Shown: piece after piece, positions 1-64,000 of the stretch | Layout: every line of letters begins with the position of its first letter | Numbering within the stretch: position 1 is the stretch's first letter | NCBI GenBank assembly: GCA_023265995.1 | Contig: JAHFSA010000005.1 | Span: 1 to 64,000 of the forward strand | Length of the DNA stretch: 64,000 bases | DNA from: Perlucidibaca sp. | GTDB taxonomy: Bacteria; Pseudomonadota; Gammaproteobacteria; Pseudomonadales; Moraxellaceae | Direction: 5' to 3' | Notes under the pieces: generated by a model | Told to the model about the DNA's origin: nothing | The model's input: the letters and a program-made list of their open reading frames with translations, nothing else | The model's database searches: none | Position numbers and translations under genes: made by a program

Positions 1-1
1 C

Positions 2-214
2 GAACTCAACGGGCATGGCGACATACGCGCCGCCCGCCTGCGCGCGCTGCACAACCAGCACACCTTCCCGAGCTGGGCGCCGGCGCGAGCGCTGGATCAC
101 ATGCTGGCATCACCCGGACTGCAGGTCGCCTCGGTGCAGGTGCTCGACGAGCGCCTGTCCGACCACCTGCCGGTGGCCAGCGAAATCCGCCTGCGCCTGC
201 GTCCGCCCGCCTGA
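2..214 (+). CDS. Endonuclease/exonuclease/phosphatase (EEP) family protein, C-terminal part
   Basis: The window opens inside this gene, so only the last 70 codons are visible. They end with FPSWAPARALDHML and, further on, LSDHLPVASEI. This is the usual end of EEP-fold hydrolases, where the Asp-His of the SDHLPV motif completes the metal-dependent phosphodiesterase active site. The substrate cannot be told from this fragment; small YbhP/YafD-type proteins are the closest comparison I can make. It converges with the patatin gene, with 12 bases between the stops. Confidence 0.75.
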   Translation, partial: ELNGHGDIRAARLRALHNQHTFPSWAPARALDHMLASPGLQVASVQVLDERLSDHLPVASEIRLRLRPPA

Positions 215-226
215 GCGACGCGACGC

Positions 227-1135
227 CTACAGACGCGCGGCCGGAGCCGGCTGCAACGCCGCCGGCGACGCCTTGAACTTCGCTATGGCCTGACGCACGG
301 CATCGAGCTGCGCCTGCGCGGCACGCTCGCCCTCGAGCAGGCTCCGGTGACGCGCCTCCAGATCGGCCACGCCGAAGCTGTTCACGCGCGGCGAAATCAC
401 CACATCGGCCACGGCGAGATCACGCGCCAGCGCCTGCATGCCCATGATGTTGAGGGTCTGGTCGAGGGTGCCGAGCACGCCCGACTTGCCGGCCTCCGGT
501 CGCGCCGAAATATCCACGGCAATGACCAGGTCGGCGCCCATGTCACGCGCGGTCTCCACCGGCACCGGACTGACCAGGCCGCCATCGACATAGCGCGTGC
601 CGTTGATGGTCGCCGGCAGGAAGACATTGGGAATGCTGCAGGAGGCACGCACGGCCTGACCGGCATTGCCCTTGTTGAAGGCCGTCTTGCGGCCGCTGTC
701 CATGGCCGTCGCCACCGCCGCGAAACGCAGCGGGAACTGCTGGATGCTGCGGTTGCCGACCAGCTGGTTGACGTAATCCTGCAGGCGCTGGCCGACCAGG
801 AAGCCCTGCCGGCTCACGGTCAGATCACGAATGTCCGACTCCTGAAAGGCCAGCGCGATTTCCTGCAGCTCGAACGGCGACTTGCCGCTGGCATAAAGCG
901 CACCGACAAAACTGCCGGCGCTGGTGCCGGTGACTATCTTCGCGCGTATGCCATGCGACTCCAGCACCTTGATCACGCCAATGTGGGCGAAGCCCTTGGC
1001 GCCACCGCCGCCCAGCGCCAGCGCGATCACCGGCTCGCGCGCCACCACGGGCACGGGTACCGGCTTGCGGCTCATGCAGCCGGCGGCGAAGAGGGTGAGG
1101 AAGATCAGCAAAGCCGACAGGGCCAGACGCTTCAT
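227..1135 (-). CDS. Patatin-like phospholipase, lipoprotein (RssA/YchK-like)
   Basis: A 302-residue predicted serine lipid acyl hydrolase. A signal peptide ends in a lipobox (AAGC, Cys20), so the protein is probably membrane-anchored. The patatin hallmarks are in order: the oxyanion glycine loop GGGGAKG at about 42-48, the nucleophile elbow GTSAG with Ser72, and the catalytic Asp184 in DGG. The family hydrolyses phospholipids or other lipid esters with a Ser-Asp dyad. It is transcribed alone and diverges from arsC. A second patatin-domain gene lies at the far end of the window. The family call is secure; the substrate is unknown. Confidence 0.9.
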   Translation of the reverse strand: MKRLALSALLIFLTLFAAGCMSRKPVPVPVVAREPVIALALGGGGAKGFAHIGVIKVLESHGIRAKIVTGTSAGSFVGALYASGKSPFELQEIALAFQESDIRDLTVSRQGFLVGQRLQDYVNQLVGNRSIQQFPLRFAAVATAMDSGRKTAFNKGNAGQAVRASCSIPNVFLPATINGTRYVDGGLVSPVPVETARDMGADLVIAVDISARPEAGKSGVLGTLDQTLNIMGMQALARDLAVADVVISPRVNSFGVADLEARHRSLLEGERAAQAQLDAVRQAIAKFKASPAALQPAPAARL

Positions 1136-1242
1136 GACAGATACCGAAGTGGCAAGGGGGTGACTCGAAGGCGCTGATTGTAGTGGCAGCGCTATACTGC
1201 TGCATCACCATTCCGCAGACAGTACACGCCGGACATCACGCC

Positions 1243-1602
1243 ATGATCACCATCTACCACAACCCGCGCTGCTCGAAGTCGCGCGAGACCCTGGCCCTGG
1301 TCGACGCCGCCGCCACCCGTCTCGGCGAACCGCTGGAAATCGTGGAATACCTGAAGACACCGCCCGACCTGGGCACGCTGACAGCCCTGCATGCCCTGCT
1401 CGGCCTGCCCGTGCGCGCCATGATCCGTGACGGCGAAACGCCCTACGCCGAGCTCGGCCTCGCCGACGCCGCGCTGTCCGACCAGGCTCTGCTGACAGCC
1501 GTCGCGACGCATCCGGTGCTGCTGCAACGACCGCTGGTGGTACGCGGCGAACGCGCCGTGATCGGGCGTCCGCCGGAGAACGTGCTGGCCATCCTGAACT
1601 GA
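1243..1602 (+). CDS. arsC: Arsenate reductase (ArsC family)
   Basis: A 119-residue ArsC/Spx-fold protein. The start is placed at the ATG giving MITIYHNPRCSKSRETL, because the longer frame adds only non-family residues. Cys10 in NPRCSKS is the expected catalytic cysteine, and the C-terminal segment RPLVVRGERAVIGRPPENV is typical of glutaredoxin-dependent arsenate reductases, which reduce arsenate to arsenite in the cytoplasm. No ars operon partner (efflux pump or ArsR) is nearby. Such stand-alone ArsC proteins are widespread and their real substrate is often untested. Confidence 0.9.
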   Translation: MITIYHNPRCSKSRETLALVDAAATRLGEPLEIVEYLKTPPDLGTLTALHALLGLPVRAMIRDGETPYAELGLADAALSDQALLTAVATHPVLLQRPLVVRGERAVIGRPPENVLAILN

Positions 1603-1623
1603 AGCCCGGGGCCGGTCAGCCTC

Positions 1624-2496
1624 TCACAGACTGGCCGCCGAGAAGGTATCGCAGCGCCCTGGATCACCGGACTCGAAGCCGGCGCGGAACCAGCGCACGC
1701 GCTGCCGGGAAGTGCCGTGGCTGAAGGCATCCGGCACCACCGTGCCCTGCGACTGCTGCTGCAGGCGGTCATCGCCGATGGCCGTGGCCGTGCTCAGTGC
1801 CTGCTCGACATCACCCGACTCCAGCCAGTGCAGCTTCTGCTCGGCATGCTGTGCCCAGACCCCGGCGTAGCAGTCGGCCTGCAGCTCCTGCCGCACCGAC
1901 AGGCCGCCATCGCCCTCGACGCGCTGACCGCTACGGCGGGCATGCTGCACCTGCGCGCTCACGCCGAGCAGATTCTGCACATGGTGGCCGACCTCGTGCG
2001 CGATCACATAGGCATAGGCGAAGTCGCCGCCACCACCGAGCTGGCTTTTCATGTCCTCGAAGAACGACATATCGAGATAGACCTGCTGATCGCCGGGGCA
2101 ATAGAACGGGCCTGACGCCGCGCTGGCGCTGCCACAGGCCGACTCGACGCTGCCCGAGAACAGCACCAGCTTCGGAGGCTGATACTGCTGCCCCGACTGC
2201 TGGAAGATCTCGCCCCAGACCGTCTCGGTCTCGCCCAGGATGACGCGCACGAAGTCCGCCGCCTCGTCATTCGCCGGCGGCGCCGCACCCTGCTCCGCCG
2301 TCACCGCGCCACCCTGGCCACCGAGCTGGCCGACCAGACCGAGCATCTCCATGGGGCTCTTGCCGAGCAGCAGGCCGATCACCACCACAATCGCGATGCC
2401 GCCCAGACCCAGGCGAGGCCCGCGGCCGCCAAAGCCGCCACCGCCGCCACGGGCATCGACGACATTGTCACTGCGCTGGCCGGTTTGCCATTTCAT
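1624..2496 (-). CDS. Neutral zinc metallopeptidase, YpfJ family
   Basis: A 290-residue protein starting with the family's MKW motif, then a Gly/Arg-rich stretch and one membrane segment (about 32-45). The zincin motif HEVGHH is at about 167-172, followed by a conserved C-terminal half with many glutamines and a downstream acidic residue region (LQADCYAGVWA). The family is predicted to be an inner-membrane metalloprotease with its catalytic domain in the periplasm; its physiological substrate is unknown. It stands alone, converging with arsC. Confidence 0.9.
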   Translation of the reverse strand: MKWQTGQRSDNVVDARGGGGGFGGRGPRLGLGGIAIVVVIGLLLGKSPMEMLGLVGQLGGQGGAVTAEQGAAPPANDEAADFVRVILGETETVWGEIFQQSGQQYQPPKLVLFSGSVESACGSASAASGPFYCPGDQQVYLDMSFFEDMKSQLGGGGDFAYAYVIAHEVGHHVQNLLGVSAQVQHARRSGQRVEGDGGLSVRQELQADCYAGVWAQHAEQKLHWLESGDVEQALSTATAIGDDRLQQQSQGTVVPDAFSHGTSRQRVRWFRAGFESGDPGRCDTFSAASL

Positions 2497-2564
2497 GAGT
2501 AGAGCTCCCGCAAAGCCGCAAACGGATCACGGGAGCATAACGAGGCGCACGGGAAAGCGCGAAC

Positions 2565-2951
2565 TCACTTGATGGTGGACAGGAAGGCAATGACATCGGC
2601 GCGCTTGCCGGCATCCGCCAGACCATCGTATTTCATGCGCCCGCCCGGCACCGATGCCTTTGGCAACTTGATGTAGACGTCAATCTGTTCCGGCGTCCAG
2701 GTCCAGTGCGTCTTGCGCAGCACATCGGAGTAGTTGTACTCCGGCTGGCTGGCCGAAGCGCGCCCGACCACAGCAAACAGCGACGGCCCCTTGCGGTTCT
2801 TGCCTGCCTTCAGGCTGTGACAGTCGCTGCATTCGCTATCGAAGACATCGCCACCCCGTGCCACATCGCCAGCAGCCAGCGCCTGCCCGGCCAGCAGGCA
2901 GCCGAGCACGACCACCAGCGCGGCCCGCCGTCCGTCATGAAACCGCATCAT
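2565..2951 (-). CDS. Small class I cytochrome c, periplasmic
   Basis: A 128-residue protein with a signal peptide (cleavage near ALA-AGD) and one haem site CSDCH at 41-45. A likely axial methionine lies in the GGRMKYDGL segment. The layout matches cytochrome c2/c550-type soluble electron carriers. Its start overlaps the stop of the upstream haem-barrel gene by one base (TGATG), so the two are probably translationally coupled. With the b561 gene it forms a three-gene electron-transfer operon; the small cytochrome would shuttle electrons in the periplasm. Confidence 0.88.
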   Translation of the reverse strand: MMRFHDGRRAALVVVLGCLLAGQALAAGDVARGGDVFDSECSDCHSLKAGKNRKGPSLFAVVGRASASQPEYNYSDVLRKTHWTWTPEQIDVYIKLPKASVPGGRMKYDGLADAGKRADVIAFLSTIK

Positions 2952-4312
2952 CAGTAGGCGCCCCAGAAAAAGAATGACAGTGTGTTGTTGTCCGACGGCG
3001 AACGCAGGTCACCGCTGGGCATGGCAATCACCTCATTGCGGCTGGCACCGTTGAAGCGGTCATAGCCGGTGTACTGCACGCCGACACGGAAGTTCAGCCA
3101 GGTGCCGAAGGGCGCGCTCTTGCTCAATGGCGACCAGTCCGCCTGCAGCGTATAGCCGCGGGTGTTGGGCGAGCCGTTGAGATAGCCGTCGCTGTAATAC
3201 AGGCTGTCGGCCGTGCCACGTGTATCGAACAGTCGCGCCGACAGTCCATAGGTCTTGTCGAAGTAGTAGGAGCCGCCGAGATTGAACTGGTTCAGGCGAC
3301 CGCTGACCTGATCAGCCTCGCCGTTGTCATGGGCCAGAGTGCGCCTCTGCCGCTCGCGGATGAAGCTGGTGTCGAGCGTGAAGATGTGGCGCCGCGTTCC
3401 AAGGAACTGGTAGCTGGCATCCACACCGGTGTCATAGAAATCATTGGTGCGGGCACCGCTGCTGCTGCCTGCCTCGCGCATCTTGCCGTCGAGACCAACC
3501 AGACCGAGCGAGAAGGCCTGGTCATGCAGATCCCTGTGATAGGCCAGACGGGCGTAAGGCGCCGAATTGTCGAGCACGCTGTCCGGCTCGACATTGAGAT
3601 GATCCAGGGTTCGCCGGTTGATCTGGTTGTAAACGCCAAGCTCGGCGTAGAGACCGTTGTCCATGGACAAATAGCCGGTGGTGCCGTAGACCGCCTGCTC
3701 CAGACCGCCATCGATCAGCGGAGCAGCTTCACCGGATGGCGCCAGGTCAGGAGAGGTATAGGGAAAGCGCCAGGCTGGCAGCGTGTTGAACGGATCCTGC
3801 ACTGTCGGGTTGTTGTTCAGCGACAGACCGATCGTGGCGCCCTGACCGCCCAGATCCAGCTCATGGGCATAGCGGATGTCGACATTATCGATGCTGGTCT
3901 TGTGCTCTATGCCCGAGTAGGTGACCTGGGCAAAGCTGCCGAGGCCAGGCGCGAAGCGACCGGCCAGGAAGGCCGAAATTTCCTGGGCGGAGATGTTGTG
4001 GTTGTCCTTGACGTCATTGTCGGCGCCCAGATCAGGGCTGCCCTTGCGCAAACCCGCCGAATTCGCCACCAGCATGGCCGACAGCGGCACATGACCGTCC
4101 TTGCCATCCGAATCCGAGTAGCCACCTACCTTGAACCTGATGCCATGCGGCGTGAGCTGCGGCCCGAAGCCTCCAACATGGCAGGCACTGCACTCCTCGC
4201 CAGTCTGGCGGGCATAGCTGGGCAGGGCCTGGGCGGGCAGGCTGAACATCAGGCTGGTGGCGGCCAGCAGGCTGCCGGCAAGCAGCCTCGTGAAAACGGC
4301 GGTCATGGTCAT
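2951..4312 (-). CDS. Cyc2-like fused monohaem cytochrome/outer-membrane beta-barrel
   Basis: A 453-residue exported protein. After the signal peptide (about 1-29) comes LPSYARQTGEECSACH, with the haem site CSACH at 41-45, then PQLTPHGIRFKVGGY. The rest is built of alternating polar and aromatic stretches typical of beta-strands and ends in an aromatic residue (FFFWGAY), as outer-membrane barrels do. This N-terminal cytochrome plus roughly 400-residue barrel is the architecture of Cyc2 iron-oxidising porin-cytochromes. Many relatives outside iron oxidisers are only annotated as cytochrome C, so iron oxidation is not shown here. A second in-frame ATG lies six bases after the chosen start. Confidence 0.75.
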   Translation of the reverse strand: MTMTAVFTRLLAGSLLAATSLMFSLPAQALPSYARQTGEECSACHVGGFGPQLTPHGIRFKVGGYSDSDGKDGHVPLSAMLVANSAGLRKGSPDLGADNDVKDNHNISAQEISAFLAGRFAPGLGSFAQVTYSGIEHKTSIDNVDIRYAHELDLGGQGATIGLSLNNNPTVQDPFNTLPAWRFPYTSPDLAPSGEAAPLIDGGLEQAVYGTTGYLSMDNGLYAELGVYNQINRRTLDHLNVEPDSVLDNSAPYARLAYHRDLHDQAFSLGLVGLDGKMREAGSSSGARTNDFYDTGVDASYQFLGTRRHIFTLDTSFIRERQRRTLAHDNGEADQVSGRLNQFNLGGSYYFDKTYGLSARLFDTRGTADSLYYSDGYLNGSPNTRGYTLQADWSPLSKSAPFGTWLNFRVGVQYTGYDRFNGASRNEVIAMPSGDLRSPSDNNTLSFFFWGAY

Positions 4313-4321
4313 GCGGTCTCT

Positions 4322-4870
4322 TCAGTGAGTTTTCTTGCTGGCGGCAAAGGGCGACATGCGGCGCATCAGGTCATCCTTGACGACAAACTGATGCCAGAGC
4401 GCCGCCAGGATGTGCACAACCACCAGGGCAAGAAAGCCGTAGGCCAGCAACTCGTGACCATCATGCAGGGTCTCGGCGAGGGCGCGATCACGCCCGACCA
4501 GACGAGGCAACTCCAGCGACAGCAAGGTCACCGGCTTGCCGGCGGCATTGGTCATCAGCCAGCCGCTCACCGACGCCGTCAGCAAGAGCAGATAGAGCCC
4601 GGCATGGGACAGCCTGCCGAGCGCCGCGATCAGCCGGCTTGGCGCCTCGAGCGATGGTGCCGTGACGAGCAGGCGCACCAGCAGACGCCACAGCGCCAGC
4701 GCGAGCAGAATCACGCCCAGAGTGCGATGCGTGTCCATGAGGCGGTTGTGCAGACCGCGATCCTGAAGATCGTCGGCATAGAAAACCACGGTGACCGTGG
4801 TCAGGACGAGGATGAAGGTCAGCCAGTGCAGGCAGATCACCCAGAGGTTGTGACGCGATGGCATGGCCAT
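4322..4870 (-). CDS. Cytochrome b561 family protein
   Basis: A 182-residue integral membrane protein with four predicted transmembrane helices and histidines placed as in bacterial b561 (ICLHW near 15, DTHR near 47, HAGLYLL near 90, and HDGHELL and VVHILA in the last helices). The family uses two b-haems to move electrons across or within the inner membrane, often to or from quinone. It is the first gene of the operon with the haem barrel (9 bases apart) and the small cytochrome c, which suggests a quinone-to-periplasm-to-outer-membrane electron path, direction unknown. Confidence 0.88.
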   Translation of the reverse strand: MAMPSRHNLWVICLHWLTFILVLTTVTVVFYADDLQDRGLHNRLMDTHRTLGVILLALALWRLLVRLLVTAPSLEAPSRLIAALGRLSHAGLYLLLLTASVSGWLMTNAAGKPVTLLSLELPRLVGRDRALAETLHDGHELLAYGFLALVVVHILAALWHQFVVKDDLMRRMSPFAASKKTH

Positions 4871-4971
4871 GGGAGTGCTCGGACGAGGATACTCCCGGTA
4901 GTGTACGAAAGCACCCTCGCAAGCCGCGACAACCAGCGCATTAAACGTGTATTAAAATGTGTTCAGGGATG

Positions 4972-4998
4972 GCGACGGGAGGACATTCCCCCCGTCGC
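4972..4998. terminator. GC-rich hairpin after the truncated gene
   Basis: GCGACGGG (4972-4979) and CCCGTCGC (4991-4998) are perfect inverted repeats around an 11-base loop. It lies just past the stop of the truncated minus-strand gene. No T-run follows on either strand, so it may be an mRNA-end stabiliser rather than an intrinsic terminator. The rest of 4871-5005 shows nothing recognisable. Confidence 0.4.
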
Positions 4999-5005
4999 TG
5001 TCAGC

Positions 5006-5149
5006 TCAGTTCCAGGTCGATTCGGACGGCGCGCTGCACTCGGAGTCGCTGGCGTTCACGGAGCAGCGGATGCGCTTCATGATCTTCAGGCCCTGCTTGC
5101 TGTAGATGCCCTTGTTGGCGATGTCGATGCGGGCACCATTCGGACAATC
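5006..5149 (-). pseudogene. C-terminal remnant of an unknown gene, cut by a low-GC patch
   Basis: The minus strand reads IDCPNGARIDIANKG and ends SAPSESTWN before a TGA at 5006-5008. Codon use is GC-rich like the genome, but no start codon lies in the GC-rich part, and the reading frame runs straight into low-GC DNA at about 5149. The natural reading is the last 45-50 codons of a gene whose front was lost when the low-GC segment arrived. I do not recognise the family. A short complete gene starting inside the low-GC part is less likely. Confidence 0.45.
5137..5148. repeat. Left copy of 12-bp imperfect direct repeat
   Basis: CATTCGGACAAT here and CATTTGGACAAT at 5611-5622 match at 11 of 12 positions in the same orientation. 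They sit at the two edges of the low-GC patch, so they may be the ends or target duplication of an inserted piece. Confidence 0.35.
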
Positions 5150-5154
5150 TATTA

Positions 5155-5532
5155 GTGGCGACGGCGATTGAGAAACACCCTGTCTCTACCACGTCTAGTA
5201 CGGCCACTAACGCAGATGGAAATCCGACGGAAGAGCGCGTCGGCATCACAACCACTTCGCGCCTAGAGAGGCTGATTGACTGTTGGAGGCAGATGGGGAC
5301 CGACAACCCTAGCCACTATTTTGTGAACTTTATCGACGACTGTACTCACCTCAAAGAAATCTCAGGCAGCAGCTCGTTGACGATCTCACTGTCAATCAAG
5401 CGCCTCATTCAGTCCAGGCGTGGTCCTCTCCTGCTCAATAGCATCAAGCAAGCTTTGCAAGCCAACCATTACTTGCAAGTTTACGCATGGGAAATATTGA
5501 GCCTCGGACGCGTGGCAAAGGCTACGAGTTGA
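5155..5532 (+). CDS. Hypothetical protein in the low-GC segment
   Basis: A 125-residue open frame starting at GTG, with a Ser/Thr-rich N-terminus (about 1-35) followed by a segment of mixed helices (RLERLIDCWRQMG, TISLSIKRLIQS). No signal peptide or membrane segment is seen, and I recognise no family. The low-GC codon use differs from all neighbours, pointing to recent transfer. No clear ribosome binding site precedes the GTG. The last 15 codons overlap another open frame, so a frameshift near the 3' end is possible. Confidence 0.4.
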   Translation: MATAIEKHPVSTTSSTATNADGNPTEERVGITTTSRLERLIDCWRQMGTDNPSHYFVNFIDDCTHLKEISGSSSLTISLSIKRLIQSRRGPLLLNSIKQALQANHYLQVYAWEILSLGRVAKATS

Positions 5533-5588
5533 TCCCGGAGGCTTTGGACAACCTGGTACTCAAAGCAATTGAGAAGAAGACAGCATGA
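5487..5588 (+). CDS. Possible 33-residue small protein or frameshifted tail
   Basis: An ATG-initiated frame, shifted relative to the 125-codon frame that it overlaps by 46 bases. It reads MGNIEPRTRGKGYELI and ends NLVLKAIEKKTA. The composition looks protein-like (basic start, amphipathic end). It may be the true tail of the upstream frame after a frameshift, or a separate small gene. No family is recognised. Confidence 0.25.
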   Translation: MGNIEPRTRGKGYELIPEALDNLVLKAIEKKTA

Positions 5589-5610
5589 GCCGCTCCATCT
5601 TCTAGCAGCT

Positions 5611-5622
5611 CATTTGGACAAT
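5611..5622. repeat. Right copy of 12-bp imperfect direct repeat
   Basis: CATTTGGACAAT, the partner of 5137-5148 with one mismatch. Between it and the tRNA (5623-5677) there is a small inverted repeat, AACGGT...ACCGTT, and no gene. Confidence 0.35.
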
Positions 5623-5677
5623 AATTCGATGGCTGAGCGACAAACGGTCGTTTTCAACCGTTAAGTCTTTGATTTTA

Positions 5678-5753
<76 letters not shown>

Positions 5754-5834
5754 ATGTCGAATGGACGCCGGCTAGTCTGCCAAAGCCGATGGCGCTCGGC
5801 AATGGTGGCAAAAGCGGCTCGTCTGTCTGTTGAA

Positions 5835-6194
5835 TCAGCCCTGGCGCGGCGAGCGCGACATGGACTTGAGCAGGTCCAGCGCCACGCGCCGACCGTCATC
5901 ATCGAGGGAGTGGAAGAGCTTGCGCATTTGCAGGCTCTGACCATCGTAGTTGTCGGGCAGCTCGCGCACGCGGCTGGCCCAGGCCGGGTCGTTCTGCTCG
6001 GCCTCGCGGAAGATGTCGCTGACGCGCACGCCCAGCGCCATGGCAATGCGCTCCAGGCTGGGCAGCGAGGGGTTGAGCAGGCCGCGCTCGATGCGCGACA
6101 GCGTGCTGGTGGCGAGGTCGAGATCGTTCGCCAGGGACTCCAGCTTGAGCCCCTGCTCCACACGTAACCCCTTGATGATCTGACCGATATCCAT
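5835..6194 (-). CDS. XRE-family transcriptional regulator
   Basis: A 119-residue single-domain regulator. The N-terminal helix-turn-helix (about 5-60) carries the classic layout: LRVEQGLKLESLA, STLSRIERGLLNPSLPSL and LGVRVSDIF. The C-terminal 50 residues are short and charged, without a recognised ligand domain. It follows the acyl-CoA carboxylase operon on the same strand. A near-perfect 34-bp palindrome lies 57 bases upstream of its start and may be its own operator. Target genes are unknown; local autoregulation is the most likely role visible here. Confidence 0.88.
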   Translation of the reverse strand: MDIGQIIKGLRVEQGLKLESLANDLDLATSTLSRIERGLLNPSLPSLERIAMALGVRVSDIFREAEQNDPAWASRVRELPDNYDGQSLQMRKLFHSLDDDGRRVALDLLKSMSRSPRQG

Positions 6195-6250
6195 GGCCAG
6201 ATTGTCGGCAGAGGTTTGTTACTGGCGCAAAGCGTCGGAAACCCAGAAAA

Positions 6251-6284
6251 GAATGCGATTTTGCTTTAAAGGCAAATCGCATTC
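6251..6284. promoter_or_regulatory. 34-bp near-perfect palindrome: XRE operator and/or operon terminator
   Basis: The arms GAATGCGATTT (6251-6261) and AAATCGCATTC (6274-6284) are perfect, and the centre CTTTAAAG is itself a palindrome; only two base pairs of 17 mismatch. Read on the minus strand, the hairpin is followed by TTTTC, so it could end the carboxylase operon. Its symmetry and position in front of the XRE gene also fit an operator. Confidence 0.6.
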
Positions 6285-6318
6285 TGTCAGGAGATGGCGT
6301 CAGGGACGCCCCTCAGGC

Positions 6319-8322
6319 TCAAGCCGCCGGCGTGATCTGCACCAGCAGCTGCCGCAGGCTGACCTGCGAGCCGACGCTGGCGGTCACCACCTCGACGGTG
6401 CCGGCGACCGGTGCCTGCAGGCGGAATTCCATCTTCATGGCTTCCAGCACCAGCAGCGGATCGCCCTTGGCCAGCACCTGACCGACTTCGACCGACACCG
6501 CCACGACCTTGCCATCGATGGGCGCCAGCATGCGGCCGTCGCTGCCGGCCTCGGCGGTCTGCGCCGGCTCGTAGGTGGCGTCGTCATAGACCGCGGTGAC
6601 GGTCTCGGTGGCCAGCCAGAGACGCTGGCCATCACGCGCGAACCAGGCGTGACGGCGACGACCGTGGGCGAGGTAGTCGACGCGGCAACCGTCGACGCCG
6701 ACGATGGTCACGGCTTCGGCGGGCTGCTCGCTGTCATCGACGCTGACCTGGTAATCGCCGAAGGCGCGGACCTCGACATCGAGCGTGGTCGTGGTCTCGC
6801 CGAGACGCAGCTTGAGCAGGGTCGGCGTGCCGTTGGCGCTGTGCCAGCCGAGCAGCGAGGCATCGAGACCACCACCCTGACTCAGCGACAGCGCGTCGGT
6901 ATGTACCGTGAGCGCGGCGGCGAGCGCCTGATGCGCGGCAGTGGGCGTGGCCAGCTCGGTGATGCGTTCGGCCGGGTAATGCTCGGCGATGAAGCCGGTG
7001 GTCACGCCCGGGCCCTGGAAATCCGGGTGCGAGAGCAGCTCGATGAGGAAGTCACGGTTGCTGGCGACGCCGAGGAAGGCGGTGTCGTGCAGCATGCCGA
7101 TGAGCTTGTGGATGGCCTGCGTGCGGGTCTCGCCCCAGGCCATGAGCTTGCCCTGCAGCGAGTCGTAGTACGGCGAGATGACACCGCCCTCGATCACGCA
7201 GTGGTCGGCGCGCAGGCCGGGACCGGTCGGCGTGCGCCAGGCCAGGATCCTGCCGGTCTGCGGCAGGAAGCCGCGGGCCGGGTCTTCGGCGCAGAGACGC
7301 ACTTCGATGGCGTGACCGTGACGCAGCTCGTCGAGCTCGGCCTGGTTCAGCGGCAGCGGTTCGCCCTGGGCGACCAGCAGCTGCCAGGACACCAGATCAA
7401 GGCCGTAGATCAGCTCGGTGACCGGATGCTCGACCTGCAGACGGGTGTTCATTTCCAGGAAGTAGAAATGACCGTCGGCGGCGAGCATGAATTCGACGGT
7501 GCCGGCGCCGACGTAGTTGACGGCCTTGGCGGCGGCGACGGCGGCCTTGCCCATGCGCGCGCGCAGCGATTCGCTGACCGCCGGCGACGGCGCCTCCTCG
7601 ATGACCTTCTGGTTGCGGCGCTGCACGGAGCAGTCGCGCTCGCCAAGGTAGACGACATTGCCGTGACGGTCGCCGAAGACCTGGATCTCGACGTGACGTG
7701 CCTGCAGCACCGCCTTCTCGATCAGCAGCTGGCCATCGCCGAAGGCGTTGGTGGCTTCGCTGCGCGCCGACTGGATGGCGGCCTTGAGTTCGGATTCGAC
7801 GTGGACCAGACGCATGCCGCGACCACCGCCACCGGCAGCGGCCTTGACCATCACCGGCAGGCCGACCTTGATCGATTCCGCGACCAGCAGATCGTCATCC
7901 TGACCGGCGCCCTGGTAGCCCGGCACGCAGGGCACGTTGGCGGCGATCATGCGTTCCTTGGAAGCACTCTTGTTGCCCATGGCCTCGATCGCCGAGGGAT
8001 CGGGACCGATGAACACCAGTCCGGCATCCTGCACGGCCTGCGCGAAATCCTCACGCTCGGACAGGAAGCCGTAACCGGGGTGGATGGCGCCGGCGCCGCT
8101 GACGCGGGCGGCGTCGAGCAGCTTGTCGATGCGGAGATAGGACTCGCCGACCGGACCGGCGCCGATGCAGATGGCGATGTCGGCTTCGCGCACATGCAGG
8201 GCATTGCGGTCGGCGTCGGAATAGACCGCGACGGTGCGGTAACCCTGGGCGCGGCAGCCGCGGATGACACGGGCGGCGATCTCGCCGCGGTTGGCAATCA
8301 ATACGGTATCGAAGCGGCTCAT
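6319..8322 (-). CDS. liuD: Biotin-dependent acyl-CoA carboxylase, alpha subunit (LiuD/AtuF type)
   Basis: A 667-residue protein with biotin carboxylase, ATP-grasp (glycine-rich KAAAGGGGRGM near 160) and carboxylase C-terminal domains, a middle BT-like region, and a biotinyl domain with EAMKM (Lys at about 630). It carboxylates biotin with ATP and bicarbonate for the beta subunit encoded two genes upstream. The isovaleryl-CoA dehydrogenase in the operon points to 3-methylcrotonyl-CoA as substrate, while the AtuA-like gene raises geranyl-CoA. Its start overlaps the enoyl-CoA hydratase stop by four bases (ATGA). It is the last gene of the operon. Confidence 0.92.
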   Translation of the reverse strand: MSRFDTVLIANRGEIAARVIRGCRAQGYRTVAVYSDADRNALHVREADIAICIGAGPVGESYLRIDKLLDAARVSGAGAIHPGYGFLSEREDFAQAVQDAGLVFIGPDPSAIEAMGNKSASKERMIAANVPCVPGYQGAGQDDDLLVAESIKVGLPVMVKAAAGGGGRGMRLVHVESELKAAIQSARSEATNAFGDGQLLIEKAVLQARHVEIQVFGDRHGNVVYLGERDCSVQRRNQKVIEEAPSPAVSESLRARMGKAAVAAAKAVNYVGAGTVEFMLAADGHFYFLEMNTRLQVEHPVTELIYGLDLVSWQLLVAQGEPLPLNQAELDELRHGHAIEVRLCAEDPARGFLPQTGRILAWRTPTGPGLRADHCVIEGGVISPYYDSLQGKLMAWGETRTQAIHKLIGMLHDTAFLGVASNRDFLIELLSHPDFQGPGVTTGFIAEHYPAERITELATPTAAHQALAAALTVHTDALSLSQGGGLDASLLGWHSANGTPTLLKLRLGETTTTLDVEVRAFGDYQVSVDDSEQPAEAVTIVGVDGCRVDYLAHGRRRHAWFARDGQRLWLATETVTAVYDDATYEPAQTAEAGSDGRMLAPIDGKVVAVSVEVGQVLAKGDPLLVLEAMKMEFRLQAPVAGTVEVVTASVGSQVSLRQLLVQITPAA

Positions 8323-9197
8323 GCCGACTGCTCCTTCTTGTCGCTGACAGTCGCGGCGGCGGCCAGATCGGCGGCGCTCACCGTGACGCTCCAGTTCGGT
8401 TCACGTTTCTGCAGGAAGGCGCCGATGCCCTCCGGCGCTTCCGGGCTGCGCACGCAGGCGGCGAAATGCGCGGCGGCCTGGTCGAGCACGGCATCAGGGT
8501 CGACGCGGCCGACGCTGAGCAGGATCTGCTTGGTGCGGGCGTTGGCCGCCGGAGCGCAGCGCAGCACCTGGGTCAGGGTCAGCGCCAGGCGTTCGGCGAG
8601 CTCGGCTTCATCCGCGAAGACCTCGTGCACGAGGCCGAGGCGCAGGGCCTCGTGGCCGTTGAACTGGGCGCTGGTCAGGCAGAGGCGGCGGGCCTGGGTG
8701 AGGCCGATGCGCTCGACCACGAACGGCGCGATCTGGGCCGGCGGCAGGCCGCGTGAGGTCTCCGGCATGCCGAACCTGGTGTCGGCATGGGCGAAGGCGA
8801 TGTCGGACACGCAGGCGAGGCCGAAGCCGCCGCCGAGCACGCCGCCTTCGCAGACCGTGATCAGCACCTGCGGAATCGCGGCGGCGATGCGAAGCATCTC
8901 GCCGAAGGCGCGGTTGACGCCGACGATGGGGTCGACCTGACCGGCCGGCACCGCCTGCGCGGCATCGCTGAAGACGCCCTTGAGGTCGGCGCCGGCGCAG
9001 AAGTGACCGCCCTTGCCGCGCATCAGCACGACACGCACATCAGCACGCGTCTGCAGATGACGGAAGACCGCGACCAGCTCGGCGAGCAGCTCGGGGCTGA
9101 GCGCGTTGCGGGCTTCGGGACGGTTGAGCGTCAGCCGCAGGATGCCGCTGGCGGCGTCGAAATCGGTGAGCAGGTATTGCGCAACGGGAAAGCTCAT
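8319..9197 (-). CDS. liuC: Enoyl-CoA hydratase/isomerase (LiuC/AtuE type)
   Basis: A 292-residue crotonase-fold protein. The substrate-binding and oxyanion-hole signatures are visible (RPEARNALS, HFCAGADLKG, VCEGGVLGGGFGLA). In the leucine route the family hydrates 3-methylglutaconyl-CoA; in the acyclic terpene route, isohexenylglutaconyl-CoA. Three ATGs lie in a row; the third is chosen because GGAG sits six bases before it. Tightly packed between the two carboxylase subunit genes, it surely acts on the carboxylase product. It ends in a long C-terminal tail after QKREPNW. Confidence 0.88.
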   Translation of the reverse strand: MSFPVAQYLLTDFDAASGILRLTLNRPEARNALSPELLAELVAVFRHLQTRADVRVVLMRGKGGHFCAGADLKGVFSDAAQAVPAGQVDPIVGVNRAFGEMLRIAAAIPQVLITVCEGGVLGGGFGLACVSDIAFAHADTRFGMPETSRGLPPAQIAPFVVERIGLTQARRLCLTSAQFNGHEALRLGLVHEVFADEAELAERLALTLTQVLRCAPAANARTKQILLSVGRVDPDAVLDQAAAHFAACVRSPEAPEGIGAFLQKREPNWSVTVSAADLAAAATVSDKKEQSA

Positions 9198-9210
9198 CAT
9201 CATCTCCTGC

Positions 9211-10836
9211 TCAGAATCGCGACACGCCGAAGCTGTTGGTGCGCAGCTCGCGCAGCTTGGCTTCGCGGCACACCGACAGCGTCAGCGAGAGCACGCGGCG
9301 GCTGTCGCGCGGGTCGATGAGGCCGTCATCGAAGAGGCGCGCGGAGGCCGCGAACGGGTGCGAGTCCTCGTCGAACTTGTTGACGATCTGCATCTCCAGC
9401 ATCTGCAGGATGGCCTCGTCCTGTTCGCCGATTTCCTTGCCGGCCTTGATCCATTTTTCACGCGTGATGATGGACATGACCTTGGCGGCCTGCTCGCCGC
9501 CCATGACCGCGGTGCGGCTGTTGGGCCAGGCGAAGATGAAGTGCGGACCGAAGCCGCGGCCGCACATGCCGTAGTTGCCGGCGCCGAAGCTGCCGCCCAT
9601 GACCAGGGTGATCTGCGGCACGGTGGCGTTGGCCACGGCCTGGATCATCTTGGAGCCATGCTTGACGATGCCGCCCTGCTCCGACGCCGAGCCGACCATG
9701 TAGCCGGTGGTGTTCATGAGATAGATGATGGGCAGGTTGGCGTGGCAGCAGAGCTGGATGAACTGGCCGGCCTTGGTGGCGCCGGCGGTGGTGATCGGGC
9801 CGTTGTTGGAGATGATGCCAACGGCATGACCGTCGATGCTGGCGCGACCGCAGACGGTCTGCTTGTCGTACTCGTTCTTGAACTCGAGGAACTCGGAACC
9901 GTCGACCAGGCGCATGATGACTTCGCGGCAGTCATAGGGCTTGCGGTAGTCCGCCGGCACCGCGCCGCAGATCTCGTCGATGTCGTAGAGCGGCGCGCGC
10001 ACCGGCAGGCGCGGCACCTCCGGACGGTCGGCATTCCAGTTCAGGCCACGCACGATCTCGCGCGCGAGACGGATGCCGTCGGCATCGCTCTCGGCCAGGA
10101 ACTCGGCGGTGCCGGCCTGCTGGCAATGCATCTCAGCGCCGCCGAGGTCTTCGTCAACGGCGATCTCGCCGGTGGCGGCCTTGAGCAGCGGCGGGCCGGC
10201 GAGGAAGACCTTGGCGTTCTTGCGCACCATGATGACGTAGTCGGACAGACCCGGCATGTAGGCGCCACCGGCGGTCGAGGAACCGTGCACGATGGTGACC
10301 TGGGGGATGCCGGCGGCCGACAGGCGGGCCTGGTTGGCGAAGGTCTTGCCGCCCGGAATGAAGAGCTCGGCCTGGTACATCAGGTTGGCTCCGCCGGACT
10401 CGATCATCGAGACCACCGGCAGCTTCTGCTGCAGCGCGATCTCCTGCAGGCGCAGCGTCTTCTGCACACCGAACGGCGTCATGGTGCCGCCCTTGATGGC
10501 GCTGTTGGAGGCCACGATCAGGCAGCGCACACCCTCGATGTAGCCGATGCCGGCGATCATGTTGCCGCCGGCCAGCGAGCCGTCCTTGTCATCGTGCATC
10601 TTGTAGCCGCACAGGGTCGACAGTTCGAGGAAGGGCGAGCCGCGATCGAGCAGCAGATGCACGCGTTCACGCGGCAGCATCTGGCCGCGCTTGTGGTATT
10701 TGCCGCGCGCCTTCTCTTCGGTGGCGCGCACACTGCTTTCCACTTCGCGCAGCGCGGCCACGGCCGCCAGCATGCCTTCGCGATTGACGCGATAGGTCTC
10801 GTCCTGGGTGTTGATGCGGGATTCCAGTACCGTCAT
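9211..10836 (-). CDS. liuB: Acyl-CoA carboxylase carboxyltransferase, beta subunit (LiuB/AtuC type)
   Basis: A 541-residue carboxyltransferase with N- and C-terminal crotonase-like halves (GSSTAGGAYMPGLSD near 190; GGSFGAGNYGMCGR near 420). The length and whole sequence fit methylcrotonyl-CoA/geranyl-CoA carboxylase beta subunits rather than acetyl- or propionyl-CoA carboxylase. It moves carboxyl from biotin on the alpha subunit to the gamma-carbon of the 3-methyl-branched enoyl-CoA. It lies 10 bases after the AtuA-like gene and 13 before the hydratase gene. I could not separate the two substrate classes by eye. Confidence 0.9.
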   Translation of the reverse strand: MTVLESRINTQDETYRVNREGMLAAVAALREVESSVRATEEKARGKYHKRGQMLPRERVHLLLDRGSPFLELSTLCGYKMHDDKDGSLAGGNMIAGIGYIEGVRCLIVASNSAIKGGTMTPFGVQKTLRLQEIALQQKLPVVSMIESGGANLMYQAELFIPGGKTFANQARLSAAGIPQVTIVHGSSTAGGAYMPGLSDYVIMVRKNAKVFLAGPPLLKAATGEIAVDEDLGGAEMHCQQAGTAEFLAESDADGIRLAREIVRGLNWNADRPEVPRLPVRAPLYDIDEICGAVPADYRKPYDCREVIMRLVDGSEFLEFKNEYDKQTVCGRASIDGHAVGIISNNGPITTAGATKAGQFIQLCCHANLPIIYLMNTTGYMVGSASEQGGIVKHGSKMIQAVANATVPQITLVMGGSFGAGNYGMCGRGFGPHFIFAWPNSRTAVMGGEQAAKVMSIITREKWIKAGKEIGEQDEAILQMLEMQIVNKFDEDSHPFAASARLFDDGLIDPRDSRRVLSLTLSVCREAKLRELRTNSFGVSRF

Positions 10837-10846
10837 TTTCTCGCTC

Positions 10847-12643
10847 TCACTTCAGCGTGGCCGCGACTGCGGGCGGCACGGGGATATCAAGGTCCAGCAG
10901 CATCTGGGCGAAGCACTTGGCCTGCGGGTCGATACGCAGCGAGGCTATGCCGCCGCCGCCCAGCGCATGCTTGATGAGGAAATTGAAGCTGTGGCTGCCC
11001 GGCAGCTCCCAGCGCGACACCGAGCCGTTAGCCGCGATGAAATGGCCGAAGTAATCGGCCACGCGCTGCTCGCTGAGCGCCGTGCGGATGTAGGGCAGAT
11101 AGGACGGGTCGCGGGCCATCACGCCGATGTTGCCGTGGTCGCCCTTGTCGCCGCTGCGGGCGATGGCGAGCTTGATCAGCGGCACATTGACGGCATCGGC
11201 ACCCGGCGTCCAGGTTTCACCGGCCGGCTGCGGAGTCAGGATGGAGGCGTCGTAGGGCGAGCCTTCGATGACCGTGATCGGCGTGCGCACGCTCTCGAAA
11301 TCGACGGTGATGGCGACGTCGCGCTTGGGCACCTTGCAGGACCACAGCTGCACCACCGGCTGCACGCTGGGACGACCGCCGAAGTAGCCGGTCAGGCCCG
11401 GAGCCATGCCGGTCGCGGCCTGCGCCAGTTCCTTGGAGAACAGCACCAGCGCGGCCTTTTCCTTGTGCTTGGCGGCGATCTTGACCACGACCTCGCGGGT
11501 GGCAAGCGCGCCGGCGCGGGCATGCGGACCGTACATGTTCTCGGTGCCGAGCAGCTCGATCGAGGTCTCGCTGAACGGACCCCAGCCCTTGTCGGCGAAC
11601 AGCGCTTCGCACTTGCGGATCAGCGCCTGCGCCACGCGCTCGGCCTTGGCGCCGGCATCGCGACCGCCCATGAGGAAGGTCGAGGTGATGCGGTTGCCGC
11701 GCGGCGTGGTGCCGGAGACCTTGTAAGTGTCGGGCGGTGCGAAACCGCGCGCGCCCTGCACCAGCACCTGATCGGGGCCGACCTGCTCGAGCGTGGCCTG
11801 GGTGAAGTCGCAGCGCACATCCGGCAGCAGATAGGCGCGCGGGTCGCCGATCTCGTAGAGCATCTGCTCACCGACGGTGCCGACGCTGACCAGGCCGCCA
11901 GTGCCGGCCGGCTTGCCGACCAGGAAGGAGCCGTCTTCACGGATGTCGATGAAGGGGAAGCCCATGTTCTCGTAGCCGTCGGCCACGGTCTGCCAGTCGG
12001 TGAAGTTGCCGCCGGTGCACTGCGCGCCACATTCGATGACATGGCCGGCCAGCGAACCCTGGGCGAGCTTGTCGTAGTCGGTCGCCGACCAGCCGAACTC
12101 GTACATCATCGGGCCGAGGGTGACGGCGCTGTCGACGCCACGACCGGTGATGACAATGTCGGCGCCCTGCTTCAGCGCTTCCGCCACTGCCGGGGCGCCG
12201 AGGTAGGCGTTCATGCTCACCAGCATGCCGGGGAACGGCGCGCCGGTTTCCATCTCGGTGATGCCGGCTTCGCGGAACTCGCCCTGGCGCGCGGTCAGGT
12301 CATCGCCTTCGACCACGGCGATGCGCAGCGTCACGCCGGCGGCCAGCGCGGCGGCCTGGAGGGCATCGCGGCAGGCGCCGACATTCATGCCGCCGGCATT
12401 GCTGATGACCTTCATGCCCTGTGCCTTCACGGCCGGCAGCAGCGGCGTCATGACATCGACGAAATCGCGGGCGTAGCCCTGGCTCGGGTCCTTCATGCGC
12501 TGCACGGCGAGAATCGACATGGTGACTTCGGCGAGATAGTCGAACACCAGATAGTCGAGCTCGCCATGATTCACCAGCTGCGCGGCGGCAGTGCTGGTGT
12601 CACCCCAGAAAGCGGAGGCGCAACCGATACGGACGGACTTCAT
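10847..12643 (-). CDS. atuA: Acyclic terpene utilisation AtuA family protein (DUF1446)
   Basis: A 598-residue protein starting RIGCASAFWGDT, with the conserved VISNAGGMN and RGVDSAVTLGPMMYEF regions of DUF1446 and a C-terminal ferredoxin-fold-like domain (about 500-598, including ARSGDKGDHGNIG). AtuA is needed for citronellol/geraniol use in Pseudomonas, but its reaction is not established. Here it lies between an isovaleryl-CoA dehydrogenase and a branched enoyl-CoA carboxylase, so it may serve leucine/isovalerate or terpene degradation. A 61-bp gap carrying short tandem repeats separates it from the dehydrogenase gene. Confidence 0.88.
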   Translation of the reverse strand: MKSVRIGCASAFWGDTSTAAAQLVNHGELDYLVFDYLAEVTMSILAVQRMKDPSQGYARDFVDVMTPLLPAVKAQGMKVISNAGGMNVGACRDALQAAALAAGVTLRIAVVEGDDLTARQGEFREAGITEMETGAPFPGMLVSMNAYLGAPAVAEALKQGADIVITGRGVDSAVTLGPMMYEFGWSATDYDKLAQGSLAGHVIECGAQCTGGNFTDWQTVADGYENMGFPFIDIREDGSFLVGKPAGTGGLVSVGTVGEQMLYEIGDPRAYLLPDVRCDFTQATLEQVGPDQVLVQGARGFAPPDTYKVSGTTPRGNRITSTFLMGGRDAGAKAERVAQALIRKCEALFADKGWGPFSETSIELLGTENMYGPHARAGALATREVVVKIAAKHKEKAALVLFSKELAQAATGMAPGLTGYFGGRPSVQPVVQLWSCKVPKRDVAITVDFESVRTPITVIEGSPYDASILTPQPAGETWTPGADAVNVPLIKLAIARSGDKGDHGNIGVMARDPSYLPYIRTALSEQRVADYFGHFIAANGSVSRWELPGSHSFNFLIKHALGGGGIASLRIDPQAKCFAQMLLDLDIPVPPAVAATLK

Positions 12644-12659
12644 AAAACCTCCAGACAGC

Positions 12660-12708
12660 GGATCACGGGCAACGGATCACAAACCGTGGATCACGGACAT
12701 TGAATCAA
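12660..12708. repeat. Short 14-bp tandem repeat array (three good units and one decayed)
   Basis: GGATCAC recurs at 12660, 12674 and 12688, exactly 14 bp apart, and a decayed copy GAATCAA follows at 12702, overlapping the stop of the dehydrogenase gene. The array fills the intergenic gap inside the operon. GGATCACGGG also occurs once at 2524-2533, upstream of the zinc protease gene. Confidence 0.5.
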
Positions 12709-13868
12709 AGGGTCTCGCCGAACAGCTCGCGGCCGATCAGCATGCGACGGATTTCCGAGGTGCCGGCGCCGATTTCGTAGAGCTTGGCATCGCGCCAGAA
12801 GCGGCCGGTCGGGTTCTCGTTGATGTAACCATTGCCGCCCAGCACCTGGATAGCCTGCCCGGCCATCCAGGTCGCCTGTTCGGCGGAATAGAGGATGGCG
12901 CCAGCGGCATCCTTGCGCACCGGCTCGCCACGATCACAGGCGCGGGCGACGGCATAGACATAGGCGCGGCTGGTGTTGAGCGCGACATACATGTCGGCGA
13001 CCTTGCCCTGCATGAGCTGGAATTCGCCGATGGCCTGGCCGAACTGCTTGCGCTCGTGGATATAGGGCAGCACGACATCCATGCAGGCAGCCATGACGCC
13101 GAGCGGGCCGCCGCTGAGGATGGTGCGCTCGAAGTCGAGGCCGGACATGAGCACGCGCACGCCGCCGTTGACCTGGCCGAGCACGTTCTCGACCGGCACT
13201 TCGCAATCCTGGAACACCAGCTCGCAGGTGTTGGAGCCGCGCATGCCGAGCTTGTCGAGCTTCTGGGCGGTGGAGAAGCCCTTCATGCCCTTCTCGATCA
13301 GGAAGGCGGTGATGCCGCGCGGGCCGGCGGCGAGGTCGGTCTTGGCATAGACCACCAGCACGTCGGCATCGGGACCGTTGGTGATCCACATCTTGTTGCC
13401 GTTGAGCACGTAGCGGTCGCCCTTGAGGTCGGCGCGCAGCTTCATGCTGACCACATCGGAGCCGGCGCCCGGTTCGGACATGGCCAGCGCGCCGACGTGC
13501 TCGCCGCTGATCAGCTTGGGCAGGTACTTGCGCTTCTGCTCTTCATTGCCGTTCTTGCGGATCTGGTTCACGCAGAGATTGGAGTGGGCACCGTAGGACA
13601 GGCCGACCGAGGCCGAGGCGCGCGAGATTTCCTCGACCGCCACGGTATGGGCGAGATAGCCGAGACCGGCACCACCGTACTCTTCCTCGACCGTGATACC
13701 GAGCAGGCCCATGTCACCGAAACGGCGCCACAGGTGCATGGGGAACTGGTTGTCGCGATCGACGGCATCGGCGATCGGCGCGATCTCGGCCTGGGCGAAC
13801 TGCTGCACGGCATCGCGCAGGGCATCGATGGTTTCGCCGAGGTCATGGTTGAGAGAAGGAAAATGCAT
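12705..13868 (-). CDS. liuA: Isovaleryl-CoA dehydrogenase (acyl-CoA dehydrogenase)
   Basis: A 387-residue flavoprotein. The true start is the ATG giving [15 protein letters not shown]; the open frame continues 307 codons further upstream only as the antisense of the AraC gene. Family motifs are the FAD region [15 protein letters not shown], the middle segment [15 protein letters not shown] whose Glu is at the position of the unusual catalytic base of isovaleryl-CoA dehydrogenase, and [17 protein letters not shown] near the end. It oxidises isovaleryl-CoA to 3-methylcrotonyl-CoA. It is the first gene of the five-gene operon and divergent from an AraC regulator. Confidence 0.93.
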
Positions 13869-13994
13869 GGCGGCCACTCTTCGGGAATGAGTTGGTGATG
13901 ACTGACAGGTCTGTCGGGAGTCGAGTGTGGGATCAGGCGGCGCCCGCGACAATGAGGAAAGCGGCAATAAAATAGATAAAAAGAGACATGAAAC

Positions 13995-14010
13995 TTGCCA
14001 ATAGTGGCAA
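13995..14010. promoter_or_regulatory. Inverted repeat in the liu/araC divergent promoter region
   Basis: TTGCCA (13995-14000), ATAG, TGGCAA (14005-14010) is a perfect 6-bp inverted repeat, and a further TATGGCCA follows at once. It lies in the 213-bp gap between the divergent dehydrogenase and AraC genes and is the best operator candidate there. The AT-rich stretch before it (about 13965-13990) could hold promoters. Confidence 0.5.
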
Positions 14011-14081
14011 TATGGCCAGATAAACCGCGATTTCACCGATTTAATGGGACAAGCCATGGGACAGGCTGCCGAGAGCATCCG

Positions 14082-15137
14082 ATGAACCCGCTGCACCACA
14101 CCGTCTCGCCGCATGTGATACGCGCCATGCTGACGCGCGCCAGCGCCACCGGGCATGACCGCGATGCCCTGCTGCGCGAGGCCGGCATTCCGCTCACACT
14201 GCTCGATGATCCCGGCGCGCGCATGCTGCCGGTGCAGTTCGCCAACCTCATGCGTGCGCTCTGGCGCCTGTCCGGCGACGAGTTCATGGGCTTCACCGAG
14301 CGCCCGAGCCGGGTCGGCACCTTTCCGCTGATGATGCACACCGCGCTCGCCGCCGGGACCTTGGGCGAAGCCCTGCGCCATGGCTGCCACTTCTATCGCG
14401 TGCTCAGCGACGAAATCACCCTGAGCCTGCGCGAAGAGGACGAGCGCGCGCACTTCTGCCTGCGTCTGCGGCGGCCGGACATGGATACCGGTCACGTCCT
14501 CAGCGAGACCATCATGCTCTGCTGGTATCGCTTCGCGAGCTGGCTGATCAACCGTCGCATCCTGTTGCTGGAAACCCGCTTCGACTACCCGGCGCCCGCG
14601 CACGTGGCCGAATACCACCAGCTCTATCCCTGCGCGCATCACTTCGATCAGGACGAAAGCGCCCTGGTCTTCGATGCCCGCATCCTGGACCTGCCGATCA
14701 CGCGCACACGCGACGAGCTCAAGGCGCTGATCCGCGAGCTGCCGCTGGGCTTCTTCGTGAAACCGGTGTTCCAGGGCAGCTTCGGGCACCGTGTGCGCAG
14801 CCGGCTGCTACGCAATCCGGACGAGGGTTATCCGGCGCTGGATACGGTGGCGGAGGAATTGTTCATGACCGGGCGCACGTTGCGCCGCAAGCTGCTCGAA
14901 GAAGGCACCAGCTACCAGGTCATCAAGGATGACCTGCGCCGCGATCAGGCCATGGCGCTGCTGCGCCAGACCGCGCTGCCGATCCAGGCGGTGGCGCAGC
15001 AGGTCGGCTTCCGCGAGGCCACGGTGTTCATCAAGGCCTTCCGGCAGTGGACCGGGATGACGCCGGGCGACTACCGCGCCCGCACGCTCAGGCGACGCGA
15101 AGCGTTGCCGCCAGACCGGCGCGCAAAGCCAGCTTGA
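14082..15137 (+). CDS. AraC-family transcriptional regulator of the liu/atu operon (probable)
   Basis: A 351-residue regulator with the N-terminal domain of OruR/ArgR-like AraC proteins ([23 protein letters not shown]) and a C-terminal double helix-turn-helix (about 245-340) including [19 protein letters not shown] and [25 protein letters not shown]. The ATG at 14082 is chosen with GAGAG seven bases before it; the longer frame adds 29 unlikely residues. Divergence from the isovaleryl-CoA dehydrogenase gene suggests it activates that operon, replacing the MerR-type LiuR of Pseudomonas. Its 3' end overlaps the antitoxin gene on the other strand by 50 bases. Confidence 0.9.
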
Positions 15138-15393
15138 GCAACGTGTCCAGACTGAAGTCGCGCCACTCGCCACGTACCAGGCGTGACACCCTCGGCTGCG
15201 TGATGCCCAGTCTCCGCGCCGCTTCGGCCTGCGACCAGCCCTGGCTGCGCAACTGCGCCTCGATACGCAACATGATCTCGGCCCGCATGGCCAGCACCCG
15301 CGCCTCGGCCGGCTCGAAGCCAAGGTCGATAAAGGTGTTGCCACTGCCAGCGATCACGCGCTCATCATGCCAGCGGTCATCATCAGATTTCAT
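15088..15393 (-). CDS. higA: HigA-like antitoxin, XRE helix-turn-helix
   Basis: A 101-residue protein. A short N-terminal arm is followed by a helix-turn-helix at about 48-90 ([37 protein letters not shown]). This is the usual form of antitoxins paired with RelE/HigB-type toxins; it should neutralise the toxin and repress the operon. It is the second gene, starting four bases inside the toxin stop (ATGA), the toxin-first order typical of higBA. Its last 50 bases run under the 3' end of the AraC gene in antisense. Confidence 0.85.
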   Translation of the reverse strand: MKSDDDRWHDERVIAGSGNTFIDLGFEPAEARVLAMRAEIMLRIEAQLRSQGWSQAEAARRLGITQPRVSRLVRGEWRDFSLDTLLKLALRAGLAATLRVA

Positions 15394-15713
15394 GTCCGGA
15401 CTCCTCGATCAGGCGGCAACGATGCGCCGCCAGGGCACAGATCACTCTGTGCCGTTTTCTGCGTTTTCTTCTGAAAGGCATGCAGGACATATATCGCCCT
15501 TGCTGACCGGGCGACATAGATCACCCGCCACGCCCCTGCCAGTCGCACACGTATCTCCCAGACCCCTCGCCCCACCACCGGCATCGGCTTGAAATCGAGA
15601 GGCATGGCGCCGGACTGGACACGCATCAGCTCCATGCCCATGCGACGCCTGACTTCGGCCGGAAAGTAACGCAAATCATCCTGGCTGCTGCCGACAAAAT
15701 GCAAAGGCCTCAT
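15390..15713 (-). CDS. higB: HigB/RelE-superfamily toxin (Gp49-like)
   Basis: A 107-residue basic protein. Core features of phage-derived Gp49/HigB toxins are visible: SSQDDLRYFPAEVRRRMG, then DFKPMPVVGRGVWEIRV, AWRVIYVA and YVLHAFQKKTQKT. Such toxins are ribosome-dependent mRNA interferases that halt translation. After the core the protein carries about 18 extra residues (SDLCPGGASLPPDRGVRT), unusual for the family. It is the first gene of the pair, preceded by an AT-rich inverted repeat. Confidence 0.87.
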   Translation of the reverse strand: MRPLHFVGSSQDDLRYFPAEVRRRMGMELMRVQSGAMPLDFKPMPVVGRGVWEIRVRLAGAWRVIYVARSARAIYVLHAFQKKTQKTAQSDLCPGGASLPPDRGVRT

Positions 15714-15722
15714 GCCTGCGCC

Positions 15723-15744
15723 AATATACTAGTATTTGTATATT
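15723..15744. promoter_or_regulatory. Inverted repeat, likely autoregulatory operator of the toxin-antitoxin pair
   Basis: AATATAC (15723-15729) and GTATATT (15738-15744) are perfect inverted repeats with an 8-base spacer, starting 10 bases upstream of the toxin start. The run is AT-rich and could also hold the -10 element. Confidence 0.55.
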
Positions 15745-15783
15745 CGTGCACACGGAAAGGCGCACCTGGAAGCAGGTAGGCAA

Positions 15784-15807
15784 CGCACTGGCACATCCGC
15801 CAGTGCG
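15784..15807. terminator. Hairpin downstream of the BVMO/hydrolase operon
   Basis: CGCACTGGC (15784-15792) and GCCAGTGCG (15799-15807) form a perfect 9-bp stem with a 6-base loop, just past the hydrolase stop at 15830. No T-run follows on the minus strand. Confidence 0.5.
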
Positions 15808-15829
15808 TCAGACAGGGAGTGTGTTCAGG

Positions 15830-16786
15830 TCAGGCTTCGACGAACGCCCTGATGTCGGCGATGGCGGCATCGGCCTCGGGCAGCAGCGAGCCCATGATCT
15901 GGAAGTCATGCCACATGCCGTTCCAGACATTGAGGCTGAGGTCCCAGCCGGCAGCGGCAGCACGCTCGGCCAGACGCTCGGAGTCGCTGAGCAGGATTTC
16001 CTCGGAACCCACCTGCACCAGCGTCGGCGGCAGACCGGAAAGGTCGGCGAAGAGCGGCGAGATGAGCGGGTGCGCGGCATCGGTGAGGCCGGCGTAGAGC
16101 GGCGTCTTGGCGGTGATCCACTTCCAGGTCAGCATGGGGTCGATGCCGTTCTTGCTGCGCAGCGTTTCACCGCTCAGGGTCAGGTCGGTCCACGGCGAAA
16201 TCAGCACCAGCTTGCCCGGCAGCGGCAGCTTCTGGTCACGGATGGACAGCGCCAGTGCCAGCGCCAGGCCACCACCGGCGGAGTCGCCCATGATGACCAC
16301 GCGCGAAGGCTCGACACCCTTGGCGAGCAGGCCGCGATAGGCCGCCAGCACATCGTTGAGGCCGGCCGGAAAGACATGCTCCGGCGCCAGCCGGTAATGC
16401 GGCACATAGGTGGTGGCATTGAGCGCCAGCGCCAGACGCGAGGTCAGCGGTCGATGCGTGCGCGGCGAGCAGACCACGTAGCCGCCGCCATGAACATAGA
16501 ACACCACGCGATCGCCGGCACCCGAGGCCGGCGTGATCAACTCGCTGCGAATGCTGCCGAGCTGAGTCTCCGACACCTGCGCGGCACGCGGCACCCAGCC
16601 GTTGTGCAGCAAGGCACTGGTGATCCTGCGCTGCCAGGTCACCGGCAGCCCACTGCTCCAGAGCGGGCGGATGGTGGTGCTGATGACCCGCGGCAGGACC
16701 TGCCGCGCCACCAGGCTCTGCAATCGCTTCAGGCCCTTGAGTTCAGTCGTCACCACGGTGCGCGCCACGCTCTTCGTTTCCATCAT
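15830..16786 (-). CDS. Alpha/beta hydrolase, hormone-sensitive lipase family
   Basis: A 318-residue esterase-type hydrolase. The HSL hallmark HGGG (FYVHGGGYVVCS) forms the oxyanion hole, the nucleophile elbow is GDSAGGG, and the catalytic Asp and His lie in the C-terminal part (VQVGSEEILLSDSE, WHDFQIMG). I chose the ATG at 16786 because GAGG stands six bases before it, rather than the GTG 15 bases earlier. It follows the Baeyer-Villiger monooxygenase gene closely on the same strand, so it probably hydrolyses the ester or lactone that enzyme makes. No signal peptide is seen. Confidence 0.88.
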   Translation of the reverse strand: MMETKSVARTVVTTELKGLKRLQSLVARQVLPRVISTTIRPLWSSGLPVTWQRRITSALLHNGWVPRAAQVSETQLGSIRSELITPASGAGDRVVFYVHGGGYVVCSPRTHRPLTSRLALALNATTYVPHYRLAPEHVFPAGLNDVLAAYRGLLAKGVEPSRVVIMGDSAGGGLALALALSIRDQKLPLPGKLVLISPWTDLTLSGETLRSKNGIDPMLTWKWITAKTPLYAGLTDAAHPLISPLFADLSGLPPTLVQVGSEEILLSDSERLAERAAAAGWDLSLNVWNGMWHDFQIMGSLLPEADAAIADIRAFVEA

Positions 16787-16813
16787 TTCCCGCCTCTTCA
16801 CTCGCCCGTCACG

Positions 16814-18277
16814 TCATGACACAACGCAATAATCATTCCAGTCGGGGCGCTTTGTACGCCAGCGATACTCGGCCGTAAAGCCCGGCCAGTTCGTCACGTT
16901 GCGGCCATGCTCGTTGACATACCAGCTGTGACAGCCCTTCTGCCACACCGAGCCGCGCAGCCTGGTCTGGATCTCCTCGCTGAAACCGGCCTGGACCTCA
17001 GGCCGGACATCGAGATAGCGCAGACGCTCGTCACGCAGCTTGCCCAGGCACTGGCGAATGTAGGCCATCTGGCTCTCCAGCATGAAGATGATGGAGCTGT
17101 GGCCGAGATTGGTGTTGGGACCGTAGAGCATGAACAGATTGGGGAAGCCGCTGACGGCAATGCCCAGATGCGCCTCGGCGCCATCGCGCCAGACATCCGC
17201 CAGCACGCGCCCGTCGAGGCCGGTGATGTGCAGCGGAGCCAGGAACTCGGTGGCCTTGAAGCCGGTGCCGTAGATGATGACATCGACCTCGTGACGGACG
17301 CCGTCGGCACCGGTGATGCCGCTGGCATCGACAGATTGCACAGCACCGTTGACGACACTGACATGCGGCTGCGCCAGCGCCGGATAGTAGTCATTGGAAA
17401 GCAGGATGCGCTTGCAGCCTATGGGATCGGTAGGCGTCAGCTGGTCACGCAGCACCGGGTCGCTGACCTGGCGCTTGAGCTGGCGCCGGAACTCGCGCAG
17501 GGGCGCGGCCAGGAAGCTGTGGATGGAGGTGAAGGCCAGCGCGCGATACTCGTGCGAGAGGTACTGCCAGCTGCGGCTGCCGGCGAGCAGGCGTGGCGCC
17601 TGCGCATAGGCGATCTTCTCCAGCGCGTTGTAGCCGCGATCCGGCTTCGGAATCACGTACGGCGCCGAGCGCTGGAACAGCACCAGACTCTGCACCTGCG
17701 GCACGATGGCCGGCACGAACTGGATGGCGCTGGCGCCGGTGCCGACCACGGCCACACGCTTGCCGCGCAGATCGATATCCTTGCGCCAGCGCGCCGAATG
17801 GAAAACCTCGCCACGGAAGCTGTCTATGCCGGGCACGGCCGGGAAGGCCGGACGGTTGAGCTGGCCCATGGCGGTAATCAGCGCTCGGGCGCTGTAGGTC
17901 TCGCCATTGTCGACAAGCACCTGCCAGCAGCCGGCCGCGGCGTCGAAGCTGGCACTGACCACCTCGCAGCGAAAACGGATCTGCGGCGTCACGCCGAAAC
18001 GGTCGGCACAGCGGCGGATGTAGCCGTGGATCTCGTCCTGGCGCGCGTACTTGTGCGACCAGGTGCTGTTCGGCGCGAAGGAGAAGGAGTAAAGGTGCGA
18101 CGGCACATCGCAGGCGGCACCCGGATACTGGTTGTCGCGCCAGACGCCGCCGACATCGGCGGCCTTCTCCAGCACCAGGTAGTTGTTCATGCCGGCCTGC
18201 TGCAGCTGTATGGCCATGCCGATACCACCGAAACCGGTACCAATGATGATTGCGTCAAGCACGTTGGTGGATGTCAT
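16814..18277 (-). CDS. Flavin-containing Baeyer-Villiger-type monooxygenase
   Basis: A 487-residue class B flavoprotein monooxygenase with an N-terminal FAD Rossmann motif (IIIGTGFGGIG near 11-21), a variant of the BVMO fingerprint (FRGEVFHSARW near 160), and a second dinucleotide motif for NADPH (VAVVGTGASAIQ). Such enzymes insert oxygen next to a ketone to give an ester or lactone. The paired hydrolase gene supports a ketone-degrading route. It diverges from an AraC regulator; the 133-bp gap between holds TGGTCA and CGGTCA nine bases apart, a possible regulator site. The substrate cannot be told. Confidence 0.9.
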   Translation of the reverse strand: MTSTNVLDAIIIGTGFGGIGMAIQLQQAGMNNYLVLEKAADVGGVWRDNQYPGAACDVPSHLYSFSFAPNSTWSHKYARQDEIHGYIRRCADRFGVTPQIRFRCEVVSASFDAAAGCWQVLVDNGETYSARALITAMGQLNRPAFPAVPGIDSFRGEVFHSARWRKDIDLRGKRVAVVGTGASAIQFVPAIVPQVQSLVLFQRSAPYVIPKPDRGYNALEKIAYAQAPRLLAGSRSWQYLSHEYRALAFTSIHSFLAAPLREFRRQLKRQVSDPVLRDQLTPTDPIGCKRILLSNDYYPALAQPHVSVVNGAVQSVDASGITGADGVRHEVDVIIYGTGFKATEFLAPLHITGLDGRVLADVWRDGAEAHLGIAVSGFPNLFMLYGPNTNLGHSSIIFMLESQMAYIRQCLGKLRDERLRYLDVRPEVQAGFSEEIQTRLRGSVWQKGCHSWYVNEHGRNVTNWPGFTAEYRWRTKRPDWNDYCVVS

Positions 18278-18410
18278 GTCGCGGCGACCTCGCAGGCAGT
18301 AATCTGTTCCTTCACCCAGCTTAACCAGACACTCGTCAGCTTGTAGTGGTCAAACCGGTCACGTTATTGATATTTTCCGCCAATCTGTCCCGCTAAAACG
18401 GCATCACGAC

Positions 18411-19457
18411 ATGGCTACCTGGGATTTCCCGCGCAGCAGCGCCAGCGTCAACATCCTGCTCGATCTCGCCCGCGAGCACGGGCTGGAGCCCGAGCGCTGC
18501 CTGCAGGGCACGCATCTGCAACTGGCCCGGCTGCAGGACCCGCAGGCCGTGGTCAGCGCCCGTGACGAGCTCCAGGTTGCCCGCCAGCTGCAGCTGCTGC
18601 TCGGCGACGACAAAGGCCTGGGGCTGGAAGCAGGTCTGCGCTATCACCTGAGCAGCTACGGCATCTGGGGCTTCACCCTGCTCAGCAGCCCCACGCTGCG
18701 CAGCGCCATAGAGGTCGGTCTGCGCTACATCGAGCTGACCTTCGCCTTCTGCAAGGTCCGTTTCGAGCAGCACGACGGCGAGGCCAGGCTGGTCATAGAT
18801 GACAGCGAAGTGCCGCCGGACATGCAGCGCTTCATGGTCGAGCGCGAGGCCGCCGCCATCATGACCATACAGCGCGAGCTCTTCGCCCAGGCCATACCGC
18901 TGCGACTGAGCACCCTGCGCTTTGCCGAGGATGGCCTGCGCGCACGCTACGAGGCCGTGCTCGGCCCCATCAGCCAGTTCAATGCCGATACATCGTACGC
19001 CATTGTTCCCGACGTCCTGCTCGACCTGCCGCTGCCGCAGGCCAGCCCGGTCACCGCCGCCTTCTGCGAGGCCCAGTGTCGCGAACTGCTGGATCGCCGC
19101 CGCCAGCGCTCGGGCCTGTCCGGCCAGGTCCGCAACCTGCTGCTGCGCCAGCCCGGCCACATGCCGGCCATGGCCAGCATCGCCGCCACGCTCTGTCTCA
19201 GCCTGCGCAGCCTGCATCGCCACCTCGACGCCGAGCAGACATCCTTTCGCGCCCTCATCGACGAGGTCCGCGAAACCCTGGCGGAAGAACTGCTCACCAG
19301 CCAGCGCCTGAACACGACGGAAGTCGCCGAACGCCTGGGTTATGCCGAGCCCGCCAGCTTCCTGCACGCCTTCCGGCGCTGGAAAGGGATGACGCCCGGA
19401 CAGTGGCTGAGAACCCGAACGCACACTTCCGGCACAAAATTTCAGCATTTGCGTTGA
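18411..19457 (+). CDS. AraC-family transcriptional regulator (probable regulator of the BVMO operon)
   Basis: A 348-residue regulator with an OruR-like N-terminal ligand domain (about 1-190) and a C-terminal AraC DNA-binding domain whose helices include ASIAATLCLSLRSLHRHL and VAERLGYAEPASFLHAFRRW, ending KGMTPGQWLR. It is divergent from the monooxygenase gene, so control of monooxygenase and hydrolase is the likely role. It resembles the liu-side AraC regulator in layout. The promoter of rpmB overlaps its last codons. Confidence 0.9.
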   Translation: MATWDFPRSSASVNILLDLAREHGLEPERCLQGTHLQLARLQDPQAVVSARDELQVARQLQLLLGDDKGLGLEAGLRYHLSSYGIWGFTLLSSPTLRSAIEVGLRYIELTFAFCKVRFEQHDGEARLVIDDSEVPPDMQRFMVEREAAAIMTIQRELFAQAIPLRLSTLRFAEDGLRARYEAVLGPISQFNADTSYAIVPDVLLDLPLPQASPVTAAFCEAQCRELLDRRRQRSGLSGQVRNLLLRQPGHMPAMASIAATLCLSLRSLHRHLDAEQTSFRALIDEVRETLAEELLTSQRLNTTEVAERLGYAEPASFLHAFRRWKGMTPGQWLRTRTHTSGTKFQHLR

Positions 19458-19482
19458 AGCGCGATGTGGGTTCTGGTATAAA
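19454..19482 (+). promoter_or_regulatory. Sigma-70 promoter of rpmB-rpmG
   Basis: TTGAAG (19454-19459), a 17-bp spacer and TATAAA (19477-19482) give a good housekeeping promoter about 88 bases before the rpmB start. Its -35 begins in the stop codon region of the AraC gene. Confidence 0.7.
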
Positions 19483-19569
19483 ACGCGCCCTTGCTGTCAG
19501 CCGACTTTTTTCGTCGGCGTCGCATCGCCGCACAGGGCGGCGAACTGAATTGCATCGCGGAGACGAGAA

Positions 19570-19806
19570 ATGTCCAAGGTTTGCCAAGTTACCGGCAAGC
19601 GTCCGATCGTTGGCAACAACGTGTCGCACGCCAACAACAAGACGAAGCGCCGCTTCGAACCGAATCTGCACTACCACCGTTTCTGGCTGGAAAGCGAGAA
19701 GCGTTTTGTGCGTCTGCGCGTGTCCACCAAGGGCATGCGTACCATCGACAAGCTGGGTGTTGACGTGGTCGTTGCCGACCTGCGTGCCCAGGGCGTCAAG
19801 GTCTAA
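19570..19806 (+). CDS. rpmB: 50S ribosomal protein L28
   Basis: A 78-residue basic protein of the normal L28 length, starting [11 protein letters not shown] and containing [18 protein letters not shown], both diagnostic. It is a structural part of the large ribosomal subunit. rpmG follows after 11 bases, the usual order in gammaproteobacteria, and both end at a strong terminator. Confidence 0.99.
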
Positions 19807-19817
19807 GGAGCTGAATC

Positions 19818-19973
19818 ATGCGTGACAAGATCCGTCTCGTGTCCACTGCTGGCACCGGCTACTTCTACACGACCACGAAGAACAAGCGCACCATGCCGGA
19901 AAAGATGGAGATCAAGAAGTTTGATCCCAAGATCCGTCAGCACGTGATCTTCAAGGAAGCCAAGATCAAGTAA
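19818..19973 (+). CDS. rpmG: 50S ribosomal protein L33
   Basis: A 51-residue protein that starts [14 protein letters not shown] and ends FKEAKIK, the standard L33 sequence. It is the cysteine-free form: the zinc-binding cysteines of the other L33 type are absent. An AAGGAG site lies seven bases before the ATG. It is co-transcribed with rpmB and followed by an intrinsic terminator. Confidence 0.99.
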
Positions 19974-19990
19974 TTGATCGGTTTCCCGCG

Positions 19991-20018
19991 AAAAAGCCCG
20001 GCATGTCCGGGCTTTTTT
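19991..20018 (+). terminator. Rho-independent terminator of rpmB-rpmG
   Basis: The stem GCCCG/CGGGC, extended by flanking A and T runs around the loop GCATGTC, ends in TTTTTT. It starts 17 bases after the rpmG stop and could act in both directions. Confidence 0.9.
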
Positions 20019-20091
20019 GTGGCTGTCCAGTTCATGTCGGCTTGTCAGCCCCCATATACTCGGGCCTATCACTGACCGCCGATGGCCGCCG

Positions 20092-20928
20092 ATGTCCGCT
20101 GAAAATACTGCTCTCACCCCAGCCGAATCACCGTTCCAGCCCGGCATCATCGCCTGGCGCTGGCGCCAGGGACGCCTGCAGGCCATCGCCTCGGTCCAGC
20201 ATGCCCGTCTCGACGATCTGCTCGGCATAGAACGCCAGAAAGCCGCCATGCGCCTCAACACCGAGCAGTTCGTGCGCGGCCTGCCGGCCAATCACGCCCT
20301 GCTCACCGGCGCCCGCGGCACCGGCAAGTCGACCCTGGTGAAGGCGCTGCTGACCGAATTCTCCGCTCAGGGCCTGCGCCTGGTCGAAGTCGCGCCGCAC
20401 GACCTCAGCGATCTGCCCGATATCGTGGCGCCGCTGCGTGGCCGCGCCGAGCGCTTCATCCTCTATGTCGACGACTTTTCCGTGGCCAGCCAGGATCCGG
20501 CGCTGATCGCTCTCAAGACCGCGCTCGACGGCGGCATCGAGGAAGCGCCGGACAACGTCATCGTCTATGCCACCAGCAACCGTCGCTACCTCATGCCCAC
20601 GCTGCAGGCCGACAACCGCGAATACCAGTGGATAGAGGACGAGGTACATCCGGGCGAATCGACGGAAGAGAAGATTTCGCTGTCGGAACGCTTCGGCCTC
20701 TGGCTGTCCTTCCTGGCCTTCAAGCAGGATGACTATCTGGAACTGGTGCAGCACCACCTGCGCCAGCTCGGCTACACGAGCTGGAACGACGAGGTGCGCG
20801 GCGAATGCCTGCGCTGGGCCCAGACCCGCGCCTCACGCAGCGGACGCGTGGCGCAACAGTTCGCCCGCGACTGGAGCGGCCGTCAGGCCCTCGCCAGCCT
20901 GGCCCAGACGACACGCACATCACCCTAG
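20092..20928 (+). CDS. DUF815-family P-loop ATPase
   Basis: A 278-residue AAA-type ATPase. The Walker A motif is GARGTGKST at about 79-87, the Walker B region is RFILYVDDFS, and the family-specific stretch VYATSNRRYLMP and a sensor-like C-terminus follow. The ATG at 20092 is chosen because the longer frame adds 25 codons of non-family sequence. The cellular role of DUF815 is not established. It lies 12 bases upstream of the ECF sigma gene on the same strand and may share its transcript. Confidence 0.88.
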   Translation: MSAENTALTPAESPFQPGIIAWRWRQGRLQAIASVQHARLDDLLGIERQKAAMRLNTEQFVRGLPANHALLTGARGTGKSTLVKALLTEFSAQGLRLVEVAPHDLSDLPDIVAPLRGRAERFILYVDDFSVASQDPALIALKTALDGGIEEAPDNVIVYATSNRRYLMPTLQADNREYQWIEDEVHPGESTEEKISLSERFGLWLSFLAFKQDDYLELVQHHLRQLGYTSWNDEVRGECLRWAQTRASRSGRVAQQFARDWSGRQALASLAQTTRTSP

Positions 20929-20940
20929 CAAGGAGTCAGC

Positions 20941-21591
20941 ATGGCCTCGGTCAATCCCGCCAACTCACGCATCAACGCCGGCAGCAGCGAGGCCGAATTG
21001 CTCGGCGGCCTGCGCATCGGTGACCGCGAAGCCTATCGCGAAGCCATGCAGCGCTTTGGCGGCGCCATGCTCGCGGCCGCCCGCTCGGTGGCGCCACGAC
21101 ATGCGGAAGACGCCGTCCAGGAGGCCTGGATCTCGGTCTATGGCGCCATCGACAAGTTCGAGGGCCGCTCCGGACTGAAGACCTGGCTGGTGCGCATCAC
21201 CATCAACAAGGCCTACAACTATCTGCGCTCGCAGCGGAAGGAAGTCTCTCTCGAAGGCCTGGAAAGCGAACATGATCCGCTCACCGGCGCCTTCATCCCC
21301 GGCGGCAAGTTCGGCATGCAGTGGGGAGTCCAGTTCCAGCAGTGGAGCGATGACACCCCGGATGCCCTGCTGCAGGCGCACGTCCTGCAGGAATGCCTCG
21401 ACCACCACATGGCGGAACTGCCGGAAGGTCAGCGCCTGGCATTGACCCTGAAAGACATAGAAGGACTTTCTGCTCAGGAAATCTGTAACACCCTGGCCAT
21501 CACGCCATCTAATTTCAGGGTGCTGTTGCATCGCGCCCGTATTCGCGTGTTCACCATGGTGTCGCACTACGAGGAGACCGGAGAATGCTGA
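20941..21591 (+). CDS. ECF-type RNA polymerase sigma factor
   Basis: A 216-residue sigma factor with region 2 (EDAVQEAWISVYGAI, then LKTWLVRITINKAYNYLRSQ) and region 4 (LPEGQRLALTLKDIEGLSAQEICNTL, LLHRARIRVF). An insertion of about 40 residues lies between them. The anti-sigma gene overlaps its end by seven bases. The bufferin-type operon starts 400 bases downstream behind a candidate ECF promoter. In other genomes ECF sigma factors of this neighbourhood control DUF692/DUF2063 operons in response to metal stress, so that is the likely regulon. Confidence 0.9.
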   Translation: MASVNPANSRINAGSSEAELLGGLRIGDREAYREAMQRFGGAMLAAARSVAPRHAEDAVQEAWISVYGAIDKFEGRSGLKTWLVRITINKAYNYLRSQRKEVSLEGLESEHDPLTGAFIPGGKFGMQWGVQFQQWSDDTPDALLQAHVLQECLDHHMAELPEGQRLALTLKDIEGLSAQEICNTLAITPSNFRVLLHRARIRVFTMVSHYEETGEC

Positions 21592-21821
21592 ACTGTCGCG
21601 ATGTCGGCACGAATGCCACCGAATTCCTCTCCGGAGCACTGCCCTGGCGTGTCAACCTGCAAGTGGTCTGGCATCTGCTGCGCTGCGGCAACTGCCGTCT
21701 GGCCGTGATCCAGATCCTGACCCTGCTGCGCGCGCTCGGCCGGCGCCAGCCCAAACCACCCACGGAGGCGCAGATCCAGGCCTGGATGTCCGCTCTGGAT
21801 CACTCGAATCATCAGCACTGA
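21585..21821 (+). CDS. Small zinc-finger-type anti-sigma factor
   Basis: A 78-residue protein starting MLNCRDVGTNATEFL, with HLLRCGNC (about 30-37) after a short helix. This is the His-x3-Cys-x2-Cys pattern of the putative zinc-finger anti-sigma family. No transmembrane segment is obvious, so it may be a soluble ZAS-domain protein. Its start overlaps the sigma gene stop, implying coupled translation. It would hold the sigma factor inactive until metal or redox stress alters the Zn/Cys site. Confidence 0.78.
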   Translation: MLNCRDVGTNATEFLSGALPWRVNLQVVWHLLRCGNCRLAVIQILTLLRALGRRQPKPPTEAQIQAWMSALDHSNHQH

Positions 21822-21908
21822 TCGGTGCCCGCAGCCTGCACTGTCAGCCCGCGATCAAGGGGTTTGAGGGCGCGGCGAGATCACGGGAAAAGAAATTTGC
21901 AGCGCAGC

Positions 21909-21938
21909 TGTAACACCCGTGCCTCCGACGTATCTAAG
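21909..21938 (+). promoter_or_regulatory. Candidate ECF promoter of the bufferin-type operon
   Basis: TGTAAC at 21909-21914 and CGTATCTAA from 21929 stand 14 bases apart in the 172-bp gap before the small Cys-rich gene. AAC-type -35 and CGT-type -10 elements are the ECF pattern. The spacer is a little short, so the call is tentative. Confidence 0.45.
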
Positions 21939-21993
21939 TGATGTCACCGGCAACCAGCTGCTGGCGCCAACTTGAAATCAGAGGAAAAGAATC

Positions 21994-22245
21994 ATGAAAA
22001 AGCTGCAGACCCTGACCCCGATCGCCGCCATGCTCGCCCTCTCCGTTGCAGGCATTGCCCACGCCGCCGAAACTCCGGCTCCGGCAGCAGCCGACACCGC
22101 CACCAGCATGCCGGCTGAAGGCAAGTGCGGCGCCAAGAAAGCAGAAGAAGCCAAATGCGGTGCCAACAAGAAGGCTGAAGAGGCGAAGTGTGGCGCCAAG
22201 AAGAAGGCCGAGGAAGGCAAGTGTGGCGCCAACATGAAGAAGTAA
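21994..22245 (+). CDS. bufA: Bufferin/HvfA-like Cys-rich RiPP precursor
   Basis: An 83-residue exported peptide. The signal peptide (about 1-24, ending AHA) is followed by an Ala/Pro/Thr linker and four KCG units in a Lys/Glu/Ala repeat (EGKCGAKKAEEAKCGANKK and two further copies). EGKCG-type repeats are the signature of HvfA/bufferin precursors, whose cysteines are turned by the DUF692/DUF2063 enzymes into thiooxazole-type Cu(I) ligands. The strong site AGAGGAAAAG precedes the ATG. The next two genes encode exactly those enzyme families. Post-translational modification and copper binding are inferred. Confidence 0.82.
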   Translation: MKKLQTLTPIAAMLALSVAGIAHAAETPAPAAADTATSMPAEGKCGAKKAEEAKCGANKKAEEAKCGAKKKAEEGKCGANMKK

Positions 22246-22261
22246 GTCACGGAGCGACGGG

Positions 22262-23137
22262 ATGACCTCTTCACGCTTTCCCGTCAGTGGTGCCGGTCTC
22301 GGTCTGCGGCGCAGCTTCCTGGCTGAGCTCGACCGGGTGCCGGCCGCCACCCTCCCCGACTTCCTCGAGATCGCGCCGGAGAACTGGCTGGGCATGGGTG
22401 GGCAATATGCCCGCGACCTGCGCCGGCTGACCGAGCGCCACCCCGTTGTCTGTCACGGCCTGTCGTTGTCGATAGGCGGCCCGGCTCCGCTGGATATCGA
22501 CTTCCTGCAGCGCCTGCGCGACTTTCTCGATCAGCACCAGATCCGCGCCTACTCCGAACACCTGAGCTATACCGGCGATTCCGGACACCTCTACGATCTG
22601 CTGCCCATCCCCATGACCGAAGCCGCCGCCGACTACGTCGCCGCCCGCGTGCGTCAGGTCCAGGACCTGCTCGGCCGCCGCCTGATTCTGGAGAACGTCT
22701 CCACCTACGCCGCGCCGGGAGCCGAAATGAGCGAGGCCGACTTCATCAAGGCCGTGCTCGAACGCGCCGACTGCGACCTCCTGCTCGACGTCAACAACAT
22801 CTACGTCAACAGCATCAATCACGGCTATGACGCCGAAGCGTTTCTCGCCGCCATGCCGGGCGAACGCATCCGCTACGCACACATTGCCGGGCACTGCGTC
22901 GAAGCCGAAGACCTGCGCATTGATACGCATGGCGATGACGTCTGCACGCCGGTCTGGGACTTGCTGCAATCGGCCTACCGCCGCTTCGGCGTGCTGCCGA
23001 CGCTGCTGGAGCGCGACTTCAACATTCCGCCGCTGCCGGAGCTGCTGAGCGAGATGGACATCATCCGCCAGCATCAGGCGCTGGCTGCCGGCAAGCATGT
23101 CGCGGCCCCGACCCGGGCGGAGCCACGCCATGGCTGA
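22262..23137 (+). CDS. bufB: DUF692 multinuclear iron enzyme (BufB/HvfB, MbnB-like)
   Basis: A 291-residue TIM-barrel protein beginning with the DUF692 motif SGAGLGLRRSFL. Metal-ligand segments are in place: VCHGLSLSIG, YSEHLSYTGD, LILENVSTY, LLLDVNNIYVNS, YAHIAGH and DTHGDDV. The family uses a di- or tri-iron centre to oxidise cysteines of a peptide substrate to oxazolone/thioamide or thiooxazole groups. It starts 16 bases after the precursor gene and its end overlaps the partner gene by eight bases. The substrate is expected to be the Cys-rich precursor. Confidence 0.92.
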   Translation: MTSSRFPVSGAGLGLRRSFLAELDRVPAATLPDFLEIAPENWLGMGGQYARDLRRLTERHPVVCHGLSLSIGGPAPLDIDFLQRLRDFLDQHQIRAYSEHLSYTGDSGHLYDLLPIPMTEAAADYVAARVRQVQDLLGRRLILENVSTYAAPGAEMSEADFIKAVLERADCDLLLDVNNIYVNSINHGYDAEAFLAAMPGERIRYAHIAGHCVEAEDLRIDTHGDDVCTPVWDLLQSAYRRFGVLPTLLERDFNIPPLPELLSEMDIIRQHQALAAGKHVAAPTRAEPRHG

Positions 23138-23903
23138 GTCCTTCGCCGGCATCCAGGCCGGCTTCACCAACTGGCTGCGTCATCCCGCCGATGCCCCAGC
23201 TCCCGAGGGCGTGGAGAGCAGACGCCTGGCGATCTACCGTGAGCTGCTCTTCAACAACGTCATGACCTTTGTCGAAGGCACCTTCCCGGTCGCACTGGCA
23301 TTGCTGCCAGAGCCGCTTGGCGAAAAGCTTAAATCCGGATTTTTCTCTGATTTTCGCTGTGAATCGCCATTCTTTTACGACATATCACTGCATTTTCGTG
23401 AGTACATCGAGAGCCTGGACTGGCCTGAACTGGCCGCCTGCCCCTGGCTGACAGAGCTGCTGCACTTCGAGTGGATGGAGCTCGCCGCCGCCATTGCCGA
23501 CACCCCCAATGCCAGTGCCGATGCCGCCACCCTGCTGGCCGGCGACGACTTTCCCGCCAGCCCGGAGCAGCAGTTGCGACTGGCGGCGCCGACCTGGCCG
23601 CTGGCCTACCAATGGCGAGTGCACACCTGGCGTGGCCAAGAGGATGCCGCCAGCCTGGTGCCCTCGCCGGTCTGCCTTCTGGTCTGGCGCGACCAGCACG
23701 AGCAGGTACGCGTGCTGGAGGTCGAGCCGCTGGCGGCCTGGCTGATCGAGCTCATCCTGAGCAAGGAGACCGGCATCAGCCTGCAGGCTCTCGCAGCACA
23801 TCTGGCCGCCATCACGCCCGACCTCGGCCAGGAGGCCGCCATGGCCGCCTGCACCCGCATCCTGGCGACACTGCGGCAAAGCGGCCTCGCCTTTCACGTC
23901 TGA
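23130..23903 (+). CDS. bufC: DUF2063 partner protein (BufC/HvfC, MbnC-like)
   Basis: A 257-residue protein with the N-terminal DUF2063 helical domain (LAIYRELLFNNVMTFVEGTFPV) that presents the peptide to the DUF692 enzyme, and a C-terminal winged-helix-like part (LAAWLIELILSKETG). The ATG at 23130 is used because it overlaps the bufB stop and gives the family start. It forms the modifying complex with BufB. The DoxX-type membrane gene often found fourth in such operons is missing; mutM follows instead. Confidence 0.9.
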   Translation: MAESFAGIQAGFTNWLRHPADAPAPEGVESRRLAIYRELLFNNVMTFVEGTFPVALALLPEPLGEKLKSGFFSDFRCESPFFYDISLHFREYIESLDWPELAACPWLTELLHFEWMELAAAIADTPNASADAATLLAGDDFPASPEQQLRLAAPTWPLAYQWRVHTWRGQEDAASLVPSPVCLLVWRDQHEQVRVLEVEPLAAWLIELILSKETGISLQALAAHLAAITPDLGQEAAMAACTRILATLRQSGLAFHV

Positions 23904-23949
23904 GCACGGAGCACTGGACAGATGGCGCTACTCGCGCTGCAATCGCGCC

Positions 23950-24777
23950 ATGCCTGAACTCCCCGAAGTAGAAACCACCTGTCGCGGCCTGGCCCCGCAT
24001 GTCGAAGGCCGGCGCATTCGCGCCCTGACCGTGCACGACGCCCGCCTGCGCTGGCCGGTGCCGGCGGAACTGCCGGCCATGCTCGCCGGACAGACCGTCA
24101 CCGGCATCAGCCGGCGCGGCAAGTACCTGCTGTTCCACACCGCAGCCGGCATCATGATGATTCACCTCGGCATGTCCGGCAGCCTGCGCCTGGTGACACC
24201 GGGCACACCACGCAAGACACATGACCATCTCGTCTGGGATATCGATTCCGGCTGGGAGCTGCGCTTCCACGACCCGCGCCGCTTCGGCTGCTGCCTGTGG
24301 CTGACCGGCGCACAGCTGGCCGACCCGCAGAGCCATCCGCTGCTCGCCAGCCTCGGACCGGAGCCGCTGTCAGCCGATTTCGGCGACGACCATCTGTTCA
24401 GTCAGAGTCGCGGCAAGAGCGCACCGGTGAAGAGCTTTCTCATGGACAGCCATGTCGTGGTCGGGGTGGGGAACATCTATGCCAACGAGGCCCTGTTTCG
24501 CGTCGGCATTCATCCGTTGCGCGAGGCCGGGCGCATAGGCGCCGAACGCTATCTGCGCCTGACCGAAGCCATACGCGACATCCTCGCCGAGGCCATCACG
24601 CGTGGCGGTACCACGCTGCGCGATTTCGTCAACGGCAAGGGCGAGCCCGGCTACTTCCAGCAGGAGCTGACGGTCTACGGACGCGCCGGCCAACCCTGCG
24701 TGCGCTGCGGTCGCATGCTCAAGGAAGTGCGCCTGAGTGCCCGCAGCACGGTGTACTGCGGGCACTGCCAGCACTAG
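23950..24777 (+). CDS. mutM: Formamidopyrimidine-DNA glycosylase
   Basis: A 275-residue base-excision repair enzyme. The N-terminal PELPEVETTCRGL carries the catalytic Pro1 (after Met removal) and Glu2. GRRGKYLL-like (SRRGKYLLF) and HLGMSGSLR follow, and the C-terminal zinc finger is CVRCG...CGHC. It removes 8-oxoguanine and formamidopyrimidines and nicks the abasic site. It begins the block that shares gene order with the mutM-coaD-ftsYEX region of Pseudomonas. It converges with the secreted esterase gene. Confidence 0.98.
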   Translation: MPELPEVETTCRGLAPHVEGRRIRALTVHDARLRWPVPAELPAMLAGQTVTGISRRGKYLLFHTAAGIMMIHLGMSGSLRLVTPGTPRKTHDHLVWDIDSGWELRFHDPRRFGCCLWLTGAQLADPQSHPLLASLGPEPLSADFGDDHLFSQSRGKSAPVKSFLMDSHVVVGVGNIYANEALFRVGIHPLREAGRIGAERYLRLTEAIRDILAEAITRGGTTLRDFVNGKGEPGYFQQELTVYGRAGQPCVRCGRMLKEVRLSARSTVYCGHCQH

Positions 24778-24789
24778 GCAGGCACCGCT

Positions 24790-27874
<3,085 letters not shown>

Positions 27875-27906
27875 CAACAGCCCTGGAAGGGCGGAGACAC
27901 CCGATC

Positions 27907-28521
27907 ATGTCATTGCTTTCCCGATCAGCGCTCCTGCTGGTCCTGCTGCTTGCCGGCTGCGCCAGCACGCCCGTGTCATCGCCGCAGGCGCGCGAAACCC
28001 TGCCGGCCGCCGAAGCACAGCCGCCAGTGGCCGAAACAACGGCCCCGGAAGCATCCGGCGAAAATCCGCCGACCGTGGCCGCAGCAGACAAGGTCGTGAC
28101 GACTGACGAGAAAACGTCATCGGAAGATGGCAGGAAAGCCGGAAAGAACGACGAGAAGAGCGAAGAAAAGAGCGTCCCGCCGGTCGACAAGGCCGGGGCG
28201 CTGAAGGCGCTGGCCAGGATAGACGACAGCGATGTCATGGCGCGCGGCAAGGCATCCTATTACCACATCCGCTTCAGCGGCAGGCGCACCGCCAACGGCC
28301 AGCACTACAACGACAAGGCCATGACCGCGGCCCATCGCACCCTGCCCTTCGGCACCACGGTTCGCGTCACCAATGTGCGCAACGGCAGAAGCGTGGTGGT
28401 CACCATCAATGACCGCGGCCCCTTCCTGAAGAGCCGGATCATTGATCTTTCAGGCGCCGCGGCGCGCGCTCTCGGCCTCATGCACCACGGTGTCGGCGAG
28501 GTCGTCCTGTCCAGACCCTGA
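27907..28521 (+). CDS. rlpA: RlpA-like septal ring lipoprotein, predicted lytic transglycosylase
   Basis: A 204-residue lipoprotein (lipobox LAGC, Cys18). A low-complexity Ala/Pro/Glu/Lys linker covers about 20-100, and the C-terminal double-psi beta-barrel of RlpA carries GKASYY, GRRTANGQHYN, TAAHRTLPFGTTVRVTN, VTINDRGPF and IIDLSGAAARALG. In Pseudomonas RlpA cleaves peptidoglycan strands lacking stem peptides at the septum. The usual C-terminal SPOR domain is absent, so septal targeting may differ. Confidence 0.9.
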   Translation: MSLLSRSALLLVLLLAGCASTPVSSPQARETLPAAEAQPPVAETTAPEASGENPPTVAAADKVVTTDEKTSSEDGRKAGKNDEKSEEKSVPPVDKAGALKALARIDDSDVMARGKASYYHIRFSGRRTANGQHYNDKAMTAAHRTLPFGTTVRVTNVRNGRSVVVTINDRGPFLKSRIIDLSGAAARALGLMHHGVGEVVLSRP

Positions 28522-28527
28522 GTCACC

Positions 28528-30177
28528 TCAGGCCATGGTGAAGGAGAACTCGCGCACGTGGAAGGCACCGGTCGGTGCCAGGCGATCGGCCAGGCTGGTG
28601 GCCAGACGCGTCACCAGACCGTAGATCGAGAGCTGCGGATTGGCGCCGATACTGGTCGGGAACAGCGAGCCGTCGAGCACGCTGAGACGACCGAGGTGAT
28701 GGAACTCGCCACGGCTGTTGACCACCGAACGCGCTTCGTCCTCACCCATGGCGCAACCGCCCATGAGGTGCGCCGTGCCCATGCCGGTGCGGAACTTCTC
28801 GATGGAGAAGCCCAGGATGGCCTCGCGGCAGGCCTGCCAGGACGTGTAGGTGCCACCCGCCATCTGCATGGGCCGCACGCTGCGCGCACCGGCCGCGAAC
28901 TGGATCTCGGCCATGGCCAGGTAGGCGCGCCGGAAGCCGTCGCGGACACTGTCGCTGAGGTCGTATTCGAGCACCGCCGAGCCATCATCACGCAGGCTGA
29001 CCTTGCCGCCGGGCGAGTCCTCGGTGAAGCCGTCACGCAGCAGCGCGATCATGCCGTTGAGGTGGCCGAGCTGCTGCATTTCGCGGACATGGTCGGCACC
29101 ATGATTGCCTAGCAGGCCGGCGACGAAGGCCGGCAGTGTCGGCAGCACTTCGATCTTGAAACCCATGGGGCCGGTGGCGCCATCCTTCCACTGGAAGTGG
29201 TCGGAATAGACCGACTGCGGCGCGCCGCTGAAACCGTTGACCGGGCGCTCGAAGAGCGCGAAGCACGCAGTCACCGGATGGATCATGGTGCGCTTGCCGA
29301 CGGTCTCGTGCGGGTCCGGCACCTCGGAGCGCAGCAGGATGCCCGGGTTGTTGATGGCGCCGCCTGACAGCACGGTGTGGCGCGCCTTCACGGTCAGCGT
29401 GACGCCGGTGGGCTTGAGCCCGGTTTCCGGCAGACCGTCGACCAGCACACCCTCGACCTGATCACCGTTGAGCAGCAGCTTGCGCACACGCGCACGCTGG
29501 TAGAGCACGGCACCGGCCGTGAGCGCCGCCGGGATGGTGGTCACCAGCATGGACTGCTTGGCATTGGTCGGGCAGCCGAGGCCGCACATGCCCAGGTTCC
29601 AGCAGCCGGCGACATTGCGCGGGATGGTGTGCCAGTTCCAGCCCAGCTTCTCGCAGCCCTGGCGGATGATGTCGTTGTTCTCGTTCGGCGGCACCATCCA
29701 GGGCGCGATGCCGAGGCGCTTCTCGGCGCGCTCGAACCACGGAGCCATCTCGGCCTCGCCGACGTTCCTGACGCCATGGACATCCGTCCAGTGCTTCAAG
29801 GTCGGTGCCGGCGTGCGGAAGCTCGATGTCCAGTTCACCGTGGTGCTGCCACCGACCGAACGGCCCTGCAGGACGGTGATGGCGGCATCCTTGGTGGTGC
29901 GCCCGCCGCCCTCCTGATAGAGATCACGGAAGGCCTCGGCCTCGCGCATCTTGAAGTCATTGCTGGAGCGCAGCGGCCCCTCTTCCAGCAGCACGACGCT
30001 GAGGCCGGCCTGGCTCAGGATCTCGGCCGCGGTGCCGCCACCGGCGCCGGTCCCGACAATCACGACATCACACTCGATGGTGGTGTTCTGCTTCAGCTCG
30101 CCGGCGTGATGCACTTTCCAGCCGCCAGCGATGCCGGCGCGAATCGGATCGGGAATGCCCGCCACTTCAATTGCCAT
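28528..30177 (-). CDS. GMC-family FAD alcohol dehydrogenase/oxidoreductase
   Basis: A 549-residue flavoprotein with the FAD motif VVIVGTGAGGGTAAE near 40-54, GMC signature VLQGRSVGGSTTVNWT near 100, and a C-terminal GANPQLSIYGLVTRLA segment. It probably oxidises alcohols. It has no signal peptide of its own; the next gene upstream encodes a Tat-lipoprotein that may carry it across the membrane as a complex. The order GMC, small Tat protein, aldehyde dehydrogenase, divergent TetR matches PA0364-PA0367 as I recall it. GGAGAG precedes the ATG. Confidence 0.88.
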   Translation of the reverse strand: MAIEVAGIPDPIRAGIAGGWKVHHAGELKQNTTIECDVVIVGTGAGGGTAAEILSQAGLSVVLLEEGPLRSSNDFKMREAEAFRDLYQEGGGRTTKDAAITVLQGRSVGGSTTVNWTSSFRTPAPTLKHWTDVHGVRNVGEAEMAPWFERAEKRLGIAPWMVPPNENNDIIRQGCEKLGWNWHTIPRNVAGCWNLGMCGLGCPTNAKQSMLVTTIPAALTAGAVLYQRARVRKLLLNGDQVEGVLVDGLPETGLKPTGVTLTVKARHTVLSGGAINNPGILLRSEVPDPHETVGKRTMIHPVTACFALFERPVNGFSGAPQSVYSDHFQWKDGATGPMGFKIEVLPTLPAFVAGLLGNHGADHVREMQQLGHLNGMIALLRDGFTEDSPGGKVSLRDDGSAVLEYDLSDSVRDGFRRAYLAMAEIQFAAGARSVRPMQMAGGTYTSWQACREAILGFSIEKFRTGMGTAHLMGGCAMGEDEARSVVNSRGEFHHLGRLSVLDGSLFPTSIGANPQLSIYGLVTRLATSLADRLAPTGAFHVREFSFTMA

Positions 30178-30215
30178 GTTTCTCTCCTCTAGCGGAGCAC
30201 CTCGAACGGTGCGCC

Positions 30216-30761
30216 TCAGACGATGCGGACAGGGGCCTGATAGCCCGTGGTCGGCCAGCTTTCCGGCAGCAGATACCAGGCCGACGTGATGATCTTCACC
30301 AGACCGGCGTAGCCGGCGCGGAACATGCCGATGCTGCTGCCACGCCAGCGCAGCAGGAAGGCGTCGAGGTCCTCGGCGGAAGCATCCGGCCAGTCGTCCC
30401 AGAGACGGCAGATCGCGATGCGTGCCGGCGCCATGCTGAGCAGGTCGAAGAGCTGGTAGAGCGGCGCCATGGCGCCCGGGCTGGTGGTGCCGATGAAGCT
30501 GTCGAGCGACTTGAGCACCTTGTCGATGGCAGCGGCGGCATCGGCCCCGGTCGGCAAGGCACCGGCGAGCACCACCGGAATCAGCGCACGCACGACACGG
30601 ATATCCTGCTCACGCAGGAAGGCATGGCCGGCAGCAGGCTGAGGGCTGGCGCAGCCGGTCAGCAACGCCGTGGCCGAGCCGGTGGCGAGCAGGACACTGC
30701 CGAACGAGCCGGCCTTGAGGAAATTGCGACGAGAAAGTGCCAGAGCGGCGGGCTGCGACAT
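30216..30761 (-). CDS. Tat-exported lipoprotein, small subunit-like partner of the GMC enzyme
   Basis: A 181-residue protein with a twin-arginine motif (SRRNFLK at about 10-16) and, at the end of the signal, a lipobox LTGC. The mature part is helical, resembling in size and position the gamma subunit of gluconate 2-dehydrogenase-type GMC complexes. It lies 38 bases upstream of the GMC gene, with a strong AAGGAGG site. The inferred role is to anchor the folded flavoprotein on the periplasmic face of the membrane. Confidence 0.75.
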   Translation of the reverse strand: MSQPAALALSRRNFLKAGSFGSVLLATGSATALLTGCASPQPAAGHAFLREQDIRVVRALIPVVLAGALPTGADAAAAIDKVLKSLDSFIGTTSPGAMAPLYQLFDLLSMAPARIAICRLWDDWPDASAEDLDAFLLRWRGSSIGMFRAGYAGLVKIITSAWYLLPESWPTTGYQAPVRIV

Positions 30762-30842
30762 GAACAGCCTCCTTCTTGTTGTTGTGAGGTGTGTTCCGGA
30801 ATGCTGCCTGACGATACTGCCTGAATGAACTCACAGTCACCA

Positions 30843-30860
30843 GCCCGGGCGAACCCGGGC
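30843..30860. terminator. Hairpin between aldehyde dehydrogenase and Tat-lipoprotein genes
   Basis: GCCCGGG and CCCGGGC make a perfect 7-bp stem with a CGAA tetraloop, 16 bases beyond the aldehyde dehydrogenase stop. No T-run follows, so it may attenuate or stabilise the transcript rather than stop it. Confidence 0.45.
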
Positions 30861-30876
30861 CGGCAACCCTCCTCGC

Positions 30877-32322
30877 TTACTTGCTGAGGAAGACCTTCTG
30901 GATCAGGCCATGCACCGTGCGATTGAACGGCGGCAGGATGTAGCGCACCGAGTAGATCTTCGAGCGCTCGAGCACGGCCTTCATGTTCGAGTAGGTCTCG
31001 AAACCTTCCTTGGCGTGATAGCGACCCATGCCGGACGGACCGACGCCGCCGAAGGGCAGATCGTCGACACCGACGTGGGTGACCACGTCATTGATGCCGG
31101 TGGCGCCCGAATGGGTGTGGGTCACGACATAGTCGGCACGGGCTTCGTCATAGTCGAAGTAGTACAGGGCCAGCGGACGCGGACGGGCGTTGACGAACTC
31201 CAGCGCCTGCGACAGCGACTCGACTTCGAGGATCGGCAGCACCGGCCCGAAGATTTCGTTCTGCATGATCAGCATGTCCGGCGTGGCGCCGATCACGACT
31301 GTGGGCGGAATCTTGCGGGTGTTCTCGAAGCGCTCGTTGGCCGGATTGATCTCGATCACGCGCGCGCCCTGGGCACGGGCATCATCCAGATAGGACTGGA
31401 TGCGGGTGTACTGCTTGTCGTTGACGACACTGGTGAAGTCGGCATTGGTGAGCAGCGTCGGATACATCTTGCTGACCTGGGCCGTGAAGGCGATCACGAA
31501 CTGGTCGGTCTTGCCACGCGGCAGCAGCAGGTAGTCCGGCGCCACGCAGGTCTGGCCGGCGTTCCAGCACTTGCCGAAGGCAATGCGTTCAGCGGCATCG
31601 GCCATGGGATAGGACTCGTGCACGATGGCCGGCGACTTGCCGCCGAGTTCAAGCAGGACCGGCGTCAGGTTGGTGGCGGCGTTCTGCATGATGGTGCGAC
31701 CGACATTGGTCGAGCCGGTGAAGGTGATCTGGTCGAACGGCATGTGGCTGAAGGCTTCGGAGACTTCGCCACGGCCGGTGATGACGGCCACGCTGTCTTC
31801 GGTGAAGGCCTCACTGAGCATGCGCTTCAGCGTCTCGCCCAGGCGCGGCGTGAAGCTGGAGGTCTTGATCATGACGCGGTTGCCGGCGCTGAGGGCGCCG
31901 ACCAGCGGACCGAGAGCCAGGAAGATGGGATAATTCCACGGCACCACGACACCGACCACGCCGAGCGGCTGCGGCACCACACGAGCCTTGGCCGGAGTGG
32001 CGAGGAGACCGGAGTGGCGCTTCTGCGGCTTCATCCAGCCCGTCAGGTTCTTGCTGGCGTACTTGATGGCTTCCAGCGAAGTCAGCACTTCGGCGATCTT
32101 GGTCTCGTCCTTGGAGCGGTGACCGAAATCCTGGCTGACGGCATCGGCGAGGTCGTCCTGATACTTGACGACAGCTTCACGCAGTCGCTTCAGGCTGGCG
32201 ATGCGCTCATTGGCCGAAGGCATGGGACGCAGGGCATAAGCCGAGCGCTGAGCCTGGAAAATGCGTTGCATGTCGGCAACCTGGGGGTTGTTTGCAGCCA
32301 GTTGAGCGATATGGGCGACCAT
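30877..32322 (-). CDS. calB: Coniferyl-aldehyde-dehydrogenase-type NAD(P)+ aldehyde dehydrogenase
   Basis: A 481-residue aldehyde dehydrogenase. The NAD-binding region is VVVPWNYPIFLALGPL, the catalytic Glu lies in LLELGGKSP, and the catalytic Cys in NAGQTCVAPDY. The sequence best fits the coniferyl aldehyde dehydrogenase group, which often acts on long-chain or aromatic aldehydes. The ATG at 32322 is preferred because GAGGT stands five bases before it. The neighbouring GMC dehydrogenase would supply the aldehyde. It is divergent from a TetR gene. Confidence 0.88.
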   Translation of the reverse strand: MVAHIAQLAANNPQVADMQRIFQAQRSAYALRPMPSANERIASLKRLREAVVKYQDDLADAVSQDFGHRSKDETKIAEVLTSLEAIKYASKNLTGWMKPQKRHSGLLATPAKARVVPQPLGVVGVVVPWNYPIFLALGPLVGALSAGNRVMIKTSSFTPRLGETLKRMLSEAFTEDSVAVITGRGEVSEAFSHMPFDQITFTGSTNVGRTIMQNAATNLTPVLLELGGKSPAIVHESYPMADAAERIAFGKCWNAGQTCVAPDYLLLPRGKTDQFVIAFTAQVSKMYPTLLTNADFTSVVNDKQYTRIQSYLDDARAQGARVIEINPANERFENTRKIPPTVVIGATPDMLIMQNEIFGPVLPILEVESLSQALEFVNARPRPLALYYFDYDEARADYVVTHTHSGATGINDVVTHVGVDDLPFGGVGPSGMGRYHAKEGFETYSNMKAVLERSKIYSVRYILPPFNRTVHGLIQKVFLSK

Positions 32323-32381
32323 GATGACCTCAGCCATTAACCGTTTGCCGCCAAGACTTATGACGACTTGTGCGGCTTTTT

Positions 32382-32397
32382 TAGAGCATTTACTCTA
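32382..32397. promoter_or_regulatory. Candidate TetR operator between aldehyde dehydrogenase and TetR genes
   Basis: TAGAG (32382-32386), CATTTA, CTCTA (32393-32397) is a perfect 5-bp inverted repeat in the 133-bp divergent gap, 58 bases before the TetR start. It is the only clear symmetry there. Confidence 0.5.
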
Positions 32398-32455
32398 GGC
32401 TGTCAAATTGACCTGCCGGAGAGCAGGCCGACACCAGGCAGTAGAAGGGGATTAT

Positions 32456-33106
32456 GTGAAGACGCGCGATCGCATCCTGGCCAAGAGCCTCGAACTGTTC
32501 AACGAACAAGGTGAGCGACTGGTCAGCACCAATCACATCGCGGCCGCGCTCAAGATGAGCCCGGGCAATCTGTACTATCACTTCCCCAACAAGGACGCGA
32601 TCATCTTCGAGCTGTTCGAGCGCTACACCGGACAGATGGCGCAAACCCTGGTGCTGCCGGAAGATCGCCAGATCACCCAGGCCGACAAGATCAATCTCTT
32701 CGAGAAGCTGCTCTCCAGCCTCTGGCAGTACCGCTTTCTGCACCGCGACATGACGCATCTGATCAGCGACAACGACGAAATGCGCGACTCCTACCGCCTG
32801 TTCGCGCGCGGCATGATGATCAACGTGCGCCATGTCTATCAGCTGCTGATCGAGTCAGGATTGATCGAGGCCACGGAAGACGAGATCGGTGCGCTGCTGG
32901 TCAACATCTGGATCGTCGCCACCAGCTGGGTGAACTTCCTCAGCACCACCGGCTTCTTCAACTTCAGCGAACCGATGACCGAGGACATGCTGCGTCAGTG
33001 CATCTACCAGGTCATCTGCCTGGAAGCGCCCTATTTGCGTGGCGAGGCGCGTGACGGCCTGGAGGCACTGAAGGCCAGTTACGGCGCCGCCCTGCGTCCG
33101 TTCTGA
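32456..33106 (+). CDS. TetR-family regulator of the alcohol/aldehyde oxidation genes (probable)
   Basis: A 216-residue repressor-type protein. It probably starts at GTG 32456 (VKTRDRIL), as AGAAGGGG lies seven bases before it. The helix-turn-helix TNHIAAALKMSPGNLYYHF is at about 24-42, followed by a helical ligand domain with several aromatic residues. Divergence from the aldehyde dehydrogenase gene and the shared inverted repeat suggest it controls that gene and the GMC pair. Its 3' end overlaps the YheT-type hydrolase gene by 28 bases on the other strand. Confidence 0.88.
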   Translation: MKTRDRILAKSLELFNEQGERLVSTNHIAAALKMSPGNLYYHFPNKDAIIFELFERYTGQMAQTLVLPEDRQITQADKINLFEKLLSSLWQYRFLHRDMTHLISDNDEMRDSYRLFARGMMINVRHVYQLLIESGLIEATEDEIGALLVNIWIVATSWVNFLSTTGFFNFSEPMTEDMLRQCIYQVICLEAPYLRGEARDGLEALKASYGAALRPF

Positions 33107-34164
33107 GCATTCGCCGGTCGCTGCCAGCCGGCGAGCATGGTCTGCAGGAAATGCGGGATGCGCCGCTCCAGGTAGTAGCGCGGCTCGCGCCAGTTCTCGC
33201 CCGCCTCGATGAAGCCGACATGGCCGCCGCGCGGGGAAATCTCGAGATGCACCGCCGGCGACAGCTCGCGCGTGGTCGGCATGGACTCGGGCGCCAGGAA
33301 GGGATCGTCGGCGGCCTGCAGCACCAGCACCGGCGTGCGTATGCTGGCCAGTGACTGACGCGGGCTGCAGCGGGTGTAGTAGTCCTCGCCGTTGCGGAAG
33401 CCGTGGATGCCGGCCATGAGCACGTCATCGAAGACACGGAACGAGGTGAACGGACCCTGGGCGAGACGGTCGCGGATATGCGTGGCCACTTCCTCGTCGC
33501 CAAGCTGCGCCAGACGCTCGGCCTTGGCCGTCCAGGTCTTGCACAGCTCGCTCAGCAGATGCTTGCGGTAGATGCGCGAGAAGCCCTGATCGAGGCGGTC
33601 GGCGCAGGGGCCGAGCTGCAGCGGCACCGACACCGCCGAGGCGGCGAACAGGGTCGGCGGCGTGCGCTCGCGCGCCAGATAGTTCAGCGTGGTGGCACCG
33701 CCCAGCGAATAGCCCACCAGCGCCAGCGGCACATCGGCATAGCGCTCATGCACCGCGCTCACGACCTCGGCAATGTCGTCGTGGGCGCCGGCGTGATAGG
33801 CGCGCGGGCGATCATTGGGCTCGCCGGTGGCGGCACGGCAGTTCATGGCGACACTGGCCCAGCCGAGATCATCCAGCGCCTGCTGCAGGCCGAGCACATA
33901 CTGCGACTGGCTGCTGCCGGTGAGGCCGTGGACGATGACCACCAGCGGACGGTCACTGCCCATCCAGGTGCGTGGCAGACGCCAGTCGAGATAGAGCCAG
34001 TCGCCATCGGCCAGGCCGAACTTCTCGCGCACCCTCGGCAGCGGCATGACGCGACGCATCATGGCCGGGTACAGCGTTTGCAGATGCGAATTGTTGAGCC
34101 ACCAGGCAGGCTGGAACGGACCCCGGCTGATGCCCGGGGTGAAGGTGGCTTCAGACGACTTCAT
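33079..34164 (-). CDS. Alpha/beta hydrolase, YheT family
   Basis: A 361-residue hydrolase. The YheT N-terminal motif PAWWLNNSHLQTLYPA is followed by VVIVHGLTGSSQSQY, the nucleophile elbow GYSLGG, an Asp in VLQAADDPFL and the final His in PRGGHVGF. The family has esterase activity on small substrates, biological role unclear. The ATG at 34164 is used; the longer frame would run further into rsmD, which it already overlaps by 14 bases. It belongs to the conserved block with rsmD and the M16 genes. Confidence 0.88.
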   Translation of the reverse strand: MKSSEATFTPGISRGPFQPAWWLNNSHLQTLYPAMMRRVMPLPRVREKFGLADGDWLYLDWRLPRTWMGSDRPLVVIVHGLTGSSQSQYVLGLQQALDDLGWASVAMNCRAATGEPNDRPRAYHAGAHDDIAEVVSAVHERYADVPLALVGYSLGGATTLNYLARERTPPTLFAASAVSVPLQLGPCADRLDQGFSRIYRKHLLSELCKTWTAKAERLAQLGDEEVATHIRDRLAQGPFTSFRVFDDVLMAGIHGFRNGEDYYTRCSPRQSLASIRTPVLVLQAADDPFLAPESMPTTRELSPAVHLEISPRGGHVGFIEAGENWREPRYYLERRIPHFLQTMLAGWQRPANAQNGRRAAP

Positions 34165-34744
34165 TACTACCCTCTCCGTAATACAACAGAGCATTCACCA
34201 GCCCGGCCTGTGTCTGCCGGTGCAGGATGAAACCCGACGGCAGGCGCAGGGTATCCGGCGCCTGTTCGGTTTCAACATAAACCCAGACGTCGGGTGTGAG
34301 CCAGCCCTTTTCGGAGAGTTGCGCAAGAATCTGGTTGGGCAGGTCCTGATGGAACGGCGGGTCGAGCAGGATGAGGCCGAAGCCGCCCTCGGGCGCGACG
34401 GCGTCACGCAGCCAGCGCTGACTGTCGGCGGCATTGATGCGGCAGTTGTCGGCGTCGAGCTTGGCGGCGATGTCGCGCAGGCAGCCGGCCTGGCGGGCAT
34501 CGCGCTCAATCAGCGTCAGGCTGGCGGCACCACGCGACAAGGCCTCGAAGCCGAGCGCGCCGCTGCCGGCAAAAAGGTCCAGCACATGCCGCCCCGGCAG
34601 CTCGAACTGCAGCCAGTTGTAGAGCGTCTCGCGCACGCGGTCCGGCGTCGGCCGCAGCCCGGGCAGATCGAGAAAGGACAGCCGCCGGCTGCGCCAGCGA
34701 CCACCAATGATGCGCAGCTCGCGCGTGCCGCCGGGACGGCTCAC
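34151..34744 (-). CDS. rsmD: 16S rRNA m2G966 methyltransferase
   Basis: A 197-residue SAM-dependent enzyme. The N-terminal RIIGGRWRSRRLSF and RPTPDRVRETLYNWL are RsmD signatures, LDLFAGSGALGFEALSRGA binds SAM, and LILLDPPF is the catalytic DPPF motif. It methylates G966 of 16S rRNA during 30S assembly. It overlaps the M16 gene upstream by four bases. This order, with ftsY beyond the M16 pair, is common in gammaproteobacteria. Confidence 0.96.
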   Translation of the reverse strand: MSRPGGTRELRIIGGRWRSRRLSFLDLPGLRPTPDRVRETLYNWLQFELPGRHVLDLFAGSGALGFEALSRGAASLTLIERDARQAGCLRDIAAKLDADNCRINAADSQRWLRDAVAPEGGFGLILLDPPFHQDLPNQILAQLSEKGWLTPDVWVYVETEQAPDTLRLPSGFILHRQTQAGLVNALLYYGEGSNEVV

Positions 34745-36219
34745 GGCTTGGCTCCGGCAGCGCTGGCGGCAGTCTCCGCCGCTGTCGCGGCCGGCGCCTG
34801 CGCGGTCTTGCGGCCGACCGTCACCACCAGCAGGCGATCAGGGTGCAGATGCCGGCGCAGGGCATCGCTCACCTGCCCGGGAGTGACCGCGCGCAGGCGC
34901 TCGATGTAGTGCTCGAGATAGTCCTCGGGCAGGCCGTAGAAGGCGATCATGCCGAGGAAGCCGGCGACCTGCTCGTTGCTGGCCAGACCGCGCGGGAAGG
35001 ACTGCACCAGGGTATCGATGGCGGCCTGCACGTCCGCTGCCGGCGCACTGCGCTCGACGAAACGCTGCAGCAGATCACGGGTCAGCTTGAGCGCCATGTC
35101 GGCCTGATCGGCACGCGTCGAGAAGCCGATCTGGAACGGCCCGGCCTCGCGCATGCGGATGAACTGGCTGCTGACACCATAGGTCAGGCCGCGCTGCTCG
35201 CGCAGCTCGCGCATGAGCAGCGTGCCGAAGCCGCTGCCGCCGAGCAGCTCGTTGCCGACCATGAGCGGGAAGGTGTCGGGATCGCCATGGGCAATGCCGG
35301 TCTCGCCGAGGATGATGTGAACCTGCTGCGAGGGGAACTCCTCGTGCAGACGCACGGCCTGCGGCAGCGGCTGCACCGGCGGCAGCGGCGCAGCGGCATC
35401 ACCGGCCGGCAGGCGCTGGCTGATGGCCAGGGAAATGCGCTCGGCAGCTTCGCGATCAAGGTCGCCGACCAGCACCAGCACGGCATTGCGCACGTTGTAG
35501 TAGCGCGCATGGAAGGCGCGCAGATCATCCGGCGTGATGCGCTCGACACTGGCGGCCAGACCGCTGGGCGGGTTGGCATAGGGATGGTCGCCGTACAGGC
35601 GCTGATAGAACAGCAACCCAGCACGACCGGCCGGCGACTGCTGGCGCTGACGCTGACCTATGCGCAGCGACTCCTGCAGACGCTTCCACTCGTCATCCGC
35701 GAAGGCCGGCTCGGCCGCCACTTCGGCAAACAGCGCCAGCGCCGGATCGCGCTGCGCCGGAGCGCTGAGCACACGCAGTTCGAGCAGGGCCATGTCGCGA
35801 TAGGAGCTGGCCGAGAACTGCGCGCCCAGGCGCTCGAAGCCCTCCGCCACCTGCTGCGCATCATGGCTGCGCGTGCCCTCGTCCATGAGGCCGGATACCG
35901 CCGCCGCCAGACCCGACAGCTTGCCGTCGCGCGCGGCGCCGGCGTCATAGATCAGGCGCGCATCGAACATCGGCAGCTGCTGGCTGCGGCTCCAGAACAC
36001 GCGCAGCCCCTCCGGCGTGACCCATTGCGCCATGGGCACCGAAACCGCCGCCGGATGCGCACGCGCCACCGTCAGTTCGGGCAGGCTGCCGAGCCGCTGC
36101 AGCGCGGTCAGCGGTCCCGGGCTGACGCCATGCTCTCCGCCGGCCTGCAGACCGGCGCTGGCCAGACCCAGACAGCACAGCAGCAGGCCACGCAGAACCG
36201 TCATGCGAAAAATGCTCAC
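34741..36219 (-). CDS. M16-family protein lacking the zinc motif
   Basis: A 492-residue exported protein (signal peptide about 1-26) with two M16 half-domains. The expected HxxEH is not present; the corresponding region reads GLMDEGTRSHDAQQ. It is therefore probably the inactive partner of the next gene's active protease, as in other two-gene M16 systems (mitochondrial processing peptidase type). It overlaps both rsmD and the catalytic M16 gene by four bases. The C-terminus is Ala-rich. Confidence 0.9.
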   Translation of the reverse strand: MSIFRMTVLRGLLLCCLGLASAGLQAGGEHGVSPGPLTALQRLGSLPELTVARAHPAAVSVPMAQWVTPEGLRVFWSRSQQLPMFDARLIYDAGAARDGKLSGLAAAVSGLMDEGTRSHDAQQVAEGFERLGAQFSASSYRDMALLELRVLSAPAQRDPALALFAEVAAEPAFADDEWKRLQESLRIGQRQRQQSPAGRAGLLFYQRLYGDHPYANPPSGLAASVERITPDDLRAFHARYYNVRNAVLVLVGDLDREAAERISLAISQRLPAGDAAAPLPPVQPLPQAVRLHEEFPSQQVHIILGETGIAHGDPDTFPLMVGNELLGGSGFGTLLMRELREQRGLTYGVSSQFIRMREAGPFQIGFSTRADQADMALKLTRDLLQRFVERSAPAADVQAAIDTLVQSFPRGLASNEQVAGFLGMIAFYGLPEDYLEHYIERLRAVTPGQVSDALRRHLHPDRLLVVTVGRKTAQAPAATAAETAASAAGAKP

Positions 36220-37562
36220 TGCCCGCCTCCCTGCTGCACTTCCAGAAACAGCGTGCTCAATCGTGCCGGCTGCAGATAGCGCCGCGCCACGTCACGCAGC
36301 TGCTCCGGCGTGACCTCGCCGAGCCGGCGCAGGATGTCGCCCTGCAGGCCCAGCGGCAGGCCGCTGCTGGCGAGCCGGCCGAGCAGACCGGCCTGGTCAT
36401 CGATGTCATCGCGCGAGAACACTTCCTGGGAGGTAATGTTGGCCAGCACACGCTGGATTTCCTCCGGCGTCGCCAGCTCGTCACGCAGACGCCAGACCTC
36501 ATCCAGGATGGCGCCACGCAAGTCCGCCAGCGACTGCTTCTCCGCCGGCACCCCGGTCAGCGTCAGCAAGGTGTCGCCGCGCGCCAGCATGTCGTAGCCG
36601 GAGCGGATGCCGGCAGCCTTGCCGGTGCGCACCACGCGGCGTTCGAGGCGGGCGCTGATGCCCTCGTCGAGGACGCCGGCGAGCAGGCGCAGGGCGGGAG
36701 CATCGTCATTGCCCTGGACGCTGCCGGCCGAGGGCAGGTTGAAGCCGAGATAAAGCATGGGCACCTGGCCGCCGAGACGCAGGGTGAGGCTGCGCTCGCC
36801 CGGCTCGGGCAGTTCGCGGACCACGGCGCGGCGCGGCAGCGGGCGCGACGGAATGGCGCCGAAATATTTCTCGGCCTGCGTCCGCACCTGCGCCGGCGTG
36901 ACATCGCCGACCACCACCAGCACGGCATTGTTGGGCGTGTACCAGCGCTGATACCAGTCGCGGACGTCGCTCAGGGTCAGGGTTTCGAGGTCGCGCATCC
37001 AGCCGATGATGGGCGCACGTATGGGACTGCTGGGATAGGCCATGGCCTTGAAGCGCTCGAAGGCCAGCGCCTGCGGATTGTCGTCGGTGCGCAGACGGCG
37101 CTCCTCCATGACCACCTTGAGCTCGCTGGCGAACTCGCCGGCATCGAAGCGCAGATGGGTCATGCGGTCGGCTTCCAGCTCCAGCGCCAGACCGAGGCGG
37201 TCGGCCACCTGATCCTGCTGGTAGTAGGTGTAGTCATCGCTGGTGAAGGCGTTGTCGTCACCGCCGAAATGCGCGACCAGGCGCGAGAACTCGCCCGTCG
37301 GCACCTTGGCGGTGCCCTTGAACATCATGTGTTCGAGGACATGGGAAATGCCGGTCAGACCGGATGGCTCGTCGGCCGAGCCGACCCGGTACCAGACCTG
37401 GGTGACGATGACCGGAGCACGATGATCCTCCTGCACTATCACGCGCAGGCCGTTGCCGAGCGTGAAGCTCGCCGGCTCAGGCCCCGACTGCGCCCGGGCC
37501 GCCACCGTCAGCAGCAATGTCACGACAACCAGCGCACCTTTCAGCCTGTCCCGCATACTCAT
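36216..37562 (-). CDS. M16-family zinc metallopeptidase, catalytic subunit
   Basis: A 448-residue exported protease (signal peptide about 1-25). The inverted zinc motif HVLEH is at about 74-78, with downstream glutamate in the VMEERRLRTDDNP region. It should act in the periplasm as a heterodimer with the zinc-less partner encoded just downstream. The substrate is unknown. It is divergent from ftsY with 169 bases between, a layout conserved in many gammaproteobacteria. Confidence 0.93.
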   Translation of the reverse strand: MSMRDRLKGALVVVTLLLTVAARAQSGPEPASFTLGNGLRVIVQEDHRAPVIVTQVWYRVGSADEPSGLTGISHVLEHMMFKGTAKVPTGEFSRLVAHFGGDDNAFTSDDYTYYQQDQVADRLGLALELEADRMTHLRFDAGEFASELKVVMEERRLRTDDNPQALAFERFKAMAYPSSPIRAPIIGWMRDLETLTLSDVRDWYQRWYTPNNAVLVVVGDVTPAQVRTQAEKYFGAIPSRPLPRRAVVRELPEPGERSLTLRLGGQVPMLYLGFNLPSAGSVQGNDDAPALRLLAGVLDEGISARLERRVVRTGKAAGIRSGYDMLARGDTLLTLTGVPAEKQSLADLRGAILDEVWRLRDELATPEEIQRVLANITSQEVFSRDDIDDQAGLLGRLASSGLPLGLQGDILRRLGEVTPEQLRDVARRYLQPARLSTLFLEVQQGGGQ

Positions 37563-37731
37563 CCATCCTTAACCCGCTGCTTCCGGGATGCCATCCCGTG
37601 CCACCGGCAGGCATGTGCCGGTATCGCCTTACATCAAACAGGCGCCATTCAGGGTCGTTGACAAGGGTGGTAGCATAGCGCATCCCGTGGGGGCCGCCAG
37701 GTCTGCCCCCAGGTCTGCATCGGAACCCAGG

Positions 37732-38694
37732 ATGAGCATGGAACAGAACCCGGAAGAATCCGGCGCCGGCGGCTTTTTCAGCCGCATGAAGAGCGGCCTG
37801 TCGAAGACGCGCAAGTCGTTCAGCCAGGGCATGGCGACCCTGCTGATCGGCGCCAAGGAAATCGATGACGAGCTGCTCGAGGACATCGAGACCCAGCTGC
37901 TGATCGCCGATGTCGGTGTCGATGCCACCCGCCGTGTCGTCGACGCCCTCACCGAACGCGTCTCGCGCCAGGAGCTGCTGCATTCGCATGCGCTCTACGA
38001 GGCCCTGCAGAAGGAACTCGGCGAACTGCTGGCGCCGCGCCAGCAGCCGCTGGTCATCGACAATAGCGCTCACAAACCCTTCGTGATCCTCGTGGTCGGC
38101 GTCAACGGCGTCGGCAAGACCACCACCATTGGTAAACTCGCCAAGCGCTTCCAGCGTGAAGGCAGGCAGGTCATGCTTGCCGCCGGCGACACCTTCCGTG
38201 CCGCCGCCGTCGAGCAGCTGCAGGTCTGGGGCGAGCGCAACAACGTGCCGGTGGTGGCGCAGGGTACCGGCGCCGACTCCGCCTCGGTGCTCTTCGACGC
38301 CTTCCAGAGCGCCAAGGCCAAGGGCATCGACGTGCTCATCGCCGACACCGCCGGACGCCTGCACAACAAGACTCACCTCATGGATGAGCTCAGCAAGGTG
38401 GTGCGCGTCCTGCAGAAGATCGACCCGCAGGCCCCGCACGAGGTCATGCTGGTGGTCGATGCCGGCACCGGCCAGAACGCGCTCAACCAGGTTCACGACT
38501 TCGACCAGGCCGTGAAGCTGACCGGCCTGACCATCACCAAGCTCGACGGCACCGCCAAGGGCGGCGTGCTGTTCAACATTGCCAGCCGCACCCATCTGCC
38601 CATCCGTTATGTCGGTGTCGGCGAGGGAGTGGATGACTTGCGGCCCTTCGAGGCGGCAGAATTCGTCGGCGCCCTGTTCGACGAGACGCGTTGA
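37732..38694 (+). CDS. ftsY: Signal recognition particle receptor FtsY
   Basis: A 320-residue SRP GTPase. The N-domain has [20 protein letters not shown], and the G-domain motifs are [34 protein letters not shown] and [10 protein letters not shown]. It docks SRP-ribosome complexes at the membrane. The long acidic A-domain of the E. coli protein is absent; only about 35 residues precede the N-domain. The start at 37732 follows CCCAGG. It heads the ftsY-ftsE-ftsX-rpoH block. Confidence 0.97.
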
Positions 38695-38727
38695 GCGTCC
38701 GCGACAGGCCCGCAGCAGGAGATCGGA

Positions 38728-39399
38728 ATGATCCGTTTTGAATCCGTGAGCAAGCGTTACGCGCCGCAGTTCGACGCGCTGCGCGAGCTCAATTTTGAAT
38801 TGCCCACCGGCGAGATGGCCTTCCTGACCGGCCATTCGGGCGCCGGCAAGTCGACGCTGCTCAAGCTCATCATGCTCATCGAGCGTGCCAGCAGCGGCCG
38901 CGTCATCGTCAACGAACGCGACCACAGCCAGCTCAAGGGCCGTCAGATCGCGCTCGCCCGCCGCGACATCGGCATGGTCTACCAGGACCACAACCTGCTC
39001 GATGACCGCACTGTCTTCGACAATGTCGCGCTGCCGCTGGTGATCGCCGGCATGCCGCCGCGCGACATCCCGAACCGCGTCTATGCCGCGCTCGATCTGG
39101 TCGGTCTCAAGCACCGCGCCAAGTCGCGCCCCTACGAGCTGTCCGGTGGTGAACAGCAGCGCGTCGGCATCGCCCGCGCCGTGGTCGGCAAGCCCTCGGT
39201 CATTCTCGCCGACGAGCCCACCGGCAACCTCGACCCGCAGCTGGCCGTGGAAGTCATGAACATTTTCGAAGACCTGTCGCGCGTCGGTGTCAGCATCCTG
39301 GTCGCCACCCACGACCTGTCCCTGATCGCCCGCTTCAAGCACCGCCTGCTCACGCTCAAGGCCGGCCAGCTGATCGCCGATACCGGAGCCCTCGCATGA
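38728..39399 (+). CDS. ftsE: Cell division ATP-binding protein FtsE
   Basis: A 223-residue ABC ATPase. Walker A is GHSGAGKST, the signature is LSGGEQQR, and Walker B is VILADEPTGNLD. With FtsX it regulates peptidoglycan hydrolases at the septum. CAGGAG precedes the ATG. The ftsX start overlaps its stop by four bases (ATGA). Length and sequence are standard for the family. Confidence 0.98.
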   Translation: MIRFESVSKRYAPQFDALRELNFELPTGEMAFLTGHSGAGKSTLLKLIMLIERASSGRVIVNERDHSQLKGRQIALARRDIGMVYQDHNLLDDRTVFDNVALPLVIAGMPPRDIPNRVYAALDLVGLKHRAKSRPYELSGGEQQRVGIARAVVGKPSVILADEPTGNLDPQLAVEVMNIFEDLSRVGVSILVATHDLSLIARFKHRLLTLKAGQLIADTGALA

Positions 39400-40364
39400 G
39401 CCAGCCCCTCGCCGCCCGCGGCGCCGCCAAGCAGCGCAGCACCGCATCCGCCCGTTTCCAGCACTGGCTGGCACACCACCGCCGCGAAGCCGGCGACAGC
39501 TTCAAGCGTCTGGCACGCTCGCCGTTCTCGACGCTGATGACCGTGCTGGTCATGACCATTGCCCTCAGCCTGCCGCTGGCCCTCGGCCTGCTGCTCGATG
39601 ACGCCCGCAGCGCCGCCGCCGGCTGGGATGGCGATGCCCGCCTGTCCATCTACCTGCGTGAAGGCACCGGCGCCGATGCCCAGCAGGCCGTGCTCGCCAA
39701 GGCCCAGCAGCTGGCCAACGTCGACAAGGTCCGCCTGATCACGCCGGAAATCGCGCTCGAGGAATTCAAGGCGCAGTCCGGCTACGGTCCGGCGCTCGAA
39801 CAGCTCGGCAGCAACCCGCTGCCGGCCCTGCTCGAAGTCTTCCCGCGTGACACCACCGACAGCAGCGCCATGACCCGCCTGCGCGACCAGTTCGCGCAAT
39901 GGCCGGAAGTCGAGCTGGCCGAGGTCGACATCGCCTGGGTGCAGCGCCTGCGCAGCATCCTGGAGCTGGGCGAGCGCCTGCTCTGGGCCATCGGCAGCGC
40001 CCTGCTGCTCGGCGCCCTGCTGGTCGTCGGCAACACCATCCGTCTCAGCATCGAATCGCGCCGCGACGAAATCCGCGTCATCTCGCTGCTCGGCGGCACC
40101 CACGGCTTCGTGCGCCGCCCGTTCATCTACATGGGCCTGTGGTGCGGTCTCAGCGCCGGCGTCTTCACGCTGGCCACGGTCAGCGGCCTGGTCGCCTGGC
40201 TGAACACGCCGGTCATGGAAATGGCGCGCCTCTACGGCAGCCAGTTCTCGCTCAGCTACCCCTCCTTCGGCACCGGCCTCGGCGTCGTCGCCATGGCCAG
40301 CCTGCTCGGCTGGCTGGGCGCCTGGATCGCCGTCGGTCGCCATCTGCGCGAACTCGAGCCCTGA
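39396..40364 (+). CDS. ftsX: Cell division protein FtsX
   Basis: A 322-residue membrane protein with four transmembrane helices: one near 45-65, then, after a periplasmic loop of about 110 residues, three near 200-315. Typical text includes LIESRRDEIRVISLLGG-like ISIESRRDEIRVISLLGGT. It forms the FtsEX complex that signals to the periplasmic amidase activators. The soluble N-terminus is basic and somewhat long. Overlap with ftsE implies coupled synthesis. Confidence 0.96.
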   Translation: MSQPLAARGAAKQRSTASARFQHWLAHHRREAGDSFKRLARSPFSTLMTVLVMTIALSLPLALGLLLDDARSAAAGWDGDARLSIYLREGTGADAQQAVLAKAQQLANVDKVRLITPEIALEEFKAQSGYGPALEQLGSNPLPALLEVFPRDTTDSSAMTRLRDQFAQWPEVELAEVDIAWVQRLRSILELGERLLWAIGSALLLGALLVVGNTIRLSIESRRDEIRVISLLGGTHGFVRRPFIYMGLWCGLSAGVFTLATVSGLVAWLNTPVMEMARLYGSQFSLSYPSFGTGLGVVAMASLLGWLGAWIAVGRHLRELEP

Positions 40365-40526
40365 GCCCGCGCTGGCGGGGCTGGCGTAAACCGCCGGCCA
40401 CCGCCAGCGTCTGCTTTATTCAGGCGGTCACCCGAAAGCTGCAGACTTGCAGCCGTTTGCACGGGTGCTATTATCATGACCTGCCTGTTTTCCACACAAG
40501 TCGAGGATTCGACGGAGGCGCTGAAA

Positions 40527-41387
<861 letters not shown>

Positions 41388-41409
41388 CGCTGCCGCCCCG
41401 CTGCACAAG

Positions 41410-41435
41410 GACCCGCCTGGCGGGTCTTTTGTTTT
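41410..41435 (+). terminator. Rho-independent terminator of rpoH
   Basis: GACCCGC (41410-41416), loop CTG, GCGGGTC (41420-41426), then TTTTGTTTT. It begins 22 bases after the rpoH stop. Confidence 0.88.
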
Positions 41436-41472
41436 GTCATGCCGGCAGCCGCTGCCGGCCAAGGAGCAGGTG

Positions 41473-41856
41473 ATGAACTGGCTGGTGATGGCCGCGCTCA
41501 ATCTGGCGCTGGCGGTAATGACCGGCGCCTTCGGCGCGCACGCCCTCAAGGCCCGGCTGAGTGCCGAGCAGCTGGGCTGGTGGCATACCGCCGTCGACTA
41601 CCACTTCCTGCACGGCCTCGGCCTGCTCGCGCTCGGCGTCCTGCTGCGCCTGGCGCCGGCGCTGCCGAACAGCCTGCCGAGCGCCGCCATTGCCAGCTCG
41701 GCACTGTGGCTGCAGATCGGCATCGTGATCTTCTCCGGTTCGCTCTACGCCATGGCGCTGGGTGCCCCGCGCTGGTTCGGCGCCATCACGCCGATCGGCG
41801 GCCTCGCCTTCATTGCCGGCTGGCTCTGGCTGGCCTGGTCGCTGGCCAGGACATGA
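41473..41856 (+). CDS. DUF423 membrane protein
   Basis: A 127-residue integral membrane protein with four hydrophobic segments and the family motif GAFGAHALK near the N-terminus and [17 protein letters not shown] near the end. The function of DUF423 is unknown. The ATG at 41473 is preceded by AAGGAG. It overlaps thiS by four bases, the same neighbour as in Pseudomonas. Confidence 0.93.
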
Positions 41857-42059
41857 GCATGAACATCCATGTCAACGGCGAAAGCCGCAGCCTGAACGCC
41901 GGCACCACCGTGGCCGACCTGATCACGGTCCAGGGCCTGACCGGCAAGCGTATCGCGGTCGAGCGCAACGGCGAGATCGTGCCGCGCAGCCAGCATGCCA
42001 GCTGCGTGCTGGCCGACGGCGACCAGCTCGAAATCGTCCACGCCATTGGCGGCGGCTGA
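41853..42059 (+). CDS. thiS: Sulfur carrier protein ThiS
   Basis: A 68-residue ubiquitin-fold protein. It starts [10 protein letters not shown] and ends in the essential GG (IGGG), which is adenylated and thiocarboxylated to carry sulfur for the thiazole of thiamine. [15 protein letters not shown] is diagnostic. thiG normally follows directly, but here lies 10.6 kb downstream, so the two can no longer be co-translated. Confidence 0.95.
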
Positions 42060-42101
42060 GTCACGGCCCTGGATATTCTCTCTCCCGAACTCTGGACACC
42101 C

Positions 42102-42578
42102 GTGCTGATCTGGCTGACCGCCGCAGCGCTGGTCGTCGCCGGCTTCGTCGGCATGGTCATGCCGCCCCTGCCCGGCCCGCTGCTCGTGCTCGGCGGCCTG
42201 CTCATGGCCGCCTGGGCCGAGGACTTCAGCCACGTCGGCCTGGCGACCCTGCTCTTCCTGAGCCTGCTCTGCGTGCTCGCCATGGTGCTGGACTTCATTG
42301 CCGGCGCCATGGGGGCAAAACGCTACGGGGCCTCCGGCGCCGCCATCGCCGGCTCTCTGATCGGTGCCATCGCGGGTATTTTCTTCGCGCCCCTGGGGCT
42401 GCTGATCGGCCCCTTCGCCGGTGCCATGGCCGGCGAACTGCTGAGCGGGCGCGAACTGGCGCAGGCCGGCAGATCGGGCTGGGGTGCCACCCTGGGCATG
42501 CTCTTCGGCGTCATCGCCAAGCTCGCCATAGGCGCCATGATGGTGGGAGTCTTCGTGCTGGTGCGCTGCCTCGGCTGA
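42102..42578 (+). CDS. DUF456 membrane protein
   Basis: A 158-residue hydrophobic protein with the DUF456 pattern: VVAGFVGMVMPPLPGPLLVLGG, then two glycine-rich helices (GASGAAIAGSLIGAIAGIFF) and a final helix. The only start seen is GTG at 42102, although the frame is open 13 codons upstream without a start codon. Function is unknown. It is the first gene of the insertion between thiS and thiG. Confidence 0.85.
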   Translation: MLIWLTAAALVVAGFVGMVMPPLPGPLLVLGGLLMAAWAEDFSHVGLATLLFLSLLCVLAMVLDFIAGAMGAKRYGASGAAIAGSLIGAIAGIFFAPLGLLIGPFAGAMAGELLSGRELAQAGRSGWGATLGMLFGVIAKLAIGAMMVGVFVLVRCLG

Positions 42579-42581
42579 GGC

Positions 42582-43226
42582 CTAATGCGCGTCGACTCGT
42601 GACTGCTCCAGCAGGATGCGCAAGGCCTCTGGATGCGACAGCGAGGTCGCCGGCAGGCGCAGATGCGCCAGCTCACCATAGCGCGCCGAACGCTCGGCCA
42701 GCAGCAACGGGTAGCAACGCGCCCGCGCCAGCGCTGCCGTCTCGCCCGGCCGTGGCTGCCAGGACTCACCCCAGATCAGCGGCTTGGGCTCGGCCAGATA
42801 ACGCGCATACATCATCTCCACCTGGGCCGGCGACGCCTCCAGATAGACCACCCGGGTCAGGCGCCGCAGGTCGGCGAGCACATCGGCGCCGGCATGGATG
42901 ACGCTGCCGCCGGTATCGATGACCCGTGGCCGCGCCGTGGCGGCGGGTGGCAGATCGGCCAGAACCGCGCGCATGACCTCGCGCTCGGCCGCCAGCAGAC
43001 GCCTGCTGTTGGCTTCGTAGCGGGCCTCGCCGGGCTGTCCCAGCCAGTCCGCCAGCGTGCGCAGATCAGGGCAGTCTGCCGGGTCGGGAAACAGTCGCTG
43101 GGTCAGCAGATGATCGCAGTCGACCACCTCGTAGCCGGCCTCCTGCGCCAGTCGCGCCGCCCACTGCGACTTGCCGACATTGGACATGCCGATCAGGCTG
43201 AGCACGGGGGGCAGCAAGGTCTTCAC
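42582..43226 (-). CDS. Shikimate-kinase-like P-loop kinase/ATPase
   Basis: A 214-residue nucleotide-binding protein. The Walker A motif GMSNVGKS is at about 13-20, followed by the shikimate-kinase-like DCDHLL and LAAEREVMRAVL, RVIDTGGSVIH and a lid-like region with several arginines. The fold matches the AroK/gluconate kinase group, but the substrate is not evident; the real aroK is normally linked with aroB, not seen here. It overlaps the VOC gene by four bases. Confidence 0.75.
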   Translation of the reverse strand: MKTLLPPVLSLIGMSNVGKSQWAARLAQEAGYEVVDCDHLLTQRLFPDPADCPDLRTLADWLGQPGEARYEANSRRLLAAEREVMRAVLADLPPAATARPRVIDTGGSVIHAGADVLADLRRLTRVVYLEASPAQVEMMYARYLAEPKPLIWGESWQPRPGETAALARARCYPLLLAERSARYGELAHLRLPATSLSHPEALRILLEQSRVDAH

Positions 43227-43615
43227 GCCGGAGTCGTCATGTGGATCAGTTCCCAGATGTGGCCGTCGATATCCTGAAAGCCGTGGCCGTACATGAAACC
43301 GTGGTCCTGCGGCTCGTTGTAGATCGAACCGCCGGCCGCCACGGCCGCGCCCACGAGGGTATCAACCTGATCACGACTGTCCAGTGACAGGCAGAGCAGG
43401 ACCTCGGTGCGCTCGCGGGCATCGCAGATCGGTCTCGGCGTGAAGCCCTGGAACTTCTCGTGCGTCAGCAGCATGACGAAGATGCTGTCGCTGACCACCA
43501 TGCAGGCCGCTGTGTCATCACAGAAGCGCGCATCGAAGGTGAAGCCCAGGCTGGTGAAGAAGGCGACGCTCTTGTCCAGCGCGCGCACTGGCAAATTGAC
43601 GAAGATGGCAGTCAT
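43223..43615 (-). CDS. VOC-family (glyoxalase/bleomycin resistance-like) protein
   Basis: A 130-residue protein beginning MTAIFVNLPVRALDKSVAFF, with two betaalphabetabetabeta repeats and the end DIDGHIWELIHM typical of the VOC superfamily. It could bind a metal and act as lyase, isomerase or binding protein; the substrate is unknown. The ATG at 43615 is the family start. It is the leader of a two-gene unit with the kinase-like gene. Confidence 0.88.
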   Translation of the reverse strand: MTAIFVNLPVRALDKSVAFFTSLGFTFDARFCDDTAACMVVSDSIFVMLLTHEKFQGFTPRPICDARERTEVLLCLSLDSRDQVDTLVGAAVAAGGSIYNEPQDHGFMYGHGFQDIDGHIWELIHMTTPA

Positions 43616-43674
43616 GGCAGGACCCTTCCGTGGTGACCTCATCTGACTATAAAACAGAACTCCCGCCGTGGCGC

Positions 43675-44172
43675 CTACCTGAGCATGGCCTCCAGACGCT
43701 CGCCATCGCCGCTGCGGAAGCCGAGATGCGACCAGCGCAGCCGGCCGTCGGCGCCGATCAGGAAGGAACTGGGCATGCCCTGCAGCTGATAGCGCGCCGC
43801 CGTCCGGCCGCCGGCATCGAAGAGCACGGTGAAACCGGCCGGATGCTGACGCAGGAACTCGGCGGCGGCGGCCGGATCCTCATCGACATTGACCGCCAGC
43901 ACCGTCAGCTTGTCGTGGCCGATACGCTGCTGCAGCGTGTTCATCCACGGGAAGGTCTGCCGGCAGGGACCGCACCAGCTGGCCCAGAAATCGAGATAGA
44001 CCTGGCGGCCGCGCAGCGAGGCCAGCGTCACCGTGCGGCCCTGGCTGTCCTTGAGGGCGAAATCGGGGGCCGGATCGCCACGCGAGAACACCTGCGCCTG
44101 CGCCGGCAGCAGCCAGGCCAGCAGGAGCAGGCTCGCGCAGATGCCCAGCCATGGGTTTGCCTGCCTTGTCAT
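43675..44172 (-). CDS. TlpA-like periplasmic thiol-disulfide oxidoreductase
   Basis: A 165-residue thioredoxin-fold protein with a signal peptide (about 1-27). The redox motif is WCGPC (Cys67, Cys70), and the cis-Pro lies in GMPSSFLI. Such proteins keep cysteines reduced for cytochrome c assembly or other exported proteins. GGAGAGG precedes the ATG at 44172. It is the last of the DUF4266-DUF3570-ApbE-TlpA operon, and could serve the haem lipoproteins or the cysteines of the DUF4266 protein nearby. Confidence 0.9.
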   Translation of the reverse strand: MTRQANPWLGICASLLLLAWLLPAQAQVFSRGDPAPDFALKDSQGRTVTLASLRGRQVYLDFWASWCGPCRQTFPWMNTLQQRIGHDKLTVLAVNVDEDPAAAAEFLRQHPAGFTVLFDAGGRTAARYQLQGMPSSFLIGADGRLRWSHLGFRSGDGERLEAMLR

Positions 44173-44189
44173 GTCACCTCTCCGGAAAC

Positions 44190-45098
44190 TCATGCCGCCA
44201 GCACGCCATGCAGGCTCAGGTCGGCCGCCACAGCCAGCCACGGGTGCGGACAGTCCGCCAGCCAGGCGCTCGCCTGATCGCCCTGCAACAGGCCCAGCGT
44301 GCAGACCGCGCCGGCCAGCAGGCATTGCGGCGCCGTCACGCTGAGACTGGCCAGGCCCGGCAGCGGCCAGCCGGTGCGGGCATCGAGAATGTGCGAATAA
44401 CGCCGACCATCAACCACCAGACAGCGCTCGTAATCGCCGCTGGTGGCCAGCCCGCCCTGCGTCAGCGCGATGCTGGCAATGGCCTGCTCCGGATCGCGCG
44501 GATGGCGGATGCCGACCAGCCAGGGGCTGCCATCCGCCTGCGGGCCAACCACGCTGATATCGCCACCCAGCTCGACCAGTCCGTGCGCCACCCCTGTGCC
44601 ACGTAGCACGGCAGCGGCGCGGTCGGCGGCGTACTCCTTGCCGAAGCCGCCGAAGTCCAGCTCCATGCCGACCAGCGGCAGCACGACGCGCTGGCCGCCA
44701 GCCGCCAACCGCTCACGACGCAGGCGGGACCAGCCCACGCGCGGCAGCAGCGCGGCCACCGCGGCGGCATCGGGCAGGTGCCCGGAACGGAAATCCCAGA
44801 CCTGCCGCAGCACGCCCGAGGTGGCGTCGAAACGACCCTCCGACTGCTCGTGCAGGGCCCCGGCAATGTCGAGCAGACTGGCGGTCTCGGCATCGACACA
44901 GACCCCCGCCGGATCGCCGGCGGAGGCATTGATGACGGCCACCACGCTGTCGTTGCGGTAGCGCGAATATTTCTGCTCGATGCGCCTCACCTCGGCCTCG
45001 GCCGCCGCGAAGGCGCGCCCGGCCACTGCCGCATCCGGGGCATGCAGGCGCAGGCTGCAGGGGCCGCCGAGGGCATGGAAGTGATGCTCATGCAGCAT
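44190..45098 (-). CDS. apbE: FAD:protein FMN transferase
   Basis: A 302-residue ApbE-family enzyme. Typical segments are RRIEQKYSRYRNDS, the FAD-binding ELDFGGFGKEYAAD, LVELGGDISVVG and the metal-binding YSHILDARTGWP. ApbE moves FMN from FAD onto Thr/Ser of exported target proteins. No leader or lipobox is obvious at the chosen start, so its compartment is uncertain. The next genes encode an outer-membrane-like DUF3570 protein and a small DUF4266 lipoprotein; no standard flavinylation motif (D-x2-T/S-G-A-T/S) is seen in either. Confidence 0.93.
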   Translation of the reverse strand: MLHEHHFHALGGPCSLRLHAPDAAVAGRAFAAAEAEVRRIEQKYSRYRNDSVVAVINASAGDPAGVCVDAETASLLDIAGALHEQSEGRFDATSGVLRQVWDFRSGHLPDAAAVAALLPRVGWSRLRRERLAAGGQRVVLPLVGMELDFGGFGKEYAADRAAAVLRGTGVAHGLVELGGDISVVGPQADGSPWLVGIRHPRDPEQAIASIALTQGGLATSGDYERCLVVDGRRYSHILDARTGWPLPGLASLSVTAPQCLLAGAVCTLGLLQGDQASAWLADCPHPWLAVAADLSLHGVLAA

Positions 45099-45102
45099 CG
45101 CG

Positions 45103-46281
45103 TCAGTAGTCCCGGGAAATCTGGACGTGGCCATTGAGCCAGGACACCAGGCCGGGGTTGGGCATGGCCACCGAGCCCAGCGCATAGTCCTCGCTGGCGC
45201 GATAGGCGCCGATGCCGCCACCCAGTCGCCAGAGCCCGATGCGCCGGCCGAGATCGAGGTTGGCGCCGAGGGCGCCATAGGGCGACAGGCGATAATCGCT
45301 GGAGGCGAGGCCGTCGCGGCGCGGCGCGGCATAGAACGGCGCGTAGAAATCGGCCTGGCTCTGCGAATACCAGCGCAGGCTGGCCGACCAGTCCCACAGG
45401 GTGTCCTGGCGATAGAGCCCGAGCGTGACGGTGTGCGCCTCGATCTGCCAGTCATCGCGGAAATAGCGGTAGTCGGCATGCAGCGCCAGGCCCGGTGTGT
45501 CGAAGCTGTGCCGGAACTGGGTCGCCAGTGTCACGCTGACACGACTGTCGGGACGGCTGTCGGCCACCGTGCTCGACGTGCCGGTGATGTAGGCGAGCTT
45601 GTAGGGGTCGCTGAGGAAGCCTTGCTGCCAGAGCGTGCTCAGCGTGACGCGGAACTGGTCGCGCGGCGTCAGCACCTGGATGACGCCGGCATAGAGCGAG
45701 GCGCCTTGCTTGTCGGCCTCGCGGATGCGATTGGGGTAGCGCGCGGAGCCGCCATCGGTGGGCTCGAGGCTATCATCGGAATAGCCCAGGCCGGCGGTGA
45801 CCGACTGCATGCCATCCCAGGCCTTGAGCTCGCCTTCGAGATTGAGCTGCAGGGAGCGGTAGTCCTCTTCCTGCGAATAGCCGGTGGACACATGCGCCGT
45901 GCCGCGCCGACCCCAGTCATGACGCCAGCCGGCCTCGATGGCATTGCGCACATCGCTGATGCTGGCGCCACTCATGACCTGCACCGGCCGTCCCTTCAGG
46001 TCCGGCATGACATACCAGGGCGAGGCGCCGCTCATGGTCTCGTGCGTGAGGTCGAGGCTGACGCCATCGCTGCCACCCAGAGGCTGGTTGAGACGGAACA
46101 GATGCGTGTCGACCTGGTAGCGCTCGCTGGCCTTGCCGCTGGCGCTCCTGGTCGCCGCCAGGTCAGACTCGCGATAATTGCCGTAGACGTATTCGACCGA
46201 GCCTTCCTCGGCCCGGGCCAGGCCGGTGGCGGAGAGCGCGAGAGGTGTCAGTGCCAGCAGCAGACCGGAAGATGTCTTCAT
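45103..46281 (-). CDS. DUF3570 protein, predicted outer-membrane beta-barrel
   Basis: A 392-residue exported protein with a signal peptide ending ARA-EEGS. The mature part is a run of amphipathic beta-strands (VEYVYGNY, VSLDLTHETMSGASPWY, HSFDTPGLALHADYRYF) and ends in an aromatic residue (HVQISRDY), as barrels do. The start at 46281 overlaps the DUF4266 stop by one base; the open frame runs 78 codons further upstream without family similarity. DUF3570 function is unknown, but it is regularly linked to DUF4266 and ApbE. It might be an outer-membrane channel or anchor. Confidence 0.88.
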   Translation of the reverse strand: MKTSSGLLLALTPLALSATGLARAEEGSVEYVYGNYRESDLAATRSASGKASERYQVDTHLFRLNQPLGGSDGVSLDLTHETMSGASPWYVMPDLKGRPVQVMSGASISDVRNAIEAGWRHDWGRRGTAHVSTGYSQEEDYRSLQLNLEGELKAWDGMQSVTAGLGYSDDSLEPTDGGSARYPNRIREADKQGASLYAGVIQVLTPRDQFRVTLSTLWQQGFLSDPYKLAYITGTSSTVADSRPDSRVSVTLATQFRHSFDTPGLALHADYRYFRDDWQIEAHTVTLGLYRQDTLWDWSASLRWYSQSQADFYAPFYAAPRRDGLASSDYRLSPYGALGANLDLGRRIGLWRLGGGIGAYRASEDYALGSVAMPNPGLVSWLNGHVQISRDY

Positions 46282-46508
46282 CAGTTGCACCCGCAGGCGC
46301 TGCCGCCGATGCCGTTGCCGCCACTGGCGGCTTCCTTGCTGACCTCGATGTGCTGCTGATAGCCGCCAGTCAGGGGATGCATGTCCCAGTCCATGGCCGG
46401 GCTGGCGAGATGAGCCCGCTGCCAGGGCTTGATCGGAGCCACCGTGCAGCCCGCCAGCGCCACCAGCAACACCGCGCTGGTCATCCGATATGCCGCCCTC
46501 ATGCCCAT
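46281..46508 (-). CDS. DUF4266 small lipoprotein
   Basis: A 75-residue protein with signal and lipobox LAGC (Cys21). The mature part holds the family signature PIKPWQRAHLASPAMDWD and an unusual Gly/Cys tail (GGNGIGGSACGCN) with two cysteines at the end. It is the first gene of the operon. The Gly-rich CGC tail might bind a metal or haem, or be modified; this is speculation. The promoter carries the TetR-type palindrome. Confidence 0.85.
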   Translation of the reverse strand: MGMRAAYRMTSAVLLVALAGCTVAPIKPWQRAHLASPAMDWDMHPLTGGYQQHIEVSKEAASGGNGIGGSACGCN

Positions 46509-46583
46509 GAGGCACCTCGCCTGTGTGGCAGCGGTCGGGCCATGACGGCCTCGCCGCTGCTCATGTATTTATTGTCTGGCACA

Positions 46584-46612
46584 AAAGTAACAAGTGTTAC
46601 ATAATTTCACAA
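46584..46612 (-). promoter_or_regulatory. Promoter of the DUF4266 operon with TetR-type operator in the spacer
   Basis: Read on the minus strand: TTGTGA (46612-46607), a 17-bp spacer, TACTTT (46589-46584). The palindrome GTAAC-N4-GTTAC (46587-46600) fills the spacer and touches the -10. The same arrangement stands before the first RoxA-like gene. The site is also 40 bases before the divergent TetR start, so it could repress both directions. Confidence 0.75.
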
Positions 46613-46640
46613 GATCGAACCCGTTACCGGATTGCCTCGC

Positions 46641-47282
46641 ATGACTTCCAGATTCATTGCCCGCACCCCTGTCCAGGAGCGTTCGCGCAACCGGGTCAGT
46701 CTCATTCTGCAGACCGCCGAGGCACTGCTGGTTGAGGTCGGCCTAGGCGACTTCTCCATACCGCTGCTGGCCGAGCGCCTGGACTCGCCGCGCGCGACCA
46801 TCTACAAGTTCTTCCCGACGCCCTATGCCCTGCTCAACGCGCTCGCCGAGCAACACCTGGCGGCGCTGGAACTGACCCTGCAGGAACAGGCCATGCTGGA
46901 GCTCCAGGCCCGGACGGAAATGGGCTGGCGCGAGGGCACGCGCAACATGATCAGCAACGCCGCCGCCTACTACCGTCAGCATCCTGCTGCCTGCATTCTG
47001 CTGCTCGGCGGTCATGCCACGGATGACAGTTTCCGGGCCATGGAATACACCATAACCTGCCTTGGCCGCCTCACCCGGCACATGCTGCAGCATGCCCGCA
47101 TCACCCTGCGCAGCAGCGCGCCCGACGAATGCGCGCTGGCCATAGAGTTCGGCACCACCTGCTTCCGCGTGTCCTATCTGCTGCACAAGGACATCACGCC
47201 GGAATACGTCGAGGCTGGTGCCGATGCCATGATTGCCTTCATCGAGAAGCGCGCCGGCCTGAGCCCGGAACCAGGCGCCTGA
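46641..47282 (+). CDS. TetR-family regulator, probable repressor of the DUF4266 operon and RoxA-like genes
   Basis: A 213-residue regulator. The helix-turn-helix IPLLAERLDSPRATIYKFF is at about 43-61, and the C-terminal ligand domain is helical. ATG 46641 (MTSRFIAR) is chosen over a TTG nine bases earlier. It lies between the DUF4266 operon (divergent) and the RoxA-like gene (convergent). Matching palindromes in front of all three units make it the obvious controller. Its ligand might be a substrate or product of the haem oxygenases; this is inference. Confidence 0.9.
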   Translation: MTSRFIARTPVQERSRNRVSLILQTAEALLVEVGLGDFSIPLLAERLDSPRATIYKFFPTPYALLNALAEQHLAALELTLQEQAMLELQARTEMGWREGTRNMISNAAAYYRQHPAACILLLGGHATDDSFRAMEYTITCLGRLTRHMLQHARITLRSSAPDECALAIEFGTTCFRVSYLLHKDITPEYVEAGADAMIAFIEKRAGLSPEPGA

Positions 47283-47326
47283 ACTGGCCGGGAGCGCAGG
47301 CTCTCCGCCTGCACTCCCGCATCCCG

Positions 47327-49759
47327 TCACAAGGTCTTCAGGTATTCAAGCAGCGCGCGGCGCTCGGCATCGGTGAGCACGGCCGTGAACTCGTGGCCCT
47401 TGTTGCCCTGGCTGTACATGCGTGTGTTGTAGATCTTGCGCTGCTCGATCTGGCTGCTGCCGACGACGGGCATGTTGGCCAGGTTCCAGAGCAGACCGCC
47501 ATTGCCGTAGACCGGGTTGAGCACATCCTGCATGGTCACGCCGGCGGCATCGTTCGGGGTGCAATCCAGGTAAGGCGTGGTGCCACCGCCACCACAGGCC
47601 AGTGCCTGATATTTCCAGCCCATGTGCTCGCGGTCATAGCCGGTGCTCAGGCTGTCGTCATAGCCCATGACCACCTTGCCGACCTGATCGGCACGCGCCA
47701 TCTTCGACTGACGGGTCCAGATCGGCTTGCGCTCGGAGGGCTTGAGCACCTCCCAGAGATTGGGCACGGAGCCGTTATGCAGGTACGGTGCCGTGGCCCA
47801 GACGCCATAGAGCGGCGGCGCCAGATAACCCAGCTTGCGGTCACCGCGCAGGGCCTTGTCATTCTGGTCGCCGCAGAGCGAGACACCCGCAGCATTCTTT
47901 TTCGTGTCGCTGTAGGCGAACCAGCTGTTGCGCGCAGCCTCGGACACGGTCTGGCTGTTGCCATCAAGACGGCGACTGTCGGTGCCTATGACCTCGATGG
48001 GCGTGATGTTGGCGGCCACACCTTCGAGCAGCGGCGTGCTCAGATAGGCCGGGTCATTCACGAAGCGCGGCGAATAGGCGCCATGACAGCTGGCGCAGGA
48101 ACCGTTGCCACCCTCCGGCTTGAGCACCGGGTTATGCAGGTTGTCGGCCCACAGGTTCTTGCTGTGGAAGAGAATGGCGCCCTGCTCGGCCAGCGCCTTG
48201 TCGATGCTGCCGAGACGGCTCTCCGGCCAGACCGGCGCGCGCAACGACATGATCCAGGCATCGCCATCCTGCTGATGATCGGTGATCCACTTCTGATCCG
48301 CCGCCATGTCCTGATGCACCGGCGCGTTGGGGAAATGGAAGGACAGCTCGATGCGCTTGGCATCCATGACCATGCCGCCATCGAAGAACTTGCCGGAGCG
48401 ATGCCCCACGTTCCACCACACGGGCGGATCTTCGGTGCCGGTCGAGGGCTGGTTCTGGATCGACATGTAGGAGGCGAGCTGGTCGGGATGGGTGACGAGA
48501 TCGCTCAGCACCAGCAGGCCGAAGAGCTGGAAGTTGGTGATGTTGCCGGTGCCACGGACCTTGTTCTGCGAAATCACCGCCAGCGCCGACTGCTGCGGGG
48601 CGATCATGCCCAGGTCGGTGAACATCAGGGTGATGTCGGACAGACTGTTGGTGCCATACATGGCGCCCAGGCCGGGACCGTCGGCCGGCGTGCCGACGCC
48701 GCCACCATGGCAGATGCTGCAGGTCACATTAAGCTTGCCGGTCCAGCTGCCGTCGGCATTGCGCAACTGGGTCAGGCCCATGGGCAGCTGACCGGAGCCG
48801 CCGTGGGTCTTGTTGGGATCTTCACCAGCCAGCGGGTAGGGGTTGCGCGTCGGCGACAGCGGCATGCCCCAGCGCTCGGCCACCAGCTGATCGTAGTTGT
48901 CAGGGCGCGCCGACAGCTGCCAGATACGCTGCCACATGATGTTGTAGTCCGAAGCCGGGAGCGTGTAGTTCGACTGCGCGGCATCGCCCGAGAACAAGCT
49001 GCCGGCGCCGACCTGACCAGCGCTGGCCACCAGCGGGTAGCCACGCGCAACGCGCTTGCGCAGCTCGCCACAAGTGCCGGGATGATCGTCCGCCTGGCAG
49101 GTCTGCCAGTAGGCGTTCATGTGCACGGCCTTGCCCTCGCTCACACCGGGCACCACCAGCTCGCGCGGGTCCTGGGGCAGCACGGCGTCATCGCCCTTGT
49201 CGGCGCAATAGTCGAACCAGTAGTGACCACCATGCTTGCTGCCCAGCAGAGACAGCGGCTCGGTTGTCGTGCTGCTGTTGCCGAGCAGGGCCGCGCAGCC
49301 ATTCGGATCGGCGAAGCACTTGAGCAGGATGTCCATGTTCCGGTAGGCGGCGCTGTCCCTGGGCCAGGGCGCGCCGCCGGAGTGCGGGGTTTCCTGCCCG
49401 GATGCCATGAGCAGGATGCGCGAGGTCGGGTTGTTCATGCCCAGGCGTTCCCAGCTCGCCCTCAGATTGGCCAGGTCCTGCGCCTTGTTGCCCGACAGCA
49501 TGAAGTCGCGACCCTTGTCGGTGTCGGCGAGGCCGGCCGGCACGTGGCAGGTCCGGCAGAAGTCCATGTTCGGCTGCACGTTTTGCGTGAAGTGCTCATC
49601 CATGGTTCGTGCCGACGAGGGCGTGGAGTCGCCCGGCTGCGCTGGATGCCCGGAGGTCGAGCTGGCCGAGGTGCTGCCGGCCGAGCCATCGTAGCTGCCG
49701 CCACAGGCGGCCAGCAGCAGTGGGAGGAACACCACAAGAAGTCGGGAACGGTTGAACAT
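47327..49759 (-). CDS. RoxA/RoxB-like triheme c-type lipoprotein (copy 1)
   Basis: An 810-residue exported lipoprotein (lipobox LAAC, Cys19) with three haem sites: CRTCH at 68-72, CSICH at 347-351 and CASCH at 555-559. The last is followed by GAYSPRFVNDPAYL and later GYLAPPLYGVWATAPYLHNGSVP, which match my memory of rubber oxygenases RoxA/RoxB; PVWWNVGHRSGKFFDGG also fits the dihaem family. Known RoxA has two haems and no lipid anchor, so the N-terminal haem domain and anchor differ. GAGAGG precedes the ATG at 49759. Activity on polyisoprene or other unsaturated polymers is inference. Confidence 0.8.
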   Translation of the reverse strand: MFNRSRLLVVFLPLLLAACGGSYDGSAGSTSASSTSGHPAQPGDSTPSSARTMDEHFTQNVQPNMDFCRTCHVPAGLADTDKGRDFMLSGNKAQDLANLRASWERLGMNNPTSRILLMASGQETPHSGGAPWPRDSAAYRNMDILLKCFADPNGCAALLGNSSTTTEPLSLLGSKHGGHYWFDYCADKGDDAVLPQDPRELVVPGVSEGKAVHMNAYWQTCQADDHPGTCGELRKRVARGYPLVASAGQVGAGSLFSGDAAQSNYTLPASDYNIMWQRIWQLSARPDNYDQLVAERWGMPLSPTRNPYPLAGEDPNKTHGGSGQLPMGLTQLRNADGSWTGKLNVTCSICHGGGVGTPADGPGLGAMYGTNSLSDITLMFTDLGMIAPQQSALAVISQNKVRGTGNITNFQLFGLLVLSDLVTHPDQLASYMSIQNQPSTGTEDPPVWWNVGHRSGKFFDGGMVMDAKRIELSFHFPNAPVHQDMAADQKWITDHQQDGDAWIMSLRAPVWPESRLGSIDKALAEQGAILFHSKNLWADNLHNPVLKPEGGNGSCASCHGAYSPRFVNDPAYLSTPLLEGVAANITPIEVIGTDSRRLDGNSQTVSEAARNSWFAYSDTKKNAAGVSLCGDQNDKALRGDRKLGYLAPPLYGVWATAPYLHNGSVPNLWEVLKPSERKPIWTRQSKMARADQVGKVVMGYDDSLSTGYDREHMGWKYQALACGGGGTTPYLDCTPNDAAGVTMQDVLNPVYGNGGLLWNLANMPVVGSSQIEQRKIYNTRMYSQGNKGHEFTAVLTDAERRALLEYLKTL

Positions 49760-49782
49760 GGGTGCCTCTCTGATCAGTCGCA

Positions 49783-49827
49783 TCACCACAGCGTCTTCAA
49801 GCATGAAATCAAGGCTCGACGCTCCAG
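49783..49827 (-). pseudogene. Relic of the 3' end of a third RoxA-like gene
   Basis: On the minus strand this reads LERRALISCLKTLW and then a stop, closely matching LERRALIEYLKTL at the very end of copy 2. Over 36 bases (49789-49824 against 49996-50031) 31 are identical. It lies in the leader between the promoter and the start of copy 1, where no coding sequence is expected. Confidence 0.65.
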
Positions 49828-49832
49828 CGCAA

Positions 49833-49861
49833 AAAGTAACAATAGTTACCATTTCTGTCAA
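49833..49861 (-). promoter_or_regulatory. Promoter of RoxA-like copy 1 with TetR-type operator in the spacer
   Basis: On the minus strand: a perfect TTGACA (49861-49856), a 17-bp spacer and TACTTT (49838-49833). The palindrome GTAAC-N4-GTTAC occupies 49836-49849. Spacing, -10 and operator position are the same as in the DUF4266 operon promoter. The remainder of 49760-49992 holds only the relic and AT-rich DNA. Confidence 0.8.
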
Positions 49862-49992
49862 ACACATGCCCGGCATGCGATCAACGTGGTATCGCGCATG
49901 CCAGGAACGGATAAAAAAGCGCCAGCCAAAGGTCGGCGCAATGGTTCCACATTTCAGCCCGCCAGACTCCTCCGGCAACAAACCCGAGCGAG

Positions 49993-52485
49993 TTACAGCG
50001 TCTTCAAGTATTCGATCAAGGCTCGGCGCTCAAGGTCGGTCAGGTGCCTGGTGAAGTCATGACCCTGATTGCCCTTCCCGAAGCGGCGGGTATTGACGAC
50101 CTTGCGGGTTTCAACCGTCGCGCGCGTCAGCGGCGGCGTGACCTGGTAGCCCAGCGAGTTGAAGCCCGCCGGGAAATTCTGCAGCTTGATCAGCAAGTCC
50201 TCGAGCGGTCGCAGCGGCTCGGTCGTTTCACAGGAAGCATAGGCACCCGTCCCGCAGCTCATGGAGGTGAACTTCCAGCCCAGACGCTGCTGGTCATAGG
50301 CAGCCATGGAGGTATCGAAGCCATGCTCGCTGCCCTCGCCCTGCGTCAGCTGGCGACGCCAGACTGCCGGCCGCTCTCCGGGCTTGAGCAGGCTCCAGAT
50401 ATCCGGCACGGAGCCATTGTGCAGATACGGTGCCGTCGCCCAGATGCCGTGCAGCGGAGGCGCCAGATAGCCGACCAAATCCTTGGGCAGCGTGCCCTGC
50501 CAGGTGCATGCACCCTTTACACGCGCGCCGGGGGTGAAGATGCCCATGTCATCCGCGGTTTCCTGCAGCGCATTCTTCTGCTCCGGCTTCACATAGCCCG
50601 GGGCACCTTCCGGATAGGAGAACCAGGAAGTGCTCATCAGCTCCAGCAGCGGACGCGTGAAACCTTTCAAACGCGCGGGGTCGGTACGGATCTGGTCGAT
50701 CGGCGCGATATAGCCCGCCATGCCCTCCAGACGCGGCGTGTCCAGATAGCGCGGGTCGTTGACGTAGCGCGGTGCATACGCCCCGTGGCAACCGGCACAT
50801 GAGCCATTGGTTGGCGGCCGGGGGATATCGGCATTGGCGCCATTCGCCCAGAGATCCTTGGCATGGAACAGCACGGCACCCTCTTCTGCCAGGGCCGTAT
50901 CGATGTGACCCGGATACGAGGGTGACTGCAGCGATTCGATGTAGGCCTGCACATCCAGGCTGTGGGCCTCGGTGATCTCGCGCATCTTCTTGCCGGCGCC
51001 GACGCCCTCGAACGGCGTCAGGGCCAGCAGGATGGCGCTGTCGATGCGCATGGCGTCATAGGAATAGCCGGCATCCCAGAACTTGCGCGGCCTGTGACTG
51101 GCATTCCACCAGGCTGGCATCTTGGTATCGCCCGAGCCGGTGGTATTGGTCGGCGTCTGCAACCCCACGACCTTGGCCGCCATCCCGACCGGATTGAAGT
51201 CCAGCGTGTCGGCATCGACCAGTCCGATCAGGAAGCCGGACAGCCCCATGGCATTGGTGACGCCGCGGCTGCTGTTGAGGCCGATGGGGAGCCCCGGCAG
51301 CAGGGCATCGGAAAGCAGCAGCTGAAGGTCGGCATTGTGCGCACCCAGACCGGACACGAAGCCGGGACTGGCCGTCGTCGCCAGGCTTTTCAACTCACCG
51401 GCATGACAGGCGTCACAGGTGGGTGACAGCATGCCGTTGTAGCGGCCATTGGCATCCTTGCTCTGCACCAGGCCGGCCGGCAGCTGGCCCGATCCGCCGT
51501 TCGACGTGGCCGGATCCTCACCAGGCAGCGGATAGGGATTGTTGAACGGTGCCTTCGGCAGACCATAGCGCTCGCGCACCTGCTCGTCGAAGTTCGCCGG
51601 GCGCGAAGTCAGCCCCCAGCGCGTCCACATGGCGTTGTACAAATCCCTGGGGATGATGCCCGAACCATGGAATTTCATGGCCAGGTCGGTACGGATCAGC
51701 TTCTCGCCCGCAGCCTTGCGGACACGGTATTCGCCGCAGGTCGCGGGCTTGCGCAGCGGGTTGTTGCTCGGCCCGGCGCAGTCCTGCCAGTAGGCATTGA
51801 AGGCCACGCTCTTGCCGGCATTGACGCCGGGACGCACCAGCTCGCGCGGATCCTGCGGCAGGATCGTGGCATCGGACTGGCCTTCGCAGAACGCATCCAT
51901 GTAGGAGCGGGCATGACTGCTGCCGAGCAGGGGCAGCAGTTCGGGGGCGGTCGTGCCGGAATCGAGAAGACTGGTGCAGCCTGCCGGATCAGCGAAACAC
52001 TTGATGACGATCTCGGCACTCTTGTACGCCGCGCTGTCCTGCGGCCAGGGCGCGCCGCCGGTATGCGACTCCTGACCCGAGGCCATAAGCAGGATGCGGG
52101 AATTGATGCCGCCGCCCAGGCGCTCCCAACTGGCCCTGAAGTTGCTGAAGTCCTGAGCCTTGTCGGCACTCAGCATGAACTTGCGACCCTTGTCCTGATC
52201 CGCCAGGCCACCAGGCACATGACAGGTCCGGCAATGACCCAGACCCGGTTGCACACTCTGCGCGAAGTACTCGTCAACGGTACGCACCGACGTGGACGTG
52301 GAATTGCCCTGCTCATCCGTCTGCTGCCCGCCCTGCTGATCCTGGCCCGCCGGCTGACCGCCCTGCTGCGCGCCAGCGGCATCGGGCCCGCTCGCGCTGC
52401 CGCCAAGGCTGCCATTGCCACTGCCGCCGCAGGCACTCAACAACAGCGCCAATGTGAGCGATGGCGCGAGAACGAGAAGGCGCAT
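49993..52485 (-). CDS. RoxA/RoxB-like triheme c-type lipoprotein (copy 2)
   Basis: An 830-residue paralogue of copy 1: lipobox LSAC (Cys19), a Gly/Gln-rich linker (about 20-66), and haem sites CRTCH at 85-89, CDACH at 357-361 and CAGCH at 563-567. The last is followed by GAYAPRYVNDPRYLDTP and later GYLAPPLHGIWATAPYLHNGSVP. The central part (about 370-450) is clearly divergent from copy 1, so substrate or partner may differ. GGAGAG precedes the ATG at 52485; the open frame extends upstream without signal sequence. It is expected outside the cytoplasm, tethered to a membrane. Confidence 0.8.
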   Translation of the reverse strand: MRLLVLAPSLTLALLLSACGGSGNGSLGGSASGPDAAGAQQGGQPAGQDQQGGQQTDEQGNSTSTSVRTVDEYFAQSVQPGLGHCRTCHVPGGLADQDKGRKFMLSADKAQDFSNFRASWERLGGGINSRILLMASGQESHTGGAPWPQDSAAYKSAEIVIKCFADPAGCTSLLDSGTTAPELLPLLGSSHARSYMDAFCEGQSDATILPQDPRELVRPGVNAGKSVAFNAYWQDCAGPSNNPLRKPATCGEYRVRKAAGEKLIRTDLAMKFHGSGIIPRDLYNAMWTRWGLTSRPANFDEQVRERYGLPKAPFNNPYPLPGEDPATSNGGSGQLPAGLVQSKDANGRYNGMLSPTCDACHAGELKSLATTASPGFVSGLGAHNADLQLLLSDALLPGLPIGLNSSRGVTNAMGLSGFLIGLVDADTLDFNPVGMAAKVVGLQTPTNTTGSGDTKMPAWWNASHRPRKFWDAGYSYDAMRIDSAILLALTPFEGVGAGKKMREITEAHSLDVQAYIESLQSPSYPGHIDTALAEEGAVLFHAKDLWANGANADIPRPPTNGSCAGCHGAYAPRYVNDPRYLDTPRLEGMAGYIAPIDQIRTDPARLKGFTRPLLELMSTSWFSYPEGAPGYVKPEQKNALQETADDMGIFTPGARVKGACTWQGTLPKDLVGYLAPPLHGIWATAPYLHNGSVPDIWSLLKPGERPAVWRRQLTQGEGSEHGFDTSMAAYDQQRLGWKFTSMSCGTGAYASCETTEPLRPLEDLLIKLQNFPAGFNSLGYQVTPPLTRATVETRKVVNTRRFGKGNQGHDFTRHLTDLERRALIEYLKTL

Positions 52486-52529
52486 GAGACTCTCCGGTCT
52501 TTCGGGCGGCAGCTTGGCTGCCCCAATTA

Positions 52530-52572
52530 GTAACTTATGTTGCCTTTTAAGGCAGGACCGGTCATTTGTCAA
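52530..52572 (-). promoter_or_regulatory. Promoter and operator-like palindrome of RoxA-like copy 2
   Basis: On the minus strand a perfect TTGACA (52572-52567) is followed after 17 bp by TAAAAG (52549-52544). GTAAC-N4-GTTGC (52530-52543), one mismatch from the shared palindrome, lies just beyond the -10. The operator is thus shifted by about 20 bp compared with the other two promoters. Confidence 0.6.
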
Positions 52573-52704
52573 ACACCTGCCAACCATCCATCAGCTCCGG
52601 GTCAGCACCATCCACCCGCCGCCACGACCGGTCACGCGTCTGGTTGCGCTGCCCGCCGACGCATACAATGCCTGCTTTGCAGACTCGCCCCGTGGAGCCA
52701 CCGC

Positions 52705-53496
52705 ATGTCCTTCGCCCCCGACACCTTCGCCCTCGCCGGCCGCACCTTCAATTCGCGTCTGCTGGTCGGCACCGGCAAGTACAAGGACATGGACGAGACC
52801 CGCGAGGCCATCGCCGCCAGCGGCGCCGAGATCGTCACGGTGGCGGTGCGCCGCACCAACATCGGCCAGAATCCGGGCGAGCCCAACCTGCTCGATGTCA
52901 TCTCGCCGGATCGCTACACCATCCTGCCCAACACCGCCGGCTGCTACACCGCCGAGGAAGCCGTGCGCACCTGCCGGCTCGCGCGCGAGCTGCTCGATGA
53001 CCACAAGCTGGTGAAGCTGGAAGTGCTGGGCGATCAGAAGACGCTGTACCCGAACATGCCGGAAACGCTGAAGGCCGCCGAGACGCTGGTGAAGGAAGGC
53101 TTCGAGGTCATGGTCTACTGCAACGACGACCCCATCGCCGCGCGCATCTTCGCGCAGATGGGCTGTGTCGCGGTGATGCCGCTGGGCTCGCTGATCGGCT
53201 CCGGGCTGGGCATCGTCAACCCGTACAACCTGCGCATCATTCTTGAGGAAGCGACGGTACCGGTGCTCATAGATGCCGGTGTCGGCACCGCCTCGGATGC
53301 CGCCGTCGCCATGGAGCTGGGTGCCGCCGGCGTGCTCATGAACACCGCCATCGCCGCCGCCGGCAATCCAGTGCTGATGGCCTCGGCCATGCGCAAGGCG
53401 GTCGAGGCCGGGCGCGAAGCCTTCCTCGCCGGCCGCATGCCGCGCAAGCTCTATGCCAGCGCGTCGAGCCCGCTGGACGGCGTGGCCTTCCGCTGA
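52705..53496 (+). CDS. thiG: Thiazole synthase
   Basis: A 263-residue TIM-barrel enzyme of normal length. It has [10 protein letters not shown] near the start, [10 protein letters not shown], the Schiff-base region [15 protein letters not shown] and [19 protein letters not shown]. It makes the thiazole phosphate of thiamine from deoxyxylulose phosphate, dehydroglycine and ThiS thiocarboxylate. It stands alone, 10.6 kb from thiS, and must have its own promoter in the 219-bp gap upstream (nothing clear seen on the plus strand). Confidence 0.97.
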
Positions 53497-53503
53497 GACC
53501 TGC

Positions 53504-53968
53504 TCAGGACTGGTTGACCGCCAGTCCCGGTCCGGCCATCACCGTCATCTCGCGCGGATTCACCGGCTCGCGGCACTCGCTGCAGACCATCATGGGTTTG
53601 GTCATGTGCCCGCAGGTCATGTGCTGATAGACCAGCGGCGCACCCCTGCCTTCGTCCAGCCACTTGTCGCCCCAGCCGGTCAGCGCCAGCAGCACCGGAT
53701 AAAGGTCACGTCCCATTTCGGTGAGGCGGTACTCGTAACGCGTCGGACGCTCCTGGTAGGCCTCCTTGCGCAGCACACCAGCCGTCACCAGCCGGTCGAG
53801 ACGATCCGCCAGCACATGGCGGGTCATGCCCAGCGAAGCATGGAAGTCATCGAAGCGACGGGTGCCGAGAAAGGCATTGCGAATGACCAGCAGCGTCCAG
53901 CGATCGCCGATCAGCGACAAGCTGCGCGCCACCGAACAGGTCATGCCACCCACGTCCTGCCATTTCAT
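53504..53968 (-). CDS. HxlR-family transcriptional regulator
   Basis: A 154-residue winged-helix regulator. The HxlR pattern is clear: CSVARSLSLIGDRWTLLVIRNAFLG, MTRHVLADRLDRLV, YRLTEMGRDLYPVL. The C-terminus carries CGHM...CSEC, a possible metal- or thiol-sensing Cys cluster beyond the normal domain. It is divergent from the molybdopterin oxidoreductase gene and probably controls it. It converges with thiG, with seven bases between. Confidence 0.88.
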   Translation of the reverse strand: MKWQDVGGMTCSVARSLSLIGDRWTLLVIRNAFLGTRRFDDFHASLGMTRHVLADRLDRLVTAGVLRKEAYQERPTRYEYRLTEMGRDLYPVLLALTGWGDKWLDEGRGAPLVYQHMTCGHMTKPMMVCSECREPVNPREMTVMAGPGLAVNQS

Positions 53969-54026
53969 GATGTTCCACCTCCCCCGTGTGTCCTGGCGGC
54001 ATTATAGCGTGGCCGGGACTTGACTG

Positions 54027-54041
54027 GTTCTTATTTGGAAC
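54027..54041. promoter_or_regulatory. Short inverted repeat in the HxlR/molybdoenzyme divergent gap
   Basis: GTTC (54027-54030) and GAAC (54038-54041) around seven AT-rich bases, in the 122-bp gap. It is the best symmetric candidate for an HxlR site, but it is short. Confidence 0.35.
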
Positions 54042-54090
54042 TTACCTTCTGGACGACATCCGATCAAGCCCGCCGCGGGAGCCCGCCGTC

Positions 54091-56409
54091 ATGACCCAGC
54101 AAACCCAGACCAGCGAAACCTGGCAGAAGACCGCCTGCATCCTGTGCAGCCTGAACTGCGGCCTGGAAGTGCAGACCGGCGGCGCCGACGGTCGCCAGAT
54201 CATCAAGATGCGCGGTGATGACGCCCATCCGGCATCGCAGGGCTATGTCTGCGAGAAGTCGCAGCGCATGAACCACTACCAGAACGGCGCCGACCGCCTG
54301 ACCTCGCCCATGCGCCGCCGTCCGGACGGCAGCTACGAGGCCATCAGCTGGGATATCGCCATCCGCGAGATCGCGGAGAAATTCAAGGCCATCAAGGCCG
54401 CGCACGGCGGCGAGAGCATTCTGTATTACGGCGGTGGCGGCCAGGGCAACCATCTCGGCGGCGCCTACGGCAATGCCACCCTGCAGGCGCTGGGCGTGAA
54501 GTACCGCTCGAACGCGCTGGCGCAGGAGAAGACCGGCGAATTCTGGGTCCAGGGCAAGATGTTCGGCGTCGGCGCGCACGGCGACTTCGAGCACTGCGAA
54601 GTGGCCTTGTTCATCGGCAAGAACCCCTGGCAGTCGCACGGCTTCGCACGCTCCCGCGTGGTCGTGCGCGAGATCGCCAAGGATCCGGCGCGCAGCCTGA
54701 TCGTGATCGACCCGCGCGTCAGCGAAACCGCCGCCATGGCCGACATCCACCTGCAGATCAAGCCCGGCACCGACGCCTGGTGCCTGTCGGCGCTGGCCGG
54801 CATCCTCGTGCAGGATGACCTGATCGCGCATGACTGGCTGGCTCGCCACACCACCGGTTTCGACGCCATCGCCGATACCCTGCGCGCCATCCCCGTGGCA
54901 CGCTGCGCCGAGGTCTGCGGCGTGCCCGAGGAGAAGCTGCGCGAGGCCGCGCATCGCATCGCCCGCGCCAGGAGCGTGTCGGCCATGGAAGACCTGGGCA
55001 TGCAGATGAACCTGCACTCGACCCTGGGCAGCTACCTGCAGCGCCTGATCTGGGTGCTCACCGGCCATTACGGCCGCCAGGGCACCAGCAACGTCTTCGT
55101 GCCTTTCCTGTCGCTGGCCAAGGCCAGCAAGGGCGACAGCAGCGTCGACAAGAAGGGCAAGGTGCCGGCACCCCGCGTCGAGAAACGCAGCCCGGTGGTC
55201 GGCGCCAAGATCATCATCGGCCTGATTCCCTGCAACGTGATTCCCGACGAGATCCTCACCGATCACCCCAAGCGCTATCGCGCCATGCTCATCGAGAGCG
55301 GCAACCCGGTGCACTCGCTGGCCGACAGCCAGCGCATGCGTGAAGCACTGCGCGCGCTGGAGCTGTCGGTGGTGATCGACGTCGCCATGACCGAGACCGC
55401 GCGCGAGGCCATGTATGTGCTGCCGGCCGCCAGCCAGTTCGAGAAGGCCGAGGCGACCTTCTTCAATCTGGAGTTCCCGCGCAACTGCTTCCACCTGCGC
55501 CAGCCGCTGTTCCCGGCCCTGCCCGGCACGCTGCCCGAGGCCGAGATCCATGCCCGCCTGCTGGAGGCCATGGGCGTGCTCAGCGATGCCGACTACAAGC
55601 CGCTGCGCCTGGCCCTCAAGCTAGGTCGCAAGGCCTTCACGCTGGCCTTCTTCGCAGCCTCGGCCGCCAATCCCCGGGTCATGAAGTATGCCGCGGTCGT
55701 GCTCTATCGCACGCTCGGCCCGACCCTGCCCAAGGGCATGGATGCGGCGGCGGCGGTCTGGGGCATCTGCCAGATGCATGTCATGGGCAACCGCAAGACC
55801 GCCGCCCGCGCCGGCTTCAGCGGCCTGCCGCCGCTGGCTGGCGACCGTCTCTTCCAGGCCCTGCTCGACAACCCGTCCGGCGTGGTCTTCGCCGAGACCA
55901 CCTTCGAGGAGAGCTGGCGCGCCGTCGCGCGGCCGGAAAACCGCATCAGCCTGCACATTCCGGAACTGCTGCCGGAAATCGCGAAACTGGCCACGGATGC
56001 CCCGCCGCATGATCCGGAATACCCGTTCATTCTCGCCGCCGGCGAACGCCGCAGCGACAGCAGCAACACCGCCGTGCGCGATGCCAGCTGGCACCGTCGC
56101 GGCCGCTACGGCACGCTGCGCATCAGCCCGCAGGATGCCGACCGGCTCGGCTGCGCCGATGGCGACCGTCTGCGGCTGAGCACGCGTCGCGCCAGCGTCG
56201 AGGTCGAGGCGGAAGTCACCGACATGATGCAGCCGGGCAACATCTCGCTGCCCAATGGTCAGGGTCTGGACTATCGCAACGCGAATGGCGAGATGGTGCG
56301 ACGTGGCGTGGCGCCGAACGAGCTCACCGACAACAGTCAACGCGACATCATTGCCGGCACGCCCTGGCACAAGTTCGTGCCGGCAAAGCTGGAGCGGATC
56401 ACGGCGTGA
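54091..56409 (+). CDS. Molybdopterin-dependent oxidoreductase (formate dehydrogenase/nitrate reductase superfamily)
   Basis: A 772-residue protein. The N-terminal 4Fe-4S site is CILCSLNC plus YVCEK (four Cys at about 14-64), followed by the Mo-bis-MGD domains (AISWDIAIREIAEKF, YGGGGQGNHLGGAY, LFIGKNPWQSHG, VIDPRVSETAAMADIHLQIKPGTD) and a C-terminal cofactor-binding barrel (RYGTLRISPQDADRLGCADGD). No Tat signal, so it is cytoplasmic. No electron-transfer subunit or FdhD gene is nearby, so its partner is unknown. Start at ATG 54091. Substrate cannot be read from the sequence by eye. Confidence 0.87.
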   Translation: MTQQTQTSETWQKTACILCSLNCGLEVQTGGADGRQIIKMRGDDAHPASQGYVCEKSQRMNHYQNGADRLTSPMRRRPDGSYEAISWDIAIREIAEKFKAIKAAHGGESILYYGGGGQGNHLGGAYGNATLQALGVKYRSNALAQEKTGEFWVQGKMFGVGAHGDFEHCEVALFIGKNPWQSHGFARSRVVVREIAKDPARSLIVIDPRVSETAAMADIHLQIKPGTDAWCLSALAGILVQDDLIAHDWLARHTTGFDAIADTLRAIPVARCAEVCGVPEEKLREAAHRIARARSVSAMEDLGMQMNLHSTLGSYLQRLIWVLTGHYGRQGTSNVFVPFLSLAKASKGDSSVDKKGKVPAPRVEKRSPVVGAKIIIGLIPCNVIPDEILTDHPKRYRAMLIESGNPVHSLADSQRMREALRALELSVVIDVAMTETAREAMYVLPAASQFEKAEATFFNLEFPRNCFHLRQPLFPALPGTLPEAEIHARLLEAMGVLSDADYKPLRLALKLGRKAFTLAFFAASAANPRVMKYAAVVLYRTLGPTLPKGMDAAAAVWGICQMHVMGNRKTAARAGFSGLPPLAGDRLFQALLDNPSGVVFAETTFEESWRAVARPENRISLHIPELLPEIAKLATDAPPHDPEYPFILAAGERRSDSSNTAVRDASWHRRGRYGTLRISPQDADRLGCADGDRLRLSTRRASVEVEAEVTDMMQPGNISLPNGQGLDYRNANGEMVRRGVAPNELTDNSQRDIIAGTPWHKFVPAKLERITA

Positions 56410-56968
56410 GGGCGGGCTCTGCTGCGGTGACACGGACCCGGTAGACCATGGATGGCAGATAGCTGCCGCCATGCAGGCTCCAGAGCGCCTGCGACTCGCT
56501 CAGGGACAGAGCCGCAGGCTCGACACTGACTCTCGCGATGCCGGGATCCAGCTGTGGCGGTTTGCCTTGATGCAGCGGCTGCGTCTCGGCCACAGGCAGG
56601 ACAGGCGTGGCCACGCCCGGCGGAGCATCCTGCGTGAAGACCGGGTTTTGCTCGAGAAAGTCCATCGCCACTGTGAGCAGCTTGATGCCATCGGCATAGT
56701 TGGCTGCAACAAAGCTGGCAGCACAAACCATCAGGAACTCGGCCGACCCGCCCTGTGGCTGTCGCAGTGCGGACGGCAATGCCTTGCGCTGCGGCTCGAT
56801 AGAGATATCCGCCAGAAAGACTATCAGCTTGTTGCCGATGCCAGCCGGCACACCGCCATCCAGCTCACGAGGCGGCGCTGCCACGACAACCGCCTCGCTC
56901 AAGGCGAGACGACAACGCAGGTGGAAGTCGAGCGCAGCGGCAAGATGCTGCAGGGGTGACAGGAGCAT
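56399..56968 (-). CDS. Orphan DUF4255/Pvc16-like protein
   Basis: A 189-residue protein whose pattern fits the DUF4255 (Pvc16) tail-terminator family of contractile injection systems. It has an N-terminal ASF-like helix, NKLIVFLADISIEPQRKA (the family's strand plus NP-x-RN region), EFLMVCAASFVAANYADGIKLL, MDFLEQNPVFT and an end LSLSESQALWSLHGGSYLPSMVYRV. No sheath, tube, baseplate or AAA gene lies nearby, so it is an orphan. The ATG at 56968 is chosen; a GTG six bases earlier is possible. Its 3' end overlaps the molybdoenzyme gene by 11 bases. The family call rests on pattern memory only. Confidence 0.6.
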   Translation of the reverse strand: MLLSPLQHLAAALDFHLRCRLALSEAVVVAAPPRELDGGVPAGIGNKLIVFLADISIEPQRKALPSALRQPQGGSAEFLMVCAASFVAANYADGIKLLTVAMDFLEQNPVFTQDAPPGVATPVLPVAETQPLHQGKPPQLDPGIARVSVEPAALSLSESQALWSLHGGSYLPSMVYRVRVTAAEPALTP

Positions 56969-56982
56969 GATCACCGTCGTGC

Positions 56983-57447
56983 TCAGCCTGCTTCCAGCTG
57001 CGCCTTCAGATTCTGCCCCGCCGCCGTCAGCACCGCCTCGAAGTCGCGCAGGAACGACGGCAGCACGAGCCGGAACGGATGCCAGGTGCGGAACACGAAA
57101 TCGACATCCCAGTGCAGGCGCGAGCGGTCGGGCGCGACGGCCTCGACGCTGACCCGGCCGAGGTGGGACAGCAGCCCCGGCATGCCCTTGAAGAGCACGT
57201 ACTCGAAGCTGTGCGGCGGGTTCCAGGCGGTGATTTCCTCATGTATGTCGGTCCACAGCGCCGGCTTGAACTGCACCACGCGAATGGCACCAAGGCCGTT
57301 GCGCGGCGTGCCCTCGCGGGTCAGCGTCACCGCCTTCACGGCCGCGACCCAGCTTGCTGTGTCCTCGTGCTGGCAGACGCGCTCCCAGACCGCGCCCTGC
57401 GGCGCGGAAATATCGGTGCTGACACGAATGCTGGCTGACTTGGACAT
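56983..57447 (-). CDS. SRPBCC-family (START-like) protein
   Basis: A 154-residue protein with the polyketide cyclase/SRPBCC layout: STDISAPQGAVWERVCQHED at the start, TREGTPRNGLGAIRVV, then WNPPHSFEYVLFKGM and a C-terminal helix. The family binds hydrophobic ligands in a deep cavity. The ATG at 57447 gives the family start. It lies 14 bases upstream of the DUF4255-like gene and 69 downstream of the YbjQ gene; function unknown. Confidence 0.82.
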   Translation of the reverse strand: MSKSASIRVSTDISAPQGAVWERVCQHEDTASWVAAVKAVTLTREGTPRNGLGAIRVVQFKPALWTDIHEEITAWNPPHSFEYVLFKGMPGLLSHLGRVSVEAVAPDRSRLHWDVDFVFRTWHPFRLVLPSFLRDFEAVLTAAGQNLKAQLEAG

Positions 57448-57516
57448 GGCGGCTCGACCTGGCTGGATGTCCCCGGACAATAAGGCCATCCACCCCGCCA
57501 GAGCCACCACCAGTCG

Positions 57517-57861
57517 TCAGGTGGGCGGCACGCCCTCCTCCTCGACCACCACCGCCGTGCCATAGCAAAGCACCTCGGTCAGGCCGGCCATGACCTCGGT
57601 GGCGTCGTAGTGCATGGCGACTATGGCATCGGCACCCAGCGCCTCGGCATGCTCGCACATGAGCCGGTAAGTCTCGGCACGCGCTCGCTCGCAGAGCGTG
57701 GTGTAGATGGTGATGTTGCCGCCGAACAGCGACTGCAGCGCCCCCAGCAGATTGCCGACCACGGAGCGCGAGCGCACCGTGATGCCGCGCACGACGCCGA
57801 GACTGCGTGTCACCTTGTAGCCAGGCAGTGTCAGCGCCGTGGTCACCATGTCATCCTGCAT
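57517..57861 (-). CDS. YbjQ/UPF0145 heavy-metal-binding-domain-like protein
   Basis: A 114-residue protein of the YbjQ family: [24 protein letters not shown], then [27 protein letters not shown] and [11 protein letters not shown]. The family forms pentamers; the physiological role is unknown. AGGAGC stands before the ATG. It is one of a series of small minus-strand genes in the second insertion. Confidence 0.9.
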
Positions 57862-57887
57862 GAAAGCTCCTGTTGGCTGCCCGCGGC

Positions 57888-58160
57888 CTACTCGGCCGTG
57901 GTCGGATCAATGATGTTGGCAACCCGCGATACGCGATTGGCGGGGAAGCCGCCTTGCCGCGCATGCTCCAGCACCAGCTCCTCGTTGGGCGCGATGTAGA
58001 CGCAATAGACCCTGTCATCCGTGACATAGCTGTGCAGCCACTGGATCTGCGGACCGAGTCCGCCGAGCACGCCGCAGGACTTCTGCGAAATGGCTCTCAG
58101 GTCATCGGCCGAGAGCTTTCCGGCCCCCGGGATATCTCTTTCTATGACGTATTTCGGCAT
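57888..58160 (-). CDS. DUF4242 family protein
   Basis: A 90-residue ferredoxin-like-fold protein beginning [17 protein letters not shown], with [20 protein letters not shown] and [12 protein letters not shown], the usual DUF4242 text. A Streptomyces relative binds nickel; no function is proven for this branch. The ATG at 58160 is the family start. It lies 26 bases upstream of the YbjQ gene. Confidence 0.85.
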
Positions 58161-58202
58161 GGCAACTCTCCCTGTCCGTGGCAGGCTCATCCTGACCAGG
58201 TC

Positions 58203-58640
58203 CTACTCCTTGCTGTTGCAGTTGAGCATCCAGCAGATTCCGAAACGATCCGTGAAACTGGCGAAATAGGCGCCCCAGAACATGTCCTGCAACGGCATTT
58301 CGACATGCCCGTCACACGACAAGGCCTGGAACAGACGTTCGGTCTCGCCGCGACTGTCGGGCTCGATGCTTATGTGCACGTTGTTGCCCTGCAGCACCGA
58401 GAAGCCCATGGATTCGGGGGCGTCGGTGCCCATCAGCACACAGCCGCCGGGTAGCGCCAGTTCGACATGCATGACGAGGTTGCGATCAGCCTCGGCCAGC
58501 GGCGGATGATCCGGCTGTGCCGGAATATCGCTGAAACGGTGGATGGGCCCGAGAAAGTCGCCGCCAAACACCGAACGGTAGAACAGGAAGGCCTGCTCGG
58601 TGCTGCGAGGAAAATTGAGATAGATGCTGACGCGTGCCAT
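58203..58640 (-). CDS. PhnB-like VOC-family protein
   Basis: A 145-residue protein of the YjdN/PhnB group: VSIYLNFPRSTEQAFLFYRSVFGG at the start, MHVELALPGGCVLMGTDA in the middle, and DMFWGAYFASFTDRFGICWML at the end. The usual metal ligands are partly replaced, as in other PhnB-like proteins, so catalysis is uncertain. GGAGG-like sequence precedes the ATG. It is followed by 159 bases (58641-58799) in which I see nothing. Confidence 0.87.
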   Translation of the reverse strand: MARVSIYLNFPRSTEQAFLFYRSVFGGDFLGPIHRFSDIPAQPDHPPLAEADRNLVMHVELALPGGCVLMGTDAPESMGFSVLQGNNVHISIEPDSRGETERLFQALSCDGHVEMPLQDMFWGAYFASFTDRFGICWMLNCNSKE

Positions 58641-58799
58641 GGAATGAACCTCCGGCTCCGGGAGGAGCCCAGCCGGTACGGGATCACGACAACTACAGCC
58701 TACTTCTACCACTCCGGCAGTTCGGCGTCCGGGCCAGCCGACGTGAGGCGGCATGAGACAGATGATGTGCCTGCTGCAGCCTCATGACCAGCCCCCGAC

Positions 58800-59210
58800 T
58801 CAGGCCTCCGGCGTGCCGGTATCGACCCGGCCCTGCCCCTGCCCCTTGCGGGCCGCGCTGGCCAGCGCCTCGTAACGGGTACGAAAGGCCTCCAGCGTTT
58901 CCTCGTCCAGCTCCTCCAGGTCGAGCAGGGCATTGTGCGCGCCCTGCGTGGCCCGGATCAGCTCGTCGAGCTTGATCTGTATGGCCTCGGTGTCCCGGTT
59001 CTGGGTGTTCTGGATAAGAAACACCATGAGGAAGGTGACGATAGTGGTGCCGGTATTGATCACCAGCTGCCAGGTATCGCTGAAGCCGAACAAGGGGCCG
59101 GTGACAAGCCAGACCAGAATGACGAAAAGAGCGAAGGCGAAGACCCTGGGGCGGCCGCAGAAGCGTGCCGACAGCTTGGCGAAACGGGAGTACCAGGCGG
59201 ATGCTTTCAT
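58800..59210 (-). CDS. Low-affinity iron permease family membrane protein
   Basis: A 136-residue protein with two transmembrane helices (about 24-42 and 52-70) and the family text FSDTWQLVINTGTTIVTFLMVFLIQNTQNRD, followed by a coiled-coil-like acidic tail (LDLEELDEETLEAF). It is related to the fungal Fet4 N-terminal module, but in bacteria transport is unproven. It lies 19 bases after the VIT gene on the same strand, suggesting a shared iron/manganese theme. Confidence 0.85.
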   Translation of the reverse strand: MKASAWYSRFAKLSARFCGRPRVFAFALFVILVWLVTGPLFGFSDTWQLVINTGTTIVTFLMVFLIQNTQNRDTEAIQIKLDELIRATQGAHNALLDLEELDEETLEAFRTRYEALASAARKGQGQGRVDTGTPEA

Positions 59211-59229
59211 GCCACTACCTCGCGATGAT

Positions 59230-59925
59230 TCAGATCACGGCACCGAACATGCGGCCGGCAGCAGCCGTCAGCGCCATGGCAAACGCGCCCCAGAAGGCCA
59301 CGCGGAGAGCGCCCCTGGTCAATGATGCGCCCCCGGCATACGCCGCCGTGGCGCCGAGCACGGCCAGGGCCGCCAGCGCCGACAGGGAGGAGGCCGCGAC
59401 AATCCGGTCGGCGGGGGCGAGCATGACCGTGGCCGTCGGCACGATGGCACCGACCATGAACGACAGCGCCGACGCCATGGCCGCCTGCACCGGTCGTGCC
59501 CGCAGTGTTTCCGATATGCCCAGCTCATCGCGGGCGTGCGCTTCCAGGGCGTTGACCGACATCAGCTGCTCCGCCACCTGCTCGGCCAGCGGCTGCTCCA
59601 GACCGCGCCCGACATAAATGGCCGTCAGCTCCGCCAGCTCATGCTCGGGGTGCGTCGCCAGCTCGTGCCGTTCACGCGCCAGATCCGCCTCTTCGGTGTC
59701 GGACTGCGACTGCACCGACACGTACTCCCCGGCCGCCATGGACATGGCACCGGCCACCAGACCGGCGACCGCCGTCAGCAGGATGGCATTTTGCGAGGCC
59801 CCGGACGCCGCCACGCCAACCACCAGACTGGCCACCGAGATGGTGCCGTCGTTGGCACCCAGGACAGCGGCGCGCAACCAGCCGATCTTCTCGGCATTGT
59901 GAGATTCGTGATGCATCCTCGACAT
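59230..59925 (-). CDS. VIT-family Fe2+/Mn2+ transporter-like protein
   Basis: A 231-residue membrane protein. LRAAVLGANDGTISVASLVVGV and AGLVAGAMSMAAGEYVSVQSQ are the VIT1/CCC1 hallmarks, followed by a short cytosolic metal-binding-type segment (DTEEADLARERHEL) and three more helices. Such proteins export or sequester Fe2+ or Mn2+. It probably forms an operon with the low-affinity iron permease-like gene. The 247 bases upstream (59926-60172) hold only the Phd/VapC operator. Confidence 0.92.
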   Translation of the reverse strand: MSRMHHESHNAEKIGWLRAAVLGANDGTISVASLVVGVAASGASQNAILLTAVAGLVAGAMSMAAGEYVSVQSQSDTEEADLARERHELATHPEHELAELTAIYVGRGLEQPLAEQVAEQLMSVNALEAHARDELGISETLRARPVQAAMASALSFMVGAIVPTATVMLAPADRIVAASSLSALAALAVLGATAAYAGGASLTRGALRVAFWGAFAMALTAAAGRMFGAVI

Positions 59926-60135
59926 GTCCGGGTCCCTGGTTGATGACAGATATTCGCCGGCTGGCCATGCAGTGCGGTCCTGTGAAAACCGCCTCGCGAA
60001 ACCGGCTTGCCGTATCTAGCCTTGTCATGCCGGCAGCCGCCAGGCGTGTGTGCCAGCATGGCAAACAATCCTGCCGCCAACAACACGGTCCGGCTGCGGA
60101 CAGCGACAACTGGCCCGGCTCGCTCACACAATATA

Positions 60136-60152
60136 AACTAAGTTGAACTAAG
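60136..60152 (+). promoter_or_regulatory. Direct repeats before the Phd/VapC genes
   Basis: AACTAAG occurs at 60136-60142 and again at 60146-60152, exactly ten bases apart, that is, on the same face of the helix. This is a plausible binding site for the antitoxin, 21 bases before its start. Confidence 0.45.
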
Positions 60153-60172
60153 CCATGCACGCAGCCATAGCC

Positions 60173-60406
60173 ATGCGCACCATCAATATTCACGAAGCCA
60201 AGACGCATCTGTCGCGCCTGGTCGAGGACGCCGCCGAAGGCGAGGAAATCATTCTTGCCAAGGCCGGCCGCCCGGTCGCGCGCCTTGTGCCGCTGGCCAC
60301 CGGACGCAGGCTCAGGATAGGCCTGCTCAAGGGCAAGCTGGTCGTGCCCGATGATTTCGATGCTCCCCTGCCTGACGCCGTGCTCGGCAGCTTCGAGGGC
60401 GAATGA
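60173..60406 (+). CDS. Phd/YefM-family antitoxin
   Basis: A 77-residue protein with the family start MRTINIHEAKTHLSRLVEDA, then EEIILAKAGRPVARLVPL and a C-terminal toxin-binding arm (PDDFDAPLPDAVLG). It should neutralise the PIN-domain toxin and repress the operon. The ATG at 60173 is chosen over one 18 bases earlier because it gives the canonical N-terminus. The toxin gene follows directly. Confidence 0.93.
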   Translation: MRTINIHEAKTHLSRLVEDAAEGEEIILAKAGRPVARLVPLATGRRLRIGLLKGKLVVPDDFDAPLPDAVLGSFEGE

Positions 60407-60408
60407 TC

Positions 60409-60783
60409 ATGCGCCTGCTGCTCGACACGCACGCACTGCTCTGGCTGCTGGCCGATGACCCGCGCTTGAAGCCCGCTCTGCCGACCTTGCGACAAGCCGA
60501 CGAAATTCATGTCAGCGCCGCCTCGTGGTGGGAACTGGCAATCAAGATCGGCATGGGCCGGCTGCAATATGATCTGCCGGCACTGCGGCAGGCGGCGGCA
60601 GACAGCGGTCTGCTGGAGTTGCCCGTCAGCGGCCAGCACACCGAAGCCTTGCTGCACCTGCCGCCGCATCACCGCGATCCCTTCGACCGCCTGCTGGTGG
60701 CTCAGGCCCTGACCGAGCCCATGCGCCTGCTGACCCATGACGAACAAGTGGCGCGCTACACCGAGCTGGCCATCCGCTTCTGA
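60409..60783 (+). CDS. vapC: VapC-type PIN-domain toxin
   Basis: A 124-residue PIN ribonuclease. Acidic active-site residues lie in LLLDTHALLWLL, SAASWWELAIK, HRDPFDRLLVAQA and LLTHDEQV. It cuts RNA and stops growth when the antitoxin is lost. Of two close ATGs (60403 overlapping the antitoxin stop, and 60409) the second gives the family N-terminus MRLLLDTH. The pair lies just upstream of trmB. Confidence 0.92.
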   Translation: MRLLLDTHALLWLLADDPRLKPALPTLRQADEIHVSAASWWELAIKIGMGRLQYDLPALRQAAADSGLLELPVSGQHTEALLHLPPHHRDPFDRLLVAQALTEPMRLLTHDEQVARYTELAIRF

Positions 60784-60859
60784 GCCTTCGATAGCCCATC
60801 TCCGCCACAGCGCTTACAATACCGGCCTGATCCGCCAGCCATTCCCTTCGAGCCCCGTC

Positions 60860-61561
60860 ATGAGCGACAACCCGAGCCCGCGTCCGTTCACCGAGCGCAT
60901 CAAGACCTTCATGCCGCGCTCGTCGCCGCTCAACACCTCGCAGCAGCGCGGTATTGAGGAGTTCGCGCCGCACTATGTGCTGAAGCTCGCCGACGGCGCG
61001 CTCGACCAGCAGGCCGTGTTCGGACGCGTGGCGCCGCTGACGCTGGAAATCGGCTTCGGCATGGGTCACACCCTGGTCGAGATGGCCGCGGCAGCCCCGG
61101 AGCGCGATTTCATCGGCATCGAAATCCACAAGCCTGGCGTCGCCCAGCTCTGCTTCGACGCCGGCACGCGTGCGCTGCCCAACCTGCGCTGCTACAGCGA
61201 GGATGCCGTCGAAGTGCTGGAGAAGGCCATCGCCGATGCCGGCATCGACACGCTGCAGCTGTTCTTCCCCGATCCCTGGCAGAAGGCGCGCCACCACAAG
61301 CGCCGCTTCGTGCGCCCGGACCTGATCGCGCTGGTGCGGCGCAAGCTGCGCATCGGCGGCCGTTTCCACATGGCCACCGACTGGGCACCCTATGCCGAAT
61401 GGATGCTGGAGCACATGGAAGCCGCCCCCGGCTTCGCCAATGCCCACGCCAGGGGCGAATACCATCCCCGCCCCGACTGGCGTCCGCTGACCAAATTCGA
61501 GAAACGCGGCCAGAACCAGGGCCATGGCGTATGGGATCTGATCTATGAACGCATTGACTGA
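60860..61561 (+). CDS. trmB: tRNA (guanine-N7-)-methyltransferase
   Basis: A 233-residue SAM enzyme. It has LEIGFGMGHTLVEMA for SAM binding, then IGIEIHKPGV, LFFPDPWQKARHHKRR with the PDPW/KKRH-type active-site text, and TDWAPYAEWMLEHM and TKFEKRGQNQGHGVWDL at the end. It makes m7G46 in tRNA. In Pseudomonas it follows thiG directly; here 7.4 kb lie between them. Its end overlaps the next gene by 17 bases. Confidence 0.97.
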   Translation: MSDNPSPRPFTERIKTFMPRSSPLNTSQQRGIEEFAPHYVLKLADGALDQQAVFGRVAPLTLEIGFGMGHTLVEMAAAAPERDFIGIEIHKPGVAQLCFDAGTRALPNLRCYSEDAVEVLEKAIADAGIDTLQLFFPDPWQKARHHKRRFVRPDLIALVRRKLRIGGRFHMATDWAPYAEWMLEHMEAAPGFANAHARGEYHPRPDWRPLTKFEKRGQNQGHGVWDLIYERID

Positions 61562-62381
61562 CAACACGCCGGCGCAGGCCGGTGTTCGGGCTCTGCCGTC
61601 AGCCGCCGAGGGCGTCGCTCCGGTTCCCGACGCGAGTGACAGCGCGCCCGAACAGCCTCCACTGTTCCGCGGCCGCATCTCCGACTGGTTGCTGTTCGGG
61701 CTGGCGCTGCTGTCCATCGCCATGCTGGCCTGGCAGAACTTCGGCGTGGTCACCAGCCAGCAGCTGTTCTGGATCCGCGCCATCGACTACGGCGTCTGCG
61801 CCATCTTCGTCGCCGAGTTCTTCCTGCACTGGCGCCAGGAGCAATGGACGCTGCGCTACCTGAGCCGCAACTGGTACGCCTTCCTCGGCATGATCCCGGT
61901 GTCGCACTCGCTGCTGCATCACCATCCGTGGATACGTCTGCTGCTGGTGCTCGCCCGTCTCGCCCGCGCCATCGACCGCATACTCGGCGAGGGCTTCGTG
62001 CTGCGCCTGCTCAACCGCGTCAAGGACCTCGTCATCGGCGCCATCAGCGGCGCCATCACGGTGGCGGTGCTGAACGAAGTCGCGGATGTGCTGGTGAAGG
62101 GCACCTACACGCGCAACATCTCGCGGGCACTGGCGGAGAACGAGGCCGATCTGCGCACCATGGTGCTGGAAAAGCTGCGTAACGACCCGCAGGCCGGCAA
62201 GCTGCGCTGGCTGCCCTACTACGACTCCATCGTGGAGTCGGTGATCACCGCCGTGCTGCGCGTGACCGAGGGCATCCTCAACGATCCACGCACCGACGAA
62301 CTGGTGGCGGACCTGCTGCGCGAGAACATCGCCCAGCTGCGCGCCGCCGTGGAACAGGCACAGTCAGACCGACAGACCTGA
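61545..62381 (+). CDS. Membrane protein with voltage-sensor/ion-transporter-like N-terminal helices
   Basis: A 278-residue protein. After a Pro/Ala-rich start of about 40 residues there are hydrophobic segments at about 47-67, 75-95 and 108-130, with Arg-rich WIRLLLVLARLARAIDRIL resembling an S4 helix, but no clear pore loop. The C-terminal half is soluble and helical (TRNISRALAENEADLRTMVLEKLR). It could be a channel-derived or voltage-sensor-only protein. Coupled to trmB by a 17-base overlap. I do not recognise a named family. Confidence 0.55.
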   Translation: MNALTDNTPAQAGVRALPSAAEGVAPVPDASDSAPEQPPLFRGRISDWLLFGLALLSIAMLAWQNFGVVTSQQLFWIRAIDYGVCAIFVAEFFLHWRQEQWTLRYLSRNWYAFLGMIPVSHSLLHHHPWIRLLLVLARLARAIDRILGEGFVLRLLNRVKDLVIGAISGAITVAVLNEVADVLVKGTYTRNISRALAENEADLRTMVLEKLRNDPQAGKLRWLPYYDSIVESVITAVLRVTEGILNDPRTDELVADLLRENIAQLRAAVEQAQSDRQT

Positions 62382-62458
62382 GCAACAGACCGCCTGCCTT
62401 GCCCGGCGGCGGCTTTTCCTCTATCAAGGTCAGGCCTGTCCCGATCTGATGAGAGCCC

Positions 62459-64000
62459 ATGGACGCCGCCCTCGCGCTTTCCCGCGTATCCCTGTTCACC
62501 TCGCTGGCGCAGCCGGCGCTGGCCGAACTCGCCAGCCATGCCACTACGCTGCAGCTGAGCAGCGGAGACTGCCTGTATCAGGCCGGGTCGCCGGCTGACC
62601 AGTTCTACGTGCTGGTGCGCGGTCGCCTGCGTGTCAGCACGGGCGGAGACCTGCTCGGCCACGTCAATCGCCATGAGCCGGTGGGTGAAATGGGCGTGGT
62701 GTCGGGCGAAATGCGCAGCTCGGATGTCCATGCCGTGCGCGACAGCCTGCTGCTGGCCATTCCGGCGCGGGTCTTCCTCGACTTCATGCATGCCCAGCCT
62801 GACGCCATGCTGGCGCTGACCCGGCTGGTCATAGTCCGCGGCCGCCAGTACCGGACCCGGCGACGCCAGAGCACCACCAGCCATGGCGGCACCATGGCAC
62901 TGATCCCGGCCTCGTCCGGGGTCTCGGCCATCCAGCTCGGGGAAACCCTGGTCGGGCAGCTGCAGGGCTGGCCGACCACCACCCTGATCACCGCCGCGCA
63001 CATAGACACCGTGTTCGGCGCCGGCTTTGCCCAGACCCCTCTCGATGGCAGCGTCGCCGACCTGCGCCTGCGCCACTGGCTGGCCGATCTCGAAGAACGC
63101 CATGTCTTCGTGCTCTATGCCGCCGACAACGATCATGACCCCTGGTCGCTGCGCTGCCTGCGCCAGGCCGACCGCATCCTCATCCTGGCCGAGGCCGCCA
63201 GCCCGCCCGACGATGTGCCGGTACTCGACGAGCTGCGCGCACGCGGCCTGCTGGCGCCGGTGGAGCTGGTGCTGCTGCGCCCCGAGGGTGACCCGTCGCC
63301 GCATACGCAGGCCTGGTGCAAGGAAACCGGCGCCCGTGCCCATTACTTCGTGCATCCCTGGGCTCAGGCCGACGTCTGCGCCCTCGCCCGTCAGATATCA
63401 GGGCGCGGCATAGGCCTGGTGCTCGGTGGCGGCGGCGCCCGTGGCTTCGCCCACATCGGCCTGTTGCGGGCATTCGAGCAGCTGCAGATTCCGGTCGACA
63501 TCGTTGGCGGCACCAGCATGGGCGCCTTCGTCTCGGCCATGCTGGCCTGCGGTTTCGACAGCGTGGAAATGGAACACATCGCGCACGAGACCTTCGTCGC
63601 CAAGAACTACCTCAACGACTACACCATGCCGCGCGTCTCGCTGATCCGCGGCCAGCGCTTCCACAACCGTCTGACCGCGATCTTCGGCAACCGCCAGATC
63701 GAGGAGCTGCGGCGCAGCTACTACTGCATCTCGACCAACCTGACGACGGGGGTGCCGGTGGTCCACGACAGCGGCGGCCTGGCGACCTGGGTCGGCACCA
63801 GCATGAGCGTGCCTGGCGTGGCGCCGCCCATCGCCTGGGAAGGCGACCTGCTCTGCGATGGCGCCGTGGTCAACAACCTGCCGACCGACGTCATGCAGAG
63901 CCTGGAACGCGGGGTGATCATTGCCAGCAACGTCAGCGCCATTGGTGACATCAGCGCGCCTGGCGCCGGCATAGGCCTGCCGGACCAACAGGCGCTGCTG
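62459..64000 (+). CDS. Cyclic-nucleotide-binding-domain/patatin protein (NTE-like), partial
   Basis: The gene runs off the window after 514 codons. An N-terminal cNMP-binding domain (about 10-120, GEMGVVSGEMRSSDVHAVRD) is followed by a middle domain like those of neuropathy-target-esterase relatives (about 145-310) and a patatin domain: GLVLGGGGARGFAHIGLLRA near 320, nucleophile GGTSMG near 349, and the Asp motif CDGAVVNNLP near 465. It would hydrolyse lysophospholipids, with the first domain sensing a nucleotide or serving as targeting. Start ATG 62459 follows GATGAGAG. The 3' end is missing. Confidence 0.9.
   Translation, partial: MDAALALSRVSLFTSLAQPALAELASHATTLQLSSGDCLYQAGSPADQFYVLVRGRLRVSTGGDLLGHVNRHEPVGEMGVVSGEMRSSDVHAVRDSLLLAIPARVFLDFMHAQPDAMLALTRLVIVRGRQYRTRRRQSTTSHGGTMALIPASSGVSAIQLGETLVGQLQGWPTTTLITAAHIDTVFGAGFAQTPLDGSVADLRLRHWLADLEERHVFVLYAADNDHDPWSLRCLRQADRILILAEAASPPDDVPVLDELRARGLLAPVELVLLRPEGDPSPHTQAWCKETGARAHYFVHPWAQADVCALARQISGRGIGLVLGGGGARGFAHIGLLRAFEQLQIPVDIVGGTSMGAFVSAMLACGFDSVEMEHIAHETFVAKNYLNDYTMPRVSLIRGQRFHNRLTAIFGNRQIEELRRSYYCISTNLTTGVPVVHDSGGLATWVGTSMSVPGVAPPIAWEGDLLCDGAVVNNLPTDVMQSLERGVIIASNVSAIGDISAPGAGIGLPDQQALL

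Follow-up and report, generated by a model that had tools for sequence, protein, structure and literature searches.

Within the 64,000-nt stretch of Perlucidibaca sp. DNA analyzed here (the window), the genes for two haem proteins of the Rox family and for an exported flavin/thiol module appear to form one regulon under a TetR-family regulator (Table 1). Both this single regulon and the partnership between rox genes and module are well supported by sequence. Its most probable purpose is the supply of electrons to surface Rox enzymes by a chain composed of a thioredoxin, a DUF4266 protein and a flavinylated DUF3570 protein. No description of a link between rox and the flavin module was found in the literature searched.

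Table 1. Genes, proposed promoters and candidate operators of the tetR/rox locus (window positions).
Feature	Position	Strand	Remarks
TlpA/ResA-like exported thioredoxin	43675-44172	-	CGPC at residue 67; Pfam Redoxin 2.1e-24
ApbE, FMN transferase	44190-45098	-	Pfam ApbE 1.8e-67
DUF3570	45103-46281	-	signal-like N-terminus; SGAS at residues 84 and 104; Pfam 2.2e-54
DUF4266, 75 aa	46281-46508	-	lipobox-like LAGC; Pfam DUF4266 2.5e-17
Proposed DUF4266 operon promoter	46584-46612	-	TTGTGA-17-TACTTT, palindrome in spacer; read from sequence
Exact operator palindrome	46587-46600	.	GTAACAAGTGTTAC; between tetR and DUF4266 operon
TetR-family regulator	46641-47282	+	recognition helix SPRATIYKFF; Pfam TetR_N 8.6e-07
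RoxB (copy 1)	47327-49759	-	NCBIfam RoxB (NF050034) 952 bits, cut-off 900
Proposed roxB promoter	49833-49861	-	TTGACA-17-TACTTT; read from sequence
Exact operator palindrome	49836-49849	.	GTAAC-N4-GTTAC; roxB promoter spacer
RoxC (copy 2)	49993-52485	-	NCBIfam RoxC (NF051462) 995 bits, cut-off 900
One-mismatch operator	52530-52543	.	GCAACATAAGTTAC on minus strand; directly 3' of proposed roxC -10
Proposed roxC promoter	52544-52572	-	TTGACA-17-TAAAAG; read from sequence

Rox proteins and the flavin/thiol module

The gene families named in the first-pass annotation (DUF4266, DUF3570, ApbE, TlpA, TetR and Rox) were all recovered with Pfam and NCBIfam models. Its label "RoxA-like" for the two haem proteins is corrected by NCBIfam, which assigns copy 1 to RoxB and copy 2 to RoxC. 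Both proteins contain three CXXCH motifs and a lipobox (LSAC in RoxC), the third N-terminal haem motif of RoxC being CRTCH at residue 85. RoxB has the motif PYLHNGSVP and retains, as F475, the equivalent of RoxA F317, a residue of active Rox; in RoxC this position is occupied by I484, whereas W469 preserves the residue corresponding to W302. The haem motifs and the MauG motif resemble those described for Gram-negative RoxB and RoxC (Prakash et al., 2024; PMC10837239), and copy 2 shares the lipobox and third N-terminal haem of published RoxC. Copy 1, unlike RoxB as described there, combines a RoxB score with a lipobox and a third haem. The same source calls the function of RoxC unknown, and the terms "regulat", "TetR", "ApbE" and "gene cluster" are absent from its main text.

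Next to these genes, the module encodes a TlpA-like thioredoxin, ApbE, DUF3570, which is presumably an outer-membrane barrel, and a DUF4266 protein ending in ACGCN, a CXC motif. By eye, no recognizable signal peptide was seen in ApbE here or in 17 related loci. AlphaFold models were unusable both for RoxC (13 sequences, pLDDT 48) and for DUF3570 (one sequence, pLDDT 29). The combination of DUF4266, DUF3570, ApbE and a thioredoxin has been described as a flavinylation cluster, the "DsbD system", whose purpose is called uncertain (Meheust et al., 2021; PMC8238504), and flavinylation of DUF3570 by ApbE is reported there for Chlorobium. All four gene kinds are found here, along with the C-terminal CXC and two [S/T]GA[S/T] flavinylation motifs, which both SGAS motifs of DUF3570 fit, while the Pfam matches of the thioredoxin are Redoxin, AhpC-TSA and Thioredoxin_8, not the PF13899 named in that paper. 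The present cluster differs in being tied to RoxB/RoxC and TetR, the words rubber and peroxidase being absent from the main text of PMC8238504, and in containing no DsbD, although 316 DsbD-less clusters are also reported there. DsbD is encoded outside the gene cluster, the only DsbD_TM match of the genome lying on a different contig (C6).

The TetR regulator and its candidate operators

Two exact copies of GTAAC-N4-GTTAC and a one-mismatch copy at the RoxC promoter had been claimed in the first-pass annotation, and all three are present; three matches arose in none of 100 shuffles. Read on the minus strand, the DUF4266 and roxB promoters have the predicted common design, in which the right arm of the palindrome continues into the -10. 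At the roxC promoter, the TTGACA and the imperfect palindrome stand as claimed, but the geometry differs, the palindrome lying just past the -10 and outside the spacer. TACTTT matches the consensus -10 at 3/6 positions, and none of the three proposed promoters was listed by a consensus promoter scan, whose only listed promoter (CTGGCA-18-CATAAT) points toward tetR and spans the first palindrome. The tetR ATG lies 40 bases from this palindrome, as predicted; an in-frame TTG is found before it at 46632.

Across the genome (11 contigs, 2.64 Mb, 99.89% complete), the two exact sites, both at the tetR/rox locus, have no further exact counterpart, against about 0.8 expected per genome from the base composition of the window and seven sites for the backwards-read pattern used as control. 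Allowing one mismatch adds nine sites, the roxC site included, against 130 for the control.

At related loci, the exact palindrome was not found, but a covarying AC-N4-GT version is present. TetR homologues with 39-56% identity adjoin rox in 5/5 rox loci of the named genomes. WAC-N4-GTW occurs 33 times in the 23.2 kb preceding TetR, rox and flavin genes, where its frequency in the remaining 624 kb of these loci would predict 4.4. Orthologous copies are scored separately in this count, which leaves out L098, L101-L105 (read separately) and L108. A dyad before one rox gene of G468 (L182) sits within the preceding rox gene and was rejected as a promoter site. Comparison of recognition helix and operator in 21 TetR genes revealed that the PRAT helix, also present here, pairs with AAC-N4-GTT (3/3), the TRAS and TRTS helices with TAC-N4-GTA (9/9) and the TRGS helix with GAC-N4-GTC (3/5, plus a fourth by eye); a matching operator was found in none of the four genes with TRRS, SRRS or SRAS helices, and the operator of L176 was read by eye only. 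This covariation supports, at the level of sequence comparison, that the TetR protein (TetR_N domain at 29.1 bits, cut-off 24) recognizes the AC-N4-GT palindrome and, with the constant position of TetR beside rox, that the common operators define one regulon, as first predicted.

Such a regulator would have parallels. LcpR and related TetR regulators of the lcp genes of Gordonia, Streptomyces and Actinoplanes (PMC7413915) are likewise tied to a rubber oxygenase gene and bind palindrome-containing promoters, as predicted for the TetR protein here. These systems differ in enzyme family (Lcp), in their Gram-positive hosts and in their operators. Similarly, a gene of the ApbE flavin transferase family is located beside the lcp rubber oxygenase gene in Nocardia nova SH22a, with a similar case in Gordonia VH2 (PMC9070631); its role is called unclear there, the oxygenase is unrelated, and the passage concerned mentions no DUF3570 or DUF4266.

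Association of rox with the module

Searches of the genus's six other genomes recovered no rox and no DUF3570, the block being present in one of seven. Co-occurrence was examined in two sampled orders, genomes being treated as independent although families cluster. In the first (390 genomes, two passes taken as the same genomes, with a maximum of two rox scored per genome), DUF4266 is present in 21/22 rox genomes vs 120/368 others, and in the second in 29/30 vs 16/55. A rox-DUF4266 pair within 10 kb was found in 17 of the 30 rox genomes of the second order, against about 0.8 expected (G414, at 17 kb, falls in the 30 kb class). In both orders, Rox, TlpA, DUF4266 and DUF3570 genes, with or without ApbE, form contiguous clusters, which supports the joint function proposed in the first-pass annotation. 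The claim of proximity is based on these counts and not on the 37 mapped clusters, which were chosen for nearness to rox or membership of a named rox genome; 33 of them have rox within the stretch read (32 on the same strand, 21 at less than 250 bp), with crude ORF starts, a frame-disturbed rox in L103 and one cut by a contig end in L181.

On the Rox tree, the flavin-linked three-haem label requires seven changes, so that the link is unlikely to reflect one inherited neighbourhood. In the first order, 14/15 genomes with three-haem rox have DUF4266 on the same contig at a distance of up to 30 kb, vs 1/7 genomes with two-haem rox only (p 6e-4). This tally was made by hand, contig breaks may hide neighbours, and in G176 and G346 the haem number was taken from a single one of the two rox. 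Since the module also has two-haem rox as neighbours (G217, G236 and G475), this association is a trend only, and a strict rule equating a third haem with the module is broken. Two apparent Rox-thioredoxin fusions (L177 and L178; 1246 and 1319 aa) proved to be N-terminal ORF extensions with no Pfam thioredoxin domain. Across both samples, 136 of the 186 genomes with DUF4266 have no rox, and the module must therefore have other partners. Collectively, the gene neighbourhood supports that the TlpA/DUF4266/DUF3570/ApbE module works with Rox proteins.

Proposed electron relay and competing explanations

We infer that the module supplies electrons to Rox. Against such a supply, RoxA and RoxB cleave rubber without added reductant. 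The state of the isolated enzymes, RoxA with dioxygen bound and RoxB ferric (PMC6311187), likewise speaks against it. In the absence of an effector, possibly isoprenoid- or lipid-like, TetR would repress its own gene as well as roxB, roxC and the flavin/thiol operon. Electrons from DsbD would pass to TlpA, which would reduce the CXC thiols of the DUF4266 lipoprotein; these would in turn reduce the two covalent FMN of outer-membrane DUF3570, from which electrons would reach the haems of the surface-anchored Rox lipoproteins, either holding the active haem ferrous for oxygenase activity or feeding a peroxidase-like reaction. More tentatively, RoxC-type proteins may be outer-membrane enzymes needing outside electrons, delivered across the periplasm through the thioredoxin, the CXC lipoprotein and the barrel with its covalent flavin.

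A serious rival to electron supply, although rather unlikely, is haem maturation, with TlpA and DUF4266 keeping the CXXCH cysteines of Rox reduced or repairing disulfides and the flavin forming part of the reducing chain. The ResA and DsbE families, whose NCBIfam models the TlpA-like protein matches below cut-offs, serve cytochrome c maturation, and each three-haem Rox has six haem cysteines plus others. However, a general maturation pathway would serve other cytochromes, and an exported covalent flavin, as described in PMC8238504, points to onward electron transfer.

It is improbable that RoxC is instead a lipid or isoprenoid hydroperoxide peroxidase, the module being an electron donor in detoxification, even though I484 replaces the F317 equivalent, RoxC gives a sub-threshold match to NF040606, a di-haem peroxidase subfamily (118 bits, cut-off 150), and, according to unpublished work cited in PMC10837239, RoxC from two species showed no cleavage of rubber. 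Indeed, the operator is common to RoxB, which retains F317, and related clusters (L075, L071) have catabolic neighbours (acyl-CoA dehydrogenase, AMP ligase, P450 and Zn-ADH). Finally, that the palindrome shared by the divergent tetR and DUF4266 genes serves tetR autoregulation only, with a fortuitous co-regulation of a flavin operon that has no relation to rox, is very hard to reconcile with contiguous rox-flavin clusters in two orders, co-occurrence far over background and a spacer geometry identical to that of the roxB promoter, despite the absence of the palindrome from the flavin promoter in most other genomes read (an AC-N4-GT operator was found there only in G217 and G463, and by eye in G464, and no such dyad lies upstream of the flavin clusters of Solimonas G038-G040, which are away from rox).

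Two questions meet here, namely the role of RoxC (PMC10837239) and the purpose of DUF3570 electron transfer (PMC8238504), and the conserved partnership gives each protein a testable partner. It also provides Gram-negative rubber-oxygenase genes with a candidate regulator and a rule for its operators, and raises the possibility that the reductant was missing from earlier RoxC assays: a need for outside electrons, if true, would explain the inactivity of purified RoxC alone. RoxC and DUF3570/DUF4266 would then receive a first function, as parts of a TetR-induced, flavin-driven extracellular oxygenase machine.

Layout of the block and its putative palindromic operator

The rox genes, the flavin module (DUF4266, DUF3570, ApbE and TlpA) and a tetR gene form one 9 kb block of the window (43.7-52.5 kb). 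Its two haem proteins score above the NCBIfam cut-off of 900 bits, as RoxB (copy 1, 952 bits) and RoxC (copy 2, 995 bits), and share a lipobox and three CXXCH motifs. In an alignment to RoxA (PDB 4b2n), RoxB has F at both the F317 and the W302 position, and RoxC has I and W, respectively. DUF3570 carries two SGAS motifs and DUF4266 terminates in CGCN. The longer terminus of the latter, GGSACGCN, compares with GGGGCGC followed by N or Y in 18/18 relatives of a first set and 13/19 of a second. No signal peptide is recognisable by eye on ApbE of the window or of 17 mapped loci, an odd start for an enzyme modifying an exported protein. The same genome encodes a third rox (974 bits against NF050034); neither TetR nor flavin homologues accompany it in 19 kb, and its upstream region has a GTATC-N4-GATAC repeat in place of a WAC-N4-GTW dyad.

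The first-pass annotation had tied the flavin operon to both rox genes through the palindrome GTAAC-N4-GTTAC. The two exact copies and the mismatched third were recovered, and the 2.64 Mb genome contains no further exact copy; allowing one mismatch adds nine sites genome-wide, including that of roxC. The accompanying promoter reading stands at DUF4266 and roxB; roxC differs in having its palindrome immediately after the -10. All three candidate promoters have weak -10 hexamers and are unlisted by a consensus promoter scan.

Coordinates of features in the window and in fetched loci (L numbers)
Feature	Position	Strand	Remark
DUF4266-DUF3570-ApbE-TlpA	46508 down to 43675	minus	flavin operon
DUF4266	46281-46508	minus	
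ApbE	44190-45098	minus	
tetR		plus	between flavin operon and roxB
roxB, then roxC		minus	beyond tetR
GTAAC-N4-GTTAC	46587		exact
GTAAC-N4-GTTAC	49836		exact
GTAAC-N4-GTTAC	52530		one mismatch
Third rox	L097 8801-11245		G000:C1 (window's own genome), about 85.8-88.2 kb
1808-aa ORF	L099 9930-15356		
DUF1302 and DUF1329 genes	L005 15883-19824		after Solimonas rox

Association of rox with the flavin module

Independently of the palindrome, rox and DUF4266 co-occur in two orders. Within the window's own order, rox (E up to 1e-60) was found in 22 and DUF4266 in 141 of 390 genomes, with both in 21; within the order of Solimonas fluminis, the counts were 30 and 45 of 85, with both in 29 (Fisher p = 3e-9 and 4e-10, genomes being treated without kinship correction). 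The sole exceptions are G384 (rechecked) in the first order and G426, with only a partial rox match, in the second. Among the 30 rox genomes of the second order, the pair lies within 10 kb in 17, versus 0.83 expected by random placement, and within 30 kb in 21. Two observations speak against a tight bond: DUF4266 occurs without rox in 136/186 genomes, and paralogue-rich genomes such as G462 combine ten rox matches, seven of them more than 30 kb distant, with one DUF4266. G038, G040, G413, G438 and G462 show large paralogue expansions, each having between 9 and 11 Rox matches, of which some are partial.

For 33 of the 37 clusters that were mapped, the stretch includes a rox; this rox shares the cluster's strand in 32 cases and lies within 250 bp of it in 21. 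Gene order varies: RoxC-TlpA-DUF4266-DUF3570-ApbE (G093, G151, G198, G238, G258, G278), TlpA-DUF4266-DUF3570-Rox (G456, G458, G464), TetR-TlpA-DUF4266-DUF3570-ApbE-RoxC (G415), or rox on both sides of the module (G217, G236). When 56 Rox proteins, from the first order and named genomes only, are placed on a quick tree, the flavin-linked three-haem label requires seven changes, so the link was probably gained or lost several times. Just downstream of one flavin cluster, a single 1808-aa ORF with four CXXCH apparently comprises two tandem Rox units (a similar 1885-aa frame is present in G413). The DUF1302 and DUF1329 genes following a Solimonas rox possibly serve envelope lipid handling. The neighbours in the related loci L071 and L075 (acyl-CoA dehydrogenases, AMP ligase, P450, Zn-alcohol dehydrogenases and nitronate monooxygenase) fit catabolism of cleavage products.

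Neither rox nor DUF3570 was found in the six other genomes of the genus searched. G001, G002 and G006 retain the ftsY-ftsE-ftsX-rpoH-DUF423 flank together with thiG, while G004 retains DUF456 with thiG; between these flanks lie other genes, of varying length, and none of the block. This comparison is limited by a contig end just after thiG in G005 and the lack of a thiG match in G003. The block is acquired or differentially kept.

TetR and its putative operator in relatives

TetR homologues (39-56% identity) adjoin rox in 5/5 loci, two of them in Solimonas fluminis and one each in Solimonas SE-A11, a Solimonas MAG and Spongiibacter thalassae. Upstream of TetR, rox and flavin genes, 33 WAC-N4-GTW dyads were observed versus 4.4 expected from the remainder of the same loci. 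Across 21 TetR genes, the recognition helix tracks the operator: PRAT pairs with AAC-N4-GTT (3/3, namely the window plus two close copies from Solimonas), either TRAS or TRTS with TAC-N4-GTA (9/9), and TRGS with GAC-N4-GTC (3/5 by script, one more by eye). No such operator was found for four genes with TRRS, SRRS or SRAS helices, and some operators have modest shuffle p values (0.10 for L076 and L079, 0.04 for L075).

An operator of this type is rare at flavin promoters. In G463, the dyad sits in the divergent junction between tetR and a TlpA-DUF4266-DUF3570-Rox run; in G217, a run of rox-TlpA-DUF4266-DUF3570-ApbE-rox-rox-rox has its called start 67 bases after the beginning of a dyad, and the same dyad type is present at a nearby tetR. 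The operator logic of the window is therefore not unique.

A possible electron route to Rox

The rox-flavin link appears undescribed in the main texts of the non-subscription literature searched. DUF3570 has been experimentally shown to be an ApbE substrate, and genes for DUF4266, DUF3570, ApbE and a thioredoxin recur together in a cluster that may include or lack DsbD and whose function "remains uncertain" (PMC8238504). This was the only paper retrieved for DUF4266/DUF3570, and the word "rubber" is absent from its main text, as it is, by word search, from two other flavinylation papers (PMC12052999, PMC10979944). RoxC function is called unknown, two RoxC proteins having no rubber-cleaving activity (given as unpublished; PMC10837239). 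Searches of the same main texts on regulators, electron donors and neighbourhoods of Gram-negative rox returned no account of the link; the nearest precedent for a regulator of rubber-oxygenase genes is LcpR of Gram-positives (PMC7413915). "Rubber oxygenase" together with "ApbE" led only to Nocardia: in Nocardia nova SH22a, an ApbE-family gene of unclear role lies beside lcp (PMC9070631), a possible parallel in which flavinylation is linked with an unrelated rubber oxygenase.

In the strongest rival explanation, the flavin/thiol module would serve the maturation or protection of the haem-cysteine sites in Rox. The mechanism considered probable here is electron delivery; TetR binding and its effector, the path of the electrons, the topology and the reaction are all inferred. 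TetR would repress its own gene, the flavin/thiol operon, roxB and roxC until an effector, perhaps an isoprenoid or fatty-acid-like product, allows all of them to be made. ApbE would put FMN onto DUF3570; DsbD, encoded elsewhere in the genome, would recharge TlpA, which would reduce DUF4266 and, through it, DUF3570. DUF3570 would in turn hand electrons to the surface-located haems of Rox.
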